Source: Kangiella sp.
GTDB lineage: Bacteria; Pseudomonadota; Gammaproteobacteria; Enterobacterales; Kangiellaceae
DNA length: 62,392 bases
NCBI RefSeq assembly: GCF_014762745.1
Contig: NZ_JABURJ010000102.1
Coordinates: 1-62,392, forward strand
Direction of reading: 5' to 3'
In this document: positions 1 through 62,392 of the stretch, piece after piece
Position numbering within the stretch: position 1 is the first letter of the stretch
Layout of the letters: each line of letters begins with the position of its first letter
Made by a program: the position numbers and the translations under genes
The notes under the pieces: generated by a model
Databases searched by the model: none
Seen by the model: the letters and a program-made list of their open reading frames with translations, nothing else
Told to the model about the DNA's origin: nothing

Positions 1-2185
1 AACAGCATGACTCATACTCTAGACCAAGAAAGGAGTCATTGGTTCGATTTTCAATCAAATCCTGATTATAGCGGCCTAAAAGTCGCCAATTATCTTTGAT
101 CGGCCAGGCAAAAGCCAGCTCTGCTTCTTCCTGCTTGCGGTCGAGCCGTTCGCGATAGCGATGGCCGAGATTGATAATATGGTTCGGCTCTGGCTCATAG
201 TGCATATTAATGAGGCCATGGGTGGTGTTATTGGTCTGATCATCCCACTCGATAACCGACTTAAATTCGATGGAGTCGGTCCAACGCCAGTTGACCTCAG
301 CCAGCAACCCTGACTGCTTATCCGTTTCGCGGCCAATGGTATCAACAAGCTGTACCTGACGGTCTGATAAATACACAATGCGTCCTAGCGACATGGAGAC
401 CTTTTCACGTCCCTGCGAGTCGAGGATACGGCTGGTCAGGGCGCCGCTGATCTGGTTGGCATCACCAATACGGTCAATACCGCTGAATCGGTTGCTGCTG
501 AAAAGCTGAGTAAAGTTGAATGTCGGTAAGCTGGTGTCATAGACGCCAATCTCATTTTGCGCTTCGTAAGGCGTGTAAAGGTAGAACAAACGAGGCTCAA
601 GTGTATGGGTATAACGCTCATCGTCTCCGTCAATGAAGCGTTCAAAGTAAAGACCGGTGTCCAGTGACGCGGTTGGCAGTGTACGAGTCAGGTGCTCCAC
701 ATTGCCGGTCAGATCTTTCTGCTGATAATGAGTGACTGAATATTTCAGCTGTGGGCGAAAGAAGCTGTACAGCGTTTCGTGACTCCAGCCAATATTGGGC
801 TCGAGGTGATAGCGATTGGAAGTGACCGCATTGTCTTTGTCGAAACGGGTCAACTCGGTATGAATAGTGGCATGAAATCCGTTTTCATCTGGTTCGAAAA
901 AACGGGTCATTTGCATGCGTGGTGCTATCGTATAACGCTCCACGGGGCTGTTCAGCAGTTGCCAATCTTTGTATTCAGTGCGGAAGAACCAGTCCTTGCT
1001 GCGATGTTGTACATAGAGGTTCTGCGACAGAATATCCTGATTGCTGTTCTCGAGACTGCCGCCGAAATCCTGATAATAGCCGTCATCACTGACCTTGCGA
1101 GCATTAATACCCGTTGTCCAGTCATCCCCCAGATCAGAGAAATGCTTCACATCGTATTGCCAGCGTTTATCGCCCAGAGCATTAGGATCTTTATCATTGG
1201 GCAGAGCTTCAAAGAACAGCTCGCCATTACTGGCTTCAGTTAGATAACGAAATTCAGTGCCCAGCATGGAACCGCGTGAGGTCATGTAACGCGGGGTCAG
1301 GGTCAGGTCGTAGTTGGGAGCCAGATTAAAATAATAGGGCACACTGACATCGCGACCATTACGGTCTGAATTGCTAAAGGATGGAGGCAGAATTCCGCTT
1401 TTGCGGCGGTCATCGATTGGAAATGTAATGTAAGGTAGCCAGAATACCGGCACGTCGGCTACTTTGACTACGCTGTTGTAAGCCTTGCCCCAGCCACTTT
1501 CGCGGTCAATGACAATTTCATCAGACTCAAAGGCCCAGCTACGTTGATTGGTCGGACAGGTCGAAAACTCGGAGTTAGATAGTGTCAGAACCTGGTTATT
1601 ATCAATGCTGATGGTTTCCGCCGAGCCATTGCCATTATTGCTATAAAGGTGAAACCGTGTATTGCTGATTTCAGTGCTGCCCTTTAATGCCTGGTAAGTC
1701 AGGTAATCAGCACCTACCACAAAATTTTGATTGGTAAACAGCAGATCGCCTTCGGCCTTGTAGCTTTGGGACAGGTTATCAGCGGTCAGGCTGTTGGCAG
1801 TCAGTTGCTGGCCATCCTGAGAGACGACAACATTTCCTGTTAACAGCGCTGTATCGCCTTCACGCACAGCGCTATCGGAGTAGACTCGTATCGGACCGGT
1901 TTCTTCACTTTTAACCGCTTGATAACGAATGGGCTCCATTGGCTCGCTGGGGCAGGTATAAAACTCAGGAAACTTAAAGCCAACCTCTTGACTGACCAGA
2001 TCGTTAACTTCTTTGGTTTCGGTCTGAGTCACGACCTGATTCTCGGCAACTGATTCAGCATTAGTGACTTCTGATTCGCCAACCGGATTTTCAGCAGCCG
2101 AAGCAATTGCAGACATGCTTGATGCCGCAATCAGGAAGCCGGTCGCTAAAAAAGGGTGTACCCAGGGAGTTTTCTTGCTTACCAT
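1..2185 (-). CDS. lptD: LPS-assembly protein LptD, C-terminus cut by window edge
   Basis: Outer-membrane beta-barrel that, with LptE, inserts lipopolysaccharide into the outer leaflet. Reading the minus strand from the ATG at 2183-2185 gives one open frame of about 728 codons to the window edge. It starts MVSKKTPWVHPFL with a signal peptide ending near ASAAEN, followed by the OstA/LptA-like N-domain (GPIRVYSDSAVREGDTALL) and then barrel strands. The last visible residues are LEYESCC, the conserved cysteine pair of the LptD C-terminus, so only a few dozen residues lie outside the window. There is no sign of a frameshift. It diverges from amgK; surA and pdxA, the usual downstream partners, would lie to the left. 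Family assignment is firm. Confidence 0.93.
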   Translation of the reverse strand, partial: MVSKKTPWVHPFLATGFLIAASSMSAIASAAENPVGESEVTNAESVAENQVVTQTETKEVNDLVSQEVGFKFPEFYTCPSEPMEPIRYQAVKSEETGPIRVYSDSAVREGDTALLTGNVVVSQDGQQLTANSLTADNLSQSYKAEGDLLFTNQNFVVGADYLTYQALKGSTEISNTRFHLYSNNGNGSAETISIDNNQVLTLSNSEFSTCPTNQRSWAFESDEIVIDRESGWGKAYNSVVKVADVPVFWLPYITFPIDDRRKSGILPPSFSNSDRNGRDVSVPYYFNLAPNYDLTLTPRYMTSRGSMLGTEFRYLTEASNGELFFEALPNDKDPNALGDKRWQYDVKHFSDLGDDWTTGINARKVSDDGYYQDFGGSLENSNQDILSQNLYVQHRSKDWFFRTEYKDWQLLNSPVERYTIAPRMQMTRFFEPDENGFHATIHTELTRFDKDNAVTSNRYHLEPNIGWSHETLYSFFRPQLKYSVTHYQQKDLTGNVEHLTRTLPTASLDTGLYFERFIDGDDERYTHTLEPRLFYLYTPYEAQNEIGVYDTSLPTFNFTQLFSSNRFSGIDRIGDANQISGALTSRILDSQGREKVSMSLGRIVYLSDRQVQLVDTIGRETDKQSGLLAEVNWRWTDSIEFKSVIEWDDQTNNTTHGLINMHYEPEPNHIINLGHRYRERLDRKQEEAELAFAWPIKDNWRLLGRYNQDLIENRTNDSFLGLEYESCC

Positions 2186-2313
2186 GTATCCGTTATTTTA
2201 CCTTCCGCTATGCGCCACTATCGCTTTGTTACATAGGTTTCAAGGCGCGGAAAGTGACCAAGTGATAGAATGGCACAATGATAAACGCTTATTTGCAAGA
2301 ATGAAAACCTATA

Positions 2314-3348
2314 ATGGAAAAAGATAGCCGACAAGAAGCTCTTAAATTCTGGGCATACGCCGAAATTCGCAAGTTAAATCCCCGTGTTGCAACCATGCAA
2401 TGGAGCATGGTCTCAGGAGATGCCAGTTTTAGGCGCTATTTTCGCTGGGGTAATGAGCAGGAAAGCTGGATCTGCGTTGATGCGCCGCCAGAGCACGAAA
2501 ACTCCGAACAGTTCATTAAAGTGGCTAATATGCTTAAGCCAGTTAATGCCCCGCAGGTATTGGCTTATGACCTTACTGACGGCTTTATGTTGCTCTCTGA
2601 TTTGGGCGATCAGCTTTATTTGCCACTGTTACAGAACCCTTCTGAATCAAACCAAGGTGTTGATGCGCTCTACAAAAGAGCCATTGAAAGCCTCGTCAGC
2701 ATGCAGCTGATCCCAAACGCCAGCACACTGCCAGCCTATGACAGTACCTTATTAAATAACGAGATGGAGCTGTTCCGCGAATGGTTTCTGGGCCGCTATC
2801 TGAATTATCGCCTATCTGAAGATGAGCATCAGTTGCTGGATCGGACTTTCGCTCAGTTGACTCAAAGCGCTCTGGAACAGCCGCAGGTTTTTGTTCATCG
2901 CGATTACCATTCGCGCAATATCATGTACATTGAAGGCCAGAAGCCGGGTATTATTGATTTTCAGGATGCGGTGTATGGCCCGATTACTTACGACTTATTG
3001 TCCTTGCTGCGCGACTGTTATATCCAATGGCCGCAGGACAAAGTGTTGGAATGGGTCGATTACTATATTGAGCAGTCGCCGTTTCCGCTGGAAAAACAGG
3101 TCTTTATCAAATGGTTCGACTGGATGGGGTTGCAGCGCCATATCAAGGTAGCGGGTATCTTTTCTCGGCTGAATTTCCGTGACGGCAAATCCGGTTACTT
3201 GAAAGACATACCATTAACCCTCAGCTATATACTTCAACAAGCCGAAAACTATCCTGAAATGGCTAACTTTTATCAGTGGTTACAAGGCATCATCATGCCG
3301 CTCTATCGCAAACGTATTGAAGAAGATGCGTTGGGAGTTGATGTATGA
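2314..3348 (+). CDS. amgK: N-acetylmuramate/N-acetylglucosamine anomeric kinase (aminoglycoside phosphotransferase fold)
   Basis: Cytoplasmic sugar kinase of the peptidoglycan-recycling shortcut that phosphorylates MurNAc/GlcNAc at the anomeric position. The 344-residue protein has the APH-type catalytic loop HRDYHSRNIMY (Brenner-like HxD...N) and the metal-binding IIDFQDAVYGP. Its last codon overlaps the murU start by 4 nt (ATGA), so the two are translationally coupled. That pairing with a nucleotidyltransferase next to lptD is the classic AmgK-MurU arrangement, and it supports the specific name over a generic phosphotransferase. The start ATG lies 126 nt from the divergent lptD start; no strong promoter stood out between them. 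Confidence 0.88.
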   Translation: MEKDSRQEALKFWAYAEIRKLNPRVATMQWSMVSGDASFRRYFRWGNEQESWICVDAPPEHENSEQFIKVANMLKPVNAPQVLAYDLTDGFMLLSDLGDQLYLPLLQNPSESNQGVDALYKRAIESLVSMQLIPNASTLPAYDSTLLNNEMELFREWFLGRYLNYRLSEDEHQLLDRTFAQLTQSALEQPQVFVHRDYHSRNIMYIEGQKPGIIDFQDAVYGPITYDLLSLLRDCYIQWPQDKVLEWVDYYIEQSPFPLEKQVFIKWFDWMGLQRHIKVAGIFSRLNFRDGKSGYLKDIPLTLSYILQQAENYPEMANFYQWLQGIIMPLYRKRIEEDALGVDV

Positions 3349-4049
3349 AGGCCATGATTCTGGCAGCAGGACGCGGCGAGCGGATGCGCCCGCTGACTGA
3401 CGAGCGCCCCAAGCCACTGCTCAAGGTCAATGGTAAGGCATTGATTGAATGGCACATCGAAGCGCTTAAAGACGCTGGCATTCGCGACATCATTATCAAT
3501 ACCTCATGGCTTGGTGATTTGATCCCGGAATATCTGGGTGACGGAGCCTACTGGGGGGTTAATCTGACTTTTTCACAGGAAGAGCAGGCATTGGAAACTG
3601 CCGGAGGAATCCGTAAGGCTTTGCACTTTTTCGAGGAGCAACCTTTTATTGTGGTTAATGGCGATGTCTGGACCGATATGGACTACACCCGTATCGCCAA
3701 AGCCCCTGAGAACAGTGCCCATATCGTTTTAGTGCCCAATCCTGAGCATCATCCTGAAGGCGATTTCTGCGTCACCGAAGGCGGCAGGGTAAAGTCAGAA
3801 GGCGAGCCGAAGCTAACCTTTTCGGGGATTGGGGTTTATCATCCGCACGTATTTAAAGAGTTGCCAGAAAATGAAGCTGTCCCATTAGGGCCGTTATTGC
3901 GAGAACTGATGGCGCAGGAAGAAGTGACTTATGAGTTGCATGAAGGACGTTGGCACGATATTGGCACGCCGGAGCGTTTGCAAAAACTCAACGAAAGTTT
4001 TCAGCGTAAATTGAAAACCATTGAATTTAATCTAGAGAACGATAATTAA
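3345..4049 (+). CDS. murU: N-acetylmuramate-1-phosphate uridylyltransferase
   Basis: Makes UDP-MurNAc from MurNAc-1-phosphate and UTP, which lets recycled MurNAc bypass the fosfomycin-sensitive MurA step. The 234-residue NTP-transferase fold starts MKAMILAAGRGERMRPLTD, the nucleotide-binding signature G-x-G-x-R-M, followed by KPLLKVNGKALIEWH. The metal-binding aspartate is in VVNGDVWTD. It overlaps amgK by 4 nt and is 2 nt from djlA, so one transcript is likely. Related sugar-1-phosphate nucleotidyltransferases share the fold; the amgK context decides the name. Confidence 0.88.
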   Translation: MKAMILAAGRGERMRPLTDERPKPLLKVNGKALIEWHIEALKDAGIRDIIINTSWLGDLIPEYLGDGAYWGVNLTFSQEEQALETAGGIRKALHFFEEQPFIVVNGDVWTDMDYTRIAKAPENSAHIVLVPNPEHHPEGDFCVTEGGRVKSEGEPKLTFSGIGVYHPHVFKELPENEAVPLGPLLRELMAQEEVTYELHEGRWHDIGTPERLQKLNESFQRKLKTIEFNLENDN

Positions 4050-4051
4050 AC

Positions 4052-4864
4052 ATGAGCTGGTTTGGAAAATTATTAGGTGGTGTCATTGGCTTTTCGTTGG
4101 GAGGCCCGATTGGTGCCATTCTCGGCGGCGTGGTCGGCCATCAAATCGATAAGAAGGGGCAGGAACATTTAGAGCCGGGTTCGCAGGAACGGGTGCAGGC
4201 CGCCTTTTTCACCGCCACGTTTTCTGTGATGGGGCATATTGCTAAAGCGGATGGCCGGGTAACTGAAACCGAGATTCGTCACGCAGAAGAAGTGATGCGC
4301 CGTATGGGGCTTGATCAAACTTCTCGCAAACTGGCGATTGATTTATTCAGCCAGGGTAAAGAGCCAGACTTCGATCTGCATGGGGTGCTTGAGCAGTTTA
4401 AGCGCGAGTGCCACAGGCGCCGCAACCTGATGCAGATGTTCATGGAAGTTCAGATCAGCATGGCCATGGCCGATGGCATTGTGCATCAACAGGAAAGAAC
4501 CGTGTTGCATGAGGTGGGTAAGTCACTTGGCTTTCCTACATTTATGATCGACCAGTTAATTAAAATGGTGCAGGCTCAGCAAAGGTTCTATCAACATTCA
4601 AGACAACAGGGCGGTGAGCATGGCGGCCCGGGTTATCAGGCCGCCAGCGGGCCCAGTGTCGAACAGGCTTACCAAGTGTTAGGTGTGAAATCGAGCGATG
4701 ATCAGCAGACCGTAAAAAAGGCGTATCGTCGGCTGATGTCACAGCACCATCCTGATAAACTGGTTGCTAAAGGCTTACCGGAACAGATGATCAAAATGGC
4801 CACCGAAAAGACGCAGGAAATTAAAGCCGCTTACGAACTTATTAAACGCCATAAAAATTGGTAA
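4052..4864 (+). CDS. djlA: membrane-anchored DnaJ-like co-chaperone DjlA
   Basis: Type III J-protein anchored in the inner membrane that stimulates DnaK. The 270-residue protein has a glycine-rich N-terminal membrane segment (about residues 5-28, GGVIGFSLGGPIGAILGG), a TerB-like helical domain (about 50-170, with acidic ADGRVTETE and ADGIVHQQE repeats) and a C-terminal J domain (about 203-270) containing the HPD tripeptide in QHHPDKL. It lies 2 nt after murU, third in the amgK-murU-djlA run, as in other gammaproteobacteria. Confidence 0.92.
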   Translation: MSWFGKLLGGVIGFSLGGPIGAILGGVVGHQIDKKGQEHLEPGSQERVQAAFFTATFSVMGHIAKADGRVTETEIRHAEEVMRRMGLDQTSRKLAIDLFSQGKEPDFDLHGVLEQFKRECHRRRNLMQMFMEVQISMAMADGIVHQQERTVLHEVGKSLGFPTFMIDQLIKMVQAQQRFYQHSRQQGGEHGGPGYQAASGPSVEQAYQVLGVKSSDDQQTVKKAYRRLMSQHHPDKLVAKGLPEQMIKMATEKTQEIKAAYELIKRHKNW

Positions 4865-4891
4865 AAATACAGGAATACTCAGGGGTAAATT

Positions 4892-5533
4892 ATGCCAGAT
4901 AAACACACAATGATTAGACAGATTGCCGTGATGCTGGAAATGCAGAACGCAATGAATTCAAAAGTACATGAGCAATGGTTCGAACAGGGCTTTGAATGGT
5001 ATCGAGCCATCTGGATCGAATGTGCTGAAATGTTGGAGCACTATGGCTGGAAATGGTGGAAGCATCAGAAGCCAGATGCGGAGCAGGTGAAAATGGAACT
5101 GGTGGATATTTTTCACTTCGGATTAAGTTCGCGTATTGATGGTGAAGCTTCTTTCGAAGACATCGCTGAAGAGCTGGCTAACGAGATGCTCGAGCCAACG
5201 GTTAAAGATGATTTTAAACAAACGCTTGAAGTGATGGCTGGTCAGGCAGTGATGTATCAGCATTTTGATGGCTCAAGTTTTGCAGGCTGTATGCAACAGA
5301 TGGAAATGCCATTCGAAGAATTGTTTAAAAGCTATGTTGGTAAAAATACTCTTAATTTCTTCCGCCAGGACAATGGGTACAAAGAAGGTACTTACGTTAA
5401 AGAATGGCATGGCCGGGAAGATAATGAAGTGTTAGTGGAAATTCTCGACAAGTTAGATTCAACAGAAGAAGATTTCAGACACATGCTTTATCAGGAACTG
5501 GCCGATAACTATCCGCGTCCTGATAGCAAATAA
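4892..5533 (+). CDS. dimeric all-alpha dUTP diphosphatase
   Basis: Hydrolyses dUTP (and dUDP) to dUMP, limiting uracil incorporation into DNA. The 213-residue helical protein matches the dimeric dUTPase family (MazG-like superfamily) rather than the trimeric beta dUTPase. Acidic metal ligands sit in IWIECAEMLEHYGWKWW (about residues 48-65) and in KMELVDIFHFGLS (about 79-91). Aromatic-rich helices and a Lys/Asn motif (GKNTLNFFRQDNGYK) follow. It starts at an ATG 27 nt after djlA, with AGGGGT upstream. Whether a trimeric dut also exists elsewhere cannot be seen. Confidence 0.82.
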   Translation: MPDKHTMIRQIAVMLEMQNAMNSKVHEQWFEQGFEWYRAIWIECAEMLEHYGWKWWKHQKPDAEQVKMELVDIFHFGLSSRIDGEASFEDIAEELANEMLEPTVKDDFKQTLEVMAGQAVMYQHFDGSSFAGCMQQMEMPFEELFKSYVGKNTLNFFRQDNGYKEGTYVKEWHGREDNEVLVEILDKLDSTEEDFRHMLYQELADNYPRPDSK

Positions 5534-5573
5534 ACGTGATAGCAAATCAACTTAGATAGTAAAAAATAACCCA

Positions 5574-6311
5574 ATGCACATCGAACAGGAAGTTATCGAC
5601 TGCATCCAAAACGCCAGGCGCGTCTGTATCTTAACAGGCGCTGGCGTCTCCGCCGAAAGTGGTATTGCCACTTTTCGCGATGCTAAAGAAGGTAAAGGGC
5701 TTTGGAGTCAATACGACCCACAACAACTGGCCAGCATCGATGGCTTCCTCAAAGATCCACAAACCGTCTGGCAGTGGTATCAATGGCGAAGAGACGTCAA
5801 CAAAGATAAACAACCCAATCCAGCCCACCTCGCCATAGCTCAATGGCAAAAACGCACACAGCAAAACGGCAATCAACTTGTCAGCTTAATTACCCAGAAT
5901 GTCGATGGACTACATCAGAAAGCAGGCTCCAATCCTGTCACCGAATTACACGGAAATATCTGGCGTAATCATTGTCTGCAATGCGGTCAAACGCATCATG
6001 GTTCCGTTGAACGGATAGAGCAGGTTCCCGAGTGCCAGCACTGTGGCGGCCAAGTTAGACCTTCCGTCGTCTGGTTTGGCGAAGCTCTACCCGAACAAGC
6101 CTGGCGTGAAGCAGAAAGCGCCGCCTATTCCTGTGACCTCTTTTTATCCGTAGGAACATCCAGTCAGGTTTATCCCGCGGCAGGACTTGCCGCACTGGCC
6201 AAAAGCCAGGGTGCGAAAGTGATTGAAATTAATCCTGAGCCAACCAGTAGCCCGGTGGTGGATTACCAGATCGAAGGGAAAGCGGGCATACTATTGCCAA
6301 TTCTATTTTAG
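5574..6311 (+). CDS. cobB: NAD-dependent protein deacylase, CobB-type sirtuin
   Basis: Removes acetyl or succinyl groups from lysines using NAD+. The 245-residue protein carries the sirtuin signatures: GAGVSAESGIATFR (NAD binding), QNVDGLHQKAG, the catalytic His in ELHGNIWRNHC, a zinc knuckle (C-L-Q-C and C-Q-H-C), and SVGTSSQVYPAAGL. The WYQWRR segment has the Tyr-x-x-Arg pair typical of class III sirtuins, so desuccinylase activity is likely as well as deacetylation. It is separated by 9 nt from the following HipA-like gene, so read-through transcription is possible even though that pair is accessory. Confidence 0.92.
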   Translation: MHIEQEVIDCIQNARRVCILTGAGVSAESGIATFRDAKEGKGLWSQYDPQQLASIDGFLKDPQTVWQWYQWRRDVNKDKQPNPAHLAIAQWQKRTQQNGNQLVSLITQNVDGLHQKAGSNPVTELHGNIWRNHCLQCGQTHHGSVERIEQVPECQHCGGQVRPSVVWFGEALPEQAWREAESAAYSCDLFLSVGTSSQVYPAAGLAALAKSQGAKVIEINPEPTSSPVVDYQIEGKAGILLPILF

Positions 6312-6320
6312 GTTAGATAA

Positions 6321-7238
6321 ATGCAGTATTACAAAGTTTTAAATATTTCAGATAGAGAAATAGATAATATCGAGCCACTTGGTACCAAGTGGAAGTTTTG
6401 GTATGACGATCCTGACGGCAGAGCCTATTTGTTTAAAGCTGCAAGAGCAGATGGGCCAGAAGGAAAACCAGTTTTAAGATATGGGGAGGATTGGGCTGAA
6501 AAAATTGTTTCAGAGGTTGCTCATAAGTTAGATATACCATGTGTTCAATACGAGTTAGCTACATATGAGGGTTGGAATGGAGTTATAACTCCAATTATGA
6601 CGTCTGACGGTGAAGAACTAGTACATGGCAATCAGCTAATTAACAATTATCTTAATACGTCAAGTATGGTTCAAGCGGTAGATAATAGCGCTCATACTGT
6701 TCAGATTGTGATTGCAACACTAAGTGATGGGAAAATATTAAAGCCAAAGAATTGGAGAAGCTTACCAGGTATTAAGCTACCGCTGGACTTCTTTATTGGT
6801 TATTTGCTGCTAGATACGCTTGTTTCGAATCAAGATCGGCACCAACAAAACTGGGGTGTAATTCAAACAGCTGATGCAACCGTGCATTTATCTCCGACTT
6901 TTGATCATGCCGCTAGCTTAGGCCGTAATGAAAGTGATGAAAGGCGAGAACAAATATTAAAAGCTGGTGAACGTGGTTTTAATATTGAAAGGTATGTGAG
7001 AAGGGCGAAATCTCTTCTATATAGTAATGGAGTTAAACTAAAGACCATAGATGCTTTTCATGAATTTGCTGTAGTTTCAGAAAGTGCAAAAGACTCCTGG
7101 TTAGAAAAACTGGACAAATTGAAAGAATCAGAAATAGTAGATATTGTCCAAAAGGTTCCATGTGGTATTATGACTGACATGAGTAAAGATTTTTGCATTT
7201 CTCTAATTAAAGCCAATAAATCTAGGCTTTTAGGATAA
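6321..7238 (+). CDS. HipA-like protein kinase domain protein
   Basis: Predicted Ser/Thr kinase of the HipA/phosphatidylinositol-kinase-like fold. The 305-residue protein lacks the usual HipA N-terminal domain. The N-lobe has GTKWKFWY and a lysine in YLFKAA. The catalytic loop is SNQDRHQQNWGVI (Asp near 172, Asn near 177), and the metal-binding Asp is in PTFDHAASLG (about 195). Key residues are intact, so it is probably active. No hipB-type repressor is adjacent; instead a HIRAN protein follows after 4 nt. The DNA is clearly more AT-rich than cobB upstream, suggesting acquisition. Its substrate is unknown; a toxin or phage-sensing kinase is possible. Confidence 0.75.
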   Translation: MQYYKVLNISDREIDNIEPLGTKWKFWYDDPDGRAYLFKAARADGPEGKPVLRYGEDWAEKIVSEVAHKLDIPCVQYELATYEGWNGVITPIMTSDGEELVHGNQLINNYLNTSSMVQAVDNSAHTVQIVIATLSDGKILKPKNWRSLPGIKLPLDFFIGYLLLDTLVSNQDRHQQNWGVIQTADATVHLSPTFDHAASLGRNESDERREQILKAGERGFNIERYVRRAKSLLYSNGVKLKTIDAFHEFAVVSESAKDSWLEKLDKLKESEIVDIVQKVPCGIMTDMSKDFCISLIKANKSRLLG

Positions 7239-7242
7239 TTCT

Positions 7243-8022
7243 ATGAAGCAGAATACAGTAAATGCCACCTATGACTTAGATACTATCTTTGTCGTTTGGC
7301 AAGACTCTGTGACTAGGTTGTGGCATCCGATTGGCAAGTTGACACATAAAAACAACTTGTATCGGTTTAATTACACTAGGGGATGTAAAACATCTCCTAG
7401 GTTTAAACCATTCATTCATATGGAACATATTGATTATGTGTATGAATCAGAGTCCTTGTTTCCTTTCTTTGAAAACAGAGTACTTGATCCGAGTAGAGAA
7501 GAATTTAGAGAAATAATTCGGTGGAGTGATATTAAAATTGATTCCGGAGACTTCAACCACTTAGAATTCTTAGCTAAAACTGGAGGGGAAAGGAAGACCG
7601 ACAACTATCGTATCATTCCTTGTCCAAGTAGTGTTGATGGTTACTATGTCATGGATTTTTTTATTCATGGAATAAATTACCTAAATGAAAGTCAAAAAGG
7701 GAAGCTGGAAAAATTGGCTGCTGGAGACGAGTTAGACATGATTTTTGAAGATGAAAACCAAGTCGATCCCATGGCTATATTAATAAAAAAGGATGGTAGT
7801 AAGCTAGGTTATTGTCCTAAATATTTAGCTCACGACTTCAGAGAGGTTATTAATACAGAACAACTTACTGAGAAACACCTTGTTGTTCATAAGGTGAATA
7901 TAGCCGCTCCTGCTAAGTATAAGGTTTTATGTCGCTTTATAACAAAATGGCCAAAAGATTTTGCACCTTTTAATAATCAGGATTATTTAGCTGTAAATAA
8001 TAAGGCACACCTTGTTGCATAA
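7243..8022 (+). CDS. HIRAN-domain protein paired with the HipA-like kinase
   Basis: 259 residues. The C-terminal part (about 138-225) is a HIRAN domain: FFIHGINYL, then a GDELDMIFEDENQ..DPMAI segment and LGYCPKYLAHDF. HIRAN domains bind DNA ends or single-stranded 3' termini in eukaryotic remodellers. The first 100 residues (IFVVWQDSVTRLWHPIGKL, LYRFNYTRG, FPFFENRVLDPSRE) resemble the N-terminal domain of HipA proteins, so HipA may be split here, with its N-domain fused to HIRAN. It is 4 nt from the kinase gene with similar low GC, so the two form a cassette. The function is inferred only from domains; antitoxin or sensor is plausible. Confidence 0.72.
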   Translation: MKQNTVNATYDLDTIFVVWQDSVTRLWHPIGKLTHKNNLYRFNYTRGCKTSPRFKPFIHMEHIDYVYESESLFPFFENRVLDPSREEFREIIRWSDIKIDSGDFNHLEFLAKTGGERKTDNYRIIPCPSSVDGYYVMDFFIHGINYLNESQKGKLEKLAAGDELDMIFEDENQVDPMAILIKKDGSKLGYCPKYLAHDFREVINTEQLTEKHLVVHKVNIAAPAKYKVLCRFITKWPKDFAPFNNQDYLAVNNKAHLVA

Positions 8023-8024
8023 AA

Positions 8025-8052
8025 AAAGGCGGGTTAACCCGCCTTTCTCTTT
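8025..8052. terminator. bidirectional rho-independent terminator
   Basis: A perfect 22-nt palindrome (AAAGGCGGG, TTAA, CCCGCCTTT) at 8025-8046 has A residues before it and a T-rich tail after it. It sits between the convergent HIRAN gene and purC, serving both strands. Confidence 0.85.
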
Positions 8053-8068
8053 TCAGTTTTAAACTTTA

Positions 8069-9175
8069 TTAATCAACCAGTTTAAACTCGTCTTTTAAGA
8101 TTTTAATAATCTCTGCTTTTGGATTATCAGACAGTTCAATTTTCTTGCCGGTAATCTTTTCAGCAATGCCGATGTAGGTTCTGGAAACGTCCATCAGTGC
8201 GTCAACAGGAAGGGCGTTGTCGCGGGCTAGCGCCTGACGTTCGTCCATGCGATCTTTGTTGAGCAGAATATCCGAATCTTCGAAGTGATTTAGCAAGAAT
8301 TGGCGGAAGCCTTCTTTTGAGTTTTCAACCACTTTTCCTTCTTCGCGGAATGCTTTGCCGTCCCAGATGCGCGATGAATCTGGCGTGCCCACTTCGTCCA
8401 TGTAGATTAATTTTTCGTTGCCGTCTTTGTCGGTGACATAACCAAATTCAAATTTGGTATCAACGAACATCTGGTCTAATTTTTCCAGTTCGCTACTGAT
8501 GACGTCGAAACCTTCTTTCAATAGTTTTTCGTACAGGTCAATGTCTTCTTTGTTGCGGAAGTTGAAGGCTTGATAGCTGTCTTCGATATTTTGACGCGTG
8601 ATGTTGACGTCGTCTGCTTCTGGAACACCTGGGATGCCTTTTAGAATACCTTTGGTTGATGGCGTGATCAGTAGCTCATCAAGTTTCTGATCTTTTTGCA
8701 GGCCATCTGGAATACGAATGCCGCAGAATTCACGCTCGCCCTTGGCGTAGGCGCGCCACATGGAACCTGTGATGTATTGGCGGGCAATCGCTTCAATCAT
8801 GACTGGGCGTGCTTTCTGTACGATCCAGACGAATGGGTGCGGAATTTCCAGAATGTGGCTGTCGGCCAGGCCGTTTTCACGGAATAGCTTGAACCAGTGG
8901 TTTGAGATGGCGTTTAGCGCTGCGCCTTTGCCTGGTACGCCGTTCAAGCCGTCTTCGCCGTGCCAGATGGCATCGAAGGCAGAGATACGGTCACTGATAA
9001 CCATGATTGCCAGTGGCGCGTCAGCAGCCACGTTATAGCCACGTTCCTGAATCAGGCGTTTGCTGTCTTCTTCCGTCAGCCAATATACGGAGCGAACTTT
9101 TCCGCTATGGACAGGTTGGTTTGTACGAATGGGAAGGTCGTTATTAACGGCTAAAACTTTTTGTGCAAGGCTCAT
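8069..9175 (-). CDS. purC: phosphoribosylaminoimidazole-succinocarboxamide synthase (long form)
   Basis: SAICAR synthetase joins CAIR and aspartate using ATP in purine biosynthesis. At 368 residues it is the longer PurC type found in Vibrio, Shewanella and relatives, rather than the roughly 237-residue E. coli form. Motifs include SGKVRSVYW near the N-terminus, [41 protein letters not shown] and a long C-terminal extension. It diverges from acnA and converges on the HIRAN gene, with a shared terminator. The start ATG (9173-9175) follows a weak GGACACC. Confidence 0.93.
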
Positions 9176-9435
9176 AACCAGGGTGTCCTATTCCAGAAAT
9201 TGAAAAGCCACTCCCTGACTGGGATGGCTGGTGAATTTAAAGCGCATATGATACCAGAATCCTGTTGATAGGCTAGTTTTCGAGCAAGTTCACACTCATT
9301 TATTAAAACTATGATAAAGCTCGAATAAGCACACATTTTACAAGGCTTTATTTCCAAAATGGGGCCGGTTTGCGTTATAGTGGTGCTCATATAACTGTCT
9401 GATTTAACGATCTTTTAATGGATAGGGAGACAAGA

Positions 9436-12141
9436 ATGAGCAACTTAGCGCAAGATTGTAAGCAGCAACTCAAAGTCGGTGGAAAAAGCTTTGATATATG
9501 GAGTTTGGCTGCTTTAGACCAGAAAGGTCATGGCATTAAAAAGCTTCCCTTTTCGATTCGAATACTTCTAGAAAATGCCCTGCGTAATCGAGACGGCCTC
9601 GGCGTTACAGATGAGCATATTGAAACCTTACTCAGCTGGGAACCGATGCCGAAGCAGGAAGAGATTCCTTTTAAGCCTGCGCGTGTTCTGATGCAGGATT
9701 TTACCGGCGTGCCGGCAGTGGTTGACTTGGCATCCTTGCGTCAGGAAGCTAGCCGCCATGGCGTCGATGCCAAGAAAATTAATCCACTGATTCCAGTGGA
9801 TCTGGTGGTGGATCATTCGGTGCAGGTTGATTTCTTTGGTAGCAAAACATCGCTTGAACAGAATATTGATATGGAATATGAGCGCAACCGCGAGCGCTAT
9901 CAATTCCTTAAGTGGGCACAAACGGCTTTTAACAATTTTACCGTAGTGCCTCCGGGTATGGGAATTTGCCACCAGGTTAACCTTGAGTATCTGGCTCAGG
10001 GCGTTGTTGAGCGTGATGGTGCTTTATTCCCGGATACTTTAGTTGGCACCGATTCGCATACGCCAATGGTGAACGGGATTGGCGTATTGGCCTGGGGGGT
10101 TGGCGGTATTGAGGCTGAAGCTTCGATTCTGGGACAGCCGATTTACTTCCTGATGCCAGAAGTGGTTGGCTTGAAGCTGACTGGTAATCTGCCTTTGGGA
10201 ACAACCGCCACTGACTTGGTGTTAACCATTACAGAATTACTGCGTAAGCACGGTGTGGTTGGCAAATTTGTTGAAGTATTCGGTGATGGTTTGGATGGGC
10301 TGGCAGTCACTGATCGCGCAACTATTTCCAATATGTCGCCGGAATTTGGTTGTACCGTGACCTATTTCCCGATTGATAATCGCACCCTGGATTACATGCG
10401 TGATACCAATCGTGATGAATCAGTGATTAAGCGCGTTGAAACCTATTGCAAAAATAATATGTTGTGGCGTGCAGATGAAGACCAGATCCGTTATAGCAGT
10501 GTGGTTGAGTTGGACTTGAGTTCTGTCGTTCCGACGGTGTCTGGTCCAAAACGTCCGCAAGATAAAATTGAAGTGACCAATTTAAAAACTCAGTTCCAAT
10601 CATTGATGGAGCTGAATTATGGTCGTAAGTATCAATTGCTGGAAGACCGCTCTACTGCGGATAACAAAAAAGGCTTGATTAAAACGGTTGATGTGCCGGG
10701 TGAAGGTTACCAATTGCACGATGGTTCGATTGCGATAGCTGCTATTACTTCCTGTACCAATACGTCCAATCCTAGCGTTATGTTAGGTGCCGGTTTGGTT
10801 GCAAAAAAAGCCAATGATTTAGGTTTAAAAGTAAAACCTTGGGTAAAAACTTCGTTAGCACCTGGCTCGAAAGTGGTTACCGACTATCTGGTGCACTCAG
10901 GCTTAATGGATGATCTGGAAGCACTTAACTTTTTCTTAGTGGGTTATGGCTGTACTTCCTGTATCGGTAATTCCGGACCTTTACCAGACCCCGTCGCTAA
11001 AGCGGTGAAAGAGAATGACCTGATCGTGTCATCGGTATTATCAGGTAACCGTAACTTCGAAGCTCGGGTGCATCCTGATGTCAAAATGAATTTCCTGATG
11101 TCGCCCATGTTGGTGGTTATTTACGCCTTAGCCGGGCGTGTCGATATTGATTTCAAAAGCGAACCTGTCACATACACGGTTGATGATAAGCCGGTTTATT
11201 TTAAGGATTTATGGCCATCCAATGAAGAAATCGGCGCAGTGATGAGTGAAGTATTAACGCCCGCCGATTATGCCAAAAGTTATGGCGAAATTTTCGAAGG
11301 GAATGAGCAATGGAAAAACCTCGAAGTTTCTAAAGACAAAGTCTATCAGTGGGATGACAAGTCGACTTATATCAAACAGGCTCCATTCTTCAAAGGCTTG
11401 AAGCCTGAGCTGGACAAAATCAGTAATATTGAAGGTGCAAGAGTGCTCCTTAAATTGGGTGACTCGATTACCACTGACCATATTTCACCAGCCGGTGGTT
11501 TTTCTGAGACCTCTCCTGCCGGGAAATACCTGCTTGAAAAAGGTGTAGAAAAGCGACTCTTTAACTCCTACGGCTCTCGTCGTGGTAACGATGAGGTCAT
11601 GGTGCGCGGTACTTTTGCTAACGTACGCATTAAAAATCAGCTGGTGGATAAAGAGGGCGGCTACACACGTTTTATTCCAACTGGCGAAACCATGACCATA
11701 TTTGATGCAGCTCAGAAATATCATGAGTCGAATACACCGTTAGTTGTGCTGGCTGGAAAAGAGTATGGCAGCGGTTCCTCGCGTGACTGGGCGGCTAAAG
11801 GAACTACTTTGCTTGGGATTAAGGCAGTGATTGCCGAAAGTTATGAGCGAATTCACCGTAGCAACCTGGTTGGCATGGGTGTTTTACCATTGCAATTCAA
11901 ACTGGGCGAAGATGCCGAAACTTTAGGTCTACGTGGTGATGAAACCTTCAACATCCTTGGTTTGGATAAAGGTATTGAAACCGGACAAACGCTCCAGGTT
12001 GAAGCCATTGCCAATGATGAATCGGGCAAACTCATCAAGTTCGAAGTGGTTTCAAGACTCGACTCACGCGTAGAACTCGAATACTACAAAAACGGCGGTA
12101 TTCTGCATTACGTACTGCGCCAGTTTATTAATCAGGCTTGA
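9436..12141 (+). CDS. acnA: aconitate hydratase A
   Basis: TCA-cycle aconitase that interconverts citrate and isocitrate through a [4Fe-4S] cluster. It belongs to the AcnA/IRP1 group. The start at ATG 9436 (MSNLAQDCKQQLKVGG) has AGGGAG at the right distance. An in-frame ATG 18 nt upstream has no ribosome site and would only add MDRETR. Cluster ligands are Cys440 (TSCTNTSNPSVML), Cys506 and Cys509 (GCTSCIGNSG). The C-terminal swivelling domain has KEYGSGSSRDWAAKG. At 901 residues it is full length. It is monocistronic, followed by a hairpin and a structured repeat. Confidence 0.95.
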   Translation: MSNLAQDCKQQLKVGGKSFDIWSLAALDQKGHGIKKLPFSIRILLENALRNRDGLGVTDEHIETLLSWEPMPKQEEIPFKPARVLMQDFTGVPAVVDLASLRQEASRHGVDAKKINPLIPVDLVVDHSVQVDFFGSKTSLEQNIDMEYERNRERYQFLKWAQTAFNNFTVVPPGMGICHQVNLEYLAQGVVERDGALFPDTLVGTDSHTPMVNGIGVLAWGVGGIEAEASILGQPIYFLMPEVVGLKLTGNLPLGTTATDLVLTITELLRKHGVVGKFVEVFGDGLDGLAVTDRATISNMSPEFGCTVTYFPIDNRTLDYMRDTNRDESVIKRVETYCKNNMLWRADEDQIRYSSVVELDLSSVVPTVSGPKRPQDKIEVTNLKTQFQSLMELNYGRKYQLLEDRSTADNKKGLIKTVDVPGEGYQLHDGSIAIAAITSCTNTSNPSVMLGAGLVAKKANDLGLKVKPWVKTSLAPGSKVVTDYLVHSGLMDDLEALNFFLVGYGCTSCIGNSGPLPDPVAKAVKENDLIVSSVLSGNRNFEARVHPDVKMNFLMSPMLVVIYALAGRVDIDFKSEPVTYTVDDKPVYFKDLWPSNEEIGAVMSEVLTPADYAKSYGEIFEGNEQWKNLEVSKDKVYQWDDKSTYIKQAPFFKGLKPELDKISNIEGARVLLKLGDSITTDHISPAGGFSETSPAGKYLLEKGVEKRLFNSYGSRRGNDEVMVRGTFANVRIKNQLVDKEGGYTRFIPTGETMTIFDAAQKYHESNTPLVVLAGKEYGSGSSRDWAAKGTTLLGIKAVIAESYERIHRSNLVGMGVLPLQFKLGEDAETLGLRGDETFNILGLDKGIETGQTLQVEAIANDESGKLIKFEVVSRLDSRVELEYYKNGGILHYVLRQFINQA

Positions 12142-12178
12142 TTAACTGCGGTTACTTCTAATATAAAAATAGAGACTA

Positions 12179-12204
12179 GGTGCTAAGATTTAGCACCAAA
12201 AACC
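12179..12204 (+). terminator. hairpin downstream of acnA, possible terminator
   Basis: An 8-bp perfect stem GGTGCTAA/TTAGCACC with loop GAT lies 38 nt after the acnA stop. It is followed by AAAAACCCCTTTT rather than an immediate T-run, so the terminator role is tentative. Confidence 0.45.
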
Positions 12205-12616
12205 CCTTTTGATTGAGCTAAGTAGTAGCCAAGGCACAGCAATTCAAATCTGTGACTGAAAGGAATCCCTTTAGGGAGATGATTTGAATAGTAAAATTCG
12301 GGTAAGTGACCAAAGGAAATCCCTTTAGGGAGATGGAACGTATTTTACGGTACCCAAGGGGGCAGATCCTGCGTTAAGTGACTTGGCGGATACGAAGGCA
12401 GTTGAGCAAAGCGAAACCTCAATCACGGGGTGGTCTTCTTTTATGAAGTACATCCCTGTACTTCACCCTTCGGGCTAGCTACGCTATCCAAAATCGTTCC
12501 TGACGATTTTGTGGTTACTTAAAGCAAGACAAATTTGAACAACGGAGTGAAACGACGCTGGCTTCAGCAGAATACAAGGATGTATTCTGTAAAAGTAACT
12601 CGCTAAGTAGCGAAAA
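12200..12616 (+). repeat. structured intergenic repeat, copy A (expanded)
   Basis: Largest of five family members here. It shares the order: CCCCTTTT-GATTGAGCTAAG, a TTCAAATC/GATTTGAA hairpin, a GTAAAAT/ATTTTAC hairpin, GCGTTAAGT, GCGAAACCTCAATCACGGGGTGG, and a terminal stem ending in AAGTAACTCGC..GCGAAAA. Copy A is swollen by extra small palindromes. At 12445-12464 the stem is GAAGTACA/TGTACTTC around TCCC (AGGGA on the minus strand). At 12568-12589 the stem is CAGAATACA/TGTATTCTG around AGGA. A related 30-nt insert with CCCTTTAGGGAGAT occurs in both upstream hairpins (12251-12280 and 12304-12334). No protein is encoded. The whole 12142-12716 gap holds only this element and the 5' leader of the next gene. 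Confidence 0.8.
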
Positions 12617-12716
12617 ATAGAAATTGCAATGAATAAGAAAAGTTAATGTGTTACCCAAGGCAGTTATCTTTGGCTAATGAAAAGAATTCATAATATTAAT
12701 CTATCACAGGAGTTTT

Positions 12717-14105
12717 ATGACTGAGTCATCAAAAGCTCAAGCAAACTCGAATGAAGCCGCCTCCACTCTGGAGGCGGTTTATCAATCCCTCACTTCAGAA
12801 GATGATGGGCGCGTCTGTAAAGATATTCCTGACTCGGCTTGTCGTCATCAACCTAAGAATGTTGTTACCCATGTTATCTCGCTAACCTCGACAAAAGTTG
12901 CGGATGGGTTGATTGATCCCAAATTGATTTTAAGTTGGTTGATGTCTGCCCTAGGTGCTTCTTCATTTATGATTGGTTTGTTGGTGCCAATTCGCGAGGC
13001 GGGCGCTTTGTTGCCGCAGTTGTTTACTGCGGGTGCGCTTCGCCAAATGCCACAACGCAAATGGGCCTGGGCCGCAGGTAGTTTTGTGCAGGGGGCCTGC
13101 GCGGCAGGAATGGCGTTAAGCGCTTTGTTTCTGGAAGCGAAAACGGCGGGTTGGGTAATTTTAATATTGCTGGCTATTCTGGCTGTGGCGAGAAGTGTGT
13201 GTTCAGTTTCCTACAAAGATGTTTTAGGCAAAACCGTTTCCAAATCCATGCGCGGACGCACTACGGGCTTGGCCGCATCAATTGCCGCCGGTGCTGTAAT
13301 TGCTTATGCCTTACTGTTAAGTTCGGGCTGGCTGGAAAGACAAAGTCTGGTTATTGGTGGTTTATTGGTGGCCGGAGCTTTATGGATTTTTGCCAGCGTC
13401 ATCTTCGCCAGTTTGGCCGAAGAAAAAGGTGCGACCGAAGGTGGCGGTAATCCGTTAACGGTAGCGCGTGAAAACTTTTCTCTATTAGCAAAAGATAAAC
13501 AGCTGATTCGCTTTATTAGTGTACGAGGATTGCTTATTGCGACGGCACTTGCTCCTCCATTTATGGTGACTCTCGGTGGAGAGAGTACGAGAGGAGATAG
13601 TTTAGAGCAGAGCGGCATGGGCAATCTGCTGAGTGGTCTGGGGCCGCTGGTACTGGCTTCTGCGCTGGCAAGTTTATTAAGCAGTTATGTTTGGGGACAT
13701 TTATCGGATCGCTCGAGTCGTAGAGTTTTGATTTACTCCGGACTGTTCGCAGCATTGGCTCTGGCTCTAACCGCCATCTTCCACTGGCAAGATTTATTGC
13801 AACAATCCATTATTCTCCCAGCGTTGCTATTCATATTGATGATTGCCTATCACGGAGTTCGACTGGGTCGCTCAACTCATCTGGTGGACATGGCTGACGC
13901 AGATAATCGTGCGGCTTATACCGCTTTATCTAATACCATCATTGGTCTATTGCTACTGGCTGGTGCTGTGTTCAGTGTCATTGCAGAATACTTTGGGTTA
14001 AGAGCTGTAATGGTTGTCATGACCGCCATGTGCTTACTGTCATCATGGATAGCGCTAGGTCTAAATGAAGTGCAGAAAGAAGTACAAAGTGACGAATCCG
14101 ATTGA
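12717..14105 (+). CDS. MFS-type membrane transporter
   Basis: 462-residue integral membrane protein, mostly hydrophobic from about residue 70, with around ten to twelve predicted transmembrane segments (for example GWVILILLAILAVARSV, SIAAGAVIAYALLLS, TALSNTIIGLLLLAGAVFSV). The first 60 residues are a polar cytoplasmic extension. MPQRKWAW resembles the loop 2-3 region of major facilitator proteins, and WGHLSDRSSRRVLIYSG is the equivalent motif in the second half. The ATG follows CAGGAG at a good distance. No substrate can be assigned. It is 69 nt upstream of a small membrane protein gene and may be co-transcribed with it. Confidence 0.75.
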   Translation: MTESSKAQANSNEAASTLEAVYQSLTSEDDGRVCKDIPDSACRHQPKNVVTHVISLTSTKVADGLIDPKLILSWLMSALGASSFMIGLLVPIREAGALLPQLFTAGALRQMPQRKWAWAAGSFVQGACAAGMALSALFLEAKTAGWVILILLAILAVARSVCSVSYKDVLGKTVSKSMRGRTTGLAASIAAGAVIAYALLLSSGWLERQSLVIGGLLVAGALWIFASVIFASLAEEKGATEGGGNPLTVARENFSLLAKDKQLIRFISVRGLLIATALAPPFMVTLGGESTRGDSLEQSGMGNLLSGLGPLVLASALASLLSSYVWGHLSDRSSRRVLIYSGLFAALALALTAIFHWQDLLQQSIILPALLFILMIAYHGVRLGRSTHLVDMADADNRAAYTALSNTIIGLLLLAGAVFSVIAEYFGLRAVMVVMTAMCLLSSWIALGLNEVQKEVQSDESD

Positions 14106-14174
14106 TGGATGAATAAATATTAGGGTATAACGAAAGGGTTTATAAATAACAGTAACAGCAAAGGGGGAATAAAG

Positions 14175-14597
14175 ATGAACAGATTACCTATGTGGTTTTG
14201 GATTATCGGGATACTGGCTTTAATCTGGAATCTGGTTGGGGTCTATCAATATATTAGTATGCGGCTGATTACACCTGAGCAGTTTGCGCAGATGGATGAG
14301 GCTTTGCAGCAGTTGCATAATGCAACACCGGCCTGGGTAGTAGCTGCTTTTGCCACGGCGGTTTTTTCGGGTGCTTTGGCGAGTGTGCTTTTGCTTCTTA
14401 AAAAGAGTGTGGCTCAGTTGTTCTTTCTGATCTCGTTGTTGGCAATTCTGGTTCAGGCAAGTTATATCCTGTTTATGAGTGAAAGCATCCAGCTACTTGG
14501 AACTCAAGCAGCAGTACTGCCAGCAGTATTGGCGATTGTGGGTATTTTCTTGCTGTGGTTCTCGAATTTCAGTAAAAATCGTGGCTGGCTTTCATAA
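14175..14597 (+). CDS. small four-helix inner-membrane protein, function unknown
   Basis: 140 residues with four hydrophobic segments (about 7-27, 52-72, 80-100, 108-127). A predicted loop with Gln/Glu-rich sequence (TPEQFAQMDEALQQLHN) lies between the first two. A strong AAGGGGG ribosome site lies before the ATG. Homologues I recall are loosely called sugar-transporter-like, but no transport motif is visible. It is probably co-transcribed with the MFS gene upstream and ends at a clear terminator. Confidence 0.7.
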   Translation: MNRLPMWFWIIGILALIWNLVGVYQYISMRLITPEQFAQMDEALQQLHNATPAWVVAAFATAVFSGALASVLLLLKKSVAQLFFLISLLAILVQASYILFMSESIQLLGTQAAVLPAVLAIVGIFLLWFSNFSKNRGWLS

Positions 14598-14608
14598 GCA
14601 AGTTAAAT

Positions 14609-14634
14609 AAAAGGCACTATCGGTGCCTTTTTTA
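14609..14634 (+). terminator. rho-independent terminator
   Basis: A stem AAAAGGCAC/GTGCCTTTT with a TATCG loop is followed by a T-run. It lies 12 nt after the stop of the small membrane protein gene. Confidence 0.85.
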
Positions 14635-14724
14635 CTGAGAATGCTTTTGCTCTGTTAGAGATCTGATGTAACTACCTCTATAATACGCGACCACAGTCAC
14701 TATTGAACTTTGCGTTCATCTTCT

Positions 14725-15924
14725 ATGAATTATCTTCAGTTTGTTAAATCCAACAAATATTTACTGTTATTTGGCTTTCTATGTGTCTTCCTGGGCAACC
14801 TGGGGCAAACCTTTTTTATTTCGCTGTTTAATAAGGATTTAATCGCCAACCTGTTGTTAGAGAAGGATAACCTGAGTCTGGTTTATTCGGTGGCAACTTT
14901 AATTAGTGGTTTTACGCTGTTTTTTGTTGGCGCCAAGATTGATGATATTCCGGTGAAAAAATTCACTACCCTGGTGGTGATTGGTTTGGTTATCGCCTGT
15001 GTGATTTTTGCCAATAGCACAAACCTGTGGATGTTGTTTATAGCTTATCTGGGTATTCGATTATGTGGTCAGGGGCTGATGACGCATATTGCTGTGACCA
15101 CTTTGATGCGCTATATCCCGAATCATCGCGGCAAAGCGGTGAGTTTAGCGTTGCAGGGTATGGGGGCTGGTGAGATTGTATTGCCGATTATGGCGGTGCA
15201 TTTATTGCTGAACTATGGGCATACAAGCAGCTGGCATTTGTATGCTTTGGTCAGCAGTATTGTGATGTTCCCATTCATGATGTGGTGTTTGCACAAAGCC
15301 AGGCTGGAGCCAATTAAGCGTGACACGGATGGAGTGGAAGCGCTTGCTGAAAATAACGATTGGAGTCGCAGGCAGGTGATGGCTGATTGGCGTTTCTGGC
15401 TGATATTGCCAGCTATTATTGCACCGGCTTTTCTGATCACTGGTATTTTTTTCCATCAGACTTTGCTGGTCGATGGTAAAGGCTGGGAGATTGAGTGGCT
15501 GTCTATCACTCTGGCCACTTATGGCGTTATTCATGTGGTCGGAGCCTTAGTTACCGGTCCGCTGGTCGATGCCTCTCACCCGCGTAAATTTTTGCGCTGG
15601 TATTTACTGCCATTGATATTGGGCGTAGCCTGCCTCTGGTACGGTCAAAGTGATTGGTGGCTGTTGGCCTTTATGATTCTGGCAGGGACCACGGTTGCCG
15701 CCAATGGCCCAGTGGTCAATTCCTTTTATGCGGAAGTCTTTGGCAATACACATCTGGGCGCCATTCGCGCGTTAGTTTCAGCCGTTATGATTATTTCTAC
15801 GGGAATCGCACCTTATCTGTTTTCACTGTTTGATGACATCAATTTATTTTTAGCCTTTGCTTTTGCTTATGGGGCTGTTTGCATGCTGCTGATTCAAAAG
15901 AAAATACTGGCGGAGAAGACGTAA
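14725..15924 (+). CDS. MFS transporter
   Basis: About 399 residues from ATG 14725 (MNYLQFVKSNKYLLLFGF). An in-frame TTG at 14710 would add MRSSS; neither start has a strong ribosome site. Twelve transmembrane segments are apparent, with a central polar loop (about residues 190-215) typical of major facilitators. LGIRLCGQGLMTHIAVTTL and the following RGKAVSLALQGMGAGEIVLP resemble the oxalate/formate or monocarboxylate-like subgroup, but the substrate is not assignable. It is flanked by terminators, so it is monocistronic, and it converges on the aminopeptidase gene. Confidence 0.78.
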   Translation: MNYLQFVKSNKYLLLFGFLCVFLGNLGQTFFISLFNKDLIANLLLEKDNLSLVYSVATLISGFTLFFVGAKIDDIPVKKFTTLVVIGLVIACVIFANSTNLWMLFIAYLGIRLCGQGLMTHIAVTTLMRYIPNHRGKAVSLALQGMGAGEIVLPIMAVHLLLNYGHTSSWHLYALVSSIVMFPFMMWCLHKARLEPIKRDTDGVEALAENNDWSRRQVMADWRFWLILPAIIAPAFLITGIFFHQTLLVDGKGWEIEWLSITLATYGVIHVVGALVTGPLVDASHPRKFLRWYLLPLILGVACLWYGQSDWWLLAFMILAGTTVAANGPVVNSFYAEVFGNTHLGAIRALVSAVMIISTGIAPYLFSLFDDINLFLAFAFAYGAVCMLLIQKKILAEKT

Positions 15925-15938
15925 CAGAGTGGGCATAA

Positions 15939-15966
15939 AAAAAGCGCTCCAAAGAGCGCTTTTGTT
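15939..15966. terminator. bidirectional terminator
   Basis: The inverted repeat AAAAGCGCTC/GAGCGCTTTT with a CAAA loop spans 15940-15963 and has A- and T-runs on either side. It lies between the convergent MFS and M1 peptidase genes. Confidence 0.85.
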
Positions 15967-15978
15967 TGTGTGAATTAT

Positions 15979-18813
15979 TTACTGTGAAGCTTGCTGATTA
16001 ATATACTCTTCAACTCCATCTGAATGGTGCTGGACCTTAGCTATACAAAGCTCGATGTTTTCAACTGCCTGATTGAAAGAGCGTGGAGCCCCCGCCAGTT
16101 CCTGCACAATCGGTTCAAAGAAGGCGATAAAGTCTTTCTTCTTTTCCTCGGAACAGAACATGTTGCCAACGACTGGCAAGCGATTTTGTCCAAATGGCGG
16201 AATTCTTGATTTCACGCCCTCAAAATTTTCCTTAAACCAGTCCCACATGGCATCCTGTAGATCCGGGTTTTGCATCTGCCCCATCAGAATGTAGTAGATC
16301 TCGTTATCACGCAATGAATCGGACACAATAAGTTCACGCAGCTCAGTTGCAAACTCAGCATCCTGTACTGAGCCCAGGCCGATTAACATGCGACCACGCA
16401 CTGTGCCGTCGTTTGATTCGTTTAGCTGTGTCAACAAATGTTCCGCAAATGGAACGCCAAGCTCTTCGACAGCAACGACCATGGCGGTATTGATGACATT
16501 ACTGTCAGCTTTATCCGGGTGCAGGCCATTGTCGCTTTGGTAGCCGGTGTAGTCGGTTGCCATCTTGGTCAGGTAATGACGCAGATTTTTATCCTGTCCT
16601 TTTTGTGACAGAAAAGCGACCAGCGCATTACGCATCTGAACCTGATCAACGGAATCTTCTTTGCGGGTACTAAGGCCCAACTCTTGAAGTTTATGTTGAT
16701 ATAAGTCGCGATTTAAACTGGCCAGGAGTTGCTTATCTTCATCAGTGCTTACGACTTTTTCATAAACAAAGCTCAACAAATCAGTGGGAGCCATAGCTAC
16801 TCGAGGCGATTCGGAATCAATGATTTGTGGCGCAATGTTGATTAGATCCAGAAAGCTTAATTTGCCGGCGTTAATCGCTGCAGAGAAGCTGTCATTTACC
16901 GAGATCATGTCTTCTGTCGAAAGTTGGTCTTTGTTTTCCAGCAGCTTTTGCCAGTTCTGGCCAGACATCGAGAAGCGGTAATAACCCGCGCCTTCTGAGT
17001 TGGGCATAACATAATCAGGGCAGCCTGCTTCTGGAATCTCAAAGCTGTATTCAGCGCTGTCGATCACGCTGCAATATTGGTGCTGATTACCGTCAATGGC
17101 ATATTCAATACAGGCCGGTACTTCCCAGCTTTGCTGACTGGAGCCTTTTGAGCCAATTGGCAGGTAACGCGACTGAGTGAGATTAACGGTAGCCTGTTCA
17201 TTGTCGCAGCTCAAATCAACTTCTAAATATGGAATGCCCGGCTGCTCCAGAAAGCTATTGAAGGCGGAGCGAATGGTTTCAACCGGAACCTTGGTCGATT
17301 TCTCGCCAATCGCAGTAATGAAGTCATTGGCAGTCGCTACACCAAATTCGTGTTTCTTCATGTAGTGTTGAATGCCTGCCCGGAATTCTTCCGGCGTCAT
17401 GAAGGACTCAATCATGCTCAGAACGCCACCGCCTTTTGAGTAGGTGATGCTGTCAAAAGCAGACTGAATATCATGGTTGCTGGCAATTGGTTGACGGATC
17501 TGACGCGCATGGATCAGGCTGTCCTGGCGCATCGCTCCCAGTGAGCGCTCCAACAAGGTCTGGCGGAATTTCTGTTCTGGATAAACATTGTTGTTGGACA
17601 CATGAGCCATCCAGGTTGCGAAAGCCTCATTCAGCCAGATGTCGTCCCACCACTCAGGCGTGACCAGGTTGCCGAACCATTGGTGCGCCAACTCGTGAGC
17701 ATGTACGTTGATGTAGGCACGCTTTTGATCCAGCGAGATAGTGTCGTCGAATAATAGTAGCTGTTCGCGGTAGGTAATCAGGCCAACATTCTCCATGGCC
17801 CCAAAGTTGAAGTCCGGTACCGCAACGATATCTAGCTTGGCGTAGGGGTAGGGAATCTGGAAGTAATCCTCAAGACCGTTCAAGATGTCTTTGGTGTTTT
17901 CAAGCGCAAAAGTTAACTTCTTGCCTTTACCCTTGGTCGCAATGCCGCGTAGAGGTATCTCGCGATCGCGCACTTCGGTTGGCGGAATGGCTTTCCACTC
18001 AACAACATCAAAATCACCAACGGCAAACGCCACCAGATAGGTCGGCATCGGCTTTGAGCGCGCATAGACAATTTTCTTCCAGCCATTACCCAGATCGGTT
18101 TCAGACACTGCCGGCGTGCTGGTAAATGCCTTATGGTCGGTGCGAACGGTTATCGTATAGTTGAAAGGAACTTTAAAGGCTGGCTCATCAAAGCCCGGAA
18201 ATGCCAGACGGGCTGATGTGGCCTCAAACTGAGTAAAGGCATAATTTAAACCGCCATCATTCACGCGGTATAAACCTTCCAGAGACTCATTAAAAGGTGC
18301 CTGGTAACTGATAGTCAGATCAAACTGACCAGCAGGAAGTGGATTATCAAAAGTCAGTTTAGCAACGCCCGTTGGATCTACTTCTTCATAGCGGCCATTA
18401 ATCATGGTGCCATCAGTCAGTTTGGCTGAAACGGCCTGGGCGGTAATATCGCGGCCATGCAGCCAGAGGTGCTGAGAGGGAGTGTCCAGCTCAACATTGA
18501 TGGTGACTTTACCGCTAAAATTGGGCTGATCCGGATCGACAGTAAGCTCAAGCCAATACATGGTTGGGCGGGCCAGCTCAGGTAAGCGGCCGGTCGGTAT
18601 TTCGGTTGGGTAATCGCTCTCAAAGGATGCAGTAGCTACATCAGATACCTCTTCCTGAGCTTCGGTTTCCGAATTGGCGATAGGCTTAACCAGGGTTTCA
18701 TGCTCTGAAACCTGAGTCTTGTGGCTATCATCCTGTTGATTGTCGTCTGGCTGGCAACCTGCTGCCAATAAAGTAGCCAGAAAACAGATAGTGGGCAAAT
18801 ATGCTTTGCTCAT
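15979..18813 (-). CDS. M1-family zinc aminopeptidase, lipoprotein
   Basis: 944-residue metallopeptidase that removes N-terminal residues from peptides. The signal peptide ends in the lipobox LLAAGC, so it is lipid-anchored, probably in the outer membrane or periplasm. A low-complexity acidic linker follows. The catalytic domain has the exopeptidase GAMEN motif near residue 340, the zinc site H373-E-L-A-H377 and the third ligand Glu396 (WLNEAFATW). The C-terminal helical ERAP1-like domain is complete. It belongs to the eukaryote-like aminopeptidase N group, distinct from E. coli PepN. It diverges from the RND operon across a 305-bp gap. Confidence 0.92.
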   Translation of the reverse strand: MSKAYLPTICFLATLLAAGCQPDDNQQDDSHKTQVSEHETLVKPIANSETEAQEEVSDVATASFESDYPTEIPTGRLPELARPTMYWLELTVDPDQPNFSGKVTINVELDTPSQHLWLHGRDITAQAVSAKLTDGTMINGRYEEVDPTGVAKLTFDNPLPAGQFDLTISYQAPFNESLEGLYRVNDGGLNYAFTQFEATSARLAFPGFDEPAFKVPFNYTITVRTDHKAFTSTPAVSETDLGNGWKKIVYARSKPMPTYLVAFAVGDFDVVEWKAIPPTEVRDREIPLRGIATKGKGKKLTFALENTKDILNGLEDYFQIPYPYAKLDIVAVPDFNFGAMENVGLITYREQLLLFDDTISLDQKRAYINVHAHELAHQWFGNLVTPEWWDDIWLNEAFATWMAHVSNNNVYPEQKFRQTLLERSLGAMRQDSLIHARQIRQPIASNHDIQSAFDSITYSKGGGVLSMIESFMTPEEFRAGIQHYMKKHEFGVATANDFITAIGEKSTKVPVETIRSAFNSFLEQPGIPYLEVDLSCDNEQATVNLTQSRYLPIGSKGSSQQSWEVPACIEYAIDGNQHQYCSVIDSAEYSFEIPEAGCPDYVMPNSEGAGYYRFSMSGQNWQKLLENKDQLSTEDMISVNDSFSAAINAGKLSFLDLINIAPQIIDSESPRVAMAPTDLLSFVYEKVVSTDEDKQLLASLNRDLYQHKLQELGLSTRKEDSVDQVQMRNALVAFLSQKGQDKNLRHYLTKMATDYTGYQSDNGLHPDKADSNVINTAMVVAVEELGVPFAEHLLTQLNESNDGTVRGRMLIGLGSVQDAEFATELRELIVSDSLRDNEIYYILMGQMQNPDLQDAMWDWFKENFEGVKSRIPPFGQNRLPVVGNMFCSEEKKKDFIAFFEPIVQELAGAPRSFNQAVENIELCIAKVQHHSDGVEEYINQQASQ

Positions 18814-19048
18814 TGTTATCCCCTTAAAGTGTGTTTTACCTCTTCATTTAGACTAACCCTCTGTTATTAGGTTTGTTTGAGAAGATAGTCTGACTCTCTT
18901 GCAAGCATAATACTCTATAGATGGTAAATTTGGAGAGGTTTCTTAATATCCTGTTACAATTAATGTTTCAGGGTGCCCATCAGATGAACAAGTTTCCAGT
19001 AAAATTGCCCCCTAAATTGATAAAGCCCATATCAGTCCTGGTGTTTCA

Positions 19049-19064
19049 CGTTATTTTCATAACG
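19049..19064. promoter_or_regulatory. 16-bp palindrome upstream of RND operon, possible operator
   Basis: CGTTAT-TTTC-ATAACG forms a perfect 6-bp inverted repeat 55 nt before the RND adaptor start. The rest of the 18814-19118 gap holds no gene I can support. Such palindromes often bind TetR- or MarR-type repressors of efflux operons, but no regulator gene is adjacent. Confidence 0.35.
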
Positions 19065-19118
19065 GAGCACTATAGTGAGCTGAGCTAACCATGCACCATT
19101 TTTGGAAATTTTTGCCTT

Positions 19119-20357
19119 ATGTCCGAGCCGAAATCATCTAGCAGCAAAGCCAGCACATCAACTATCTGGCTGAAATACATTTTGCCACTGCTTATTCTGG
19201 TGGTTGCTATTGTGGTTATCTACCGTATGTTGAACAGCAAGCCCGTTGCGTTTAATCGACCTGCTGTAGAGCAGGTGGAAGTGGTCGATGTTGAAGCATT
19301 GGAACTGGTCGATCATCAGATATTTGTTGATTCTTACAGAACCATCGAGCCGACGACTTCCGGTAATCTGATTGCTCAGGCTTCGGGTATAGTGACCTGG
19401 GTTGCCCCTAATTTTGAAAGTGGTCGCCCGTTTAGCAAGGGTGATGCATTGCTGCGAATCGACAGCCGCGACTATGAGATCGAAGTGACCATTGCGCGTG
19501 CAGAAGTAGCCACGGCTCAGTTGGCCTTGAATGAAGAAGTTGCCCGCTCCGAACAGGCCTTGAAAGACTGGAAAAAAATCAATCCCAACCGTGAGGCAAC
19601 CGATCTGGTCTTGCGTAAACCACAATTAGCCTCAGCCCAGGCAAAATTGGCGGCTGCTCAGGCGCGCCTTAGTAAAGCACAACTCAATCTTAGCCGCACT
19701 GAAGTTAAAGCACCCTATGATGGATATCTGATTGAAAAACTGGCGGATCTGGGACAGCTCATCAGTTCCAATACTCCTGTGGCAAGTATCTTTGCCAGTG
19801 ACTCACTGGAAGTGCGCTTACCGGTGCCTAGTAACCGAGTTCGTTTTTTGCAGTTGGGCGATGAAGAAGATAAACCGCAGGTGCGTCTGGTGGCTGATTT
19901 TGCTGGTGAGCAGAAAGTATGGCTGGCAGAGCTTGATCGCACCGATAGCGTGATTGATAACGCGACACGTCAATGGTTCGTTACGGCAAAACTACCCGGC
20001 TCGATTCTGAAAGAAGAAGCCTACTTGAAAGCGGGACAATTCGTCAGCGCACAAATTGAAGGTCGCTTGCTGGAAAATGTGTTTGTCATTCCTTCCAAGT
20101 TGATCTCGCAAAATAATGAAGTCTTTATCTTTAGCGAAGGCCGCCTACATCGACAAAAAGTCGCCGTAATCTGGAAAGGGGATGATCGCAGTGTTATTGA
20201 TCCTGAGAGTTCAGGCGAACTGGTCAAAGAAGGCAGCTTGTTGGTCAGCAATGTTCTGAGTTTTGTGGCTGATGGTGCAAAAGCCAGAGTGCGTGGCGAA
20301 GCGGTCAAGAGTTCGTCCAAGGCGGGAGTTGAGAATGGACAGGAGGCGAAACTATGA
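19119..20357 (+). CDS. RND efflux periplasmic adaptor (membrane fusion protein)
   Basis: 412-residue HlyD/AcrA-type adaptor that links an inner-membrane RND pump to an outer-membrane channel. It has an N-terminal membrane anchor (about residues 18-38) and a lipoyl/barrel-sandwich half (GIVTWVAPNFESGRPFSKGD). An Ala/Gln-rich coiled-coil hairpin spans about 125-190, followed by the second half-motif YDGYLIEKLADLGQLISSNT and a beta-barrel. The stop overlaps the permease start by 4 nt (ATGA). No TolC-like gene is nearby, so it probably uses a shared channel. Confidence 0.9.
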   Translation: MSEPKSSSSKASTSTIWLKYILPLLILVVAIVVIYRMLNSKPVAFNRPAVEQVEVVDVEALELVDHQIFVDSYRTIEPTTSGNLIAQASGIVTWVAPNFESGRPFSKGDALLRIDSRDYEIEVTIARAEVATAQLALNEEVARSEQALKDWKKINPNREATDLVLRKPQLASAQAKLAAAQARLSKAQLNLSRTEVKAPYDGYLIEKLADLGQLISSNTPVASIFASDSLEVRLPVPSNRVRFLQLGDEEDKPQVRLVADFAGEQKVWLAELDRTDSVIDNATRQWFVTAKLPGSILKEEAYLKAGQFVSAQIEGRLLENVFVIPSKLISQNNEVFIFSEGRLHRQKVAVIWKGDDRSVIDPESSGELVKEGSLLVSNVLSFVADGAKARVRGEAVKSSSKAGVENGQEAKL

Positions 20358-23300
20358 TCGCATGGTTTGCGCGTAATCCAGTGGCGGCCAACCTGTTGAT
20401 GGTGGTCATTCTTGTCGCTGGCTTCTATACCATTACCAAACGCGTTCCGATTGAAACTTTCCCTACTACAGAACTTCAGTACATCAATGTGGTTGTGCCT
20501 TTTCGTGGTGCGACACCAGAAGAAGTAGAGCAGACTATTTCGACCCGAATTGAAGAGGCCATCTATGATCTCGATGGCATCAAACAATTAACTTCACGTT
20601 CTTCTGAAAATGTTTCGCGCGTAACGATTGAAGTCGAAGAAGACTTCGAAGTTAAAGAGTTGCTGGATGAAATCAAGAGTCGAGTGGGGGCGCTGAATAC
20701 GCTTCCTTTAGAAGCTGAAAGACCGATAATTCAGCAGGTTGAAAGACGCCGTGAAACCATCAGTGTGGTAGTTAGTGGCAACCTGCCTGAGAAAGAATTG
20801 CGCCAGTACTCTGAAATTATTCAGGAAGAGCTTTCTTCGATACCTGGGCTGACGCAAATTGAAACGTCTGGTGCACGCGCTTTTGAAATTGCCATTGAGG
20901 TTAATCAGAGTCTACTCAATGAATATGGCTTAACGCTACAGGATATTGCCAACTCGATTAACAGTCGCTCGCTGGATTTATCCGCCGGACAGGTAAAGTC
21001 GGAACGTGGCGAAATTCTGTTAAGACTTAAAGCTCAGTCCTACACTCAGGACGAGTTTGAGCAGGTACCGATTCTGACTCGTGATGATGGCACTATCCTG
21101 CTGCTGAAAGATCTGGCAGTGATTAAAGATGGCTTTGAAGAAGAAAGCCTCAATACACGCTTTGATGGAAAACCTTCGGTTGAACTGGAAATATTCCGAA
21201 CCGGTGATCAGAGTGCGATCGAAGTCGCTCAGCGAGTTAAGGATTATGTTGCAGCGAAGCAGGCGGATTTACCTGCAGGGGTTAACTTGTCCATCTGGCG
21301 CGATCGCTCCAAAAGTGTCAATGCTCGCCTGAATACTTTGGTCAGCAGCGCTGTGCAGGGCGGCTTGCTGGTTATTTTGTTGCTGGCATTATTCTTGCGA
21401 CCCAGCATTGCCATGTGGGTCAGTCTTGGTATTCCGATTGCATTTGCTGGCGGTATGGCGCTGATGCCGGAAATGGGTGTGACGGTAAACCTGATCAGTC
21501 TATTTGCCTTTATTCTGGTGCTCGGTATTGTGGTTGATGATGCTATTGTGACGGGCGAAAATATTTATAATCACCTCAATCGTGGTGACAGTCCGTTGGA
21601 TGCAGCGATTAACGGCACCAAGGAAGTCGCAGTGCCTGTGACCTTTGGTGTGATTACCACAATGGCTGCCTTTGTACCTTTGAGTTTTATCGGTGGCGGC
21701 TGGGGAACCTTCTATTCCTCGATTCCATTAATTGTGATTCCAGTTTTGATTTTCTCGCTGATTGAATCCAAGCTGATTTTGCCGGCTCATATCGGTCACA
21801 TGAAAAAGCTCAATGCAAAAAATGATAATAAGCTGGTTCAGTATCAGCAAAAGTTTGCCAAAGGTTTTGAAGACTTTGTATTAAGGTTCTACAAGCCAGC
21901 GCTTAAATTTGCTCTGGCTCATTGGCAGCTGACACTGGCTATCTTTCTGGCCTTTGCCCTGTTTGTCTGGGCTGCGGTCAGTAGCGGACTAACGCGCTTT
22001 ATCTTCTTCCCTCGGATTCAATCCGAAATTGCTCGCGCTACTCTGGTTATGCCAGAAGGAACACCATTTGAGCTGACCGACAGCTATATTGAGCGGATGA
22101 CGGAAGCCGCACTAGAGCTTAAGGACAAGTATCGCGAAGAAGACGGTAGCAGTATCGTTGAGCATATTTTCTCGGTCAGTGGCTACGGTGGTGGCGGTGG
22201 TGCTGTCAGCTCTAGCAATGGCCTGGTGATGTTCGAAATAACTGCACCAGAAGAACGCGAGAGCGACATTACCAGTGCCGAGCTGGTCAACGAATGGCGT
22301 AACTTGATCGGGCCTTTACCAGGCGTGGAAAGCTTAACCTATCGAGCCGAAATTGGCCGAAATCGTGATCCGGTTGATGTGCAGTTGCGTGGTTCCAATA
22401 TTCAGCGCTTAAGTGGCGCAGCATTGGAAGTCAAAGAAATGCTTGGTGATATTGATGGCGTATTTGATGTTGCTGACAGTTTCTCTAAAGGCAAGCAGGA
22501 AATTCAATTTCGCCTCAAGCCACAGGCAGAGACCCTTGGCCTGACCTTGAGCGATCTGGCGCGCCAGGTTCGCAGCTCCTACTTCGGGGTTGAGGTACAG
22601 CGTATTCAACGCGGGCGTGAAGATGTTCGTGTGATGTTGCGTTTGGCCAAAGAAGAGCGTAGTACCCTCGATGGCTTGAATAGCTTGCTGATTCAAACAC
22701 CTTCTGGTGCCAAGGTTCCGTTGGAACAATTGGCAGAGTTATCTTATGGCAATAGCCCTTCAAGTATTACTCGAATCAATCGCCAGCGAACTTTGAATAT
22801 TACTGCGGACGTGGAAAAAGAGACGGCTGACATTGAAGCGATTAAACGACGCATACACCAGGAAACGACGGAAATTCTTGAGCGTTATCCCGGAGTATCT
22901 TATTCGCTTGAAGGAGAAGCCCGTGAGCAGGAAGAGTCCACCAGCAGATTAACCACCAGCCTGTACTTTGTGCTGTTTGCGATCTATATTTTGCTGGCGA
23001 TTCCATTTAAATCTTATATACAACCGTTCATAGTCATGTCGGTGATTCCATTCGGCGCCTGTATGGCAATTGTCGGTCACTGGATCATGGGTATGTCATT
23101 AAGTGTCATGAGTCTGATGGGCATGCTGGCACTGACCGGTGTAGTGGTCAACGACAGTCTGGTGTTGGTGGATTACATTAATCAGCAACGGCGCAAGCAT
23201 GGCGAAAGTCTGCTTGATGCGGTGTTGCATGCTGGGGTAAGACGCTTACGTCCGGTAATGCTGACATCTCTGACTACTTTTGCTGGTTTGATGCCGTTGA

Positions 23301-23458
23301 TTTTCGAAAAATCGACGCAGGCTCAATTCCTTATCCCAATGGGGGTTTCGCTTGGTTTTGGTATTTTGTTCTCCACCATGATCACTCTGGTACTGGTACC
23401 ACTGCTTTACTATAAATCTGCGCAGGTAAAACACTTCTTTAAGCGCAAACTGGCTTAA
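20354..23458 (+). CDS. RND-family efflux permease
   Basis: 1034-residue inner-membrane proton antiporter of the AcrB/MexB superfamily. It has the usual two-fold layout: TM1 at about 10-30, a large periplasmic loop, TM2-6, TM7, a second loop and TM8-12. The proton-relay aspartate pair is in TM4 (LGIVVDDAIVTGENIYNHL). The second half repeats the motif as LTGVVVNDSLVLVDYINQQ. GATPEEVEQTISTRIEEA is the conserved porter-domain segment. The substrate is unknown; the subgroup looks more like the broadly distributed marine RND pumps than AcrB itself. Confidence 0.9.
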   Translation: MIAWFARNPVAANLLMVVILVAGFYTITKRVPIETFPTTELQYINVVVPFRGATPEEVEQTISTRIEEAIYDLDGIKQLTSRSSENVSRVTIEVEEDFEVKELLDEIKSRVGALNTLPLEAERPIIQQVERRRETISVVVSGNLPEKELRQYSEIIQEELSSIPGLTQIETSGARAFEIAIEVNQSLLNEYGLTLQDIANSINSRSLDLSAGQVKSERGEILLRLKAQSYTQDEFEQVPILTRDDGTILLLKDLAVIKDGFEEESLNTRFDGKPSVELEIFRTGDQSAIEVAQRVKDYVAAKQADLPAGVNLSIWRDRSKSVNARLNTLVSSAVQGGLLVILLLALFLRPSIAMWVSLGIPIAFAGGMALMPEMGVTVNLISLFAFILVLGIVVDDAIVTGENIYNHLNRGDSPLDAAINGTKEVAVPVTFGVITTMAAFVPLSFIGGGWGTFYSSIPLIVIPVLIFSLIESKLILPAHIGHMKKLNAKNDNKLVQYQQKFAKGFEDFVLRFYKPALKFALAHWQLTLAIFLAFALFVWAAVSSGLTRFIFFPRIQSEIARATLVMPEGTPFELTDSYIERMTEAALELKDKYREEDGSSIVEHIFSVSGYGGGGGAVSSSNGLVMFEITAPEERESDITSAELVNEWRNLIGPLPGVESLTYRAEIGRNRDPVDVQLRGSNIQRLSGAALEVKEMLGDIDGVFDVADSFSKGKQEIQFRLKPQAETLGLTLSDLARQVRSSYFGVEVQRIQRGREDVRVMLRLAKEERSTLDGLNSLLIQTPSGAKVPLEQLAELSYGNSPSSITRINRQRTLNITADVEKETADIEAIKRRIHQETTEILERYPGVSYSLEGEAREQEESTSRLTTSLYFVLFAIYILLAIPFKSYIQPFIVMSVIPFGACMAIVGHWIMGMSLSVMSLMGMLALTGVVVNDSLVLVDYINQQRRKHGESLLDAVLHAGVRRLRPVMLTSLTTFAGLMPLIFEKSTQAQFLIPMGVSLGFGILFSTMITLVLVPLLYYKSAQVKHFFKRKLA

Positions 23459-23477
23459 TTTCACATTGTTTAAAGTC

Positions 23478-23507
23478 TGGCTCTAAACCATACATGTTTT
23501 AGAGCCA
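23478..23507 (+). terminator. hairpin after RND operon
   Basis: A 10-bp stem TGGCTCTAAA/TTTAGAGCCA with a 10-nt loop lies 20 nt after the permease stop. No T-run follows, so termination is plausible but unproven. Confidence 0.5.
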
Positions 23508-23721
23508 GCACTAACCTATTTATTTATAAGCAAAAAATAGCTTCTTTCTATTCTTAAATTGCTCAAATCTATCAAAATAAATAAATTAATAGCTTTCACG
23601 GATATTTCACAAAAAAGGTGACATAGTTCACATCTATTGATTGGTCGGAGCAGAGCTTGAATCTACTCAAGTTCAATCCAACAGCCGATTTGTTGAATTA
23701 TTAAAGCTGTGTGAGGCAATT

Positions 23722-24108
23722 ATGTCATCCGTAAAAGATTATATGTGGAACACCATCTGCATGCCTGATTTGCATCCTGAATTGAAGGGCATGCTGTTCA
23801 AGCTGGAGCAGTGGCCAGATTTCGGAAGGCTAACCTATAACCAGAATTTCATCGATCTGTGTGCCTTACTGTCTACCCGATACGTAAGCCTGGGGCAGCT
23901 CAAGGCTTTCGCCGGATCGAATGATGACACTATTCATCATTTGCTCAACACACTTAAGGCTTCCAATCTGCTTAGCATCAGGCCGGGCGAAAATACCAAT
24001 ACGCACGGTAGCAAAGAATTAACCTGGGCAAGTTACAAGCAAAAGCTGATGAGCTTTATTCGCTCTGCGTATCGCAAGACCGAACAGCTCAATGCTAACG
24101 CAGCCTGA
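23722..24108 (+). CDS. winged-helix-like protein, first gene of GTPase/Roadblock cassette
   Basis: 128 residues from ATG 23722, chosen because GTGAGG precedes it. An upstream in-frame TTG at 23641 has no ribosome site. The central part (IDLCALLSTRYVSLGQLKAF, then DDTIHHLLNTLKASNLLSI) has the helix spacing of a winged helix-turn-helix. The C-terminus is basic (YKQKLMSFIRSAYRKTEQ). I do not recognise a named family. Its position directly before a small GTPase and two Roadblock proteins parallels the DUF742 winged-helix partner in Streptomyces conservons, so a role in the same switch is inferred. It could bind DNA or only act as an adaptor. Confidence 0.65.
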   Translation: MSSVKDYMWNTICMPDLHPELKGMLFKLEQWPDFGRLTYNQNFIDLCALLSTRYVSLGQLKAFAGSNDDTIHHLLNTLKASNLLSIRPGENTNTHGSKELTWASYKQKLMSFIRSAYRKTEQLNANAA

Positions 24109-24118
24109 GGAAATAGCT

Positions 24119-24661
24119 GTGTATCGCAAGTTAGTGGTTATTGGTGATGTGGGCGCTGGGAAAAGCACCATGATCCGGACATTGAGCGAGATCGAAACGG
24201 TGGATACCGACGTTGCCTCAAGTAAAAACATAGGCAAGCCGTTGACCACTGTAGGTATTGATTATGGTCGCATTTCACTTGGCGAAGATGATGCCATTGG
24301 CCTTTACGGTGTGCCGGGACAGAAACGTTACTCCTTTATCTGGGACATGGTTAAAGAAGATATCTGGGGATGTGTCTTATTGCTGAAAAGTGGTCAGATG
24401 CCAAGCCCTGAGAAAATCCTGGAACTGGTTAATATCTTTATTGATGACCCTAACAAGACTCCATTGGTGATTGGGCTCACCCATACCGACATACAGGATG
24501 CAAATATAGGCGGCTTGCACGCTGCGCTAAAAGCTAAGGGTATAAATGCCCCCATTTACTCCGTGGATGCACGTAAAAAACAGAGTTCAACTTTGCTGCT
24601 ACACACAGTACTAAGCATGCAAAACGCCTTTGAGTATTCACAAAAACAAACATTGTCATGA
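24119..24661 (+). CDS. MglA-like small Ras-family GTPase
   Basis: 180-residue predicted regulatory GTPase. The likely start is GTG 24119 (VYRKLVVIGDVGAGKST), preceded by GAGGAAA that overlaps the previous stop. An ATG 27 nt upstream would add MLTQPEEIA. The P-loop is G9-DVGAGKS-T17, switch I contains TTVGIDYG, the G3 region is YGVPGQKRY, and G4 is degenerate (LTHTD in place of NKxD). It belongs to the bacterial COG2229/MglA-type family that works with Roadblock/LC7 proteins as GAPs or scaffolds. It is second in a four-gene cassette, tightly spaced on both sides. Confidence 0.85.
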   Translation: MYRKLVVIGDVGAGKSTMIRTLSEIETVDTDVASSKNIGKPLTTVGIDYGRISLGEDDAIGLYGVPGQKRYSFIWDMVKEDIWGCVLLLKSGQMPSPEKILELVNIFIDDPNKTPLVIGLTHTDIQDANIGGLHAALKAKGINAPIYSVDARKKQSSTLLLHTVLSMQNAFEYSQKQTLS

Positions 24662-24675
24662 TAAGAGAAACGAGC

Positions 24676-25050
24676 ATGAAAAAAGAGGTTGTTAATCAGC
24701 TTTTTGAAGGCTTACTGGATAAGTACTTCGACCTGAAAATGGTGTCGCTGTGTACCAGTGATGGCTTTGGCGTATTACATAAAGCAAGACTGGATGATGA
24801 GGTCGAACTGGATCGCGTGTCAGCGATAACAAGCTCATTGGTCTCGTTGGGTAACGCCAGCTCCAAACAAATTATAGGCGGTAATTTACATTCCACCATA
24901 GTCGAAACCGATAGCGGAAATTTACTAATCAAAAAATTAAAGCTGGCTGAAAAAGAATTGGTTCTCTCAATAGTGACCAGCAAAAAGATGTTACTGGGAG
25001 AAGCGAATTATCTGATCAGCCAATGTGCGAAAAAACTGACGCAGTTATAA
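24676..25050 (+). CDS. Roadblock/LC7-domain protein (MglB-like), first copy
   Basis: 124 residues. The start at ATG 24676 has AAGAG at good spacing. An ATG overlapping the GTPase stop (24658) is an alternative but has no ribosome site. The fold signature is MVSLCTSDGFGVL, then an alpha-2 segment AITSSLVSLGNASSKQI, beta strands STIVETDSGNLLIKKL and LVLSIVTSKKMLL, and a final amphipathic helix. In Myxococcus the Roadblock protein MglB acts on the GTPase MglA; by analogy this one should partner the upstream GTPase. Confidence 0.82.
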   Translation: MKKEVVNQLFEGLLDKYFDLKMVSLCTSDGFGVLHKARLDDEVELDRVSAITSSLVSLGNASSKQIIGGNLHSTIVETDSGNLLIKKLKLAEKELVLSIVTSKKMLLGEANYLISQCAKKLTQL

Positions 25051-25101
25051 ATCAACTGCACAAATATTCATTTTTAACTTCAAATCTATGAGGAAATACA
25101 C

Positions 25102-25461
25102 ATGTCAAATATTCAAGAATCTTTAAACGCATTGATGGGAATTGATGGTGCTGTGGGTACCGCATTGGTGGACTATGAGTCAGGCATGGTACTGGGAACT
25201 GAAGGCGGTGGTGTTGATCTGGAGCTAGCAGGCGCAGGTAATACCGAAGTGGTGAAAGCCAAAATGGCGACCATGGAATCATTGGGAATTGACGGCGGAA
25301 TCGAAGATATTCTGATCACGCTCGACAAGCAGCTGCATATTATCCGCCCAACCGCTAATCCAGCAGGCCTGTTCATTTATCTGGTGCTGGATAAGGCAAA
25401 GGCAAACCTTGCGCTTGCCCGTCGTAAAGTACAAAGCATTGAAGCTAGCCTGGAAATTTAG
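25102..25461 (+). CDS. Roadblock/LC7-domain protein, second copy
   Basis: 119 residues with a clear AGGAAA ribosome site. It has the compact Roadblock fold: IDGAVGTALVDYESGMVLGT, a helix, ILITLDKQLHIIRP, FIYLVLDKAKANLALARRK. It differs strongly from the copy 51 nt upstream, so the two may form a heterodimer or bind different partners. It ends the cassette at a strong terminator. Confidence 0.82.
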   Translation: MSNIQESLNALMGIDGAVGTALVDYESGMVLGTEGGGVDLELAGAGNTEVVKAKMATMESLGIDGGIEDILITLDKQLHIIRPTANPAGLFIYLVLDKAKANLALARRKVQSIEASLEI

Positions 25462-25477
25462 ACTAAGCTAAGTTAAT

Positions 25478-25513
25478 AAAGCCGATGGTTGAAACAGCCA
25501 TCGGCTTTTTTTA
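25478..25513 (+). terminator. rho-independent terminator
   Basis: An 11-bp stem AAAGCCGATGG/CCATCGGCTTT is followed by seven T residues. It lies 16 nt after the second Roadblock gene and closes the GTPase cassette. Confidence 0.9.
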
Positions 25514-25585
25514 TGGCTGACTCTAGCGAGGAACTTAATGTAGGCGTAGTATGATTGATTCCCGTCCAAATGGTTTGGGTAAGCT

Positions 25586-26275
25586 ATGGAACGCACTCAG
25601 GAACAATCGACAAATCTAATTTTTTCTTCCCTTCCTGCTACTTTACAGCGACGGCTGATGACCAGCATAAAGCGGTCACAGTTACCGGCTGGGAAAGTAC
25701 TTTTCGATACTCAGGAAGCGATAAACTATCTCTATTTTCCGATGGACTGTGTGATTAACCTGGTTTATGAACTGGATGATGGCGATGAAATTCAGACTGC
25801 CTGTCTCGGTGCGAATGAAATGTGTGGTGGTAGTATTTTTTCAGGGAGCAAGAGAGCTCTGCTGAGAGCAGAAGTGCTTTATTCGGGAGAAGCCATGTTG
25901 ATGCCAGCAAAAGAGGCCCTGTATTGGTTTCACAACGAACGAGAGTTTCGGGAGCCTATATTGAAGTCCTGCGGCAGGATTGAACATCAGGTGATGGCTC
26001 GAGTTGCCTGCAACCGCTTCCACACGATTCAGCAGCAGTTGTGCTTTTGGCTTTTAGAAGTGTCAGATCAGATTCAAAACAAAGTCATTGATGTTACTCA
26101 TGAGCATATAGCCGGATTGTTAGGCGTGCGCAGGGAAGGGGTTTCGGAAGCGGCTCATAAGCTCCAGCTACAGGGAGTTATCGACTATAAACGCGGCCAC
26201 ATCAAAATCTTAAATCGGCAGCGACTTGAGTTACTCAGCTGCGAGTGTTACCACAACCTCTATTCAACAAACTAA
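25586..26275 (+). CDS. Crp/Fnr-family transcriptional regulator
   Basis: 229 residues. The N-terminal cyclic-nucleotide-binding-like beta roll spans about 25-130 (LPAGKVLFDTQEAINYLYFP). It lacks the Arg/Glu phosphate cassette of CRP and the Cys cluster of FNR, so the ligand is unknown. A dimer helix follows, then the HTH_Crp winged helix (about 170-215): THEHIAGLLGVRREGVSEAA, then GVIDYKRGHIKI. It is transcribed alone after a terminator. It could regulate the neighbouring cassette, but nothing in the sequence shows it. Confidence 0.85.
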   Translation: MERTQEQSTNLIFSSLPATLQRRLMTSIKRSQLPAGKVLFDTQEAINYLYFPMDCVINLVYELDDGDEIQTACLGANEMCGGSIFSGSKRALLRAEVLYSGEAMLMPAKEALYWFHNEREFREPILKSCGRIEHQVMARVACNRFHTIQQQLCFWLLEVSDQIQNKVIDVTHEHIAGLLGVRREGVSEAAHKLQLQGVIDYKRGHIKILNRQRLELLSCECYHNLYSTN

Positions 26276-26328
26276 CACTCCATCCTAACTCTCCGTCCTG
26301 GTTCTCAATCTTGGTTCTCCATAAATGA

Positions 26329-26361
26329 AAACGCCCCGAATTTGGGATTCGAGGCGTTGAA
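26329..26361 (-). terminator. terminator for the 35-residue gene (minus strand)
   Basis: AACGCC..CGAAT and ATTCG..GGCGTT form a 12-bp stem with a TTGGG loop. The single mismatch becomes a G-U pair only in the minus-strand RNA, where the stem is followed by TTTTC. It serves the small gene on the minus strand and may also act for the Crp/Fnr gene. Confidence 0.7.
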
Positions 26362-26387
26362 TGTTTGAACTATGCTATTGAAAGGGA

Positions 26388-26495
26388 TTATTTCTTGCCG
26401 CTGCGGCTAGGAGCACCTTTAGCTGCATTTTGTTTTGGTGCAGCTTGTTTAGGGGCGCTTTTGCTAGCTGGAGCTTGCTTCGCTTTATTACTCAT
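26388..26495 (-). CDS. 35-residue Lys/Ala/Pro-rich small basic protein
   Basis: Minus-strand ATG at 26493-26495 to TAA at 26388-26390. The product begins MSNKAKQAPASKSAPK and ends APSRSGKK. It has about ten Lys/Arg residues, no acidic residue, and repeated A-P-K/K-Q-A units. A near-ideal AAGGAG lies 6-7 nt before the ATG, and a terminator hairpin follows, so it has its own transcription and translation signals. Composition resembles histone-H1-like tails, suggesting nucleic-acid binding. No known family is recognised. Confidence 0.72.
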   Translation of the reverse strand: MSNKAKQAPASKSAPKQAAPKQNAAKGAPSRSGKK

Positions 26496-26648
26496 AGGAT
26501 TCTCCTTAAAGTTCATGAGTTACCAGCCCAACACCATGTTGAAACTGATGGATATACTGTCTTCCTAATTGCATCAATTATCTGTGCGCTAGCGTACACA
26601 GCTGATCAATTTTTAGTATTAAGTGGGGAGGGAGCAGGTAAAGGGGAG

Positions 26649-26676
26649 GGGCTGAGCACGAACTTGTGCTCAGCCC
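26649..26676 (-). terminator. hairpin downstream of the secreted protein gene
   Basis: A perfect 11-bp stem GGGCTGAGCAC/GTGCTCAGCCC with a 6-nt loop lies 26 nt past the stop of the minus-strand gene at 26703. Only a C/T-rich tract (CTCCCCTTT) follows on that strand, so the terminator is imperfect. Confidence 0.55.
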
Positions 26677-26702
26677 GCTTTCACAATCAAAGGTGGTTCA
26701 GA

Positions 26703-27515
26703 TTAAGGCCAGGGGTAGTAGCCGTAGGCTTGTTCAATAAGTGGAGCTAGAGGTTCGACTGGTGTTGTTTGACTGTAACCCCCGAAGGCGTCTTCGTACT
26801 TAACTCCAATCAAGTAATCAACAAACCCATCGGGCATTTGATGAGATTCAATTTCTAGACCAATCGCATTGAACATATGGGCATCGGACATTGGGAATGG
26901 CGCTGGCAAATAGATAGTTCTTTGGCCATAGCCATGCCAGTTAGTGACTAACTTGAAGCCTTCACCTTCCATTCCTGACTTAGCGCGCTTGAACAGCTGA
27001 ATAGTCATATTCTCGCCATCTAAAACAATGGTTTCCTGATCGACTAACACATCAGGTGTAACGTCCTCCAGAATTCCGTGCGCATCATAAATCGGTTGTC
27101 CATGACTCATGTTGACATCATCCAGTACACCCTCAAACTCAACAACGTTCAAGGAGACATAAATGTCCTTACCAGGTGCCAGCTGGTCTGGTGTCATGAC
27201 CTCTACATACACCTTACGATAAATCCAGACATCCTCAACAATAGCTCTGTAGGAGCCATTAGTATTCTTGAAGTTGTTTGCTTTAAAGTTGGTAGCGTTT
27301 ACGAAAACAATCTCAAGCTCATCAATCGCCAACATTGGGTCATAAAGCGAATTAGAAGCTTTGAGCTTAATTTTCTTGGCATAGTTTAAATCAAGGCCAG
27401 GATATGGTTGGCTGCTCCCTCCGGCAGGATGGGGAACTTCAAACTCGTAGTTTTCAGCTTGGGTGGTGGTAGAAAAAAGGGTTATTACAGTAAGAAAAGC
27501 AATAATAGCTTTCAT
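26703..27515 (-). CDS. secreted protein of unknown function
   Basis: 270 residues from the ATG at 27513-27515, which has GGAGAAAA before it; an ATG five codons upstream lacks a site. The signal peptide MKAIIAFLTVITLFSTTTQA has a predicted cleavage after TQA. The mature part is rich in aromatic and acidic residues and beta-prone strands (IELEIVFVNATNF-like, TIYLPAPFPMSDAHMFNAIG), with no cysteine pairs or catalytic motif that I recognise. It is probably periplasmic or exported. It diverges from the EAL gene across a 285-bp gap where I see nothing specific. Confidence 0.7.
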   Translation of the reverse strand: MKAIIAFLTVITLFSTTTQAENYEFEVPHPAGGSSQPYPGLDLNYAKKIKLKASNSLYDPMLAIDELEIVFVNATNFKANNFKNTNGSYRAIVEDVWIYRKVYVEVMTPDQLAPGKDIYVSLNVVEFEGVLDDVNMSHGQPIYDAHGILEDVTPDVLVDQETIVLDGENMTIQLFKRAKSGMEGEGFKLVTNWHGYGQRTIYLPAPFPMSDAHMFNAIGLEIESHQMPDGFVDYLIGVKYEDAFGGYSQTTPVEPLAPLIEQAYGYYPWP

Positions 27516-27800
27516 GGTTTTCTCCTTCAATTATTTGAATAATTAGTCCTGATTGTGAAAGCAAAGGAATGCTAGCATGGATATTATGAGAAGGGGAGTG
27601 CATTAAATACACTTTATGCCCTTCACGTAAAATTGATTAGCTATTCTGTAAATACGAGGTGTAATAATTAGACACTTGTACGGTAGTGGTTAGGAGAATT
27701 TGGTTTTTGTGTTTAACTGAAAGGTCAAATTGCTAAAACTTGTTCGGTGTGGTAAAAAAACTGAACAGGGATATGAATAGATTGCGCACTGGGGATCACT

Positions 27801-29999
27801 CTGAAGAAATCACACTTCTTGCTGCTTGCACATCTGATGCTAACAGCCACAGTTAGCCAAGGTACTGAGTCAGCTGATGATTCAGCAAGTTCTCACACTA
27901 TCATTTTTGTTGGCTCTGAGTATTACCCACCTCTTGAATCTCTTTCTGAAGACAAACTGCCTAAAGGTTTTATAACCGACCTACAATATGCGATGGCTAA
28001 CTCTGCTGGATCTGGCATAGAAATTAAGCTTATGCGCTGGGAAGATGCTTTGCAGTCGGTACTAGATGGGCGTGCTGATGCGGTTGCTCTGATTGCCTCG
28101 AAGGAACGCAGCGAACATTATGACTTCACCGAACCATTCTATTATGTGGCACATGGACTGTTTACTCATAATGACAGCAAGGAATCGGTTACCCTCGCTG
28201 ATATGCGAAGTCATAAAGTTGCAGTGGTTAAAAGCGCCTACGCAAAGAACACACTAGAAAATTCCGGTTACGACGTTGAGCTGGTTTTAGCGGACACAGA
28301 GTTAGAGTGCCTGAAACTCGTTTCAAGCAAGGAAGTGCAAGCCTGCATTGAAGTTATTGTCACATCCAAAAGTCTTGTGGAAAACTATAATCTGGATGTG
28401 AAATTGTCTAGCGCTCCTTTCTGGCCAAGACCCTACGCTTTTGGTGTAAAGAAGGGGAATTCGAAACTTCTGGAAGAACTGCAAAGTCAATTAGCGCAGA
28501 TCATCGTGGATGGTACCTATAGCGATATCTATGCCGCGTGGGAGTCCGAACTGGAGTGGAAGCCACAAAGCTTCTGGAAAAGCTTTGGGCAGCTTTCCTG
28601 GTTGGTAGGAAGCTTACTGATCATTATTTCCGCTACATTTGTGCTGAATACTCTACTGAGACGTAAGGTCATGCATAAGACATTTCAGCTAGAAGAAGAG
28701 CTGAATAACAGTAGAGCACTGCACAAGAAATTCATGTTTAACGCAACTCATGATAGTACTACGAAGTTGTTAAACCGTAAGGCATTATTTGATCTTCTTG
28801 ATAACAGAATAGAAAAAACCTCTGATAGTCAGAAAGAGATATTTGTCATTGCTATCAGAATCACCAATATCATTTCAATCATTAGCGTATTTGGATACCG
28901 AAAAGCGATAGATATCGTTGTCAGTGTTGCTAAGAAGCTTTCCAAGTTTGAACAGGCTCTTTCTGCACACTTCGGTGACGGAGTTTTTGTCGTTTCTACT
29001 GATAATCAGCAAAGTGTCGATGACATTATTCAAATCTTAAGCGATCATTCTGATTTGGATTCTAACCAAATCTACCCGGTACCAGTCATAGGTGTCTATG
29101 AGTTTGCAATAGCACCGGAAGAAAAGCCCCCTAGATCATCCGAGTTAGTTCGAAAAGCAATAACGGCGATGAACTATGCCGAGCGAAAGCATATCCTTGT
29201 CGCTGACTATAGTCCAGATATAGAACCTGACAGTCGAAACCTGAAACTGCTCAGCGATTTTTATAAAGTCGGTTGTGACCAGTTTGTCTTGCATTACCAG
29301 CCGCAAATTGATGTTAAAAGTGGCACCATTACACACGTTGAGGCATTAATCAGGTGGCAGCATCCAACTCTTGGCATGGTTTCTCCTTATCTTTTCATTC
29401 CACTACTCGAAGAGTCAGGCAATATTAACAGAGTAACACGATGGGTTATTCAGGAAGTTATCAGCTTTATAAACAGTCATAAACCACAAACTGACAACAT
29501 CATGTTCAGCGTTAACATTACGACCAGAGACTTGGTCGATGACTCTTTTGTTGAATTTGTCAGAGAGGTAGTCGAAGACGTAGAAACTAACTGTTTGATT
29601 TTCGAAGTCACGGAAAGTGAATTGTTAGAAGAAAAAGACAAAGCTAAGTGGGTCATGTTAGAGCTGGAGTCTCTCGGCATCAGCTGCGCAGCTGATGATT
29701 TTGGCACAGGATACTCCTCATTATCCTATTTAAATGACTTATCAGTTGATGAAGTCAAACTCGATAGAAGCTTTATTATGTCTCTCCATAAAAATGATCG
29801 CACCCACAAAATTGTCAGTTCTACAATAGACTTAGCCCACGCGTTAGGGTTAGTTGTGGTAGCTGAAGGAGTGGAGGATAAAGAGACTTATCAGGTGTTA
29901 TCAGACTTAAAGTGTGATCGAATTCAGGGGTACTTGATATCTAAGCCAGTACCAGGCAAAGATGTTTTGCCATTGCTGGGAGTTGTGCCCGAGTTTTGA
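27801..29999 (+). CDS. periplasmic-sensor EAL-domain c-di-GMP phosphodiesterase with degenerate GGDEF
   Basis: No ATG starts this frame. CTG 27801 gives a proper signal peptide (LKKSHFLLLAHLMLTATVSQG) and has GGGGA upstream; TTG 27819 is the alternative. Domains: periplasmic SBP_bac_3-type sensor at about 35-250 (ALIASKERSEHYDFTEPFYY), a membrane span at about 262-284, a GGDEF-like domain at about 310-450 whose signature is degenerate (HFGDGVF) and so probably inactive, and an EAL domain at about 490-725. The EAL domain keeps E514 (EALIRW), the D632-D633 pair (DDFGTGYSS), KLDRSF and EGVED, so it should hydrolyse c-di-GMP in response to a periplasmic ligand. Confidence 0.85.
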   Translation: MKKSHFLLLAHLMLTATVSQGTESADDSASSHTIIFVGSEYYPPLESLSEDKLPKGFITDLQYAMANSAGSGIEIKLMRWEDALQSVLDGRADAVALIASKERSEHYDFTEPFYYVAHGLFTHNDSKESVTLADMRSHKVAVVKSAYAKNTLENSGYDVELVLADTELECLKLVSSKEVQACIEVIVTSKSLVENYNLDVKLSSAPFWPRPYAFGVKKGNSKLLEELQSQLAQIIVDGTYSDIYAAWESELEWKPQSFWKSFGQLSWLVGSLLIIISATFVLNTLLRRKVMHKTFQLEEELNNSRALHKKFMFNATHDSTTKLLNRKALFDLLDNRIEKTSDSQKEIFVIAIRITNIISIISVFGYRKAIDIVVSVAKKLSKFEQALSAHFGDGVFVVSTDNQQSVDDIIQILSDHSDLDSNQIYPVPVIGVYEFAIAPEEKPPRSSELVRKAITAMNYAERKHILVADYSPDIEPDSRNLKLLSDFYKVGCDQFVLHYQPQIDVKSGTITHVEALIRWQHPTLGMVSPYLFIPLLEESGNINRVTRWVIQEVISFINSHKPQTDNIMFSVNITTRDLVDDSFVEFVREVVEDVETNCLIFEVTESELLEEKDKAKWVMLELESLGISCAADDFGTGYSSLSYLNDLSVDEVKLDRSFIMSLHKNDRTHKIVSSTIDLAHALGLVVVAEGVEDKETYQVLSDLKCDRIQGYLISKPVPGKDVLPLLGVVPEF

Positions 30000-30365
30000 G
30001 TTATTGAGTCTAAACTTTGAAACGAATCCTGAAGCTCATTATTGATGTAACCGCTTGAAGGTGACATTATGGCAAAAATTCCGCCCCTAAATTAGAACAG
30101 GCAATGCCCAAAATTATAACAAGCGTCTTGTTCATATTGAGCATATCAACAGCACTGGCCAACTCATGAACAATATTGTAAGAGTTGAAAGAGTCATTTT
30201 ATAAATGAGCAAGCCGATTACGAATTAGTGCTTACTAGAAAGTAGAGTTTGCAATCCTTACTAAGGTGGGCATTTGCAAAACAGCCCCCCACTTATTACT
30301 ATGACCTGAATAACACGAAGAAATATAGCCTGACAGGCTTTATGGATAATTATTCAGGACTACAC
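30000..30365. other. 366-bp non-coding gap
   Basis: The gap between the EAL gene and the next secreted-protein gene is AT-rich. I found no open reading frame, tRNA or strong hairpin. It presumably holds the promoter and leader of the downstream gene. Confidence 0.5.
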
Positions 30366-31943
30366 ATGAAAACTAAATATCTTTTAGCGCTTCTATTGGC
30401 TTTGCCGCTTTGCTCTAACGCGACCTCCGTCATTTTTTCAGATGAGGTACGATTCGACAATTGCAGTACACCCGAAAAAGTTCCTATTGTTTATTGCAAA
30501 GATGGCGATGATAGGGCGATCATTCAGCTTGATGAAAGTAATGCGCTAATGGGAGTCGTTCTTCGTCTGAGAGAGGCCCGCCCATTCTCTGTTAGGTCTG
30601 TAAAGGAAAATGGTACAACAAATTATTACAACCTTCTCAGTGGTGAAATCTACGAAGACATTAATCTTCCTGAATACGAAACACCCACAACTACATTGAA
30701 TAAGCTTATCAATCATGCCAATAGACTTAGCAGCAATATTGAGGCTGCAAAGCAAGATCAGCCGGAGATTGTCAGTGAACTGACTGCTCTACAAGAGCTG
30801 CTTGTTGGTAATGCTCGAAAATTCGCAGGGCAGGTTGCCGGTCCAAGGGAACCTATGTTTTTATTCTCGAAGGGAAATGGTTATCAAGAATGCGAAGAAC
30901 TTACTTACGACACCTGTCCTTTTATGTCCTGTGGTGACAACCATTATCTTTTATTTGATCGCGAAAAAAAGCTCTTTCTGCCTATAAGCTACACTCGAAA
31001 CAGTAAGGGAGAAGCAAAGTTCACTAAAAATGACCCGGAAGCCTTGAAGGTTTGGGGCTTGCTTACAACGTTTATACGATATAACGAAGAGTATAAGCAT
31101 TCTCGCCTTACTAAGGCCCGCAAGGTTCCTGAAAATCTGCAAAATAATGTCACCGCATATTTCACTTTCCAGGATCCAGACTTTAGCGATTACCTTAAAG
31201 AGATCATTCCTAACTGCCCAACAAAGTTCAAAGATGACATCATCTCTCTGGGTGTTCAGACCAATGAAGAGCGGGCTGCAATGCAGTTTGTTCACCTGGT
31301 TGAGAAAGTAAACGCCAAAATCACCAGCCAGTATATAAATAAGGCATTCCTACCCGCTGGCATTCGTCGTAAAGGGAATTCCTATTACACGCACACCGCC
31401 TTGGAAGATATGCCCAAATTTGAACCGGGATCCGTTAAGGCCATATCTGCAAACAAGGCCAAAACGCTTTTCAAAAAAGCTAAGGCAATGAAAAATATGG
31501 CCTGGTCACAACCTCAAGATGGTGCTTTTGCACGTACTGAGCTAATGGTGGATATGTTTGAAAAAGAGGGAGTCATTGCTGATAAGGCTTGGGCCTCAGG
31601 TTTCCTAAAAAGTAAAAAAAATAAAATTCCCTGGAGTTATCATGTGGCACCTGTCGTCTATGTTGAAGGTAGCAGCGGAAACGTTGATAAAATGGTCATT
31701 GACCCTCTAATCGCTGACCGTCCAGTAACAACCCTACAATGGTTATCCTTGATGGGCATTACCAATCCAGACTATCTGGATAATGTTGGATTCCCAGTTC
31801 CATTAGATGCCATGAATATAGGAAGGAATACATTATCCATAACCAACCGTGATGCATTCCACCCGACAGTGGTACAGAATTTTTCAAAAGAGGAAAGGCT
31901 AGAAGAAGCACGCAGAGTACTGGCTAACCTGGAGAAAGGGTAA
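30366..31943 (+). CDS. secreted protein-glutaminase-like protein lacking the catalytic cysteine
   Basis: 525 residues from ATG 30366, chosen because it opens a signal peptide (MKTKYLLALLLALPLCSNA); upstream in-frame starts would bury it. Residues about 30-370 are unrecognised, with several cysteines. Residues about 380-460 match the catalytic region of bacterial protein-glutaminase (the Chryseobacterium enzyme has DGCYARAHKM and WSYHVAILV). Here the block reads DGAFARTELM, then PWSYHVAPVVYVEG and VIDPLIADRPVTTLQW. His426 and Asp446 of the Cys-His-Asp triad are kept, but the nucleophile is Ala387 (codon GCT). It is therefore probably a binding protein or inactive deamidase. The family link is from memory of the motif and needs a structural check. 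Confidence 0.68.
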   Translation: MKTKYLLALLLALPLCSNATSVIFSDEVRFDNCSTPEKVPIVYCKDGDDRAIIQLDESNALMGVVLRLREARPFSVRSVKENGTTNYYNLLSGEIYEDINLPEYETPTTTLNKLINHANRLSSNIEAAKQDQPEIVSELTALQELLVGNARKFAGQVAGPREPMFLFSKGNGYQECEELTYDTCPFMSCGDNHYLLFDREKKLFLPISYTRNSKGEAKFTKNDPEALKVWGLLTTFIRYNEEYKHSRLTKARKVPENLQNNVTAYFTFQDPDFSDYLKEIIPNCPTKFKDDIISLGVQTNEERAAMQFVHLVEKVNAKITSQYINKAFLPAGIRRKGNSYYTHTALEDMPKFEPGSVKAISANKAKTLFKKAKAMKNMAWSQPQDGAFARTELMVDMFEKEGVIADKAWASGFLKSKKNKIPWSYHVAPVVYVEGSSGNVDKMVIDPLIADRPVTTLQWLSLMGITNPDYLDNVGFPVPLDAMNIGRNTLSITNRDAFHPTVVQNFSKEERLEEARRVLANLEKG

Positions 31944-32003
31944 TAGCCGCACGAGGTAATACATTGCTGTTGCGGCCCATGTATTCTAAAAAGGAGTTTT
32001 AAA

Positions 32004-32228
32004 ATGCCATACAAATCCAACGATGAACTTCCGGACAGCGTCCGGAACAATCTGCCCAAACATGCTCAGGAGATTTACCGAAAAGCCTTTAATTCTGCTT
32101 GGGAAGAGTACAAGAACCCAGAGGATCGCAGAGGTGATGACAGCCGCGAAGAAGTTGCCCACAAAGTCGCCTGGTCAGCTGTAAAGAAAGAGTATCACAA
32201 GGATGATGGCCAGTGGGTAAGAGATTAA
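32004..32228 (+). CDS. chaB: ChaB-family protein
   Basis: 74 residues matching the whole ChaB fold: MPYKSNDELPDSVRNNLP, then HAQEIYRKAFNSAWEEY and VAHKVAWSAVKKEYHK. ChaB was named as a regulator of the ChaA cation antiporter in E. coli, but the family is widespread without chaA. No chaA is nearby, and the molecular role is uncertain. An AAGGAG site precedes the ATG. Confidence 0.88.
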   Translation: MPYKSNDELPDSVRNNLPKHAQEIYRKAFNSAWEEYKNPEDRRGDDSREEVAHKVAWSAVKKEYHKDDGQWVRD

Positions 32229-32313
32229 TCGCAGTGAAAATTATTGAGGCGGAGTAAGTTTGCTGATATCAATAACTTACTCTGACACCATTAACTTCTA
32301 TTAAGGAAATATA

Positions 32314-33012
32314 TTGGACTGGAAGAAATATCAGGAAAAAACTGCTGAGTATTTTCGATCTCTAGGTTTGGAGGCTAATACTGATATTACTATACAAGGG
32401 GTGAGGACTAAGCATGACATTGATGTATTAGTAAAATCTCACCATGCAGGGTTTGAAGTCATCTGGCTTATTGAGTGCAAGTATTGGAAGTCAAAAGTTA
32501 CTAAGCTTCATGTACTCGCACTACGAGAAATTGTCAATGATACGGGCGCTGATCGTGGAATACTTTTGGCAGAACACGGGTTTCAGAGCGGCGCGAAAGA
32601 GGCGGCAGCCCTTACAAACGTCTATGTTACCTCTCTTGACGATGCAGCGAGTAAAGCTGGCCATGAAATCGACTCAATGAAGTTAATAGAAATATATGAC
32701 AGATTACTTCGGTGCAAAGAAGAATATTGGAAGACTTCTAAGTCAAAGAGAATAGACTGTGGATTACGTCCAAACGTTACTGAAATTGGTTATTCTGGTG
32801 ATTGGGTAATTAAGATCGGAGAGGAACTCATAACAAAAGGCTTGCGTGGTGATTACCCTATTAAGCCAGATGGAATGCATGTATCAATATCTGAGTCAAT
32901 AATTGAACATAAGATTCCAAGAGAAATTGAAAACATTAGAAAACTATTGGCTATTTTGGAGTCGCTAGTTAGGAAACTAGAGCAAAAAATTAGTGCATGT
33001 AAAAAGGTCTAG
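32314..33012 (+). CDS. Mrr-like restriction endonuclease-fold protein
   Basis: 232 residues. The TTG start at 32314 is supported by AAGGAA six nt upstream. The N-terminal 120 residues form a PD-(D/E)xK nuclease domain: YFRSLGLEAN, the active-site aspartates in KHDIDVLV (Asp35/Asp37), and the E54-C-K56 pair in WLIECKYWKSKV. Then come a conserved helix and GILLAEHGFQSGAKEAA. The C-terminal half is unrecognised, with a basic coiled-coil-like end. It is likely a type IV-like nuclease acting on modified or foreign DNA. It heads the AT-rich island with no partner gene overlapping. Confidence 0.75.
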   Translation: MDWKKYQEKTAEYFRSLGLEANTDITIQGVRTKHDIDVLVKSHHAGFEVIWLIECKYWKSKVTKLHVLALREIVNDTGADRGILLAEHGFQSGAKEAAALTNVYVTSLDDAASKAGHEIDSMKLIEIYDRLLRCKEEYWKTSKSKRIDCGLRPNVTEIGYSGDWVIKIGEELITKGLRGDYPIKPDGMHVSISESIIEHKIPREIENIRKLLAILESLVRKLEQKISACKKV

Positions 33013-33198
33013 CTCAGTGATAACTTACATGTTCAGAGTGCTTTAGTTATTGGATAATCTTTTCAGTATCATAGCCTACTTTTAAGGAACTGCAGGGGGG
33101 GCAGGATCAAAAGAATGTTCGTATTTAAGCATCTTGTTAGTTGGTTCTTCTGATATACAGTAAGGTGCTATTCACTAATACAAACGCTATATTGAAAA

Positions 33199-34185
33199 CT
33201 AATCCTCACAATAGTATTTCACTTTCTTACGAAAAACGTAAAATAGGAAGAAAGGTACACTAATGATAAAACTACTAAGCATAGACCACGTTATTATATC
33301 TGGAGATGCGTCTTCTGGAAGCAGCTTATTTTGAATTTGGATTAAAGTTGCTACAAATAAAGCAGGACAAAGCCATAGAGAAAGGTTTCGTCGAGTTTTA
33401 TACCAATTGTATTTATTTTTTTCAGAGCGTGAAAACTTTTCAATTAGGTCAGTAGAATCTGAAAAGGTTTGTTCATCCATGAACTTTTCAAGTCTAAATA
33501 ACCCATTATCGTCAATTTCTTTAAATTTTTTCCTTAGGCTGTTTATTGCTTTACTTTCAAGTTGATTTTTGAAAACGTTCAAAGACAACTTTTTGACAAG
33601 TGCATCTCTCCACCATACTGAAGGTTCTCCTTCATCATCAATATATTTACTCTCATACTTTTCACTATTGTAAGAATCATCAATTTCGCCATAAACAGGC
33701 ATAATGAAAACTTGGCATAGTGGTAAGTAAGGTCTTATATACATCACATTAGGCGTAGAATTTATTAATTCTAGTGGAACATGGCCGGAATATCCGGGGT
33801 TTATGAGATCACAATTGCAAGCCGTTGATAAACCTAATCTAGCATAAGAGCTCCTTGTATTGATTTTGCCAACATATTTATCAGGCATTGATATTTTTTC
33901 GTGAGTCCTTCCTAGAATCATTTCACCAGGTTTCAGTTTTATATACCCGCTGTCTTCTATAACACGTCTTTTCCACAAGCGAGTTGGCGATATTTCGAAA
34001 ATATATCTAGAGCTAAGATCAATAGCTCGTGCTTGTTTTGTCATAACCCAGAATATATTACTAACCCTGATATCGATAGAGCATACTTTAATTTGACTAT
34101 CAGGCTCGAATTTATGTTCAGTGTTTTCTACGTCAGAAATTACTTTCTCAACGACTTTCTTTAGCTCTATGTTTGACAGATACAT
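33199..34185 (-). CDS. dCTP deaminase/dUTPase-fold protein with C-terminal membrane hairpin
   Basis: 328 residues. The N-terminal 170 align with the dCTP deaminase family: SIDIRVSNIF, LKPGEMILGRTHEKISMP, then R111-SSYAR (catalytic Ser/Arg motif), CDLINPGYSG and PLELIN. Glu139 corresponds to the deaminase catalytic glutamate, so activity looks possible. Unlike housekeeping Dcd (about 190 residues), it has a linker (170-260) and two transmembrane segments (about 268-284 and 298-318), which would tether it to the inner membrane. Stand-alone dCTP deaminases are known phage-defence effectors. It diverges from the GTP cyclohydrolase gene, sharing a 161-bp AT-rich promoter region. Base composition is low-GC. 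Confidence 0.75.
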   Translation of the reverse strand: MYLSNIELKKVVEKVISDVENTEHKFEPDSQIKVCSIDIRVSNIFWVMTKQARAIDLSSRYIFEISPTRLWKRRVIEDSGYIKLKPGEMILGRTHEKISMPDKYVGKINTRSSYARLGLSTACNCDLINPGYSGHVPLELINSTPNVMYIRPYLPLCQVFIMPVYGEIDDSYNSEKYESKYIDDEGEPSVWWRDALVKKLSLNVFKNQLESKAINSLRKKFKEIDDNGLFRLEKFMDEQTFSDSTDLIEKFSRSEKNKYNWYKTRRNLSLWLCPALFVATLIQIQNKLLPEDASPDIITWSMLSSFIISVPFFLFYVFRKKVKYYCED

Positions 34186-34214
34186 AATTCGTGAGTAAAC
34201 CTATATTGGAATAG

Positions 34215-34242
34215 TTCGATTAAATGTATCATATACTATAAT
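34215..34242 (+). promoter_or_regulatory. candidate sigma-70 promoter for the cyclohydrolase operon
   Basis: TTCGAT and a consensus TATAAT are separated by 16 bp, about 105 nt before the TTG start of the cyclohydrolase-like gene. It lies within the divergent region shared with the deaminase-like gene. Confidence 0.4.
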
Positions 34243-34346
34243 GTTTTCAATTAGTTAAGTTTTTAAAGTTGTGTTTTATTTAAGGTAAGGTGTTATTATT
34301 GGATAGGTAGGATAATGATTATAACTATAAGTTTAGGAGGGCAAGT

Positions 34347-34913
34347 TTGGAACCGCGAATTATATTACCCACAAAGTATGGAGAGTTTGAAGTATTTTAT
34401 TTTAAAAGATGTGGACAGGAAGGTGCTGTTATATTAAGTCCTTATGATGGAGACTGTCCATTCGTTCGGATACACTCTTCTTGCTTATTTAGTGAATCAT
34501 TAAGAGCAACAAACTGTGATTGTTCCCGTCAATTAGAATCAGCTCTAAGATATATCGGAAATAATGGAGGTGTTGTTTTTTATTTATATCAAGAAGGTAG
34601 AGGGATCGGACTTGAAGATAAAATTAAAGCTATTAGCCTTGAACAAAATGAAGGAGTAAATACGGCTGAGGCTTTCGATAGATTAGGACACCCAAAAGAC
34701 CCAAGAAATTATGACGCGGTTATTTCTATACTCCAAGAATTAAATATAAAAGAAATTTGTATAGGTACGAGCAACCCAAGAAAGGTTGATGCTTTAACAG
34801 ATGCTGGCATTTTTATACGAGATCGAGTTCACTTGATGTTTGAGTCTAATGAAGTGATAGACGAGTATTTAACTAATAAAATCAGGTACTTAGGGCATCA
34901 TGAAAAAAATTGA
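34347..34913 (+). CDS. stand-alone GTP cyclohydrolase II-like enzyme
   Basis: 188 residues; TTG start with a strong TAGGAGGG site. It matches RibA closely: zinc ligands Cys46, Cys57 and Cys59 (SSCLF, NCDCS), the YQEGRGIGL catalytic segment, and TSNPRKVDALTDAGI. GTP cyclohydrolase II opens the guanine imidazole ring of GTP, the first step to riboflavin. The setting is unusual: no riboflavin gene is near, the DNA is AT-rich, and it overlaps an Fe-S HhH protein gene by 14 nt. Active-site residues look intact. Housekeeping RibA duplication is possible, but a nucleotide-modification or defence role fits the context better. Confidence 0.82.
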   Translation: MEPRIILPTKYGEFEVFYFKRCGQEGAVILSPYDGDCPFVRIHSSCLFSESLRATNCDCSRQLESALRYIGNNGGVVFYLYQEGRGIGLEDKIKAISLEQNEGVNTAEAFDRLGHPKDPRNYDAVISILQELNIKEICIGTSNPRKVDALTDAGIFIRDRVHLMFESNEVIDEYLTNKIRYLGHHEKN

Positions 34914-35883
34914 ACAGATTTTGTCAACAGGCAATGCTTTCAAGGTTGATAATATTGCATGTATGCAGCATGCAGAAGTTCTAAAGCACTATCAAAGACC
35001 AGCCGAGTTCTTTACGTGGTCTGATAGATCATTAGAACTACAGTTAGCATTTAAGGTTGCTTTCATTTCTATTTGCCACCAATTTAATTGGGATTTTATG
35101 CAAGCTACCTTAGCAGCAAAACTTCTTAAGCATGAAACGGATTTTGCTGAATACTTATTATCTGTAAAGTCTACCGACTTAAGTGACTGGCTAAAAAAAT
35201 ACCCTAAACAAGAAAGAGTGAGAGCAAAAGAAAGAGCATTTATTTTAAGAGATGTGGGAAAAACCTTGAGCGAGGTTTATGCTGGAAGTTTAGAACGATT
35301 CTATGAGCATTGCTCACGGTCTTTTCTTGATAATTCAAACAATAAACAAGGAGAGAGTTTCCATGAGATTATGGATCAATTTGAGGGCTTTAGAAAAGAT
35401 TCATTAAAAAAGAAAACTAATGTGCTCTCTCATGATTTAATCAAAGAGAATATTGTAAGCTTTGTGGATGAAGAGAACAGCCAACCCGCTATTGATTATC
35501 ATATCATGCGTTTATATATCAGGACGGGCAGGGTTATTCCTACTGATCCCTCTCTTTTTAAATTTTTATCAGGAGCGCCTAACCCGCGAGGAACTTTGGT
35601 GCGTCTGTTAAGAGAAGCTGTTGCCCAAGCAGAACGTTTAACAGCTTACTATTCAGGCTTAAACGTTGCTGACTTGAATTACATCGAGTGGCAAATAGGC
35701 AGAAGCATTTGTAAAAACAAAGCTCCAGTTTGTCAATCTTTAAAATTCCCAAGTGGTTTTCCTGATGACGTTTCTAAGCTATGCGATAATAACTGTCCAT
35801 ACATTGAAATATGTTTATCTTATAATCAAATGTCTGAATTTATCAGCTTTGAAGAACCGCTATATGTATCTACAGATTACTAA
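34900..35883 (+). CDS. HhH-GPD DNA-glycosylase-like protein with Fe-S cysteine cluster
   Basis: 327 residues, overlapping the cyclohydrolase gene by 14 nt. IDYHIMRLYIRTG (Asp199) resembles the catalytic D-x-H-x-x-R segment of endonuclease III-type glycosylases. The C-terminus has C271-x6-C278, then C295-x3-C299-x5-C305, close to the C-x6-C-x2-C-x5-C [4Fe-4S] loop of that family. The first 180 residues are helical and unrecognised. The canonical Lys/HhH hairpin (LPGVG-type) is not obvious, so the assignment is by the Asp segment and the cysteine pattern and stays tentative. Co-translation with a GTP ring-opening enzyme suggests a shared modified-guanine or DNA-repair theme. Confidence 0.55.
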   Translation: MKKIEQILSTGNAFKVDNIACMQHAEVLKHYQRPAEFFTWSDRSLELQLAFKVAFISICHQFNWDFMQATLAAKLLKHETDFAEYLLSVKSTDLSDWLKKYPKQERVRAKERAFILRDVGKTLSEVYAGSLERFYEHCSRSFLDNSNNKQGESFHEIMDQFEGFRKDSLKKKTNVLSHDLIKENIVSFVDEENSQPAIDYHIMRLYIRTGRVIPTDPSLFKFLSGAPNPRGTLVRLLREAVAQAERLTAYYSGLNVADLNYIEWQIGRSICKNKAPVCQSLKFPSGFPDDVSKLCDNNCPYIEICLSYNQMSEFISFEEPLYVSTDY

Positions 35884-35896
35884 AAATAACTAAAGG

Positions 35897-37195
35897 TTAT
35901 TTTTCAAAATAAACAACATCTTCGCTAGCTTTCTTCTTTAACTTTTGTTTCTGGTGACTTGGGTTTAGCTGCCGCATATTAATTTTGACTTCACTTTTCT
36001 TTAATACATTAGCAGTAAACCCAATAGACTCTAGCATTTCTACTGCTATGCAACTTAAAGGGATATGAAGATCTTTATAGAAGGAATCTTGAAGTACAAT
36101 TAGCCCCTTGGCATTTCTTTTCATTAACCGATAAATATTGTTAAAAGTTTCGTATAGGGATGAGAAATATTGATAGTAAGTCCAAATGTAATAGCTTTCA
36201 CTCGCATAGCTATCATGAGATCTTATTTTGTTTAGTATATCTAAACATTTCTTGCCCCATAAAACTTCAAAGTCCCCCTTTTGTACAATTTTTGGAGTTC
36301 CGATCATTTTTTTTCGGAGTTCATCGATATTTATTGGAATCAAGCCACTTAAGATAGCAAGGTTTGGTAAATGTTTGACTACATAGTCGATACGAGTTAA
36401 ATATGGCGGTGAAGTGATGATAAAGTCAGCAATACCTTCTTGTATATTTAAGCTGTTGTCTTTTACATCATAATTAATCAGTTTTACATGACTGTTTCTA
36501 GGAGTTATTTGTGTCAAGTCTTCTAATATCTTTTTTGATGCTTGGATAGTTGCTTTGTATAACGCCTCAAAGTTATCCTTTTCTCCTTCTACTGCCTTTC
36601 TAAACCAAGTAGGGTTGGAGCCTCTTACTAAATTAGCAGATTCAGAGGCACCTATGCAGAGAGCTACTAAAGCTACAGTTGCTGAGTCAAAGGTACCTTG
36701 GGTGTCATTTAGTAATGTGTGAAACACTTTTGATTGCTTAACACCAATAGCCCTGCTTAATCGTGTAAATACGGTTGATGCATAGCACAAACACTCATTA
36801 TCAAATATGTTATAAGCTTCACTACAAAATGTTTTAAGTGATTTAGTTCTTTTAGAAGCGCGTAACAATTTATGCACTTCTTTGTGATTGGCATTGAGTG
36901 ATACTTTCGCTTTAGATAAAAGACAAGAGAAAGGGTCTACATCAATTCCAATTGTAGTAACATTTGCTTTATATCCAGATACCACTGTTGTCCCTGAGCC
37001 TACAAATGGATCTAGTAGCGTTTGGTCGTGATTTATCCCTAAAGCTTTTATTGCATGATTAACAAATGACTCAGAGAAAGAGGCATAAAAATTAGTCCAA
37101 GAATGAACTCCTACTTTATCCTCTTTTTTTACTTTTGCTGATGGCAATGTGTTGAGAGTGTAGTCATCCTGCAAAATTGAAAGTTGTTTTGTCAT
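35897..37195 (-). CDS. DNA amino-methyltransferase (N4-cytosine or N6-adenine)
   Basis: About 432 residues from the ATG at 37193-37195 (MTKQLSILQDDYTLNTLP). A GTG at 37252 would add 19 residues; the true start is unsure because both sites have weak spacing. AdoMet motif I is DPFVGSGTT (Asp62), followed by GIDVDPFSCLLSKAK. The catalytic motif IV is TSPPYLTRIDYV. The I-before-IV order fits the gamma/alpha-type layout. The target site cannot be read from sequence. It converges on the HhH gene with 13 nt between stops. There is no cognate restriction gene next door, but an Mrr-like nuclease lies 3 kb away in the same island. Confidence 0.82.
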   Translation of the reverse strand: MTKQLSILQDDYTLNTLPSAKVKKEDKVGVHSWTNFYASFSESFVNHAIKALGINHDQTLLDPFVGSGTTVVSGYKANVTTIGIDVDPFSCLLSKAKVSLNANHKEVHKLLRASKRTKSLKTFCSEAYNIFDNECLCYASTVFTRLSRAIGVKQSKVFHTLLNDTQGTFDSATVALVALCIGASESANLVRGSNPTWFRKAVEGEKDNFEALYKATIQASKKILEDLTQITPRNSHVKLINYDVKDNSLNIQEGIADFIITSPPYLTRIDYVVKHLPNLAILSGLIPINIDELRKKMIGTPKIVQKGDFEVLWGKKCLDILNKIRSHDSYASESYYIWTYYQYFSSLYETFNNIYRLMKRNAKGLIVLQDSFYKDLHIPLSCIAVEMLESIGFTANVLKKSEVKINMRQLNPSHQKQKLKKKASEDVVYFEK

Positions 37196-37407
37196 TTTCC
37201 CATAATCTAATGCATGAAATAAAATATATAGTATATGTCTAATAATAGACACCTTATGCTTTTAGGATTATACCGACTATTTTTAAATAGTCATCAAGGG
37301 TAGCCTTGCTAAACATCTCAATATATTAAAGAGATATATTGAGCTTTAGACATTAATGTGATTTGTTTCTAATTAAATAGCTTTTCAACCGTAGAATCAC
37401 TATAAAA

Positions 37408-37443
37408 TGGTGAGCCCGCCGAGACTTGAACTAGGGACCTGCC
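37408..37443 (-). pseudogene. decayed 3' end of a tRNA gene (T-arm, acceptor and CCA)
   Basis: 36 nt on the minus strand match the last third of the intact tRNA-Ile2 at 37538-37614 with about six changes, including the shared AGTTCAAGTCT T-loop and the terminal CACCA. The acceptor and T-stem pairing partners are missing and nothing upstream folds into a full cloverleaf. It lies about 95 nt beyond the intact gene, between it and the AT-rich island, in the same orientation. It could be an attachment-site scar or a degraded tandem tRNA copy. Confidence 0.6.
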
Positions 37444-37537
37444 TGCAAGGAAGTTTTGGGCACTCAAAACCCCAATTCAGCTTACTTGTGGTAATGAGCA
37501 GATAAAGTCATAGGGAGTAAAGGCTCATGAGGAAAAA

Positions 37538-37614
37538 TGGTGGGCCTTCCCAGACTTGAACTGGGGACCTACCGATTATGAGTCGGGTGCTCTAACCAAC
37601 TGAGCTAAAGGCCC
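37538..37614 (-). tRNA. tRNA-Ile2 or tRNA-Met with CAU anticodon
   Basis: 77 nt with encoded CCA. The acceptor is GGGCCTT, the D-arm GCTCAGTTGGTTAGAGC, the anticodon loop CTCATAA (anticodon CAU), and the T-loop AGTTCAAGTCT. The anticodon arm CGACTCATAATCG matches the minor isoleucine tRNA whose C34 is modified to lysidine. Its position just downstream of rpoD mirrors E. coli ileX. Elongator Met is the alternative. Confidence 0.85.
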
Positions 37615-37680
37615 ATTTTTCCAAGAGTAGTCAATCAGGCGGTGCCTAATTGTTCTACTAATTTAGGATGTGTTTCTTGA

Positions 37681-37720
37681 AAAAGAACGCGCAGGAGTTT
37701 ACGAGAAATCTCCTGCGCTT
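37681..37720 (-). terminator. rpoD terminator
   Basis: The minus-strand stem GCGCAGGAG/CTCCTGCGC with a 12-nt loop is followed by GTTCTTTTTC. It lies about 60 nt past the rpoD stop and separates rpoD from the tRNA. Confidence 0.75.
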
Positions 37721-37777
37721 GCAATATTTATGCTTTGTTTTATTCGTTTAGGCTATTCGTCCGCTTATTCGTCTAGA

Positions 37778-39628
37778 CTATTCGTCAAGGTACGTTCTAA
37801 GCTTTTCTGAACGGCTTGGGTGGCGTAGTTTACGCAGTGCCTTGGCTTCGATCTGACGAATACGCTCACGGGTTACGTCGAACTGTTTGCCGACTTCTTC
37901 GAGAGTGTGGTCTGTGTTCATGTCGATACCGAAACGCATACGCAAGACTTTCGCTTCACGTGCCGTTAGACCCGCCAGGATTTCATCAGTGACTTCTTTC
38001 AAGCTTTCGCCTGTTGCTGCGTCGACTGGTGAATCGATGGTGGTGTCTTCGATAAAGTCACCTAAATGCGAATCTTCGTCATCACCAATTGGTGTTTCCA
38101 TTGAGATTGGCTCTTTGGCGATTTTAAGCACTTTACGAATTTTGTCTTCCGGCATTTCCATACGCTCTGCCAATTCTTCAGGCTGTGGCTCGCGGCCCAT
38201 TTCCTGTAGCATCTGGCGAGAAATACGGTTTAATTTGTTGATAGTTTCAATCATGTGAACCGGAATACGGATGGTGCGTGCCTGGTCAGCAATCGAACGT
38301 GTGATTGCCTGACGAATCCACCAGGTGGCGTAAGTCGAGAACTTATAACCACGACGGTATTCGAACTTGTCTACCGCTTTCATCAGACCGATGTTACCTT
38401 CCTGAATCAGATCGAGGAATTGTAAACCGCGATTGGTGTATTTCTTAGCGATAGAGATAACCAGGCGTAGGTTAGCTTCGACCATTTCTTTCTTGGCGCG
38501 GCGTGCTTTGGCTTCACCAATCGACATTTCGCGGTTGGCTTCTTTAATTTCCATCACGCTCAGGCTACAGCTTTCTTCGATCAGCTGTAGTTTACGCTGT
38601 GCTTTTAGAATCTCTTCGGCGTGTTCGGCCAAAGCTTCTGAGTATTTGCTTTTCTTTTTGACGTGCTGCTCGATCCAGGTTGGATCGGCTTCTGAACCTG
38701 AGAAGGTTGAGATAAAGGTTTTACGCGGCATACGCGCACCGTTCACGGCAAGCATCATGATATAACGCTCTTGCTCACGGATACCGTCCATTTTCTCACG
38801 CAGGTTAGTCACCAGCTGCTCAAACATTCTTGGAGCAAGACGAAGCTGCATGAACATTTCTTTCATGGCATCCAGCTGCTTGATTGCTGATTTGTGCGTA
38901 CGGCCATATTTCTCAACGGCTTTAACGGTTTTGTCGTATTGCTTTTTCAGTTCAGCAAAACGGGCTGCCGCTTCTTCTGGATCCGGGCCAGTATCGACTT
39001 CGGTTTCTTCTTCGTCGTCGTCATCGTCGTCATCTACATCTTCGTCAGTGTCCAGTTCTTCGCTGGCATTGGCGATTTGCGCTGCTTCGGATTCTTCCTG
39101 TACGAACTCGGCTTCTTCGCCGTCAGTGAAACCGGTTACGATCTCGGTCAGACGAACTTGCTCTTCTTCGTAAAGGGCATATTCTTCTAACAGGATACGG
39201 ATGGTGTCGGGATAGTTGGCGATAGCGCCTAGAACCTGGCGGATGCCTTCTTCGATACGTTTGGCGATATCAATCTCGCCTTCGCGAGTCAGTAGCTCAA
39301 CGCTACCCATTTCGCGCATGTACATACGAACCGGGTCAGTCGTACGACCAAATTCGCTGTCTACGCTGGCCAATGCAGCAGCAGCCTCTTCAGCGGCTTC
39401 TTCATCGGTTACCGATTCGTCATTCATCAACAGCTCATCAGCATCAGGAGTGGTTTCATACACCTGAATGCCCATGTCATTGATCATGCGAATAATGTCT
39501 TCGATTTGCTCGGGATCAACGATATCCGGTGGTAAGTGGTCATTCACTTCGGCATAAGTGAGGTAACCTTGTTCTTTACCGCGAGCGATAAGTAACTTTA
39601 ATTGTGACTGTTGCGAATTCTCTGACAT
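37778..39628 (-). CDS. rpoD: RNA polymerase primary sigma factor RpoD (sigma-70)
   Basis: 616 residues, full length for a gammaproteobacterium. Region 1.1 is at the N-terminus ([16 protein letters not shown]) and 1.2 is [12 protein letters not shown] very acidic non-conserved insert (about 190-215) includes a run of seven aspartates. Regions 2.1-2.4 include [20 protein letters not shown] and [15 protein letters not shown], followed by region 3 and region 4 ([20 protein letters not shown]). It is last of the rpsU-yqeY-dnaG-rpoD run on the minus strand; a 112-nt gap to dnaG leaves room for a separate promoter. Confidence 0.97.
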
Positions 39629-39740
39629 CTAGAATAACCTTTGTAGGGCTCGCAAGACATTTTGCGAGTCAAAAACCAAGCGGCGGCTTGCACATAGCGA
39701 ACCGCAAATTATACAGAATGTGCCCCGTCTACAGCAAGCG

Positions 39741-41519
39741 CTACTTATTGGCGCTATTACCGTTGGAGCCTTGTTTGGCCAGCAATAGTAATTGCCGGTA
39801 TTCAGACTTTTCCTGATTGGTTAGACCGTGTTCCGCTGCTTTCTGTTGCAGATAATCGACCCTAATTTTACGGGCATGCAATAACAGGCGATTCACACAG
39901 TCCTGTAATTCCTGCTGCTCCTGACCCTGGATGCGCTCTTCGCGCTCGGTCATGGCTAAACTGGCCAGGCGGTCATACAGCTTGGTATTGTCGCGCCAGT
40001 GCTCAAGCAACAGACTTGTATTGATCTTGGGGGTTTTATGAATAATTTCAAGTAATTGGTGCAAAAGTTTTGAGCCTTTATCGGGCAAGGTCAGCAACCA
40101 GTCGTAATTTTGAATAGTTAAGGCGAGGCTTGGCTTCTGCAACAGCAGGGTAATCGCCAGTTGCAGGGTTTTATTGGTTTTGTTGTTCTGTGGCTTGCTT
40201 TGCAAGGGTTTGCGCGCAGGCTGTGACTGGCTTGGCGTCTCAATAATGGCCGCCAGCTTGCTCTCCGAGAGCTTGGCTTTTTCGGCCAGAGCGCTGCTGA
40301 AGAACTCGTGATAGATAGGGTCGGTGATTTTATCAAGATAGGGTTTTGCCAGATGTACCAGCTGGCCGCGCCCTGACACTGAGCCTAAATCGACCTGCGC
40401 TGACAGGTGCTCAAGGATGAACTCAAATAAAGGGGTTGCCTTGCCGATCATTTCCTCGAACTGCTCTTTGCCCACTTTGCGAACCATGGAATCCGGATCT
40501 TCGCCATCGGGCAGGAACATCAGGCGGATTTCACGGCCTTCGCGCATCTGTTGTAGTCCGTGCTCAATGGCACGCAGGGCCGCATCACGACCGGCGCGGT
40601 CGCCATCAAAGCAAAGCACTAGCTCGCGCGTGGCGCGGAAGAGTTGCTGTAAATGGCTGGCGGTGGTCGCTGTACCAAGGGTTGCCACCGCATAGTTGAT
40701 GCCAAACTGGGCCAGAGCGACAACGTCCATATAGCCTTCGACGATCAGTAATCGACTCAGTTTGCGATTAGCCTGACGTGCCTGATACAGGCCATAGAGC
40801 TCATTACTTTTATGGAAAATCGGGGTTTCCGGTGAGTTCAGGTATTTGGGCTCGCCCTGGCCCATCACGCGGCCACCAAAAGCAATCACACGACCACGCT
40901 TGTCCTTGATCGGGAACATGATGCGGTCGCGGAAACGGTCATACAGCGAATTGTCTTTGCGGATCATCAGGCCGCAGTCAACCAATTGCTGCTGTAGTTT
41001 CTTATCCTGTTGCAGTTTGGGGAAAACGGCTTCCAGATTACGCCATTCACCGGGTACATAGCCGATGGCAAACTGTTTGGCGATTTCGCCGCTCAGACCA
41101 CGGCCTTTAAGGTAGTCTATGGCGCTTTTGTTGGATTTTAGCTGCTTTTGGTAGTAGTTAGCCGCTTTTTCCATGATGTCGTATAGCGTGGTATCCACTT
41201 TCGGCTTGTTGGATACCGTTTCTTCACGCGGCACTTCCATACCCATCATGGCTGCCAGTTCTTCGACCGCATCCGGGAACTCGAGGCGGTCATACTCCAT
41301 CAAAAAGCCGATGGCATTACCATGCACACCACAACCGAAGCAGTGATAGAACTGCTTATCCTGACTTACCGTAAAAGAGGGGGTCTTCTCACCGTGAAAT
41401 GGGCAGCAGGCCTTGTAATTGGCTCCCGCTTTTTTCAAAGGCACACGCGAATCAATCAGGTCAACAATATCAACCCGAGCTAATAATTCATGTATAAAGT
41501 GTTGCGGGATAAGGCCCAT
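39741..41519 (-). CDS. dnaG: DNA primase
   Basis: 592 residues. It makes RNA primers at the replication fork with DnaB. The zinc-binding domain has C39, H42, C60 and C63 (CPFHGEKTPSF, HCFGCG). The TOPRIM catalytic core contains LLIVEGYMDVVALAQFG and CFDGDRAGRDAA. The C-terminal helicase-binding domain starts near residue 440 after a Lys/Gln/Asn-rich linker. It is the third gene of the macromolecular-synthesis cluster, but separated from yqeY by a 440-bp gap containing a structured repeat, so it may have its own promoter. Confidence 0.96.
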   Translation of the reverse strand: MGLIPQHFIHELLARVDIVDLIDSRVPLKKAGANYKACCPFHGEKTPSFTVSQDKQFYHCFGCGVHGNAIGFLMEYDRLEFPDAVEELAAMMGMEVPREETVSNKPKVDTTLYDIMEKAANYYQKQLKSNKSAIDYLKGRGLSGEIAKQFAIGYVPGEWRNLEAVFPKLQQDKKLQQQLVDCGLMIRKDNSLYDRFRDRIMFPIKDKRGRVIAFGGRVMGQGEPKYLNSPETPIFHKSNELYGLYQARQANRKLSRLLIVEGYMDVVALAQFGINYAVATLGTATTASHLQQLFRATRELVLCFDGDRAGRDAALRAIEHGLQQMREGREIRLMFLPDGEDPDSMVRKVGKEQFEEMIGKATPLFEFILEHLSAQVDLGSVSGRGQLVHLAKPYLDKITDPIYHEFFSSALAEKAKLSESKLAAIIETPSQSQPARKPLQSKPQNNKTNKTLQLAITLLLQKPSLALTIQNYDWLLTLPDKGSKLLHQLLEIIHKTPKINTSLLLEHWRDNTKLYDRLASLAMTEREERIQGQEQQELQDCVNRLLLHARKIRVDYLQQKAAEHGLTNQEKSEYRQLLLLAKQGSNGNSANK

Positions 41520-41655
41520 TGAGTATTTATAATTAGGTAAGGCTTAATTGGGCAATCATAGCAGAGCTACCGGTTTTTACATAGTACGCGGATTGGAATA
41601 GTTCTTTGCTTGAGGTGGTGGATGGGTAATTAGGTAATGGCAGATCGCACCAATA

Positions 41656-41880
41656 ATCCCCTTTATATTGAGCTAAGCCATGTACAAAATATAGCAATCA
41701 AAATCTTGGAGGATTTTGATAAGAATTTTCAGCACAGGGATGTGATGTAAATTCTGGTGCGTTAAGTATTTTGGGAGTGGCGCAGGCAGTCACGCGAAGC
41801 GTGGCCTCAATATACGGGTGGTCTTCTTTTGGTTACTTTTCTTGACCACGCAAGAAAAGTAACTCGCTGAGTAGCGAAAA
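41656..41880 (+). repeat. structured intergenic repeat, copy D
   Basis: It starts at CCCCTTTATATTGAGCTAAG and ends in CTCGCTGAGTAGCGAAAA. The first hairpin is ATCAAAATC/GGATTTTGAT. The second is a nested stem whose tip is CACAGGGATGTG (41733-41744), with GGGA in the loop. The terminal hairpin GTTACTTTTCTTG/CAAGAAAAGTAAC (41832-41863) is perfect over 13 bp with loop ACCACG. It is oriented opposite to the surrounding minus-strand operon. The rest of the 41520-41959 gap shows nothing else. Confidence 0.8.
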
Positions 41881-41959
41881 CATTAATGTAGGAGTGGTAA
41901 AAGTCACTGGATACCGTGGTCAAGCCACGGTATGACGGAACAAAAATAAACAGGGAAAA

Positions 41960-42406
41960 CTAACCCAGACGGCTTTTGATTTTTCCGCTGACTTGTCCCA
42001 TATCGGCACGGCCTTGTAATTGTGGCTTTAAAATGCCCATTACTTTGCCCATGTCTTTGATGGATTCTGCGCCGGTGCTGCTGATGGCTTGCTCGATAAG
42101 TTCGGCAATTTCGTCATCAGTGAGTGGCTTTGGAAGGAATTCCTGGAGAACTTCGATCTCGGCGTGTTCGACGTCGGCTAGTTCTTGGCGGCCTGCATCT
42201 TCGTATTGCTTGATCGATTCGCGACGCTGTTTGACCATTTTATCTAGGATGGCAAGGATCGCGGTATCGTCTAACTCGGCTCGAGTATCGACTTCGACTT
42301 GTTTGATAGCAGACAGGATTAAACGGATGGTTGACAGGCGGGCCTTATCTTTGGCGCGCATGGCATCTTTCATGGCTTCTTTTATTTGATCATTAAGAGC
42401 AGACAT
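41960..42406 (-). CDS. yqeY: YqeY/GatB-like domain protein
   Basis: 148 residues. A helical protein homologous to the C-terminal tRNA-binding part of GatB, seen in MKDAMRAKDKARLSTIRLILSAIKQ (read in parts), the KMVKQRRESIKQYEDAGR helix and LQEFLPKPLTDDEI. The exact function is unsettled; it is often encoded between rpsU and dnaG as here. It lies 70 nt downstream of rpsU and is probably co-transcribed. Confidence 0.9.
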   Translation of the reverse strand: MSALNDQIKEAMKDAMRAKDKARLSTIRLILSAIKQVEVDTRAELDDTAILAILDKMVKQRRESIKQYEDAGRQELADVEHAEIEVLQEFLPKPLTDDEIAELIEQAISSTGAESIKDMGKVMGILKPQLQGRADMGQVSGKIKSRLG

Positions 42407-42476
42407 GTGTTAATCCTTTATAGCTAATAGAATTTAGGCTCTTCTCTAGCTTCCTAAAGAAAAGCCCAAACAACTA

Positions 42477-42692
42477 TTAATACAAGCGGATACGACGAGC
42501 GTTTTCGCGAGATACTTTTTTCGCTGCACGTTTTACTGCCGCAGCTTTTTCGCGCTTACGAACAGATGTTGGCTTCTCGTAGTATTCACGCTTACGAACT
42601 TCAGCCAAAATACCTGCTTTCTCGCACGAACGCTTGAAGCGACGTAATGCAACGTCAAATGGCTCGTTTTCTTTAACTCTTACGCTTGGCAT
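42477..42692 (-). CDS. rpsU: 30S ribosomal protein bS21
   Basis: 71 residues, the standard bS21 length: [20 protein letters not shown], then [20 protein letters not shown] and a Lys/Arg-rich tail. It binds the 3' minor domain of 16S rRNA. It heads the rpsU-yqeY-dnaG-rpoD cluster and diverges from tsaD. The ATG is preceded by AAGGTTAGGTGA. Confidence 0.97.
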
Positions 42693-42979
42693 TAAAAATC
42701 ACCTAACCTTAAAATGTATGTTTATTAAAAAGTAAATAAAATCAGTACGTTACCATTGGCGAAACGAGAGAATCACCAAGAGGGCGCAAATTTTAATCAT
42801 TTTTTGATCAAAAAGCAAAGATAAACCCATTAAATATTGATTTAATCCGGACTTAGAGTCGGTATGAGATATGGGGACGAAACTCGCTAAATAAAGCAAA
42901 GTCCATTAAAATTGCCGATTCTTTGGTGACCACTTAAGTCATCCTGGTAATTAATCTGCTTATATAAGGTAGTAACTTC

Positions 42980-44002
42980 ATGAAAATCCTTGGTATTGAA
43001 ACATCCTGTGATGAAACCGGTATTGCTATTTATGATAGCGAGCAGGGCATTATTGCAGATGCGTTGTTTAGCCAGGTGAAGCTGCATGCTGAATATGGCG
43101 GAGTGGTCCCTGAACTGGCTTCCCGTGACCATGTGCGCAAGACGATTCCGTTGATTAAAAAGGTTATGGCTGACTCAGGGTGTACGCCTGCTGATATCGA
43201 CGCCATTGCCTACACCAAGGGCCCAGGCCTGATTGGGGCGCTGTTTGTCGGTGTCGGTATTGGTCGAAGTCTCGCTTATGCCTGGGATGTGCCAGCGATT
43301 GGCGTGCATCATATGGAAGGGCACTTGTTAGCACCGATGCTGGAGGATGATAAACCGGAATTCCCGTTCGTCGCTTTGTTGGTGTCAGGTGGGCATTCAA
43401 TGCTGGTTGATGTGCAGGACCTTGGGCAGTACACCATTCTCGGTGAATCGATTGATGATGCGGCTGGCGAAGCCTTTGATAAGACGGCGAAAATTATGGG
43501 ACTGGGTTATCCCGGTGGGCCAGCTTTGGCAAAGCTGGCGGAAAAAGGGCGTCCCGGGATCTATAAATTACCTCGTCCTATGACTGATAGGCCTGGACTG
43601 GATTTCAGTTTCAGCGGTTTGAAAACCGCAGTAGCCAATTTGTACCGTGATTCAGACAAGTCGCAACAGGATCTGGCTGATATTGCCCATGCTTTTCAGG
43701 AAGCCGTAGTGGATACTATTTATATCAAGTGTCGCCGTGCACTTGAACAGACAGGTTACAGGGCTCTGGTGGTTTCAGGTGGAGTAAGCGCCAACATTTC
43801 ATTGCGCGAAAAGTTGTCTCATTTACTGGAAAGTAAAGGTGGAAAAGCCTATTACCCGAGACTGAAATTCTGCACCGATAATGGCGCAATGATAGCTTAT
43901 GCCGGCTATTGTCGTTATCAGGCTATCCTTAAACAACAAGGGCAGTTTGAAGAGTCAGTGATTCGGGCACAACCACGGTGGCCGATAGCGGATTTGGGTT
44001 AG
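42980..44002 (+). CDS. tsaD: tRNA N6-threonylcarbamoyladenosine synthase subunit TsaD
   Basis: 340 residues. With TsaB and TsaE it transfers threonylcarbamoyl to A37 of ANN-decoding tRNAs. It has the ASKHA/Kae1 signatures: [19 protein letters not shown] at the start, [13 protein letters not shown] (metal-binding His pair), [10 protein letters not shown], and [12 protein letters not shown]. It diverges from rpsU, the common gammaproteobacterial order. The start is fixed by homology of the N-terminus. Confidence 0.97.
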
Positions 44003-44039
44003 ACTTTTTTTAAAATCAATTACAACATGGAGTAAAGAA

Positions 44040-44264
44040 ATGAATATTGATGCGACTTTGGCTGTAAACGTAATATTTGTGTGGGTTTTGATTGCCACCC
44101 CTTTGGCCTATTATTTGGCAAAGACTCGGGTTAAAAGTGTTATCCCTGTAACTATCGTTCATTTTTTTCTGGCGTTTGTTCCACCGTTAAGCCTTATAGC
44201 ACTGGTTATATTGAGCTTTATGAAGGAAAAAAACGCTGGCTCCACACCATCTGAGCAATCATAA
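44040..44264 (+). CDS. small two-helix membrane protein, unknown
   Basis: 74 residues with two hydrophobic spans (about 8-27 and 34-59), a basic loop AKTRVKSV between them and a polar C-terminus KEKNAGSTPSEQS. An ATGGAGTAAAG ribosome site lies upstream. It is 37 nt after tsaD and may be co-transcribed. No family is recognised. Confidence 0.6.
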   Translation: MNIDATLAVNVIFVWVLIATPLAYYLAKTRVKSVIPVTIVHFFLAFVPPLSLIALVILSFMKEKNAGSTPSEQS

Positions 44265-44348
44265 GTTTTTAAGATTGAAGGATGGGTTACGGCTAGCGCC
44301 TGAGCCTTCTTCTACAGTCACATCACGGGCCTACATCAAGCATCATTC

Positions 44349-44417
44349 GTAGGGGCGACCTGCAGTCGCCCGATCCAATGTTGGAAGGCAACTCGTTCCG
44401 AGTCTTTTCCAACCTAC
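44349..44417. repeat. small palindromic element (GTAGG...CCTAC)
   Basis: The terminal pentamers GTAGG (44349-44353) and CCTAC (44413-44417) enclose two stems. One is GGGCGAC/GTCGCCC with loop CTGCA (44353-44371). The other is GTTGGAA/TTCCAAC around an imperfect core. It resembles the short MITE-like elements with a GGGCGACC stem that are common in bacterial intergenic DNA. Only one copy is seen here. Confidence 0.5.
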
Positions 44418-44443
44418 AGGAAGATTATGCCGCCCAGTAAGTT

Positions 44444-44785
44444 TTAGATACGGCCCCAGGTTCGCAGCCTTCGGATGCTTTGCCTTTGATTGCTTACAGG
44501 CAATTCCAGTATCTCTTCTGCGGTCAATCCGTTCAGCGGGTTGCTGGTCGGAAGCAGACTATATTCTTTTTGGATTCTATAGCTTTCCAATGTATGCCGG
44601 ATGGTTTTGTCAAAGCGCTTGAGTCTGGTTTCATCCACCTGTGAGCGAACCTGTTGCAGGCTTGATATGAAGGTTTGCTGACTACTGGTGTCAAGGCGAG
44701 GCTTTTCATTGTGTTGCTGACAGCCGGCTGTGATCCCAGTGCTGAAAATGAGTCCAATAAGTACTAATCGTGTTACTCCATTCAT
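44444..44785 (-). CDS. small lipoprotein, unknown
   Basis: 113 residues. The signal peptide ends in the lipobox GITAGC, with the lipidated cysteine near residue 22. The mature part is charged and helical (FISSLQQVRSQVDETRLKRFDK). LNGLTAEEILELP recurs in a family of small proteobacterial lipoproteins of unknown role. It is transcribed on the minus strand downstream of the S41-type peptidase, but a terminator lies between them. Confidence 0.68.
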   Translation of the reverse strand: MNGVTRLVLIGLIFSTGITAGCQQHNEKPRLDTSSQQTFISSLQQVRSQVDETRLKRFDKTIRHTLESYRIQKEYSLLPTSNPLNGLTAEEILELPVSNQRQSIRRLRTWGRI

Positions 44786-44884
44786 CCTTTTTCTCCGTTG
44801 CTATATGCTTCAATATCTTGCTGTTATGTTATATCGCAAGTTTGTGTCGTTAATTTTTAATTATTGTTGTCGTTGTATGACCGT

Positions 44885-44911
44885 TAAAAAAGCCGACTCG
44901 AAAGAGCCGGC
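44885..44911 (-). terminator. terminator of the S41-type peptidase gene
   Basis: The minus-strand stem GCCGGCTC/GAGTCGGC (one G-U pair) with a TTTC loop is followed by six T residues. It lies 67 nt after the stop. Confidence 0.85.
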
Positions 44912-44977
44912 GGGTTCACTGAAAATCAATCAGCGAGGGGTAGTTTCTATCTACTTTATGACTATGTCTTAAACTTC

Positions 44978-46255
44978 CTAATTCTGAACAACTGTATGTG
45001 TTTTGCGGCTGTTGATGTCCTGAATGACCCAGCCTAGGCTTTTGTCGTTGGCACGCATATAATCTTCTGCAGTCAGCTCAATCGCTACATCAGGGAAGAC
45101 CGCGTCCATTTCACCATCTTTAAAACGGTACATTCTTTTAGAGTAGGTCACGATCAGGCCTGAGTTTGGCAGGTTGAATTGCCACATATCCTGATAGCCG
45201 CTTGGTTTTGAACCTGTCGGCTGGCCAACCAGGGTTGCATTAAGTAACTGAGAAAATTGAGCCGCGTTGGACATGGCCGCTGAATAGGTGTTGTTGTCGA
45301 TCATGACATAAACACCTGACTTCCAGTTGATGCTGTTAGCAAGTACTAACACCTGTGCTAACTTAAGTCCTATAAAGAAGTCGCCACCTTGATTGCCGCG
45401 TAGGTCAATGATCAGGTTTTCGGTTCTGTAGTGATTGATGAAGCGCAATAACTCAGCTGACATCTCGTCCATTTTGGACATGGAGCTGTATTTTTCAAAG
45501 TTAATGTAAACAGTTTTGCCTTTGTCGGCAGCCCCATACCAGAGGTGATCATCAACACCCCCATAAGGTTTGAAAGGTAGTTTTTGCTTAAAATTGATGC
45601 GCTGCGTAATTTGATTCTGAGTACTGGCAGCCATGTTGTATTTGAAGTTTTGGTCAAAGTTCTTGAAGGTAAATTCAACCGAATCCAGGCTGTCGATAAC
45701 ACCGAAGCCACGTAATAGCTCGGCGGTTAACATATAGTCAGCTACTCGAATGGGGGTTGAGTACTCGTTTTCAGCAAATGGCACAATCTGTGCGAACAGC
45801 TCATAGACTTTTTCGATGGGCGTATCGTTAATCGCCACCAGTTGATTACCAATCAGGTTGGCGTACTCATTGGATGAGCCAGTCACAAGCACTTCATTAT
45901 TAATGACTTTCAGCTCGAGCGGGAACTTGTGTAACTGCTGATCCCATAGTGGAATCGTAGTGTGGCCATCACCGACTTTGTGGGTCAGGCGCATCAGCTC
46001 AATAATGATTTCTTCATGAGTCAGCGCAGGAAGCTGGCTTTTGATGGTGTTGATTTCGCGCTCGAAATCTTTGTAGGTAAGCTTGTGGTAGAGATCGATA
46101 TGCTTTTCTTCAAGGATTCTCCAGTATGCATCAATGTCCTGACTCCATTTTTCGGCAGCCACCTGATCAACAGCGCTGGCAGTATTAACGGTCAAGGCCG
46201 CCAATAGGGGTAGCGCGAAGAGAGCGGATAATGCTTTATTACTGAAAAACTTCAT
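44978..46255 (-). CDS. secreted S41-family (tail-specific protease-like) peptidase
   Basis: 425 residues. The signal peptide MKFFSNKALSALFALPLLAA ends near ASA-VD. The N-terminal helical domain contains LMRLTHKVGDGHTTI, typical of the Tricorn/CtpA-like S41 group. The core has NLIIDLRGNQGGD and VMIDNNTYSAAMSNAAQF, where the Ser of TYSAA is the likely nucleophile, followed by ATLVGQPTGSKPSG. A canonical PDZ domain is not obvious. Three operator-like repeats lie 55-150 nt upstream, so regulated expression is likely. Confidence 0.82.
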   Translation of the reverse strand: MKFFSNKALSALFALPLLAALTVNTASAVDQVAAEKWSQDIDAYWRILEEKHIDLYHKLTYKDFEREINTIKSQLPALTHEEIIIELMRLTHKVGDGHTTIPLWDQQLHKFPLELKVINNEVLVTGSSNEYANLIGNQLVAINDTPIEKVYELFAQIVPFAENEYSTPIRVADYMLTAELLRGFGVIDSLDSVEFTFKNFDQNFKYNMAASTQNQITQRINFKQKLPFKPYGGVDDHLWYGAADKGKTVYINFEKYSSMSKMDEMSAELLRFINHYRTENLIIDLRGNQGGDFFIGLKLAQVLVLANSINWKSGVYVMIDNNTYSAAMSNAAQFSQLLNATLVGQPTGSKPSGYQDMWQFNLPNSGLIVTYSKRMYRFKDGEMDAVFPDVAIELTAEDYMRANDKSLGWVIQDINSRKTHTVVQN

Positions 46256-46309
46256 TTGGACCCTCCTGGTCGGTTACCTAATTGAAGAAGTTGTATTAAT
46301 CACTAAAAC

Positions 46310-46403
46310 TGTCAGGATTTTTTACATCTGTATGATGCTTATAATATACCTGTCAGAATTTTTTACAACTAATTCCATCCATAAAATGTAAAAAAGTTTG
46401 ACA
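46310..46403. promoter_or_regulatory. three copies of a 17-bp operator-like sequence
   Basis: TGTCAGGATTTTTTACA (46310-46326) and TGTCAGAATTTTTTACA (46351-46367) are direct repeats 41 bp apart. A third, TGTAAAAAAGTTTGACA (46387-46403), is the same motif inverted with two changes. All lie upstream of the S41-type peptidase in the 46256-46570 gap, which has no gene. It looks like a multi-site binding array for one regulator; the protein is unknown. Confidence 0.6.
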
Positions 46404-46570
46404 CTTTTCTCGAAAGTTTCTTTCTCCTGTTAGAGAATTGTCTAATATTTAACCATGTAAGCATCGATCTAGTGTTAATATCAAATGAACTTTGCCGATC
46501 AAATGTAAAACTTGCTTGAGAACAGGGCGAGTTCGCAATTTTGAGAAATGATTATATTAAAAACAATGAG

Positions 46571-47755
46571 TTAGGTAAGGCGCAGCCGATGTCTGACTAA
46601 TTGTACGATCATGACGATGGCAACGGATGCAAACATCAGAATGGCGAAATTTAGCGGTGTACCATCGAACAATAGGGCCAGAATTGGTCCGGCAAGGGCG
46701 CCGCTACCAAAGCGTAAGGTGCCGATCACTGCAGTGGCAGTACCGGTTTGCTGGGGGAATTGATTGAGAATCAGGCCATCTGAATTAACCGTTATCAGCG
46801 CCAGCGAGCCAATTAACGGGAATAAAGCAGCCACAGTCCAATACAAAGCCCAGTCAAATAGGGTGATCAGCAGCAGGCTCAGGGCGAAGATATTGGCGAT
46901 AACCGTGCCAATCATTAGCATTCTGGCGGAGCCAGCCCGCTCAACGGTTCGTGTATTAATGATGTTGGTGATCATTAATGCGACCACATTGGCGCCAAAC
47001 AAGATACTGAATTTCCCTTCGGTCACACCAAAATACTCAATATAGACGAAGGAAATGGTGGTGATATAGCAGAAGAAGCCAAAAGAACCCATCATGGAGC
47101 TGATGATGTTAAGTCTGGAGGCTGGATGACTGAAGACCAGCTTGTAGTTACTGGCGAACTCATGCAGCCATTTACGATTCGAGCGCAAAGGAAGGCCGTG
47201 CGGTAGTTTCCAAAAGACCAACAGTAGAATCAGAATCGCATATCCGGCAAGGCTCAGGAAAATGGTGCGCCAGGCCGATAGTTCCAGAATAAAGCTGCCA
47301 ATACCGGGGGCGATCATCGGCGCCACCATCATAATCAGGCTGACGTAAGACAAACCTTTTGCAGTGTGCTCTTTATACAGATCACGAATAATGCCCGGCA
47401 CAACCACCGTAGCGCCGCTACCGAAGGCTGCCTGTACGAAGCGATAAGCCAGGAATTGATTCACCGACTCGGTAAAGGCCAGTAGCAGGGAAGTGATAAT
47501 AAAGCCGGTCAAACCGACCAGCGCAACCTTGCGCCGGCCAATGCGGTCAGCGATAGGACCGAACAACATCATGCCCAGCGCATAACCGGCGAGGTAGAGG
47601 CTCAGCGAAACCTGAATCGCGCTTGATGTAGTACCTAACTCTTTGGCGATAATTGGCATTGCTGGCAAGTACATATCAATAGCCAGTGGTGTGATAGCCA
47701 CCATTGAGGCAAGCAGAGGTAACAGGTGCGCTATATTGATGTTATTGCGGGTCAT
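46571..47755 (-). CDS. Bcr/CflA-family MFS drug exporter
   Basis: 394 residues with twelve transmembrane segments. The family hallmark IDMYLPAMPIIAKELG is in TM1, SLYLAGYALGMMLFGPIADRIGRRK spans TM2 and motif A, and VVPGIIRDLY marks the antiporter region. It exports drugs such as bicyclomycin or chloramphenicol in relatives; the actual substrate is unknown. The start overlaps the plsY stop by 14 nt, so it is co-transcribed after plsY. Confidence 0.88.
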   Translation of the reverse strand: MTRNNINIAHLLPLLASMVAITPLAIDMYLPAMPIIAKELGTTSSAIQVSLSLYLAGYALGMMLFGPIADRIGRRKVALVGLTGFIITSLLLAFTESVNQFLAYRFVQAAFGSGATVVVPGIIRDLYKEHTAKGLSYVSLIMMVAPMIAPGIGSFILELSAWRTIFLSLAGYAILILLLVFWKLPHGLPLRSNRKWLHEFASNYKLVFSHPASRLNIISSMMGSFGFFCYITTISFVYIEYFGVTEGKFSILFGANVVALMITNIINTRTVERAGSARMLMIGTVIANIFALSLLLITLFDWALYWTVAALFPLIGSLALITVNSDGLILNQFPQQTGTATAVIGTLRFGSGALAGPILALLFDGTPLNFAILMFASVAIVMIVQLVRHRLRLT

Positions 47756-48347
47756 TGCTTCTCTTATCAGTAATTTTGCGTTCGGTGCCGTTCCACAGGT
47801 TTCGGATGTTGCGATGATGTCTGGCGGTTAATATCAGGAACATGGCAAACAGTGGAAAGAAGTACCTATGATCCAGATAAAAACCGAAGGCGGCAACAGC
47901 AAAACTGGATAGTATGGATGCCAATGATGCATAACGGGTAAAGAAAGCGGTCACTAGCCAGGTCACAATGCAGTAGGCGAGTAATAATGGCGACAGCGCC
48001 ACCAGAGCACCAAAGTAGGTGGCCATGCCTTTGCCGCCCTTGAAGCCAAAATAGATGGGGTACAGGTGGCCGATAAATGCCATAAAGCCAACCCAGCCCA
48101 GATTTCGGTTGTGCAACTCTAGAGCATAACCAATCAGGATCGGAATAATCGCTTTCAGCATATCACCGAGCAGAGTAAAAATTGCCGCCTTTTTACCGCC
48201 CAGCCTGAGCACATTGGTCGCGCCGGGGTTATGCGAGCCAAAATCACGTGGATCCGGCAAGCCCATAATCCGACAGACAATAACCGCACTTGAGATAGAG
48301 CCAGTCAGATAGGCCAGCACCCAAAGAGCAACGATTTCCCATTCCAT
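47742..48347 (-). CDS. plsY: glycerol-3-phosphate acyltransferase PlsY
   Basis: 201 residues. It uses acyl-phosphate from PlsX to make lysophosphatidic acid. A five-span membrane protein with the three conserved loops: GSISSAVIVCRIMGLPDPR, GSHNPGATNVLRLGGKK, and GFKGGKGMATYFG. It is the first gene of a two-gene minus-strand unit with the MFS exporter. In many genomes plsY sits next to tsaD/folB; here it lies opposite folB across a 658-bp gap. Confidence 0.94.
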   Translation of the reverse strand: MEWEIVALWVLAYLTGSISSAVIVCRIMGLPDPRDFGSHNPGATNVLRLGGKKAAIFTLLGDMLKAIIPILIGYALELHNRNLGWVGFMAFIGHLYPIYFGFKGGKGMATYFGALVALSPLLLAYCIVTWLVTAFFTRYASLASILSSFAVAAFGFYLDHRYFFPLFAMFLILTARHHRNIRNLWNGTERKITDKRSNDPQ

Positions 48348-48597
48348 TGTTAATTATTATCCCTTGCGCAGTGTTTCGTGATCACAACAGCAGACATTAG
48401 CCAGACAAACTCCATCTTATTGACCGACGTTCTGGCCGGTGGAACCAAAGCGTCAGTGGATTTGTTATAGGATACTGTTATTTTTTAATCAGGTCATGGG
48501 AATAGTGCCAATTAGTTAAAACCAAAGCATGTTCATTAGGTTAATTAAATGATCGAACGGAGTTGTTTAAGAACTCATGTTCAGGCATACGCCAACA

Positions 48598-48824
48598 ACC
48601 CCCATTTGATTGAGCTGAGTAGTAGCCAAGACATAGCAATTCAAAACAGGAAGTTTTGAATAGTAAAATTCGGGCCAAGGATGGAACGTATTTTACGGTG
48701 CGTTAAGTGGCTTGGTGGAGACGAGGGGTGTTGAGCGAAGCGAAACCTCAATCACGGGGTGGCCTTTTCTTTGGTACCTTTCTTTTAGCCATATAAAAGA
48801 AAGGTACTCGCCGAGGGGCGAAAA
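48598..48824 (+). repeat. structured intergenic repeat, copy B
   Basis: The most regular member. The head is CCCCATTTGATTGAGCTGAG. Hairpin 1 is TTCAAAAC/GTTTTGAA with loop AGGAA (48640-48660). Hairpin 2 is GTAAAAT..ATTTTAC with CCAAGGATGG at the tip. The linker GCGTTAAGTGG and GCGAAACCTCAATCACGGGG follow. The terminal stem GTACCTTTCTTTT/AAAAGAAAGGTAC (48774-48807) is a perfect 13 bp. The tail is CTCGCCGAGGGGCGAAAA. It sits in the plsY-folB gap; the remainder of 48348-49005 shows no gene. Confidence 0.82.
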
Positions 48825-49005
48825 GGTAAGTTTAGGAATGTGTCTAGGTAATAGGTGGATTATCGGCTTTACGGAATAATGGATTAGGATTTGTCTTTCT
48901 ATTACTTAAATGTCAACTTTAGAGTCCTATTTGTGTAATCAAATGCCCGTTTCTTTGCTATCCTATGGCCCACATCAAATTTAATCATGACATCAAGAGA
49001 CGCGT

Positions 49006-49359
49006 GTGGACATCGTTTTTATTGAAGATTTAAAAGTAGATACGGTCATTGGGATTTACGACTGGGAACGACAAATCCGTCAAACCATCAGCATTGATCT
49101 GGAAATGGCGCATGATATTCAGCCTGCGGCACAGGAAGATACCATTGATAAGTGTCTTGATTATAAGTCGGTGGCCAAACGAATAATTGCATTCGTTGAA
49201 GAGTCAGAGTTTCAGCTGGTGGAAACCCTGGCGGAAAAAATCGCTGAGATTGTGCGTAATGAATTCAATGTGCCGTGGCTTAGATTAAAACTCAGTAAAC
49301 CTGGCGCTGTTCGTGGCTCAAAGAATGTTGGCGTTATTATCGAGCGTGGCACCAAATAA
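49006..49359 (+). CDS. folB: dihydroneopterin aldolase
   Basis: 117 residues. It cleaves dihydroneopterin to 6-hydroxymethyl-dihydropterin in folate synthesis. Family motifs: VIGIYDWERQIRQTISID (N-terminal), LDYKSVAKRI, QLVETLAEKIA and LKLSKPGAVRGSKNVGV. It starts at GTG 49006 with a weak AAGAGA upstream; the N-terminus MDIVFIEDLKVDT fits the family. It is first of folB-folK-folM, 3 nt from folK. Confidence 0.95.
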   Translation: MDIVFIEDLKVDTVIGIYDWERQIRQTISIDLEMAHDIQPAAQEDTIDKCLDYKSVAKRIIAFVEESEFQLVETLAEKIAEIVRNEFNVPWLRLKLSKPGAVRGSKNVGVIIERGTK

Positions 49360-49362
49360 CTT

Positions 49363-49869
49363 ATGGCTACCATTTTTATCAGTATCGGCAGTAATCAGGA
49401 TGCAGCGCGTCAGATTCGTTTTGGCGTGCAGCGGCTTGATGAGATGTTCAGTTATTTAAAACTGTCGAAGGTCTATGAAAGTGAAGCGGTGGGTTTTGAA
49501 GGCGATAATTTTCTTAATCTGGTGGCAAGAGCGGAAACCCAGATGACCATTGCTCAGGTCGAGCAGATTTTTAAAGCGATAGAAAAAGAAGCCGGACGTC
49601 GTCGCGATGTGCCTAAGTTTAGCGATCGGGCTTTGGATATTGATCTGTTGCTGTATGACGACACTGTTTGCGATAAGCCAATCCGTTTGCCGCGTGGTGA
49701 GATCTTGCATCATGCCTTTGTGTTGCAGCCTTTAGCGGAAATTGAGCCAGATAGAAAGCATCCGGTTGTGCAGCAAAGTTACCAGGACTTATGGCAGGCT
49801 TTCGATAAGAAAGACCAGCAGAAACTGTGGGCCATTGATTTCGATTGGCAATCAGAAAAAGGTCAATAA
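49363..49869 (+). CDS. folK: 2-amino-4-hydroxy-6-hydroxymethyldihydropteridine pyrophosphokinase
   Basis: 168 residues. HPPK transfers pyrophosphate from ATP to the pterin alcohol. FISIGSNQDAARQI starts the fold, YESEAVGFEGDNFLNLV binds pterin, and the metal aspartates are in FSDRALDIDLLLYDD (D-x-D). It is followed by folM after 2 nt. Together the three genes give a local folate module. Confidence 0.94.
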   Translation: MATIFISIGSNQDAARQIRFGVQRLDEMFSYLKLSKVYESEAVGFEGDNFLNLVARAETQMTIAQVEQIFKAIEKEAGRRRDVPKFSDRALDIDLLLYDDTVCDKPIRLPRGEILHHAFVLQPLAEIEPDRKHPVVQQSYQDLWQAFDKKDQQKLWAIDFDWQSEKGQ

Positions 49870-49871
49870 GC

Positions 49872-50588
49872 ATGAGTCAGCAGAAAGTTGCAATCATAAC
49901 AGGCGGTGCCATTCGCGTAGGGCGAGCCATCGCACTGGAGTTGGCCAAGCAGGGCTTTGCCATTGCGTTGCACTATAATCATTCCGCTGAGAAAGCTCGG
50001 CAAACTGCCAGCGAGATTGAAGCACTTGGCGCTCGTGTTAAATTGATTCAAGCAGATTTAGGCAATCCAGACAGTTGTGCAGAGAGCATTAATCAAGCCA
50101 GAGAGTTGGGTGATTTAGCTATCTTAATCAACAGCGCTGCAATTTTCCCGGATAATGATACCTTGGCTGATGACCTGTCCCATTGGGATCAGGTGATGAA
50201 TCTTAACTTGCGCGCACCACTGTTATTAAGTCAGGCGTTTGCGGCAAGCAAGCCCCAGCATGCTCATATCATCAATATCCTTGATGCCCGTATCAATCAT
50301 CCGGCAGGTGACCACATTGTATATCGTTTGTCGAAAGCTGGACTGTGGCATTTGACCGAGTCGCTGGCGCGTGAATTGGCACCAGAGATTCAGGTTAATG
50401 GACTGGCGTTGGGCGCTATCTTGCCACCGCCAGGCGCAGATGCTGATCACTTTGCGCGCATGGCCGAGCAGATCCCGCTCAAGCGAACCGGCGATCCACA
50501 GGCAATTGCAGACGCGGTCGCATTTCTGATTCAACAATCCTTTATCACCGGCACGGTCATTCCGGTCGATGGCGGTGAGTTTCTCTAA
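49872..50588 (+). CDS. folM: short-chain dehydrogenase, dihydromonapterin reductase/pteridine reductase FolM-like
   Basis: 238 residues from ATG 49872 (MSQQKVAIITGGAIRVGRAI); an upstream in-frame ATG would overlap folK and lacks a site. It has the Rossmann TGGAIRVG dinucleotide motif, INSAAIFPDN, and the SDR catalytic Tyr-x3-Lys in VYRLSKAGL. FolM reduces dihydromonapterin and weakly dihydrofolate. Its place after folB-folK supports this function over a generic SDR. Confidence 0.88.
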   Translation: MSQQKVAIITGGAIRVGRAIALELAKQGFAIALHYNHSAEKARQTASEIEALGARVKLIQADLGNPDSCAESINQARELGDLAILINSAAIFPDNDTLADDLSHWDQVMNLNLRAPLLLSQAFAASKPQHAHIINILDARINHPAGDHIVYRLSKAGLWHLTESLARELAPEIQVNGLALGAILPPPGADADHFARMAEQIPLKRTGDPQAIADAVAFLIQQSFITGTVIPVDGGEFL

Positions 50589-50606
50589 TGAAGATTATTT
50601 AAAGCT

Positions 50607-51821
50607 ATGGTGCAATTTTTAAAGGACTATCCAACCTATTTTGACTGGCTAACGCAGCAGTGTCGGGCATTGAAAGTGCCTTCGGTTAATGGCGTGCAGG
50701 GCAAAGCCAGCTATCGCCTGAGTCAGACGATTGCCGGCGAAATAGAAAAAACAGGCGCAATTCCCTTCAGTCAGTTTATGCACCACGCTCTATATGAACC
50801 CGGTTTGGGTTATTACAGCGCTGGTAGCCATAAGCTTGGCGAGGGCGGTGACTTCGTGACGGCGCCTGAACTGTCGCCTTTATTTGCTCAGACTTTGGCC
50901 AAGAGTTTTGTCAAGATTTTTGCACAAAGCGAGGCGGCTGTATTAGAGCTGGGTGCTGGCAGCGGAGCATTTGCGGTAGAGCTGATGAAAGAGCTCGAAG
51001 CGCAGAACCAGCTGCCGCACAAATACGCAATTCTGGAAGTATCAGCAGATTTAAAGCAGCGCCAAAGACAGGCTATTGAGCAGGCTATTCCACACCTGGT
51101 TGATCGTTTCGAATGGCTGGATAGATTGCCTAGCCAGTTTGCTGGTGTGATCTTTGCCAATGAGGTGGCGGACGCCTTGCCAGTAGACCTGGTGCGAAAG
51201 CAAAAAGAGGCAGCGCAAAAGGCGCAGGTCAAGCTGGATGACTCTGGCTTCAGACTAAGCTGGCAGGACGCAGGCTCGATCCTGGAAATTAATCCCTATA
51301 TACGCCAGTGGTCGCATGGTTACACCACCGAACATCACCTACAAACCGAATTCTGGTTAGCCGAACTGGTGGAGTCGTTGACCAGCGGCGCTTTAATCCT
51401 GATTGATTATGGCTATAGCGCCGATGAGTATTATGCTCCGCAAAGAACGCAGGGTACTTTGCAATGTTATTACCGTCAGCACAAACACAATGACCCGCTG
51501 ATGTTGCCCGGATTGCAGGACATAACTGCTTCGGTTAACTTCAGTCAGCTGGCCTATACAGCACACAAGTTAGGTGCTGAGATTATCGGTTACTGCGAGC
51601 AAGCCCTGTTTTTGATGTCCAGTGGCATCGAAAGACAAGCCGCAAAGCTAGCCGAAACCCTCGGATCTGATACAATGGCGCAGGTTAAAATCAGCCAGCA
51701 ACTCAAAAAACTGCTGATGCCGGACGAGATGGGCGAAAACTGCAAGGTCCTGATCGCCGCTAAAAATTGTCCCGTTCAACTAAAAGGTTTTGCGCTGAGC
51801 AACAAATTACACCGACTATGA
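50607..51821 (+). CDS. SAM-dependent methyltransferase, MidA/NDUFAF7 family
   Basis: 404 residues. Eukaryotic relatives methylate an arginine of complex I subunit NDUFS2; the bacterial role is not established. Signatures: IPFSQFMHHALYEPGLGYY, GGDFVTAPELSPLFA, the AdoMet-binding LELGAGSGAFA, and IFANEVADALPVD, then LIDYGYSADEYY. It lies 18 nt after folM and overlaps the next small gene by 4 nt (ATGA), so it is part of the folate-gene transcript. Confidence 0.9.
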   Translation: MVQFLKDYPTYFDWLTQQCRALKVPSVNGVQGKASYRLSQTIAGEIEKTGAIPFSQFMHHALYEPGLGYYSAGSHKLGEGGDFVTAPELSPLFAQTLAKSFVKIFAQSEAAVLELGAGSGAFAVELMKELEAQNQLPHKYAILEVSADLKQRQRQAIEQAIPHLVDRFEWLDRLPSQFAGVIFANEVADALPVDLVRKQKEAAQKAQVKLDDSGFRLSWQDAGSILEINPYIRQWSHGYTTEHHLQTEFWLAELVESLTSGALILIDYGYSADEYYAPQRTQGTLQCYYRQHKHNDPLMLPGLQDITASVNFSQLAYTAHKLGAEIIGYCEQALFLMSSGIERQAAKLAETLGSDTMAQVKISQQLKKLLMPDEMGENCKVLIAAKNCPVQLKGFALSNKLHRL

Positions 51822-52081
51822 ACATCATCATTAAACTACTGATCACCATTGCGCTATTGTTGTTACCCCAACTGGCGTTTGCCGCCAGCAGCAAAGATAA
51901 CTGGTACTGGCTGGTCGGCCTGGCTGTCATCAACTCAGCTGTAATATCAACCATCCTGGTCTGGAAAAGTAAAAAACTCGATACCTTCACCACCAAAGCC
52001 GTCGGCTTCGGTGCCTGGTTTTGGTTTTTGATTTTTATTCAGGTGATGTTGTATGGGTTTTATGTCGGCTTAACTAAGTAA
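51818..52081 (+). CDS. small exported membrane protein, unknown
   Basis: 87 residues from ATG 51818, whose ATGA overlaps the preceding stop. MNIIIKLLITIALLLLPQLAFA is a signal peptide or first membrane span. Two more hydrophobic segments (WYWLVGLAVINSAVISTILVW and FWFLIFIQVMLYGFYV) flank a Lys-rich loop. No family is recognised. It is the last gene of the folB operon. Confidence 0.65.
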   Translation: MNIIIKLLITIALLLLPQLAFAASSKDNWYWLVGLAVINSAVISTILVWKSKKLDTFTTKAVGFGAWFWFLIFIQVMLYGFYVGLTK

Positions 52082-52178
52082 CTAATATTACTGGTTATTT
52101 TGTCGTTATGGTTTGTTGGATTGATATTGATATAAATTTTGATAAAAAAATTAACTTTTGTGTTTAATTTGAGTTTGG

Positions 52179-52426
52179 TTTTCGCCCCTCGGCGAATTAC
52201 TTTCTCTTGCATGGCGACCAGCGGGAATGCCTTTGGTGCAAGAGAAAGTAATCAAAGAGAAGGCCACCCCGATATTGAGGTCATTCATAGAATGACTACC
52301 TTCGACCAGCTCTAGCTACTTAACGCACCGTAAAATACGTTCCATCCCTGGCCCGAATTTTACTATTCAAAACGTCCTGTTTTGAATTGCTATAGCTAGT
52401 TCTGGTCTCAGCTCAATATAAGGGGA
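52179..52426 (-). repeat. structured intergenic repeat, copy C (minus orientation)
   Basis: Read on the minus strand it begins CCCCTTATATTGAGCTGAG. It then has TTCAAAAC/GTTTTGAA around AGGAC (52366-52386), then GTAAAAT..ATTTTAC with CCAGGGATGG at the tip. A different linker follows and a 16-bp terminal stem ATTACTTTCTCTTGCA paired with its complement around a 26-nt loop. The tail is TTCGCCGAGGGGCGAAAA. It lies just downstream of the folate operon. Confidence 0.8.
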
Positions 52427-52621
52427 TTGTTGGTGCAAACCTGAAACAATTATTGATTATAATAAGGTCATAGTTTTATAGGTTGGGAAAGGATAAGAGT
52501 TGATAGTTTTTTTACTTAAAAAAATTGCACGAGATGTTTTTAGAAAGGTTCACGCAAAGATTAATGGCTAAATGTTTTTGTAATGGCCTTACCGGCACCT
52601 CCAATTACCCCTGGAGTTAGC

Positions 52622-52803
52622 CGAGCGAAGAAAAGCTATAGCGTAAATTGGGTAGGACGCCCAATTTAGCCAATTCGGAACAGGACGTTACGTATTGGCG
52701 GCGCGTTATTAGCTTTGATGAGCGAGGGGAGTGCAGAGCACCTAACGATTGGGGCGTCTTTTCTTTTCGTCCTTTTCTTTGGACGCGCAAAGAAAAGGAC
52801 AAT
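52622..52803 (+). repeat. structured intergenic repeat, copy E (divergent)
   Basis: A divergent member with the same plan. Hairpin 1 is TAAATTGGG/CCCAATTTA around TAGGACG (52644-52668). Hairpin 2 is CCAATTCGGAAC, AGGA, CGTTACGTATTGG. Then come a linker with GCGCGTTATT and ACGATTGGGGCGTC. The terminal stem is GTCCTTTTCTTT/AAAGAAAAGGAC with loop GGACGCGC. The 5' boundary is uncertain. With copy C it fills most of the 52082-52870 gap; the DNA between the two copies shows nothing else. Confidence 0.7.
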
Positions 52804-52870
52804 TATGTAATACTAACCTAACTATTAGATTGATATTAAAGTTATAGAAAAAAATTAACCGGAAAATAAT

Positions 52871-53695
52871 ATGGATTGGCTTCAAGCATTATTTCTAGCA
52901 TTAATTCAGGGCTTAACTGAATTCCTTCCGATCTCGAGTTCGGCACATTTGATTCTTACGTCGAAGGTTTTGCAGTGGCAGGATCAGGGTTTGGCGTTTG
53001 ATGTGGCGGTTCATGTGGGTACGCTGACGGCGGTGTTGGTTTATTTCCGTAAGGAAGTGGCTGAGATGATTAGTGCCTGGTTTAAGGCGGTGCTTGGTGG
53101 TAAGCCAACGCCTAATTCGCGTCTGGCCTGGGCGGTGATTTTCGGTACCATTCCTGTCGGTTTATTCGGTTTGTTTTTGGAAGCGTTTGATATTGTCGAT
53201 CTATATCTGCGTGAGACTTATGTGATCGCAATTACCACCATTATTTTTGGTTTGTTGTTGTGGTATGCGGAGCGTCAATACAAGGGCAAATCGCCTGAGC
53301 AGTTTAAGGATGAGTATCAACTGCGCTGGCGCGATATTTTTGCTATTGGTGGTGCGCAGGCATTGGCTTTGATTCCCGGCACATCGCGTTCCGGTATTAC
53401 CATGACTGCGGCGGCTTTATTAGGTTTTTCTCGTACTGCTGCCGCTCGCTATTCTTTCCTGTTATCGATTCCGGCGATTGTCCTGCCCGGTGGTTTGAAA
53501 GGTATTCAATTGGCTCAGGAAGGTGCTAAGTTCGATTGGGATTTTTTAATTTTAGGCATTGTGGTTTCGGCGCTGAGTGCTTTTGCCTGTATTCACCTGT
53601 TCCTGAAATGGCTTGAGAAGATCGGCTTTATGCCATTCGTCTGGTATCGCCTGATTCTCGGTGTGGTTTTATTCGCTATCGTATTTATGAGCTAA
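52871..53695 (+). CDS. uppP: undecaprenyl-diphosphatase
   Basis: 274 residues. It recycles the lipid carrier by dephosphorylating undecaprenyl diphosphate at the membrane. The BacA/UppP signatures GLTEFLPISSSAHLIL (Glu/Ser active-site loop) and LIPGTSRSGITMTAAALLGF are intact, with about eight membrane spans. The 3' end overlaps the convergent cca gene by 27 bp. Confidence 0.96.
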   Translation: MDWLQALFLALIQGLTEFLPISSSAHLILTSKVLQWQDQGLAFDVAVHVGTLTAVLVYFRKEVAEMISAWFKAVLGGKPTPNSRLAWAVIFGTIPVGLFGLFLEAFDIVDLYLRETYVIAITTIIFGLLLWYAERQYKGKSPEQFKDEYQLRWRDIFAIGGAQALALIPGTSRSGITMTAAALLGFSRTAAARYSFLLSIPAIVLPGGLKGIQLAQEGAKFDWDFLILGIVVSALSAFACIHLFLKWLEKIGFMPFVWYRLILGVVLFAIVFMS

Positions 53696-54904
53696 GAGCC
53701 CTTTTATTGCTTTTAGTCGAGCTCGGTCGATGGCTTCACCGAGCTTGGCTCCTTCATACCCCTTCTCAATTAGCGACTGAACATCAACCGTTTCAGATAC
53801 CTTGAAGCATTGTCTGAGTAAACCAGCTTGCGGATAAGGCTTATCTTCATTACCGAGGCGTCCGTTAAAATCTGCTTCACAGGTCAGAATAAAGGCTTCT
53901 AAAAAGTCAGGATTGCGATAAGCGCTCAGGCCTTTCAGCATTTTCAATATGGTACTGGGACGCAGCTCGAACATCTTATGACTATGCAAATGATAGCGTG
54001 ATACCTGAGTCGCCAGCTGCTCATATACCTTGGGTATTTTTAATCGCTTACACAGTTTTTTGATCACAGGAATCCCTGACTCTTCATGTCCGCGGTGCTG
54101 TGGCCATTGTTCGCGAGGTGTAACCCCTTTGCCGAGGTCGTGCATGGCTGCAGCAAAACGGATTCGTATGTCAGTTGTTTTTTTTGCCGCCTGTTCTATG
54201 ACCATCAGGGTATGAATGCCGGTATCAATTTCGGGGTGCCACTTTTCAGGATTGGGAATACCCCACAGGCAGTCCATTTCCGGCATCAGGACTGCCAGCG
54301 CACCGCATTGATGAAGCACATCAAAATAGACCTGGGGTGATTCGGTGGCTAAAGCTTTTTCCGTTTCTGCCCATACTCTCTCAGGAGTGAGGTGTTTTAG
54401 TTCATCACCAAAGGAAAGCTCTTGCATTAGAGCAAAGGTTTCATCGGCAATAATAAAACCAAGGTGAGCAAAGCGGGCAGCAAAACGCGCCACGCGCAGC
54501 ACCCGCAAAGGGTCTTCGGCAAAGGCTGGAGATACATGGCGCAGAATTTTGGCCTTGAGATCCTGCTGGCCCTGAAACGGATCGATAATGTTGCCCGCTT
54601 CATCCTCTGCCATGGCGTTAATGGTCAGGTCGCGACGGATCAAATCCTGTTCCAGAGTAATATCAGGTGAGAAGTCGACGTTAAAGCCTTTGTAGCCCTT
54701 GCCGGACTTGCGCTCGGTTCTGGCCAGTGCATATTCTTCGCCAGTTTTTGGATGCAGATAGACAGGAAAATCTTTGCCCACTTCTTTGAATCCCTTGGCC
54801 AGCATCTGCTCAGGAGTCGCGCCAACCACCACATGGTCGTGATCGACAACCCTGAGTCCGAGTAATCTGTCTCTAACTGCGCCACCAACCAGGTAGATTT
54901 GCAT
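53669..54904 (-). CDS. cca: multifunctional CCA tRNA nucleotidyltransferase
   Basis: 411 residues from the ATG at 54902-54904 (MQIYLVGGAVRDRLLGL), matching the family N-terminus, with AAGG upstream; longer starts would add a non-homologous leader. The nucleotidyltransferase head has HDHVVVGATPEQM and the catalytic acidic pair, then EYALARTERKSGKGYKGF and RRDLTINAMAEDE. The C-terminal HD phosphohydrolase region contains AAMHDLGKGVTP, the form found in gammaproteobacteria. It adds or repairs CCA ends of tRNAs. Confidence 0.95.
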   Translation of the reverse strand: MQIYLVGGAVRDRLLGLRVVDHDHVVVGATPEQMLAKGFKEVGKDFPVYLHPKTGEEYALARTERKSGKGYKGFNVDFSPDITLEQDLIRRDLTINAMAEDEAGNIIDPFQGQQDLKAKILRHVSPAFAEDPLRVLRVARFAARFAHLGFIIADETFALMQELSFGDELKHLTPERVWAETEKALATESPQVYFDVLHQCGALAVLMPEMDCLWGIPNPEKWHPEIDTGIHTLMVIEQAAKKTTDIRIRFAAAMHDLGKGVTPREQWPQHRGHEESGIPVIKKLCKRLKIPKVYEQLATQVSRYHLHSHKMFELRPSTILKMLKGLSAYRNPDFLEAFILTCEADFNGRLGNEDKPYPQAGLLRQCFKVSETVDVQSLIEKGYEGAKLGEAIDRARLKAIKGLLAHKYDSE

Positions 54905-54932
54905 ATTGGCCTTATCGAATGAGCGAAAGGAG

Positions 54933-55409
54933 CTATTTAATACAGCTTCTAGCGTCTTTACTTTGTGCAATACAGTTTAGCAAAGAGCGGTCTTGAGATT
55001 CAGCTTTTCTGCAATTATCAGGGCTGGTGATGAGTTTTAAATCATCGAGTTTGGCCAGCCGTTGAGCAAACTGTTCATCATTAATCTCTTTTTTGGCCAG
55101 TTTTTCCACTAATTCACCGCGATACAGTGGCTCGGTATGCTTAAGATTATCAATGGCCGCCTGACATTGACCCGCAGTCAGCGGTGTCTGTCTCTGTGAA
55201 CGAGGCATGCTGGTAACGGTCAATTTGCTACTATCGACTTTTTGCTCTTCGACTTTAATGGATTGATCTTTAGGAGGTTTGTCTGAAAAGTGGAGCTTGC
55301 CATCCTTGTCTTTCCATTTGTAAATTTTGCCTTCATAAGCCTTGCTACCTGCGGTGAGGCAGAGCATGATAATCAAAGTAAATGTGAGTAAAAGTCCGTG
55401 CATCTTCAC
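54933..55409 (-). CDS. periplasmic DUF4124-domain protein
   Basis: 158 residues. A signal peptide (about 1-24) is followed directly by the DUF4124 beta motif IYKWKDKDGKLHFSDKPP, then a linker and a helical C-terminal part with spaced cysteines (CQAAIDN, DNCRK, LNCIAQSKDARSCIK). The family is common in gammaproteobacterial envelopes, with no known biochemistry. It is 28 nt upstream of cca on the same strand. Confidence 0.82.
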   Translation of the reverse strand: MKMHGLLLTFTLIIMLCLTAGSKAYEGKIYKWKDKDGKLHFSDKPPKDQSIKVEEQKVDSSKLTVTSMPRSQRQTPLTAGQCQAAIDNLKHTEPLYRGELVEKLAKKEINDEQFAQRLAKLDDLKLITSPDNCRKAESQDRSLLNCIAQSKDARSCIK

Positions 55410-55511
55410 ACGCTATCCCTTAGATTGAGAGGTATTAATTTATGGGTCATAATATGCAAAGCACAATAACTATACAATATTCAATAGGGAACTTTGGGAA
55501 ATAGGCCAGAT

Positions 55512-57227
55512 ATGTATAACGATTTCTTTGGATTAAAAGAAACACCCTTCACAATCGCGCCCGATCCTCGTTATCTGTTTATGAGCGAGCGGCATCGTGA
55601 TGCCCTGGCGCACCTGTTGTATGGGATTGGTGCCGGTGGTGGTTTTGTACTGCTGACCGGGGAAGTAGGAACCGGTAAAACAACTGTTTGCCGCTGCCTG
55701 CTGGAGCAGTTGCCTGCCAATGTTCGTCTTGCCTATATTCTTAATCCAAAGCTCAATGCCATCGAGCTGATGGCGACCATGTGCGATGAGCTGGGCATTG
55801 AGTATGACCCCAAAGAATCGAGCCTGAAGGCTTTTACCGATTTACTGAGCCGTCGCTTGCTGGACAATCATGAGCAGGGTTTGAATACGGTGCTGATGAT
55901 TGATGAAGCACAGAATTTAAGTGTGGAAGTTTTGGAACAGATACGCTTGCTGACCAATCTTGAAACCAATCAGAAAAAGCTATTACAGATCATCTTAATT
56001 GGTCAGCCTGAATTACAGGAGTTGCTGGCCAAAAAAGAGCTGCGTCAATTGGCTCAACGAATTACTGCCCGATATCACCTTCGTCCTTTATCCCTTAACG
56101 AAACCAAATCGTACCTTGAACATCGCTTACGAATTGCTGGCGTCATGCGTCCGGTTTTTAAAGGCAAGGCGATTAAGTTGATTCACAAGGCAAGTGCTGG
56201 CATTCCGCGCCTGATTAACGTCATCAGTGATCGTGCCATGCTGGGTGCCTTTGCTGAAAATCTGCATCACGTGGATGTGCGAACGGTTAATAAGGCAGTA
56301 ACTGAAGTGCTGGGTGACAAGGCAGACACGCAACAGAAAAGCTCTGTCATCAATCATTGGAAATGGGCCGTGCCTGCGCTTGTGGTTGGTTTAACCCTGG
56401 GCGTGACTGCCTGGTCGTTTGGTTTGTTCAGCGAGAAACAAGAAAACGTTTCTGAGTTAACAACAGAGCAACCAGTTGTCAGTCAGAGCAAACAGCAAGT
56501 GACCGACTCAGACACTAATGTGGAGATAAACGAGTTAAGCCTGCCCACGGCAGAAGAATCCCTGTTAAACAGTTCCATCAGTAAAAGTCCAAGTGAGCTG
56601 GCGGAAGAGTTCTGGGGTGAGCAAAGCTGGGATCGTAGTGGCGCTATTGCCAAGCAAAATTTGCTCGCCCTGTGGGGTGTCAGTTATCTGCCGTTTCAGT
56701 CGACCGATGCTTGTGCTTATGCGGCAACTTATAACCTGGGTTGTGATCAGGGAACTACCAACTGGAAGTTTTTAACCCAGTTGAATCGTCCGGCAAACTT
56801 AAAATTTACAACCTCGCAGGGTGGCGATTTCTGGGGTACCTTGATTAAAATTGAGGAGCAGTCTGTGGTGATGCAGTTTGGTGATAACCAGGTCACCATT
56901 GAGCGGAAAAAACTCAACCCTATGTGGACGGGTGAGTATCAACTGTTCTGGAAAAAACCTTCTGGCTTTAGAGAGCCGGTTGGTATCGGTGGTCGTGGTA
57001 CTGAAGTTGTCTGGCTGACCCGTTTCATTGAAAGCTCAGACGGTATCAGTCTGGAGCCAGCTAATCTTTTCACTGAACAGGTCGCAGATTGGTTAGCCCT
57101 GTTTCAGATGGAGCATGGATTGGTTTCTGACGGTATTCTTGGTAAGCATTCAATCATGATGATTAACAATTTTGCAGAGCCCGGTATTCCGAAGCTGTAT
57201 GTGGAAAATCTACAGGTGCAAAACTGA
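55512..57227 (+). CDS. gspA: GspA/ExeA-type secretion ATPase with periplasmic peptidoglycan-binding domain
   Basis: 571 residues from ATG 55512 (MYNDFFGLKETPFTIAPDP); an upstream TTG has no homology support. The cytoplasmic AAA+ ATPase (about 1-270) has Walker A GEVGTGKTT and Walker B VLMIDEAQN. A membrane span lies near residues 285-307. The periplasmic part ends in a peptidoglycan-binding-1-like repeat (LALFQMEHGLVSDGILGKHS). In Aeromonas, ExeA with ExeB helps the type II secretin cross and assemble in the cell wall. The stop and the gspB start share one base. Confidence 0.9.
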   Translation: MYNDFFGLKETPFTIAPDPRYLFMSERHRDALAHLLYGIGAGGGFVLLTGEVGTGKTTVCRCLLEQLPANVRLAYILNPKLNAIELMATMCDELGIEYDPKESSLKAFTDLLSRRLLDNHEQGLNTVLMIDEAQNLSVEVLEQIRLLTNLETNQKKLLQIILIGQPELQELLAKKELRQLAQRITARYHLRPLSLNETKSYLEHRLRIAGVMRPVFKGKAIKLIHKASAGIPRLINVISDRAMLGAFAENLHHVDVRTVNKAVTEVLGDKADTQQKSSVINHWKWAVPALVVGLTLGVTAWSFGLFSEKQENVSELTTEQPVVSQSKQQVTDSDTNVEINELSLPTAEESLLNSSISKSPSELAEEFWGEQSWDRSGAIAKQNLLALWGVSYLPFQSTDACAYAATYNLGCDQGTTNWKFLTQLNRPANLKFTTSQGGDFWGTLIKIEEQSVVMQFGDNQVTIERKKLNPMWTGEYQLFWKKPSGFREPVGIGGRGTEVVWLTRFIESSDGISLEPANLFTEQVADWLALFQMEHGLVSDGILGKHSIMMINNFAEPGIPKLYVENLQVQN

Positions 57228-57964
57228 TGTCTTATATTCTAGATGCGATTAAAAAAACCGAATCAGGCCAGAAAGATGGTGATGTGCCAAATCTAAGTAG
57301 TGAGCACCAGCATACCGCCTTTATGGAAGACACTGACAATAAGCGATGGATTTTTCCGCTTTTGGTAGTTATTGCCATTCTGGCTGCCGTTGTGATCTGG
57401 TTATTGTTGAAGCCTGAGCACCAGCTGCCGGTTTCAGAGTCAGTAGTAATGAATCATCAACCCGTAGCTCAAGAGAGGCAGCCGCAGCTGACACCAGCAG
57501 AAACAACAACACAGGAAGCTGCGCCCGTTGAACAAATAAAGAGTCAGTCAGATAGGCTTACAAGCAATCCTCAATTGGTCATTAAAAAAGCTCCGCTGGA
57601 AGTTAAGCAGCCGGTGGTGCAAAAGCAACCAGAATCGGTTGTGGAAACGGTCAGTCGCCGTCCGGTAACCGAAGTGGTGCAGGACAGTGTGCAACAACCA
57701 GTTGAGGTAGCAAAAAGTAATAATAGTGAACCAGTGTTTTTAGCAGCAATCGATCATGATCATTGGCCCACCCTGATTTACACCACCCACATTTATGCAA
57801 CCGAACCAGGCGATCGTTTTGTTATGCTTAATGGTAAGGCATACAGCATTGGTGACACCATTACCAAAGGGATGGTGATTGCAGATATTATGGAGAATGA
57901 CTTGCTGGTGGAATACCAGGGACAGAAAGTGATTGTCCCTGGTTTGACTGATGTTAATCCGTGA
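57227..57964 (+). CDS. gspB: GspB/ExeB-type secretion assembly protein
   Basis: 245 residues. MSYILDAIKKTESGQ is the conserved N-terminus. A single membrane span (about 43-62) leads into a long Pro/Gln/Val-rich periplasmic linker and the GspB C-terminal domain (about 180-243: TLIYTTHIYATEPGDRFVM, LNGKAYSIGDTI). It partners GspA. No other type II secretion genes are in the window. It overlaps the convergent M16 gene end by 11 bp. Confidence 0.88.
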   Translation: MSYILDAIKKTESGQKDGDVPNLSSEHQHTAFMEDTDNKRWIFPLLVVIAILAAVVIWLLLKPEHQLPVSESVVMNHQPVAQERQPQLTPAETTTQEAAPVEQIKSQSDRLTSNPQLVIKKAPLEVKQPVVQKQPESVVETVSRRPVTEVVQDSVQQPVEVAKSNNSEPVFLAAIDHDHWPTLIYTTHIYATEPGDRFVMLNGKAYSIGDTITKGMVIADIMENDLLVEYQGQKVIVPGLTDVNP

Positions 57965-60839
57965 TGGCCTGCTCAGAATTTTGTTGAGATTGTTCAACTA
58001 AATTTTCAATATCTTCTGGACGCATAATACTGGTTATCAGGTAGCTTTCTGCTAATAGCATCTTGGCAGTATCTTGAATTTGCTCAGCAGTAACTTTGTC
58101 TAAACGTTCCATATAATAAGTGAAATAGTAGTAGTCTATACTTTCACGTTCATATAAAACAATCTGTCCTAACCAGAAGCTGTTATTCTGTTGACCCTCA
58201 GCAAAAGCAACCCGTCGTTGCTGTTTGATATTGTCCAGTTTGTCCTGCGGCAGCGGTTCAATTAAAGTCTTCTTGATAACCTCTTGAATGGTATCGATAA
58301 GCAATTGTTCGCGACCCGGTTCAGCATTAAAGCTGACGCTTAACTTAAACCATTCGACGGGATAACGATCAATACCAGCACCGACACCTATAGAATAGAC
58401 CTCGCCGAGCTCTTCTCTAAGCTTTGCCTGCAGCTCCTGCTGTAGCAATTCTTCATAGAGTCCAAGGCGGAATCGTGTCTCGGGAATGTAGTTGTCAATT
58501 GGCTTGTGGTATTGCAAGTGAACTTTGGTTTTTTCATCTAAAGCCGTATCGCGCGAGAAGTGGATATCGCGTTGTACTGTGCGAATATTTTCATCACGCC
58601 AGCTTTCAGTTTCTTCGCTTGCTGGAAGGCTGGCGATGTACTGCTCAATAAGTGGTTCTATTTCTTCAGGCTTGATATTGCCGGTAATGACAAAGGTAAA
58701 GTTATTGGCTTTTGAGAAACGTTGTTTATAAAAATCCAGAGCTACCTTGTGATCAATTTTCTGTGCTTCATCAACAGACCATGGCTGCGATTTCGGATGA
58801 TCATTAGTAACCAATAAATGAAGCTCATCAGCATAGAGCTGTTCTGGATCGTTAAGACGATTACGCTGATATTGGATAACAGACTCTTTATAATTCTCCG
58901 CAACCACAGGATCAATTTTAGGTTGAGTGAAGTAGAGGTGGATTAATTGAAACATTAACTCCATATCTTTAGGAGCGCTGCTGGATGATAACTGAGAATA
59001 GTAGCGGCCAATATTTAAATTGAGCTGAACCGTTTTGTCTTGCAGTTTTTTACCTAAATCTGTTCGTGAGTAGTCTCCAATACCTGATGAAGCAACCAGT
59101 TTCGCTGACTCCATAGCTGAGCGTTGTTCTTCCTCACTGGCCAATGAATAGCCGCCCGGTGCGTAAGCCGCTAGCAGAACTTCAGTATTGGATAAGTCAC
59201 TGGGTCTTATAATCACCGTTGCACCATTACTGAGTTGATATTTTATCGCATCAACGGCTTCAATAGTTGACTGCTCAAGAATCTCACCTTTTTCGGGAAG
59301 CGCAACCATTAATGGTGCATCAAGTTCGGATTCTTCGTAGGGAGCAACTTGAACAGGCTTCTCCAGCTGTGCATAAAGTTTGTGTTTCACGTCCGATGAA
59401 GGAGCTTCATCAACTGGAGCGTAAACAATGGTGGAGTGAAGTGGGTTGGAGACTAGCTGATTGAAGTGGGCAGAGACTTCTGCAGCGCTAATGGTTGGTA
59501 ATAGTGTTTCCAGCAACACATGGCGCTGAACCGTTGAGAAATAATGTTCACCGTACAGGAAGTGCGACATATATCGGTCAGTCAGATGACTTGAGTGTAT
59601 CGAGTCCATATCTTCTACAGCCAACAAGCTGCTGTTAAGTACTTCTTTGCGATAACGCTCAAGCTCAGATCCCAGGAAACCGTGCTGCTGAACACGTTTG
59701 ATCTCTTCAAATAGACGGCTGTAACCCTGCTCAAACTGACCGTCCTTAGGAGTCACTGAAAAGTTAAACAGCAACTTGTCATTGCCTAATTGTGAATAGC
59801 CAAGACCAGCGCTTTCAAAGGGCTTTTCTGCACTATCAGACAACTCATACATTCGCTTATTGAAAAGGCTGACAATGATTTGATTCAGCAATCGGTAGCG
59901 TAGGGCATCAAAGTCATCCAGGATAACACTACGGGTTTGATAGCGTATATTCAGAGAACTGCTGAGGATTTCCTGATCGGTTATGATTTCAAAGTCAGCT
60001 TCAGTTTTTGCAGGGATTAGATATTCCTGAGGTTTGATGCTGTTGGATGGTTTGATCTGACCGATAGTGTTATTGAAAAATTTGACAGCATTTTCAGGAT
60101 CAACATCGCCAGTAATAATCAACGCCATATTGTGCGGCTGATACCACTTCTGATAGAAGGCTCTAAGATCTTCGGCGGTCATCGTGTTCAGGGTTTCATC
60201 AGTACCAATTGGCATTCTTTTACCATGTCTGGCATCGCCAAAATTGATAGGTGTCAGCACTTCTGATAGTCGCTCGCCTAAACCTTTGCGAGCGCGTTTT
60301 TCTGAAAGTATCACCTTACGTTCTTTCTCAACTTCTTCCGGATCAAATTTGACTCCTGTTATCCAGTCGTCAAGAATTAATGAAATAGTTGACCAGTTAT
60401 CCGGATTGTCAGTTGGGATTTCCAAATGATAGCGAGTGCTATCAAAACTGGTGAAAGCATTGATATCGGAACCGAAACTCATGCCAAGGCTTTCCAGAGT
60501 GGTCACCAGATCATTTTTATTAAAATGGGTTGAACCATTAAAGGCCATGTGTTCGACGAAGTGGGCGGCTCCACGTTCGTGATCCTCTTCCTGCAGCGAG
60601 CCGACATTCAGCAATAAGGTAATGTAGGCACGTTCCTTAGGCTTGGCATTTGGATGAATGTAGTAACGAATACCATTCTTAAGTTCACCTGTGGTGACCT
60701 CTGGTGATAAGGGAAGTCGGTTATTGTCTGCACTGGGCGTAAGGGTCTGACAAGATGTCAGCAAAATAATACAGAGCAGCATTAAGGCAGCTTTGGTATT
60801 CGTCAAAATAGTTGTTAAATGTCTCATCAATGTTTCCAA
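57954..60839 (-). CDS. M16-family zinc metallopeptidase, lipoprotein (two-domain PqqL-like)
   Basis: 961 residues. Membrane-anchored by a lipobox (LLTSC, Cys30). The inverted zinc motif H93-FVEH97 is in the N-terminal M16 domain (GAAHFVEHMAFNGS), with the third ligand Glu in KVILSEKRAR. Further M16-type lobes follow (NFTFVITGNIKPEE in the inactive half). The overall length matches bacterial pitrilysin/PqqL-like proteases. It probably degrades peptides in the periplasm. It precedes no partner; rsmF lies upstream on the same strand 22 nt away. Confidence 0.9.
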   Translation of the reverse strand: METLMRHLTTILTNTKAALMLLCIILLTSCQTLTPSADNNRLPLSPEVTTGELKNGIRYYIHPNAKPKERAYITLLLNVGSLQEEDHERGAAHFVEHMAFNGSTHFNKNDLVTTLESLGMSFGSDINAFTSFDSTRYHLEIPTDNPDNWSTISLILDDWITGVKFDPEEVEKERKVILSEKRARKGLGERLSEVLTPINFGDARHGKRMPIGTDETLNTMTAEDLRAFYQKWYQPHNMALIITGDVDPENAVKFFNNTIGQIKPSNSIKPQEYLIPAKTEADFEIITDQEILSSSLNIRYQTRSVILDDFDALRYRLLNQIIVSLFNKRMYELSDSAEKPFESAGLGYSQLGNDKLLFNFSVTPKDGQFEQGYSRLFEEIKRVQQHGFLGSELERYRKEVLNSSLLAVEDMDSIHSSHLTDRYMSHFLYGEHYFSTVQRHVLLETLLPTISAAEVSAHFNQLVSNPLHSTIVYAPVDEAPSSDVKHKLYAQLEKPVQVAPYEESELDAPLMVALPEKGEILEQSTIEAVDAIKYQLSNGATVIIRPSDLSNTEVLLAAYAPGGYSLASEEEQRSAMESAKLVASSGIGDYSRTDLGKKLQDKTVQLNLNIGRYYSQLSSSSAPKDMELMFQLIHLYFTQPKIDPVVAENYKESVIQYQRNRLNDPEQLYADELHLLVTNDHPKSQPWSVDEAQKIDHKVALDFYKQRFSKANNFTFVITGNIKPEEIEPLIEQYIASLPASEETESWRDENIRTVQRDIHFSRDTALDEKTKVHLQYHKPIDNYIPETRFRLGLYEELLQQELQAKLREELGEVYSIGVGAGIDRYPVEWFKLSVSFNAEPGREQLLIDTIQEVIKKTLIEPLPQDKLDNIKQQRRVAFAEGQQNNSFWLGQIVLYERESIDYYYFTYYMERLDKVTAEQIQDTAKMLLAESYLITSIMRPEDIENLVEQSQQNSEQAITD

Positions 60840-60861
60840 AAGGTATCAATGCCCCACAGTA

Positions 60862-62301
60862 TTATAGTTCAGCAAAAGGGGTGTCGTTTACTAAGTAGCG
60901 AGGTAACGAGTTTTTCAATTTGTTGCCCAGATTTTTAGCCAGGCCAATCACAACACCTTGATAACGGATTGCTACTTCGCCTTTTTTCAGTGCGCTTGTC
61001 TTGCCGATTGAAATATCGCGCCCCTGATAATACTCGACAGCCTGTTGGTCATTGAGTTCATAAGTTTGCTGGCTTAACTGTGGGCCAAAGGCGGTAATAG
61101 CCTGATGTTGCAGGCGATAACCACTGCGATGGCTTTCTGCCAGTTTAACACCAATCCGGTCCATCCTGAGTTTACCAATCAGTTTTTCGATACCTGCCGG
61201 GAAGTACCAGATTTCATTAGCGCGTTGCCACAGCTGTTGCTTGATTGAATCCAAAGACCAACCCAGCGCTGCGCAGTGTTTGGCCAGTTCGCTGTAATCT
61301 TTTTTTGCCAGCTTGGTAAAAGGAAAACGCGAACCCAGATCACTGTCCAGCGCCAGCTCTTCTTCAATCGGTGCTTCATTTTTCCTGAAGCAGGCAACGA
61401 AGAAGCCTTCGCTGTCAAACAGGTGTGGGTAAACGTGTAGATAACCTTCTTCAGTCGCAACCTTGTCCGCGCCAGAAAATAATGCGTCAAGTGGAAAGGT
61501 CGATATCTTATCAGGATAAGTGTCTAGCAGATGCTGACACACCAGCTGGTTTTCTTCTTTCGACAGAGTACAGGTTGAATAGACCAATGTGCCGCCGGGT
61601 TTAAGTGCTTTAAAAGCGCTGATGATCAGTTCTTTCTGCAATTCAGACATGCTCAGAACACTGTCTAGCGACCAGCTGCTCAGCGCATCCGGATCTTTGC
61701 GGACAGTGCCTTCGCCGCCACAGGGTGCATCCAGCAAAATGGCATCAAAGGTTTCTGGAGTCAGTTCCCCGAACTGGCGACCATCATAATGGCATAGTAC
61801 GCCATTGCTGACGCCGGTCCGTTCAAGATTGGCATACAGCGCCTTGATGCGGGAAGCAGAAAGTTCATTGGCCAACACCAGCCCTCGATTATTCATTTGC
61901 GCTGCAATCTGAGTGGTTTTCGACCCCGGAGCTGCCGCTACATCCAGCACCATATTTGGCTCAGGATGGGAGGCAAATAATGCCATGACAGGTAGCATGG
62001 AACTGGCTTCCTGAATATAAAACTGACCGGCCAGATGAGGCAGGAAGTTACCGAAGCCTTCCGGCAATGCCTTGTGTTCTTCGTTAATCCAGAAGCCGTC
62101 ACTGCACCAGGGGATGGGTTCAAGCTGGTACCCTGCCTGTTGCCACTCTTTGAGCAAGGCGTCTTTATCGGCGCGTAATGAATTGATACGAATACTTTTG
62201 CGTAATGGTTTCTGGCTAAAATCGAGTAGCGCCTGTACGGCTTCCGAGTCATTAAGCTGCTGCGAGATATGCTGAATAAAGTCTTGTGAGATGTTTGTCA
62301 T
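60862..62301 (-). CDS. rsmF: 16S rRNA m5C1407 methyltransferase RsmF
   Basis: 479 residues. NOL1/NOP2/Sun-family methyltransferase: VLDVAAAPGSKTTQIA (AdoMet binding), LLDAPCGGEGTVRKDP (motif IV cysteine), and YSTCTLSKEENQ (catalytic motif VI cysteine). The C-terminal PUA-like part (SHRSGYRLQHQAI, ALKKGEVAIRYQGVVIG) distinguishes RsmF from RsmB. It methylates C1407 of 16S rRNA in E. coli. The start MTNISQDFIQH fits the family. Confidence 0.92.
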   Translation of the reverse strand: MTNISQDFIQHISQQLNDSEAVQALLDFSQKPLRKSIRINSLRADKDALLKEWQQAGYQLEPIPWCSDGFWINEEHKALPEGFGNFLPHLAGQFYIQEASSMLPVMALFASHPEPNMVLDVAAAPGSKTTQIAAQMNNRGLVLANELSASRIKALYANLERTGVSNGVLCHYDGRQFGELTPETFDAILLDAPCGGEGTVRKDPDALSSWSLDSVLSMSELQKELIISAFKALKPGGTLVYSTCTLSKEENQLVCQHLLDTYPDKISTFPLDALFSGADKVATEEGYLHVYPHLFDSEGFFVACFRKNEAPIEEELALDSDLGSRFPFTKLAKKDYSELAKHCAALGWSLDSIKQQLWQRANEIWYFPAGIEKLIGKLRMDRIGVKLAESHRSGYRLQHQAITAFGPQLSQQTYELNDQQAVEYYQGRDISIGKTSALKKGEVAIRYQGVVIGLAKNLGNKLKNSLPRYLVNDTPFAEL

Positions 62302-62332
62302 AAAGCTGTAGCCGTCACAGGCATTAAGTTGG

Positions 62333-62368
62333 CGAATAAAAAAAGGGCATCAAATGGTGATGCCCTTT
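62333..62368 (-). terminator. terminator for the minus-strand gene beyond the right edge
   Basis: An 11-bp stem AAAGGGCATCA/TGATGCCCTTT with loop AATGG has a run of seven A residues on its left side, so it gives a U-run on the minus strand. Confidence 0.8.
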
Positions 62369-62392
62369 AGTTTACCTTGAAACGGCTTAATC

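Follow-up and report, generated by a model that had tools for sequence, protein, structure and literature searches.

A rare, recurring cassette of a Qng1-like HhH protein, a DNA methyltransferase and exchangeable small-molecule enzymes beside a tRNA-Met gene of Kangiella

The ORF map of the window (the whole analysed stretch of a Kangiella sp. contig, 62,392 nucleotides) confirmed the four-gene locus at the place where a first-pass annotation had put it, between chaB and tRNA-Met (Table 1). The genes were described there as AT-rich and adjacent to a tRNA, which is correct: their G+C is 0.340 (dCTP-deaminase-like), 0.347 (GTP-cyclohydrolase-II-like, hereafter RibA-like), 0.360 (HhH) and 0.339 (methyltransferase), that is 34-36%, against 0.448 (45%) for the window. 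The 14-nt overlap reported between the RibA-like and HhH genes is also real (34900-34913); the promoter that the two were said to share is not supported, since a promoter consensus scan gave 16 hits where chance alone predicts 18.3. Rfam returned nothing besides the tRNA. Three genomes of the same genus carry other cargo at the chaB / tRNA-Met site. The partial copy of one tRNA-Met end may be what remains of an attachment site bordering the cargo; among six same-genus stretches, this repeat matched only within the tRNA alignment in four and not at all in two. Overall, the four genes look like a foreign, rare and recurring cassette that moves horizontally.

Table 1. Features of the locus, with positions in the window.
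Feature	Position	Strand	Remarks
dCTP-deaminase-like gene	33199-34185	-	328 aa
Divergent intergenic region, deaminase versus RibA-like/HhH genes	34186-34346	.	161 bp; ORF map
GTP-cyclohydrolase-II-like (RibA-like) gene	34347-34913	+	TTG start, 188 aa
Qng1-like HhH gene	34900-35883	+	327 aa
DNA methyltransferase gene	35897-37252	-	GTG start in ORF call; N6_N4 class
Partial copy (85%) of one tRNA-Met end	37404-37443	-	40 nt; repeat D2, 130 nt from the intact gene
tRNA-Met	37538-37614	-	intact gene

Co-occurrence in other genomes had been named beforehand as a check, and it was found. Relatives of all four genes lie within 4 kb in Marinobacter (L004), where the RibA frame is broken; three of the four families are together in a deltaproteobacterium; and the HhH-methyltransferase pair is kept in Vicinamibacteria and Bradyrhizobium. 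Thus, the four genes are not grouped by chance. The methyltransferase gene is convergent with the HhH gene, and the two stand tail to tail with a gap of at most 13 nt in five of the seven aligned loci. The RibA-like gene is found in three of the seven (absent from L005, L007, L008 and L009), its slot being taken elsewhere by an oxygenase of the TauD type or by a DUF362 domain, and the deaminase, in two of the seven, is the least conserved part. The commonest core of the cassette is accordingly the HhH protein with the DNA methyltransferase, and the partner enzyme and the effector are exchangeable. HhH homologues were identified in 1 of 119 genomes of relatives, 1 of 369 of the class, and 1 of 345, 1 of 242 and 2 of 297 genomes in further sets, counts that include the seed genome each time, with the sets of 119 and 369 overlapping and the genus Marinobacter unsampled. 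At E 1e-20 the methyltransferase was found in 1 of 274 genomes, its own.

The HhH protein appears most like Qng1 (DUF2419, queuosine-5'-monophosphate N-glycosidase), and N-glycosidase activity is presumed from profile and model comparisons. Its match to Pfam Q_salvage (PF10343) is sub-threshold (E=0.0011, 19.1 versus 25 bits); with the E limit set at 1, five of the seven family members are hit, the best of them at 0.00024, and a PfkB-glycosidase fusion (L072) passes the gathering score. The match is collinear: Lys171, Asp199, Asn260 and Trp264 fall on or close to Qng1 Lys199, Asp231, Asp298 and Trp302. For the aspartate at D231, HMMER and the two MAFFT modes agree; the lysine at K199 is aligned by HMMER and MAFFT localpair, not by genafpair. 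The Qng1 active site includes Asp298 and Trp302 (PMC11592518). All seven HhH members differ from Qng1 in having Asn at the presumed D298 position and keep the Trp, while the L072 fusion has Asp and Phe there; the D-x3-W pair was aligned in four Qng1-like rows, and the 298/302 identity rests on its spacing of 4. The structure model, itself weak (pLDDT 61, pTM 0.51), gave DNA-glycosylase-superfamily matches with DUF2419 structures as the closest fold; none of the Foldseek rows attains E 0.001, and the VIA Z range may reflect a common helical arrangement. With the seven-row HhH profile Qng1 scored E=0.2, weaker than a surely unrelated lipocalin (0.028), and direct profile-profile comparison with five Qng1-like rows, including the wrong ORF L076 that was left out of the later residue alignment, was weak (probability 1-7.5%, E 0.005-0.05). 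Comparison with seven Nth proteins of related genomes was uninformative (0.1-6.3%).

A further difference from Qng1, besides the missed PF10343 cut-off and the linkage to a DNA methyltransferase, lies in four C-terminal cysteines (C271-x6-C278-x20-C299-x5-C305), invariant in all seven homologues, with the middle spacing of x20 in the window protein and variable elsewhere. They are Fe-S-like, as in the endonuclease III glycosylases, and are putative cluster ligands. The last two follow the pattern x20-C-x5-C, against x2-C-x5-C in endonuclease III, whose full pattern is C-x6-C-x2-C-x5-C, and the glycine-rich hairpin typical of the endonuclease III, MutY and AGOG glycosylases was not seen. Plain endonuclease III was rejected, as PF00730 had no match to the window protein at E up to 1; it is also absent among the five families matched by the seven members. 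Of the first-pass label "Fe-S HhH-like", the invariant cysteines and the weak glycosylase-superfamily model stand, the Pfam match remains sub-threshold and the cluster putative. "DNA glycosylase" may be too narrow a name, since the substrate cleaved by the closest known enzyme is a free nucleotide; the resemblance of the cysteines to those of DNA glycosylases favours a DNA substrate over a free nucleotide.

The family assignments of the other three genes were borne out. The RibA-like protein matches PF00925 (E=2.1e-39) and, by residue comparison, keeps the three Zn cysteines and Arg128 of GTP cyclohydrolase II; it passes the NF001591 RibA subfamily (160.2 versus 148 bits) and falls below the TIGR00505 equivalog score (152.1 versus 205.85 bits). 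In contrast to RibA, it has Ile for Tyr105, with one residue inserted nearby, and its cassette contains no other recognised riboflavin gene. Ile at this position also occurs in 1 of 11 reference RibA domains lacking the full Zn site. A Streptomyces RibA variant that lost Tyr105 (Met there) reportedly stops the reaction at FAPy-GMP, and from this precedent the window protein is predicted to stop at ring-opened FAPy-GMP. It is not the only ribA, a case that the first-pass annotation had named as refuting its reading: the same genome encodes a canonical ribA elsewhere, plus another PF00925 protein that lacks the zinc cysteines. A riboflavin paralogue was rejected because of the canonical ribA and the loss of the catalytic Tyr. 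The first-pass pairing of guanine ring opening with a glycosylase-like protein gains from this substitution and from the kinship with Qng1.

The deaminase-like protein passes the TIGR02274 equivalog cut-off (107.5 versus 92.8 bits) and, like dCTP deaminase (Dcd, trimeric dUTPase fold), keeps, by PDB alignment, the residue aligned with E. coli Glu138; Glu139 is kept, and the Asp128 position is Asn in both members, window and Marinobacter. The Dcd-type fold differs from the cytidine-deaminase-type dCTP deaminases of phage defence. The protein is unlike Dcd in its C-terminal extension of about 135 residues. In a simple hydropathy scan each of the two deaminases showed a single hydrophobic segment above threshold, differently placed (297-318 and 268-286), and the extension may thus be membrane-anchored. 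A relative in Marinobacter is 51% identical; its C-terminal part had no match in NCBIfam.

The methyltransferase matches PADLOC MTase_II near full length (E=1.5e-27) and phrog_18146 (E=7e-22), and has the SAM/catalytic motifs DPFVGSGT and TSPPY. An in-frame ATG at 37195 (MTKQLS...), the point at which the first-pass annotation ended the locus and close to where homologue similarity begins, is the likelier start. The MTase_II match and a relative that adjoins DUF262 and HEPN genes recall type II restriction-modification and DUF262-HEPN cassettes. Unlike type II systems, however, none of the four cassette genes encodes a cognate restriction endonuclease, and a glycosidase and small-molecule enzymes are present instead; a nearby Mrr-like gene (32314-33012) has no relative in L004-L009.

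Two neighbouring proteins, one in L007 and one in L009, hit models of defence effectors (an LmuA-like hydrolase, resembling the Lamassu effector, and a metallophosphoesterase). The TPR regions of L005, L007 and L009 are homologous and their N-terminal parts differ; the L006 TPR protein has no detectable kinship with the others, and neither the window cassette nor the Marinobacter block has one. A PADLOC 2.0.0 search with an E limit of 0.1 left the deaminase, RibA-like and HhH proteins unmatched; literature searches gave no description of the four-gene combination among the matches listed. We consider a defence role probable, and the initial interpretation as a nucleotide/DNA-modification or defence locus to be partly supported.

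The reading we prefer, with a probability of roughly 0.3 for its specific mechanism, is that the cassette is modular, of a defence type, and directed at guanine nucleotides or the bases of DNA. This reading builds on gene content, recurrence, module exchange and conserved residues, all of which are observed. The methyltransferase, from its family and its tail-to-tail pairing, would mark host DNA and so tell self from invader. The exchangeable enzyme, RibA-like here and TauD-like or DUF362 elsewhere, would supply or prepare a base for the glycosidase: upon infection the RibA-like protein would open the imidazole ring of GTP and, for want of the catalytic tyrosine, halt at formylated FAPy-GMP, as one residue change and the precedent suggest. 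Since RibA is absent from four loci, this step would not be universal. The Qng1-like enzyme, from its fold and kept residues, would then cut the N-glycosidic bond of this 5'-monophosphate, with irreversible loss or a freed base as signal. An exchangeable effector would complete the cassette, here the probably membrane-anchored deaminase, which would deplete dCTP; removal of guanine nucleotides and dCTP is proposed to starve phage replication. Against this mechanism stand the weak structure model and the poor profile scores with Qng1, the glycosylase-like cysteines, the presence of the deaminase in two of seven loci, the broken RibA frame in Marinobacter, the one reference RibA domain without the full Zn site that also has Ile, the three proteins unmatched in PADLOC, and searches that gave no methyltransferase orthologue for the L008 and L009 genomes or beside L072. 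A bolder form, which we regard as doubtful, is a new immune chemistry in which guanine ring opening makes a FAPy nucleotide and a methylation-gated, Qng1-derived Fe-S glycosidase cleaves it, starving the phage or signalling; the TauD, DUF362 and PfkB partners would be parallel branches using other altered bases. If true, the queuosine-salvage fold, to our knowledge known only from micronutrient recycling, enters bacterial conflict. In other defence systems the pattern seen here, a recurring core with exchangeable chemistry and effectors, has pointed the way to signalling pathways.

Possible, if improbable, is a restriction-modification system in which a DNA glycosylase does the restricting: host sites would be shielded by the methyltransferase, invading DNA would lose an unmodified base to the HhH/Fe-S protein and be left with abasic sites, and the RibA, TauD and DUF362 enzymes would, like the effectors, play accessory roles. 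However, the nearest relative in fold and sequence works on a mononucleotide, PF00730 fails to match, the exchangeable small-molecule enzymes are left unexplained, and the L008 and L009 genomes yielded no orthologue of the methyltransferase. We rate as unlikely a signal-producing defence analogous to CBASS or Thoeris, in which a base or nucleotide made by the Qng1-like protein and its exchangeable partner enzyme would activate the exchangeable effector, be it hydrolase-TPR, phosphoesterase-STAND-TPR or deaminase. Alternative chemistries in one slot, and homologous TPR regions with differing N-termini that match effector models in two loci, suit such signalling; the two cassettes without a TPR protein and the L006 one, not detectably related to the others, do not, and we know of no glycosidase that serves as a signal synthase. 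Ordinary salvage or accessory metabolism travelling on islands, with no defence role, is quite improbable: each enzyme has a metabolic relative, and the L072 fusion resembles nucleoside salvage, but the canonical ribA present in the genome, the methyltransferase pairing, linked effector domains, rarity and AT-rich island setting speak against it. Least credible is a pathway to a hypermodified DNA or RNA base (ring-opened guanine from the RibA-like protein, freed or exchanged by the glycosidase and finished by the methyltransferase), for while all parts do base chemistry and Qng1 serves modified-guanine metabolism, the scanned neighbours include no recognised base-insertion enzyme, the methyltransferase carries DNA-methyltransferase motifs, and RibA is confined to three loci.

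A phage or plasmid origin of the cassette was rejected: the HhH protein had no match in either, and 19 viral stretches with the pattern held no HhH relative. No extended deaminase was found in viral contigs, and of 51 plasmid records matched none reached over 80% of its length. For the methyltransferase, viral contigs held one phage-like orphan (L059, 26%), and two Haloarcula virus records have relatives at 23%.

The grouping of dCTP-deaminase-like, GTP-cyclohydrolase-II-like (RibA-like), HhH and DNA methyltransferase genes beside a tRNA, proposed in the first-pass annotation, was recovered in full. The four genes are AT-rich (34-36% G+C vs 44.8% for the window) and arranged as described: the RibA-like and HhH genes overlap by 14 nt, the deaminase-like gene diverges from this pair and the methyltransferase gene converges on it. 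In family searches the HhH gene, whose product we presume to be a Qng1-like N-glycosidase, matched Q_salvage alone, and weakly. Three of the four window proteins had no PADLOC match; the methyltransferase did match.

Features of the cassette, its surroundings and related loci
Locus	Positions (strand)	Feature	Match
Window	33199-37252	four cassette genes	
Window		dCTP-deaminase-like protein	TIGR02274, 107.5 bits (cut-off 92.8)
Window		RibA-like protein	PF00925, E=2.1e-39
Window		DNA methyltransferase, type II-like	PADLOC, E=1.5e-27
Window	30249-31943 (+)	protein with protein-glutaminase domain at its C-terminal end	PF18626, E=6.8e-21
Window	32314-33012 (+)	Mrr-type restriction endonuclease-like gene, 39% G+C	PF04471, E=1.4e-12
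Window	37404-37443	partial tRNA-Met copy	85% over 40 nt
Window	37538-37614 (-)	tRNA-Met	
L002, own genome	1486-2613	second PF00925 copy, RibBA-like	
L004, Marinobacter	7449-8011	RibA-like gene, frame broken	
L008	93-2102	DUF362-HhH fusion	
L009	4776-7091	DUF362-HhH fusion	
L072	5360-7219	fusion of a PfkB-family kinase and an HhH domain, the latter with a cysteine cluster	Q_salvage-like
L074, Roseomonas plasmid	5983-9590	DNA methyltransferase, DUF262 protein, MAE_28990/MAE_18760 HEPN-like nuclease, then integrase (other strand)	

Patterns drawn from the HhH protein were scanned against 84,980 species genomes, an approach that distant copies will escape; 17 candidate stretches yielded six loci with HhH relatives (L004-L009; window proteins compared at E 1e-3). 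The predicted co-occurrence was thus found elsewhere: the Marinobacter locus has relatives of all four proteins (46-55% identity), with the deaminase gene on the opposite side of the block from that in the window, and the deltaproteobacterial locus (L006) has RibA, HhH and methyltransferase. The three partners of the broken Marinobacter RibA-like gene read through, and the break reflects either recent loss or an assembly error. The Vicinamibacteria (L005) and Bradyrhizobium (L007) loci have HhH and methyltransferase, and a TauD-type oxygenase takes the place of RibA; in L008 and L009 HhH is fused to DUF362. Methyltransferase and HhH genes lie tail to tail in five of the seven loci, window included, spaced -4 to +13 nt apart. 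Profile searches for the methyltransferase gave two short weak matches in the L008 genome and none in that of L009; both genomes are metagenome-assembled, and L008 lies at a contig end.

Both chaB and the tRNA-rpoD side were found in three of six fetched same-genus stretches (L023, L024 and L025), 1.5 to 3.6 kb apart and with differing gene content, a Sll1717-family ATPase being one gene in L024; the other three (L026-L028) matched on the rpoD side and not at chaB. The same interval in the window spans about 5.3 kb and holds the Mrr-like gene and the cassette. Since same-genus genomes carry different genes there, we read the cassette as putative foreign cargo in a variable slot. Among 119 relatives searched, the HhH gene occurred in one, its own genome. 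The adjoining Mrr-like gene had no relative in L004-L009 when window proteins were compared. The partial tRNA-Met copy lies 130 nt from the intact tRNA; in the same-genus stretches its match was limited to the tRNA itself, or absent. DNA of the glutaminase-domain gene also occurs near chaB in three same-genus genomes.

The upstream proteins of L005, L007 and L009 share homologous TPR regions and differ in their N-terminal parts. That of L007 is an alpha/beta hydrolase matching Lamassu LmuA (E=2.5e-13). That of L009, which precedes the DUF362-HhH fusion, carries a metallophosphoesterase and a STAND-like domain, and the protein matches two models, PDC-S60 (E=3.1e-32) and one for an effector (E=1.5e-22); that of L005 gave neither a family assignment nor a PADLOC match. 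L006 encodes a STAND-TPR protein that matches mad8 weakly (E=6.4e-4); no relationship between it and the other TPR proteins was detected at E 0.01. The window and Marinobacter loci lack such a neighbour and have the deaminase as extra gene; we infer that TPR proteins and deaminase are alternative effectors. The best plasmid relative of the methyltransferase (27% identity) is on a Roseomonas plasmid, adjacent to DUF262 and HEPN-nuclease genes, which we take as a defence-type context. Because of the recurrence, the module exchange, the island setting and the linked defence-type effectors, a defence role is likely (probability about 0.7). Each component falls into a known family, and defence linked to a methyltransferase has precedents; among the papers listed in literature searches none described the four-gene combination, and there is a chance of something more novel than a variation on that theme.

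The position of E. coli Tyr105 is Ile in all three cassette RibAs (window, L006 and L004, the last read from the 3' piece alone). Our reference set comprised 31 RibA domains, from 30 loci (best-scoring matches only, 80 genomes) plus L002. The three zinc cysteines were complete in 20, all with Tyr; the 11 without a full site had Tyr (8), Phe, Ile or His (1 each). L002 lacks all three cysteines, and the full site is also missing in 10 of the other 30. All three cysteines and the Arg are conserved in the window and L006 proteins; the cysteine-bearing segment of L004 is in the other fragment of the broken frame. In Streptomyces, a homologue bearing Met in place of this Tyr reportedly yields the formylated ring-opened nucleotide FAPy, not the riboflavin precursor. 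If this precedent applies, the product would be a 5'-monophosphate of ring-opened guanine, the kind of molecule that a Qng1-like enzyme could take. The reading that we tentatively favour is that the RibA-Qng1-like pair may attack guanine nucleotides, with the deaminase assisting in the window cassette and the methyltransferase providing self-recognition. A restriction glycosylase targeting unmethylated DNA is a serious rival of only slightly lower probability; a signal-based system, also to be taken seriously, appears somewhat less probable again. The PfkB-HhH fusion of L072 is possibly a nucleoside-salvage relative.
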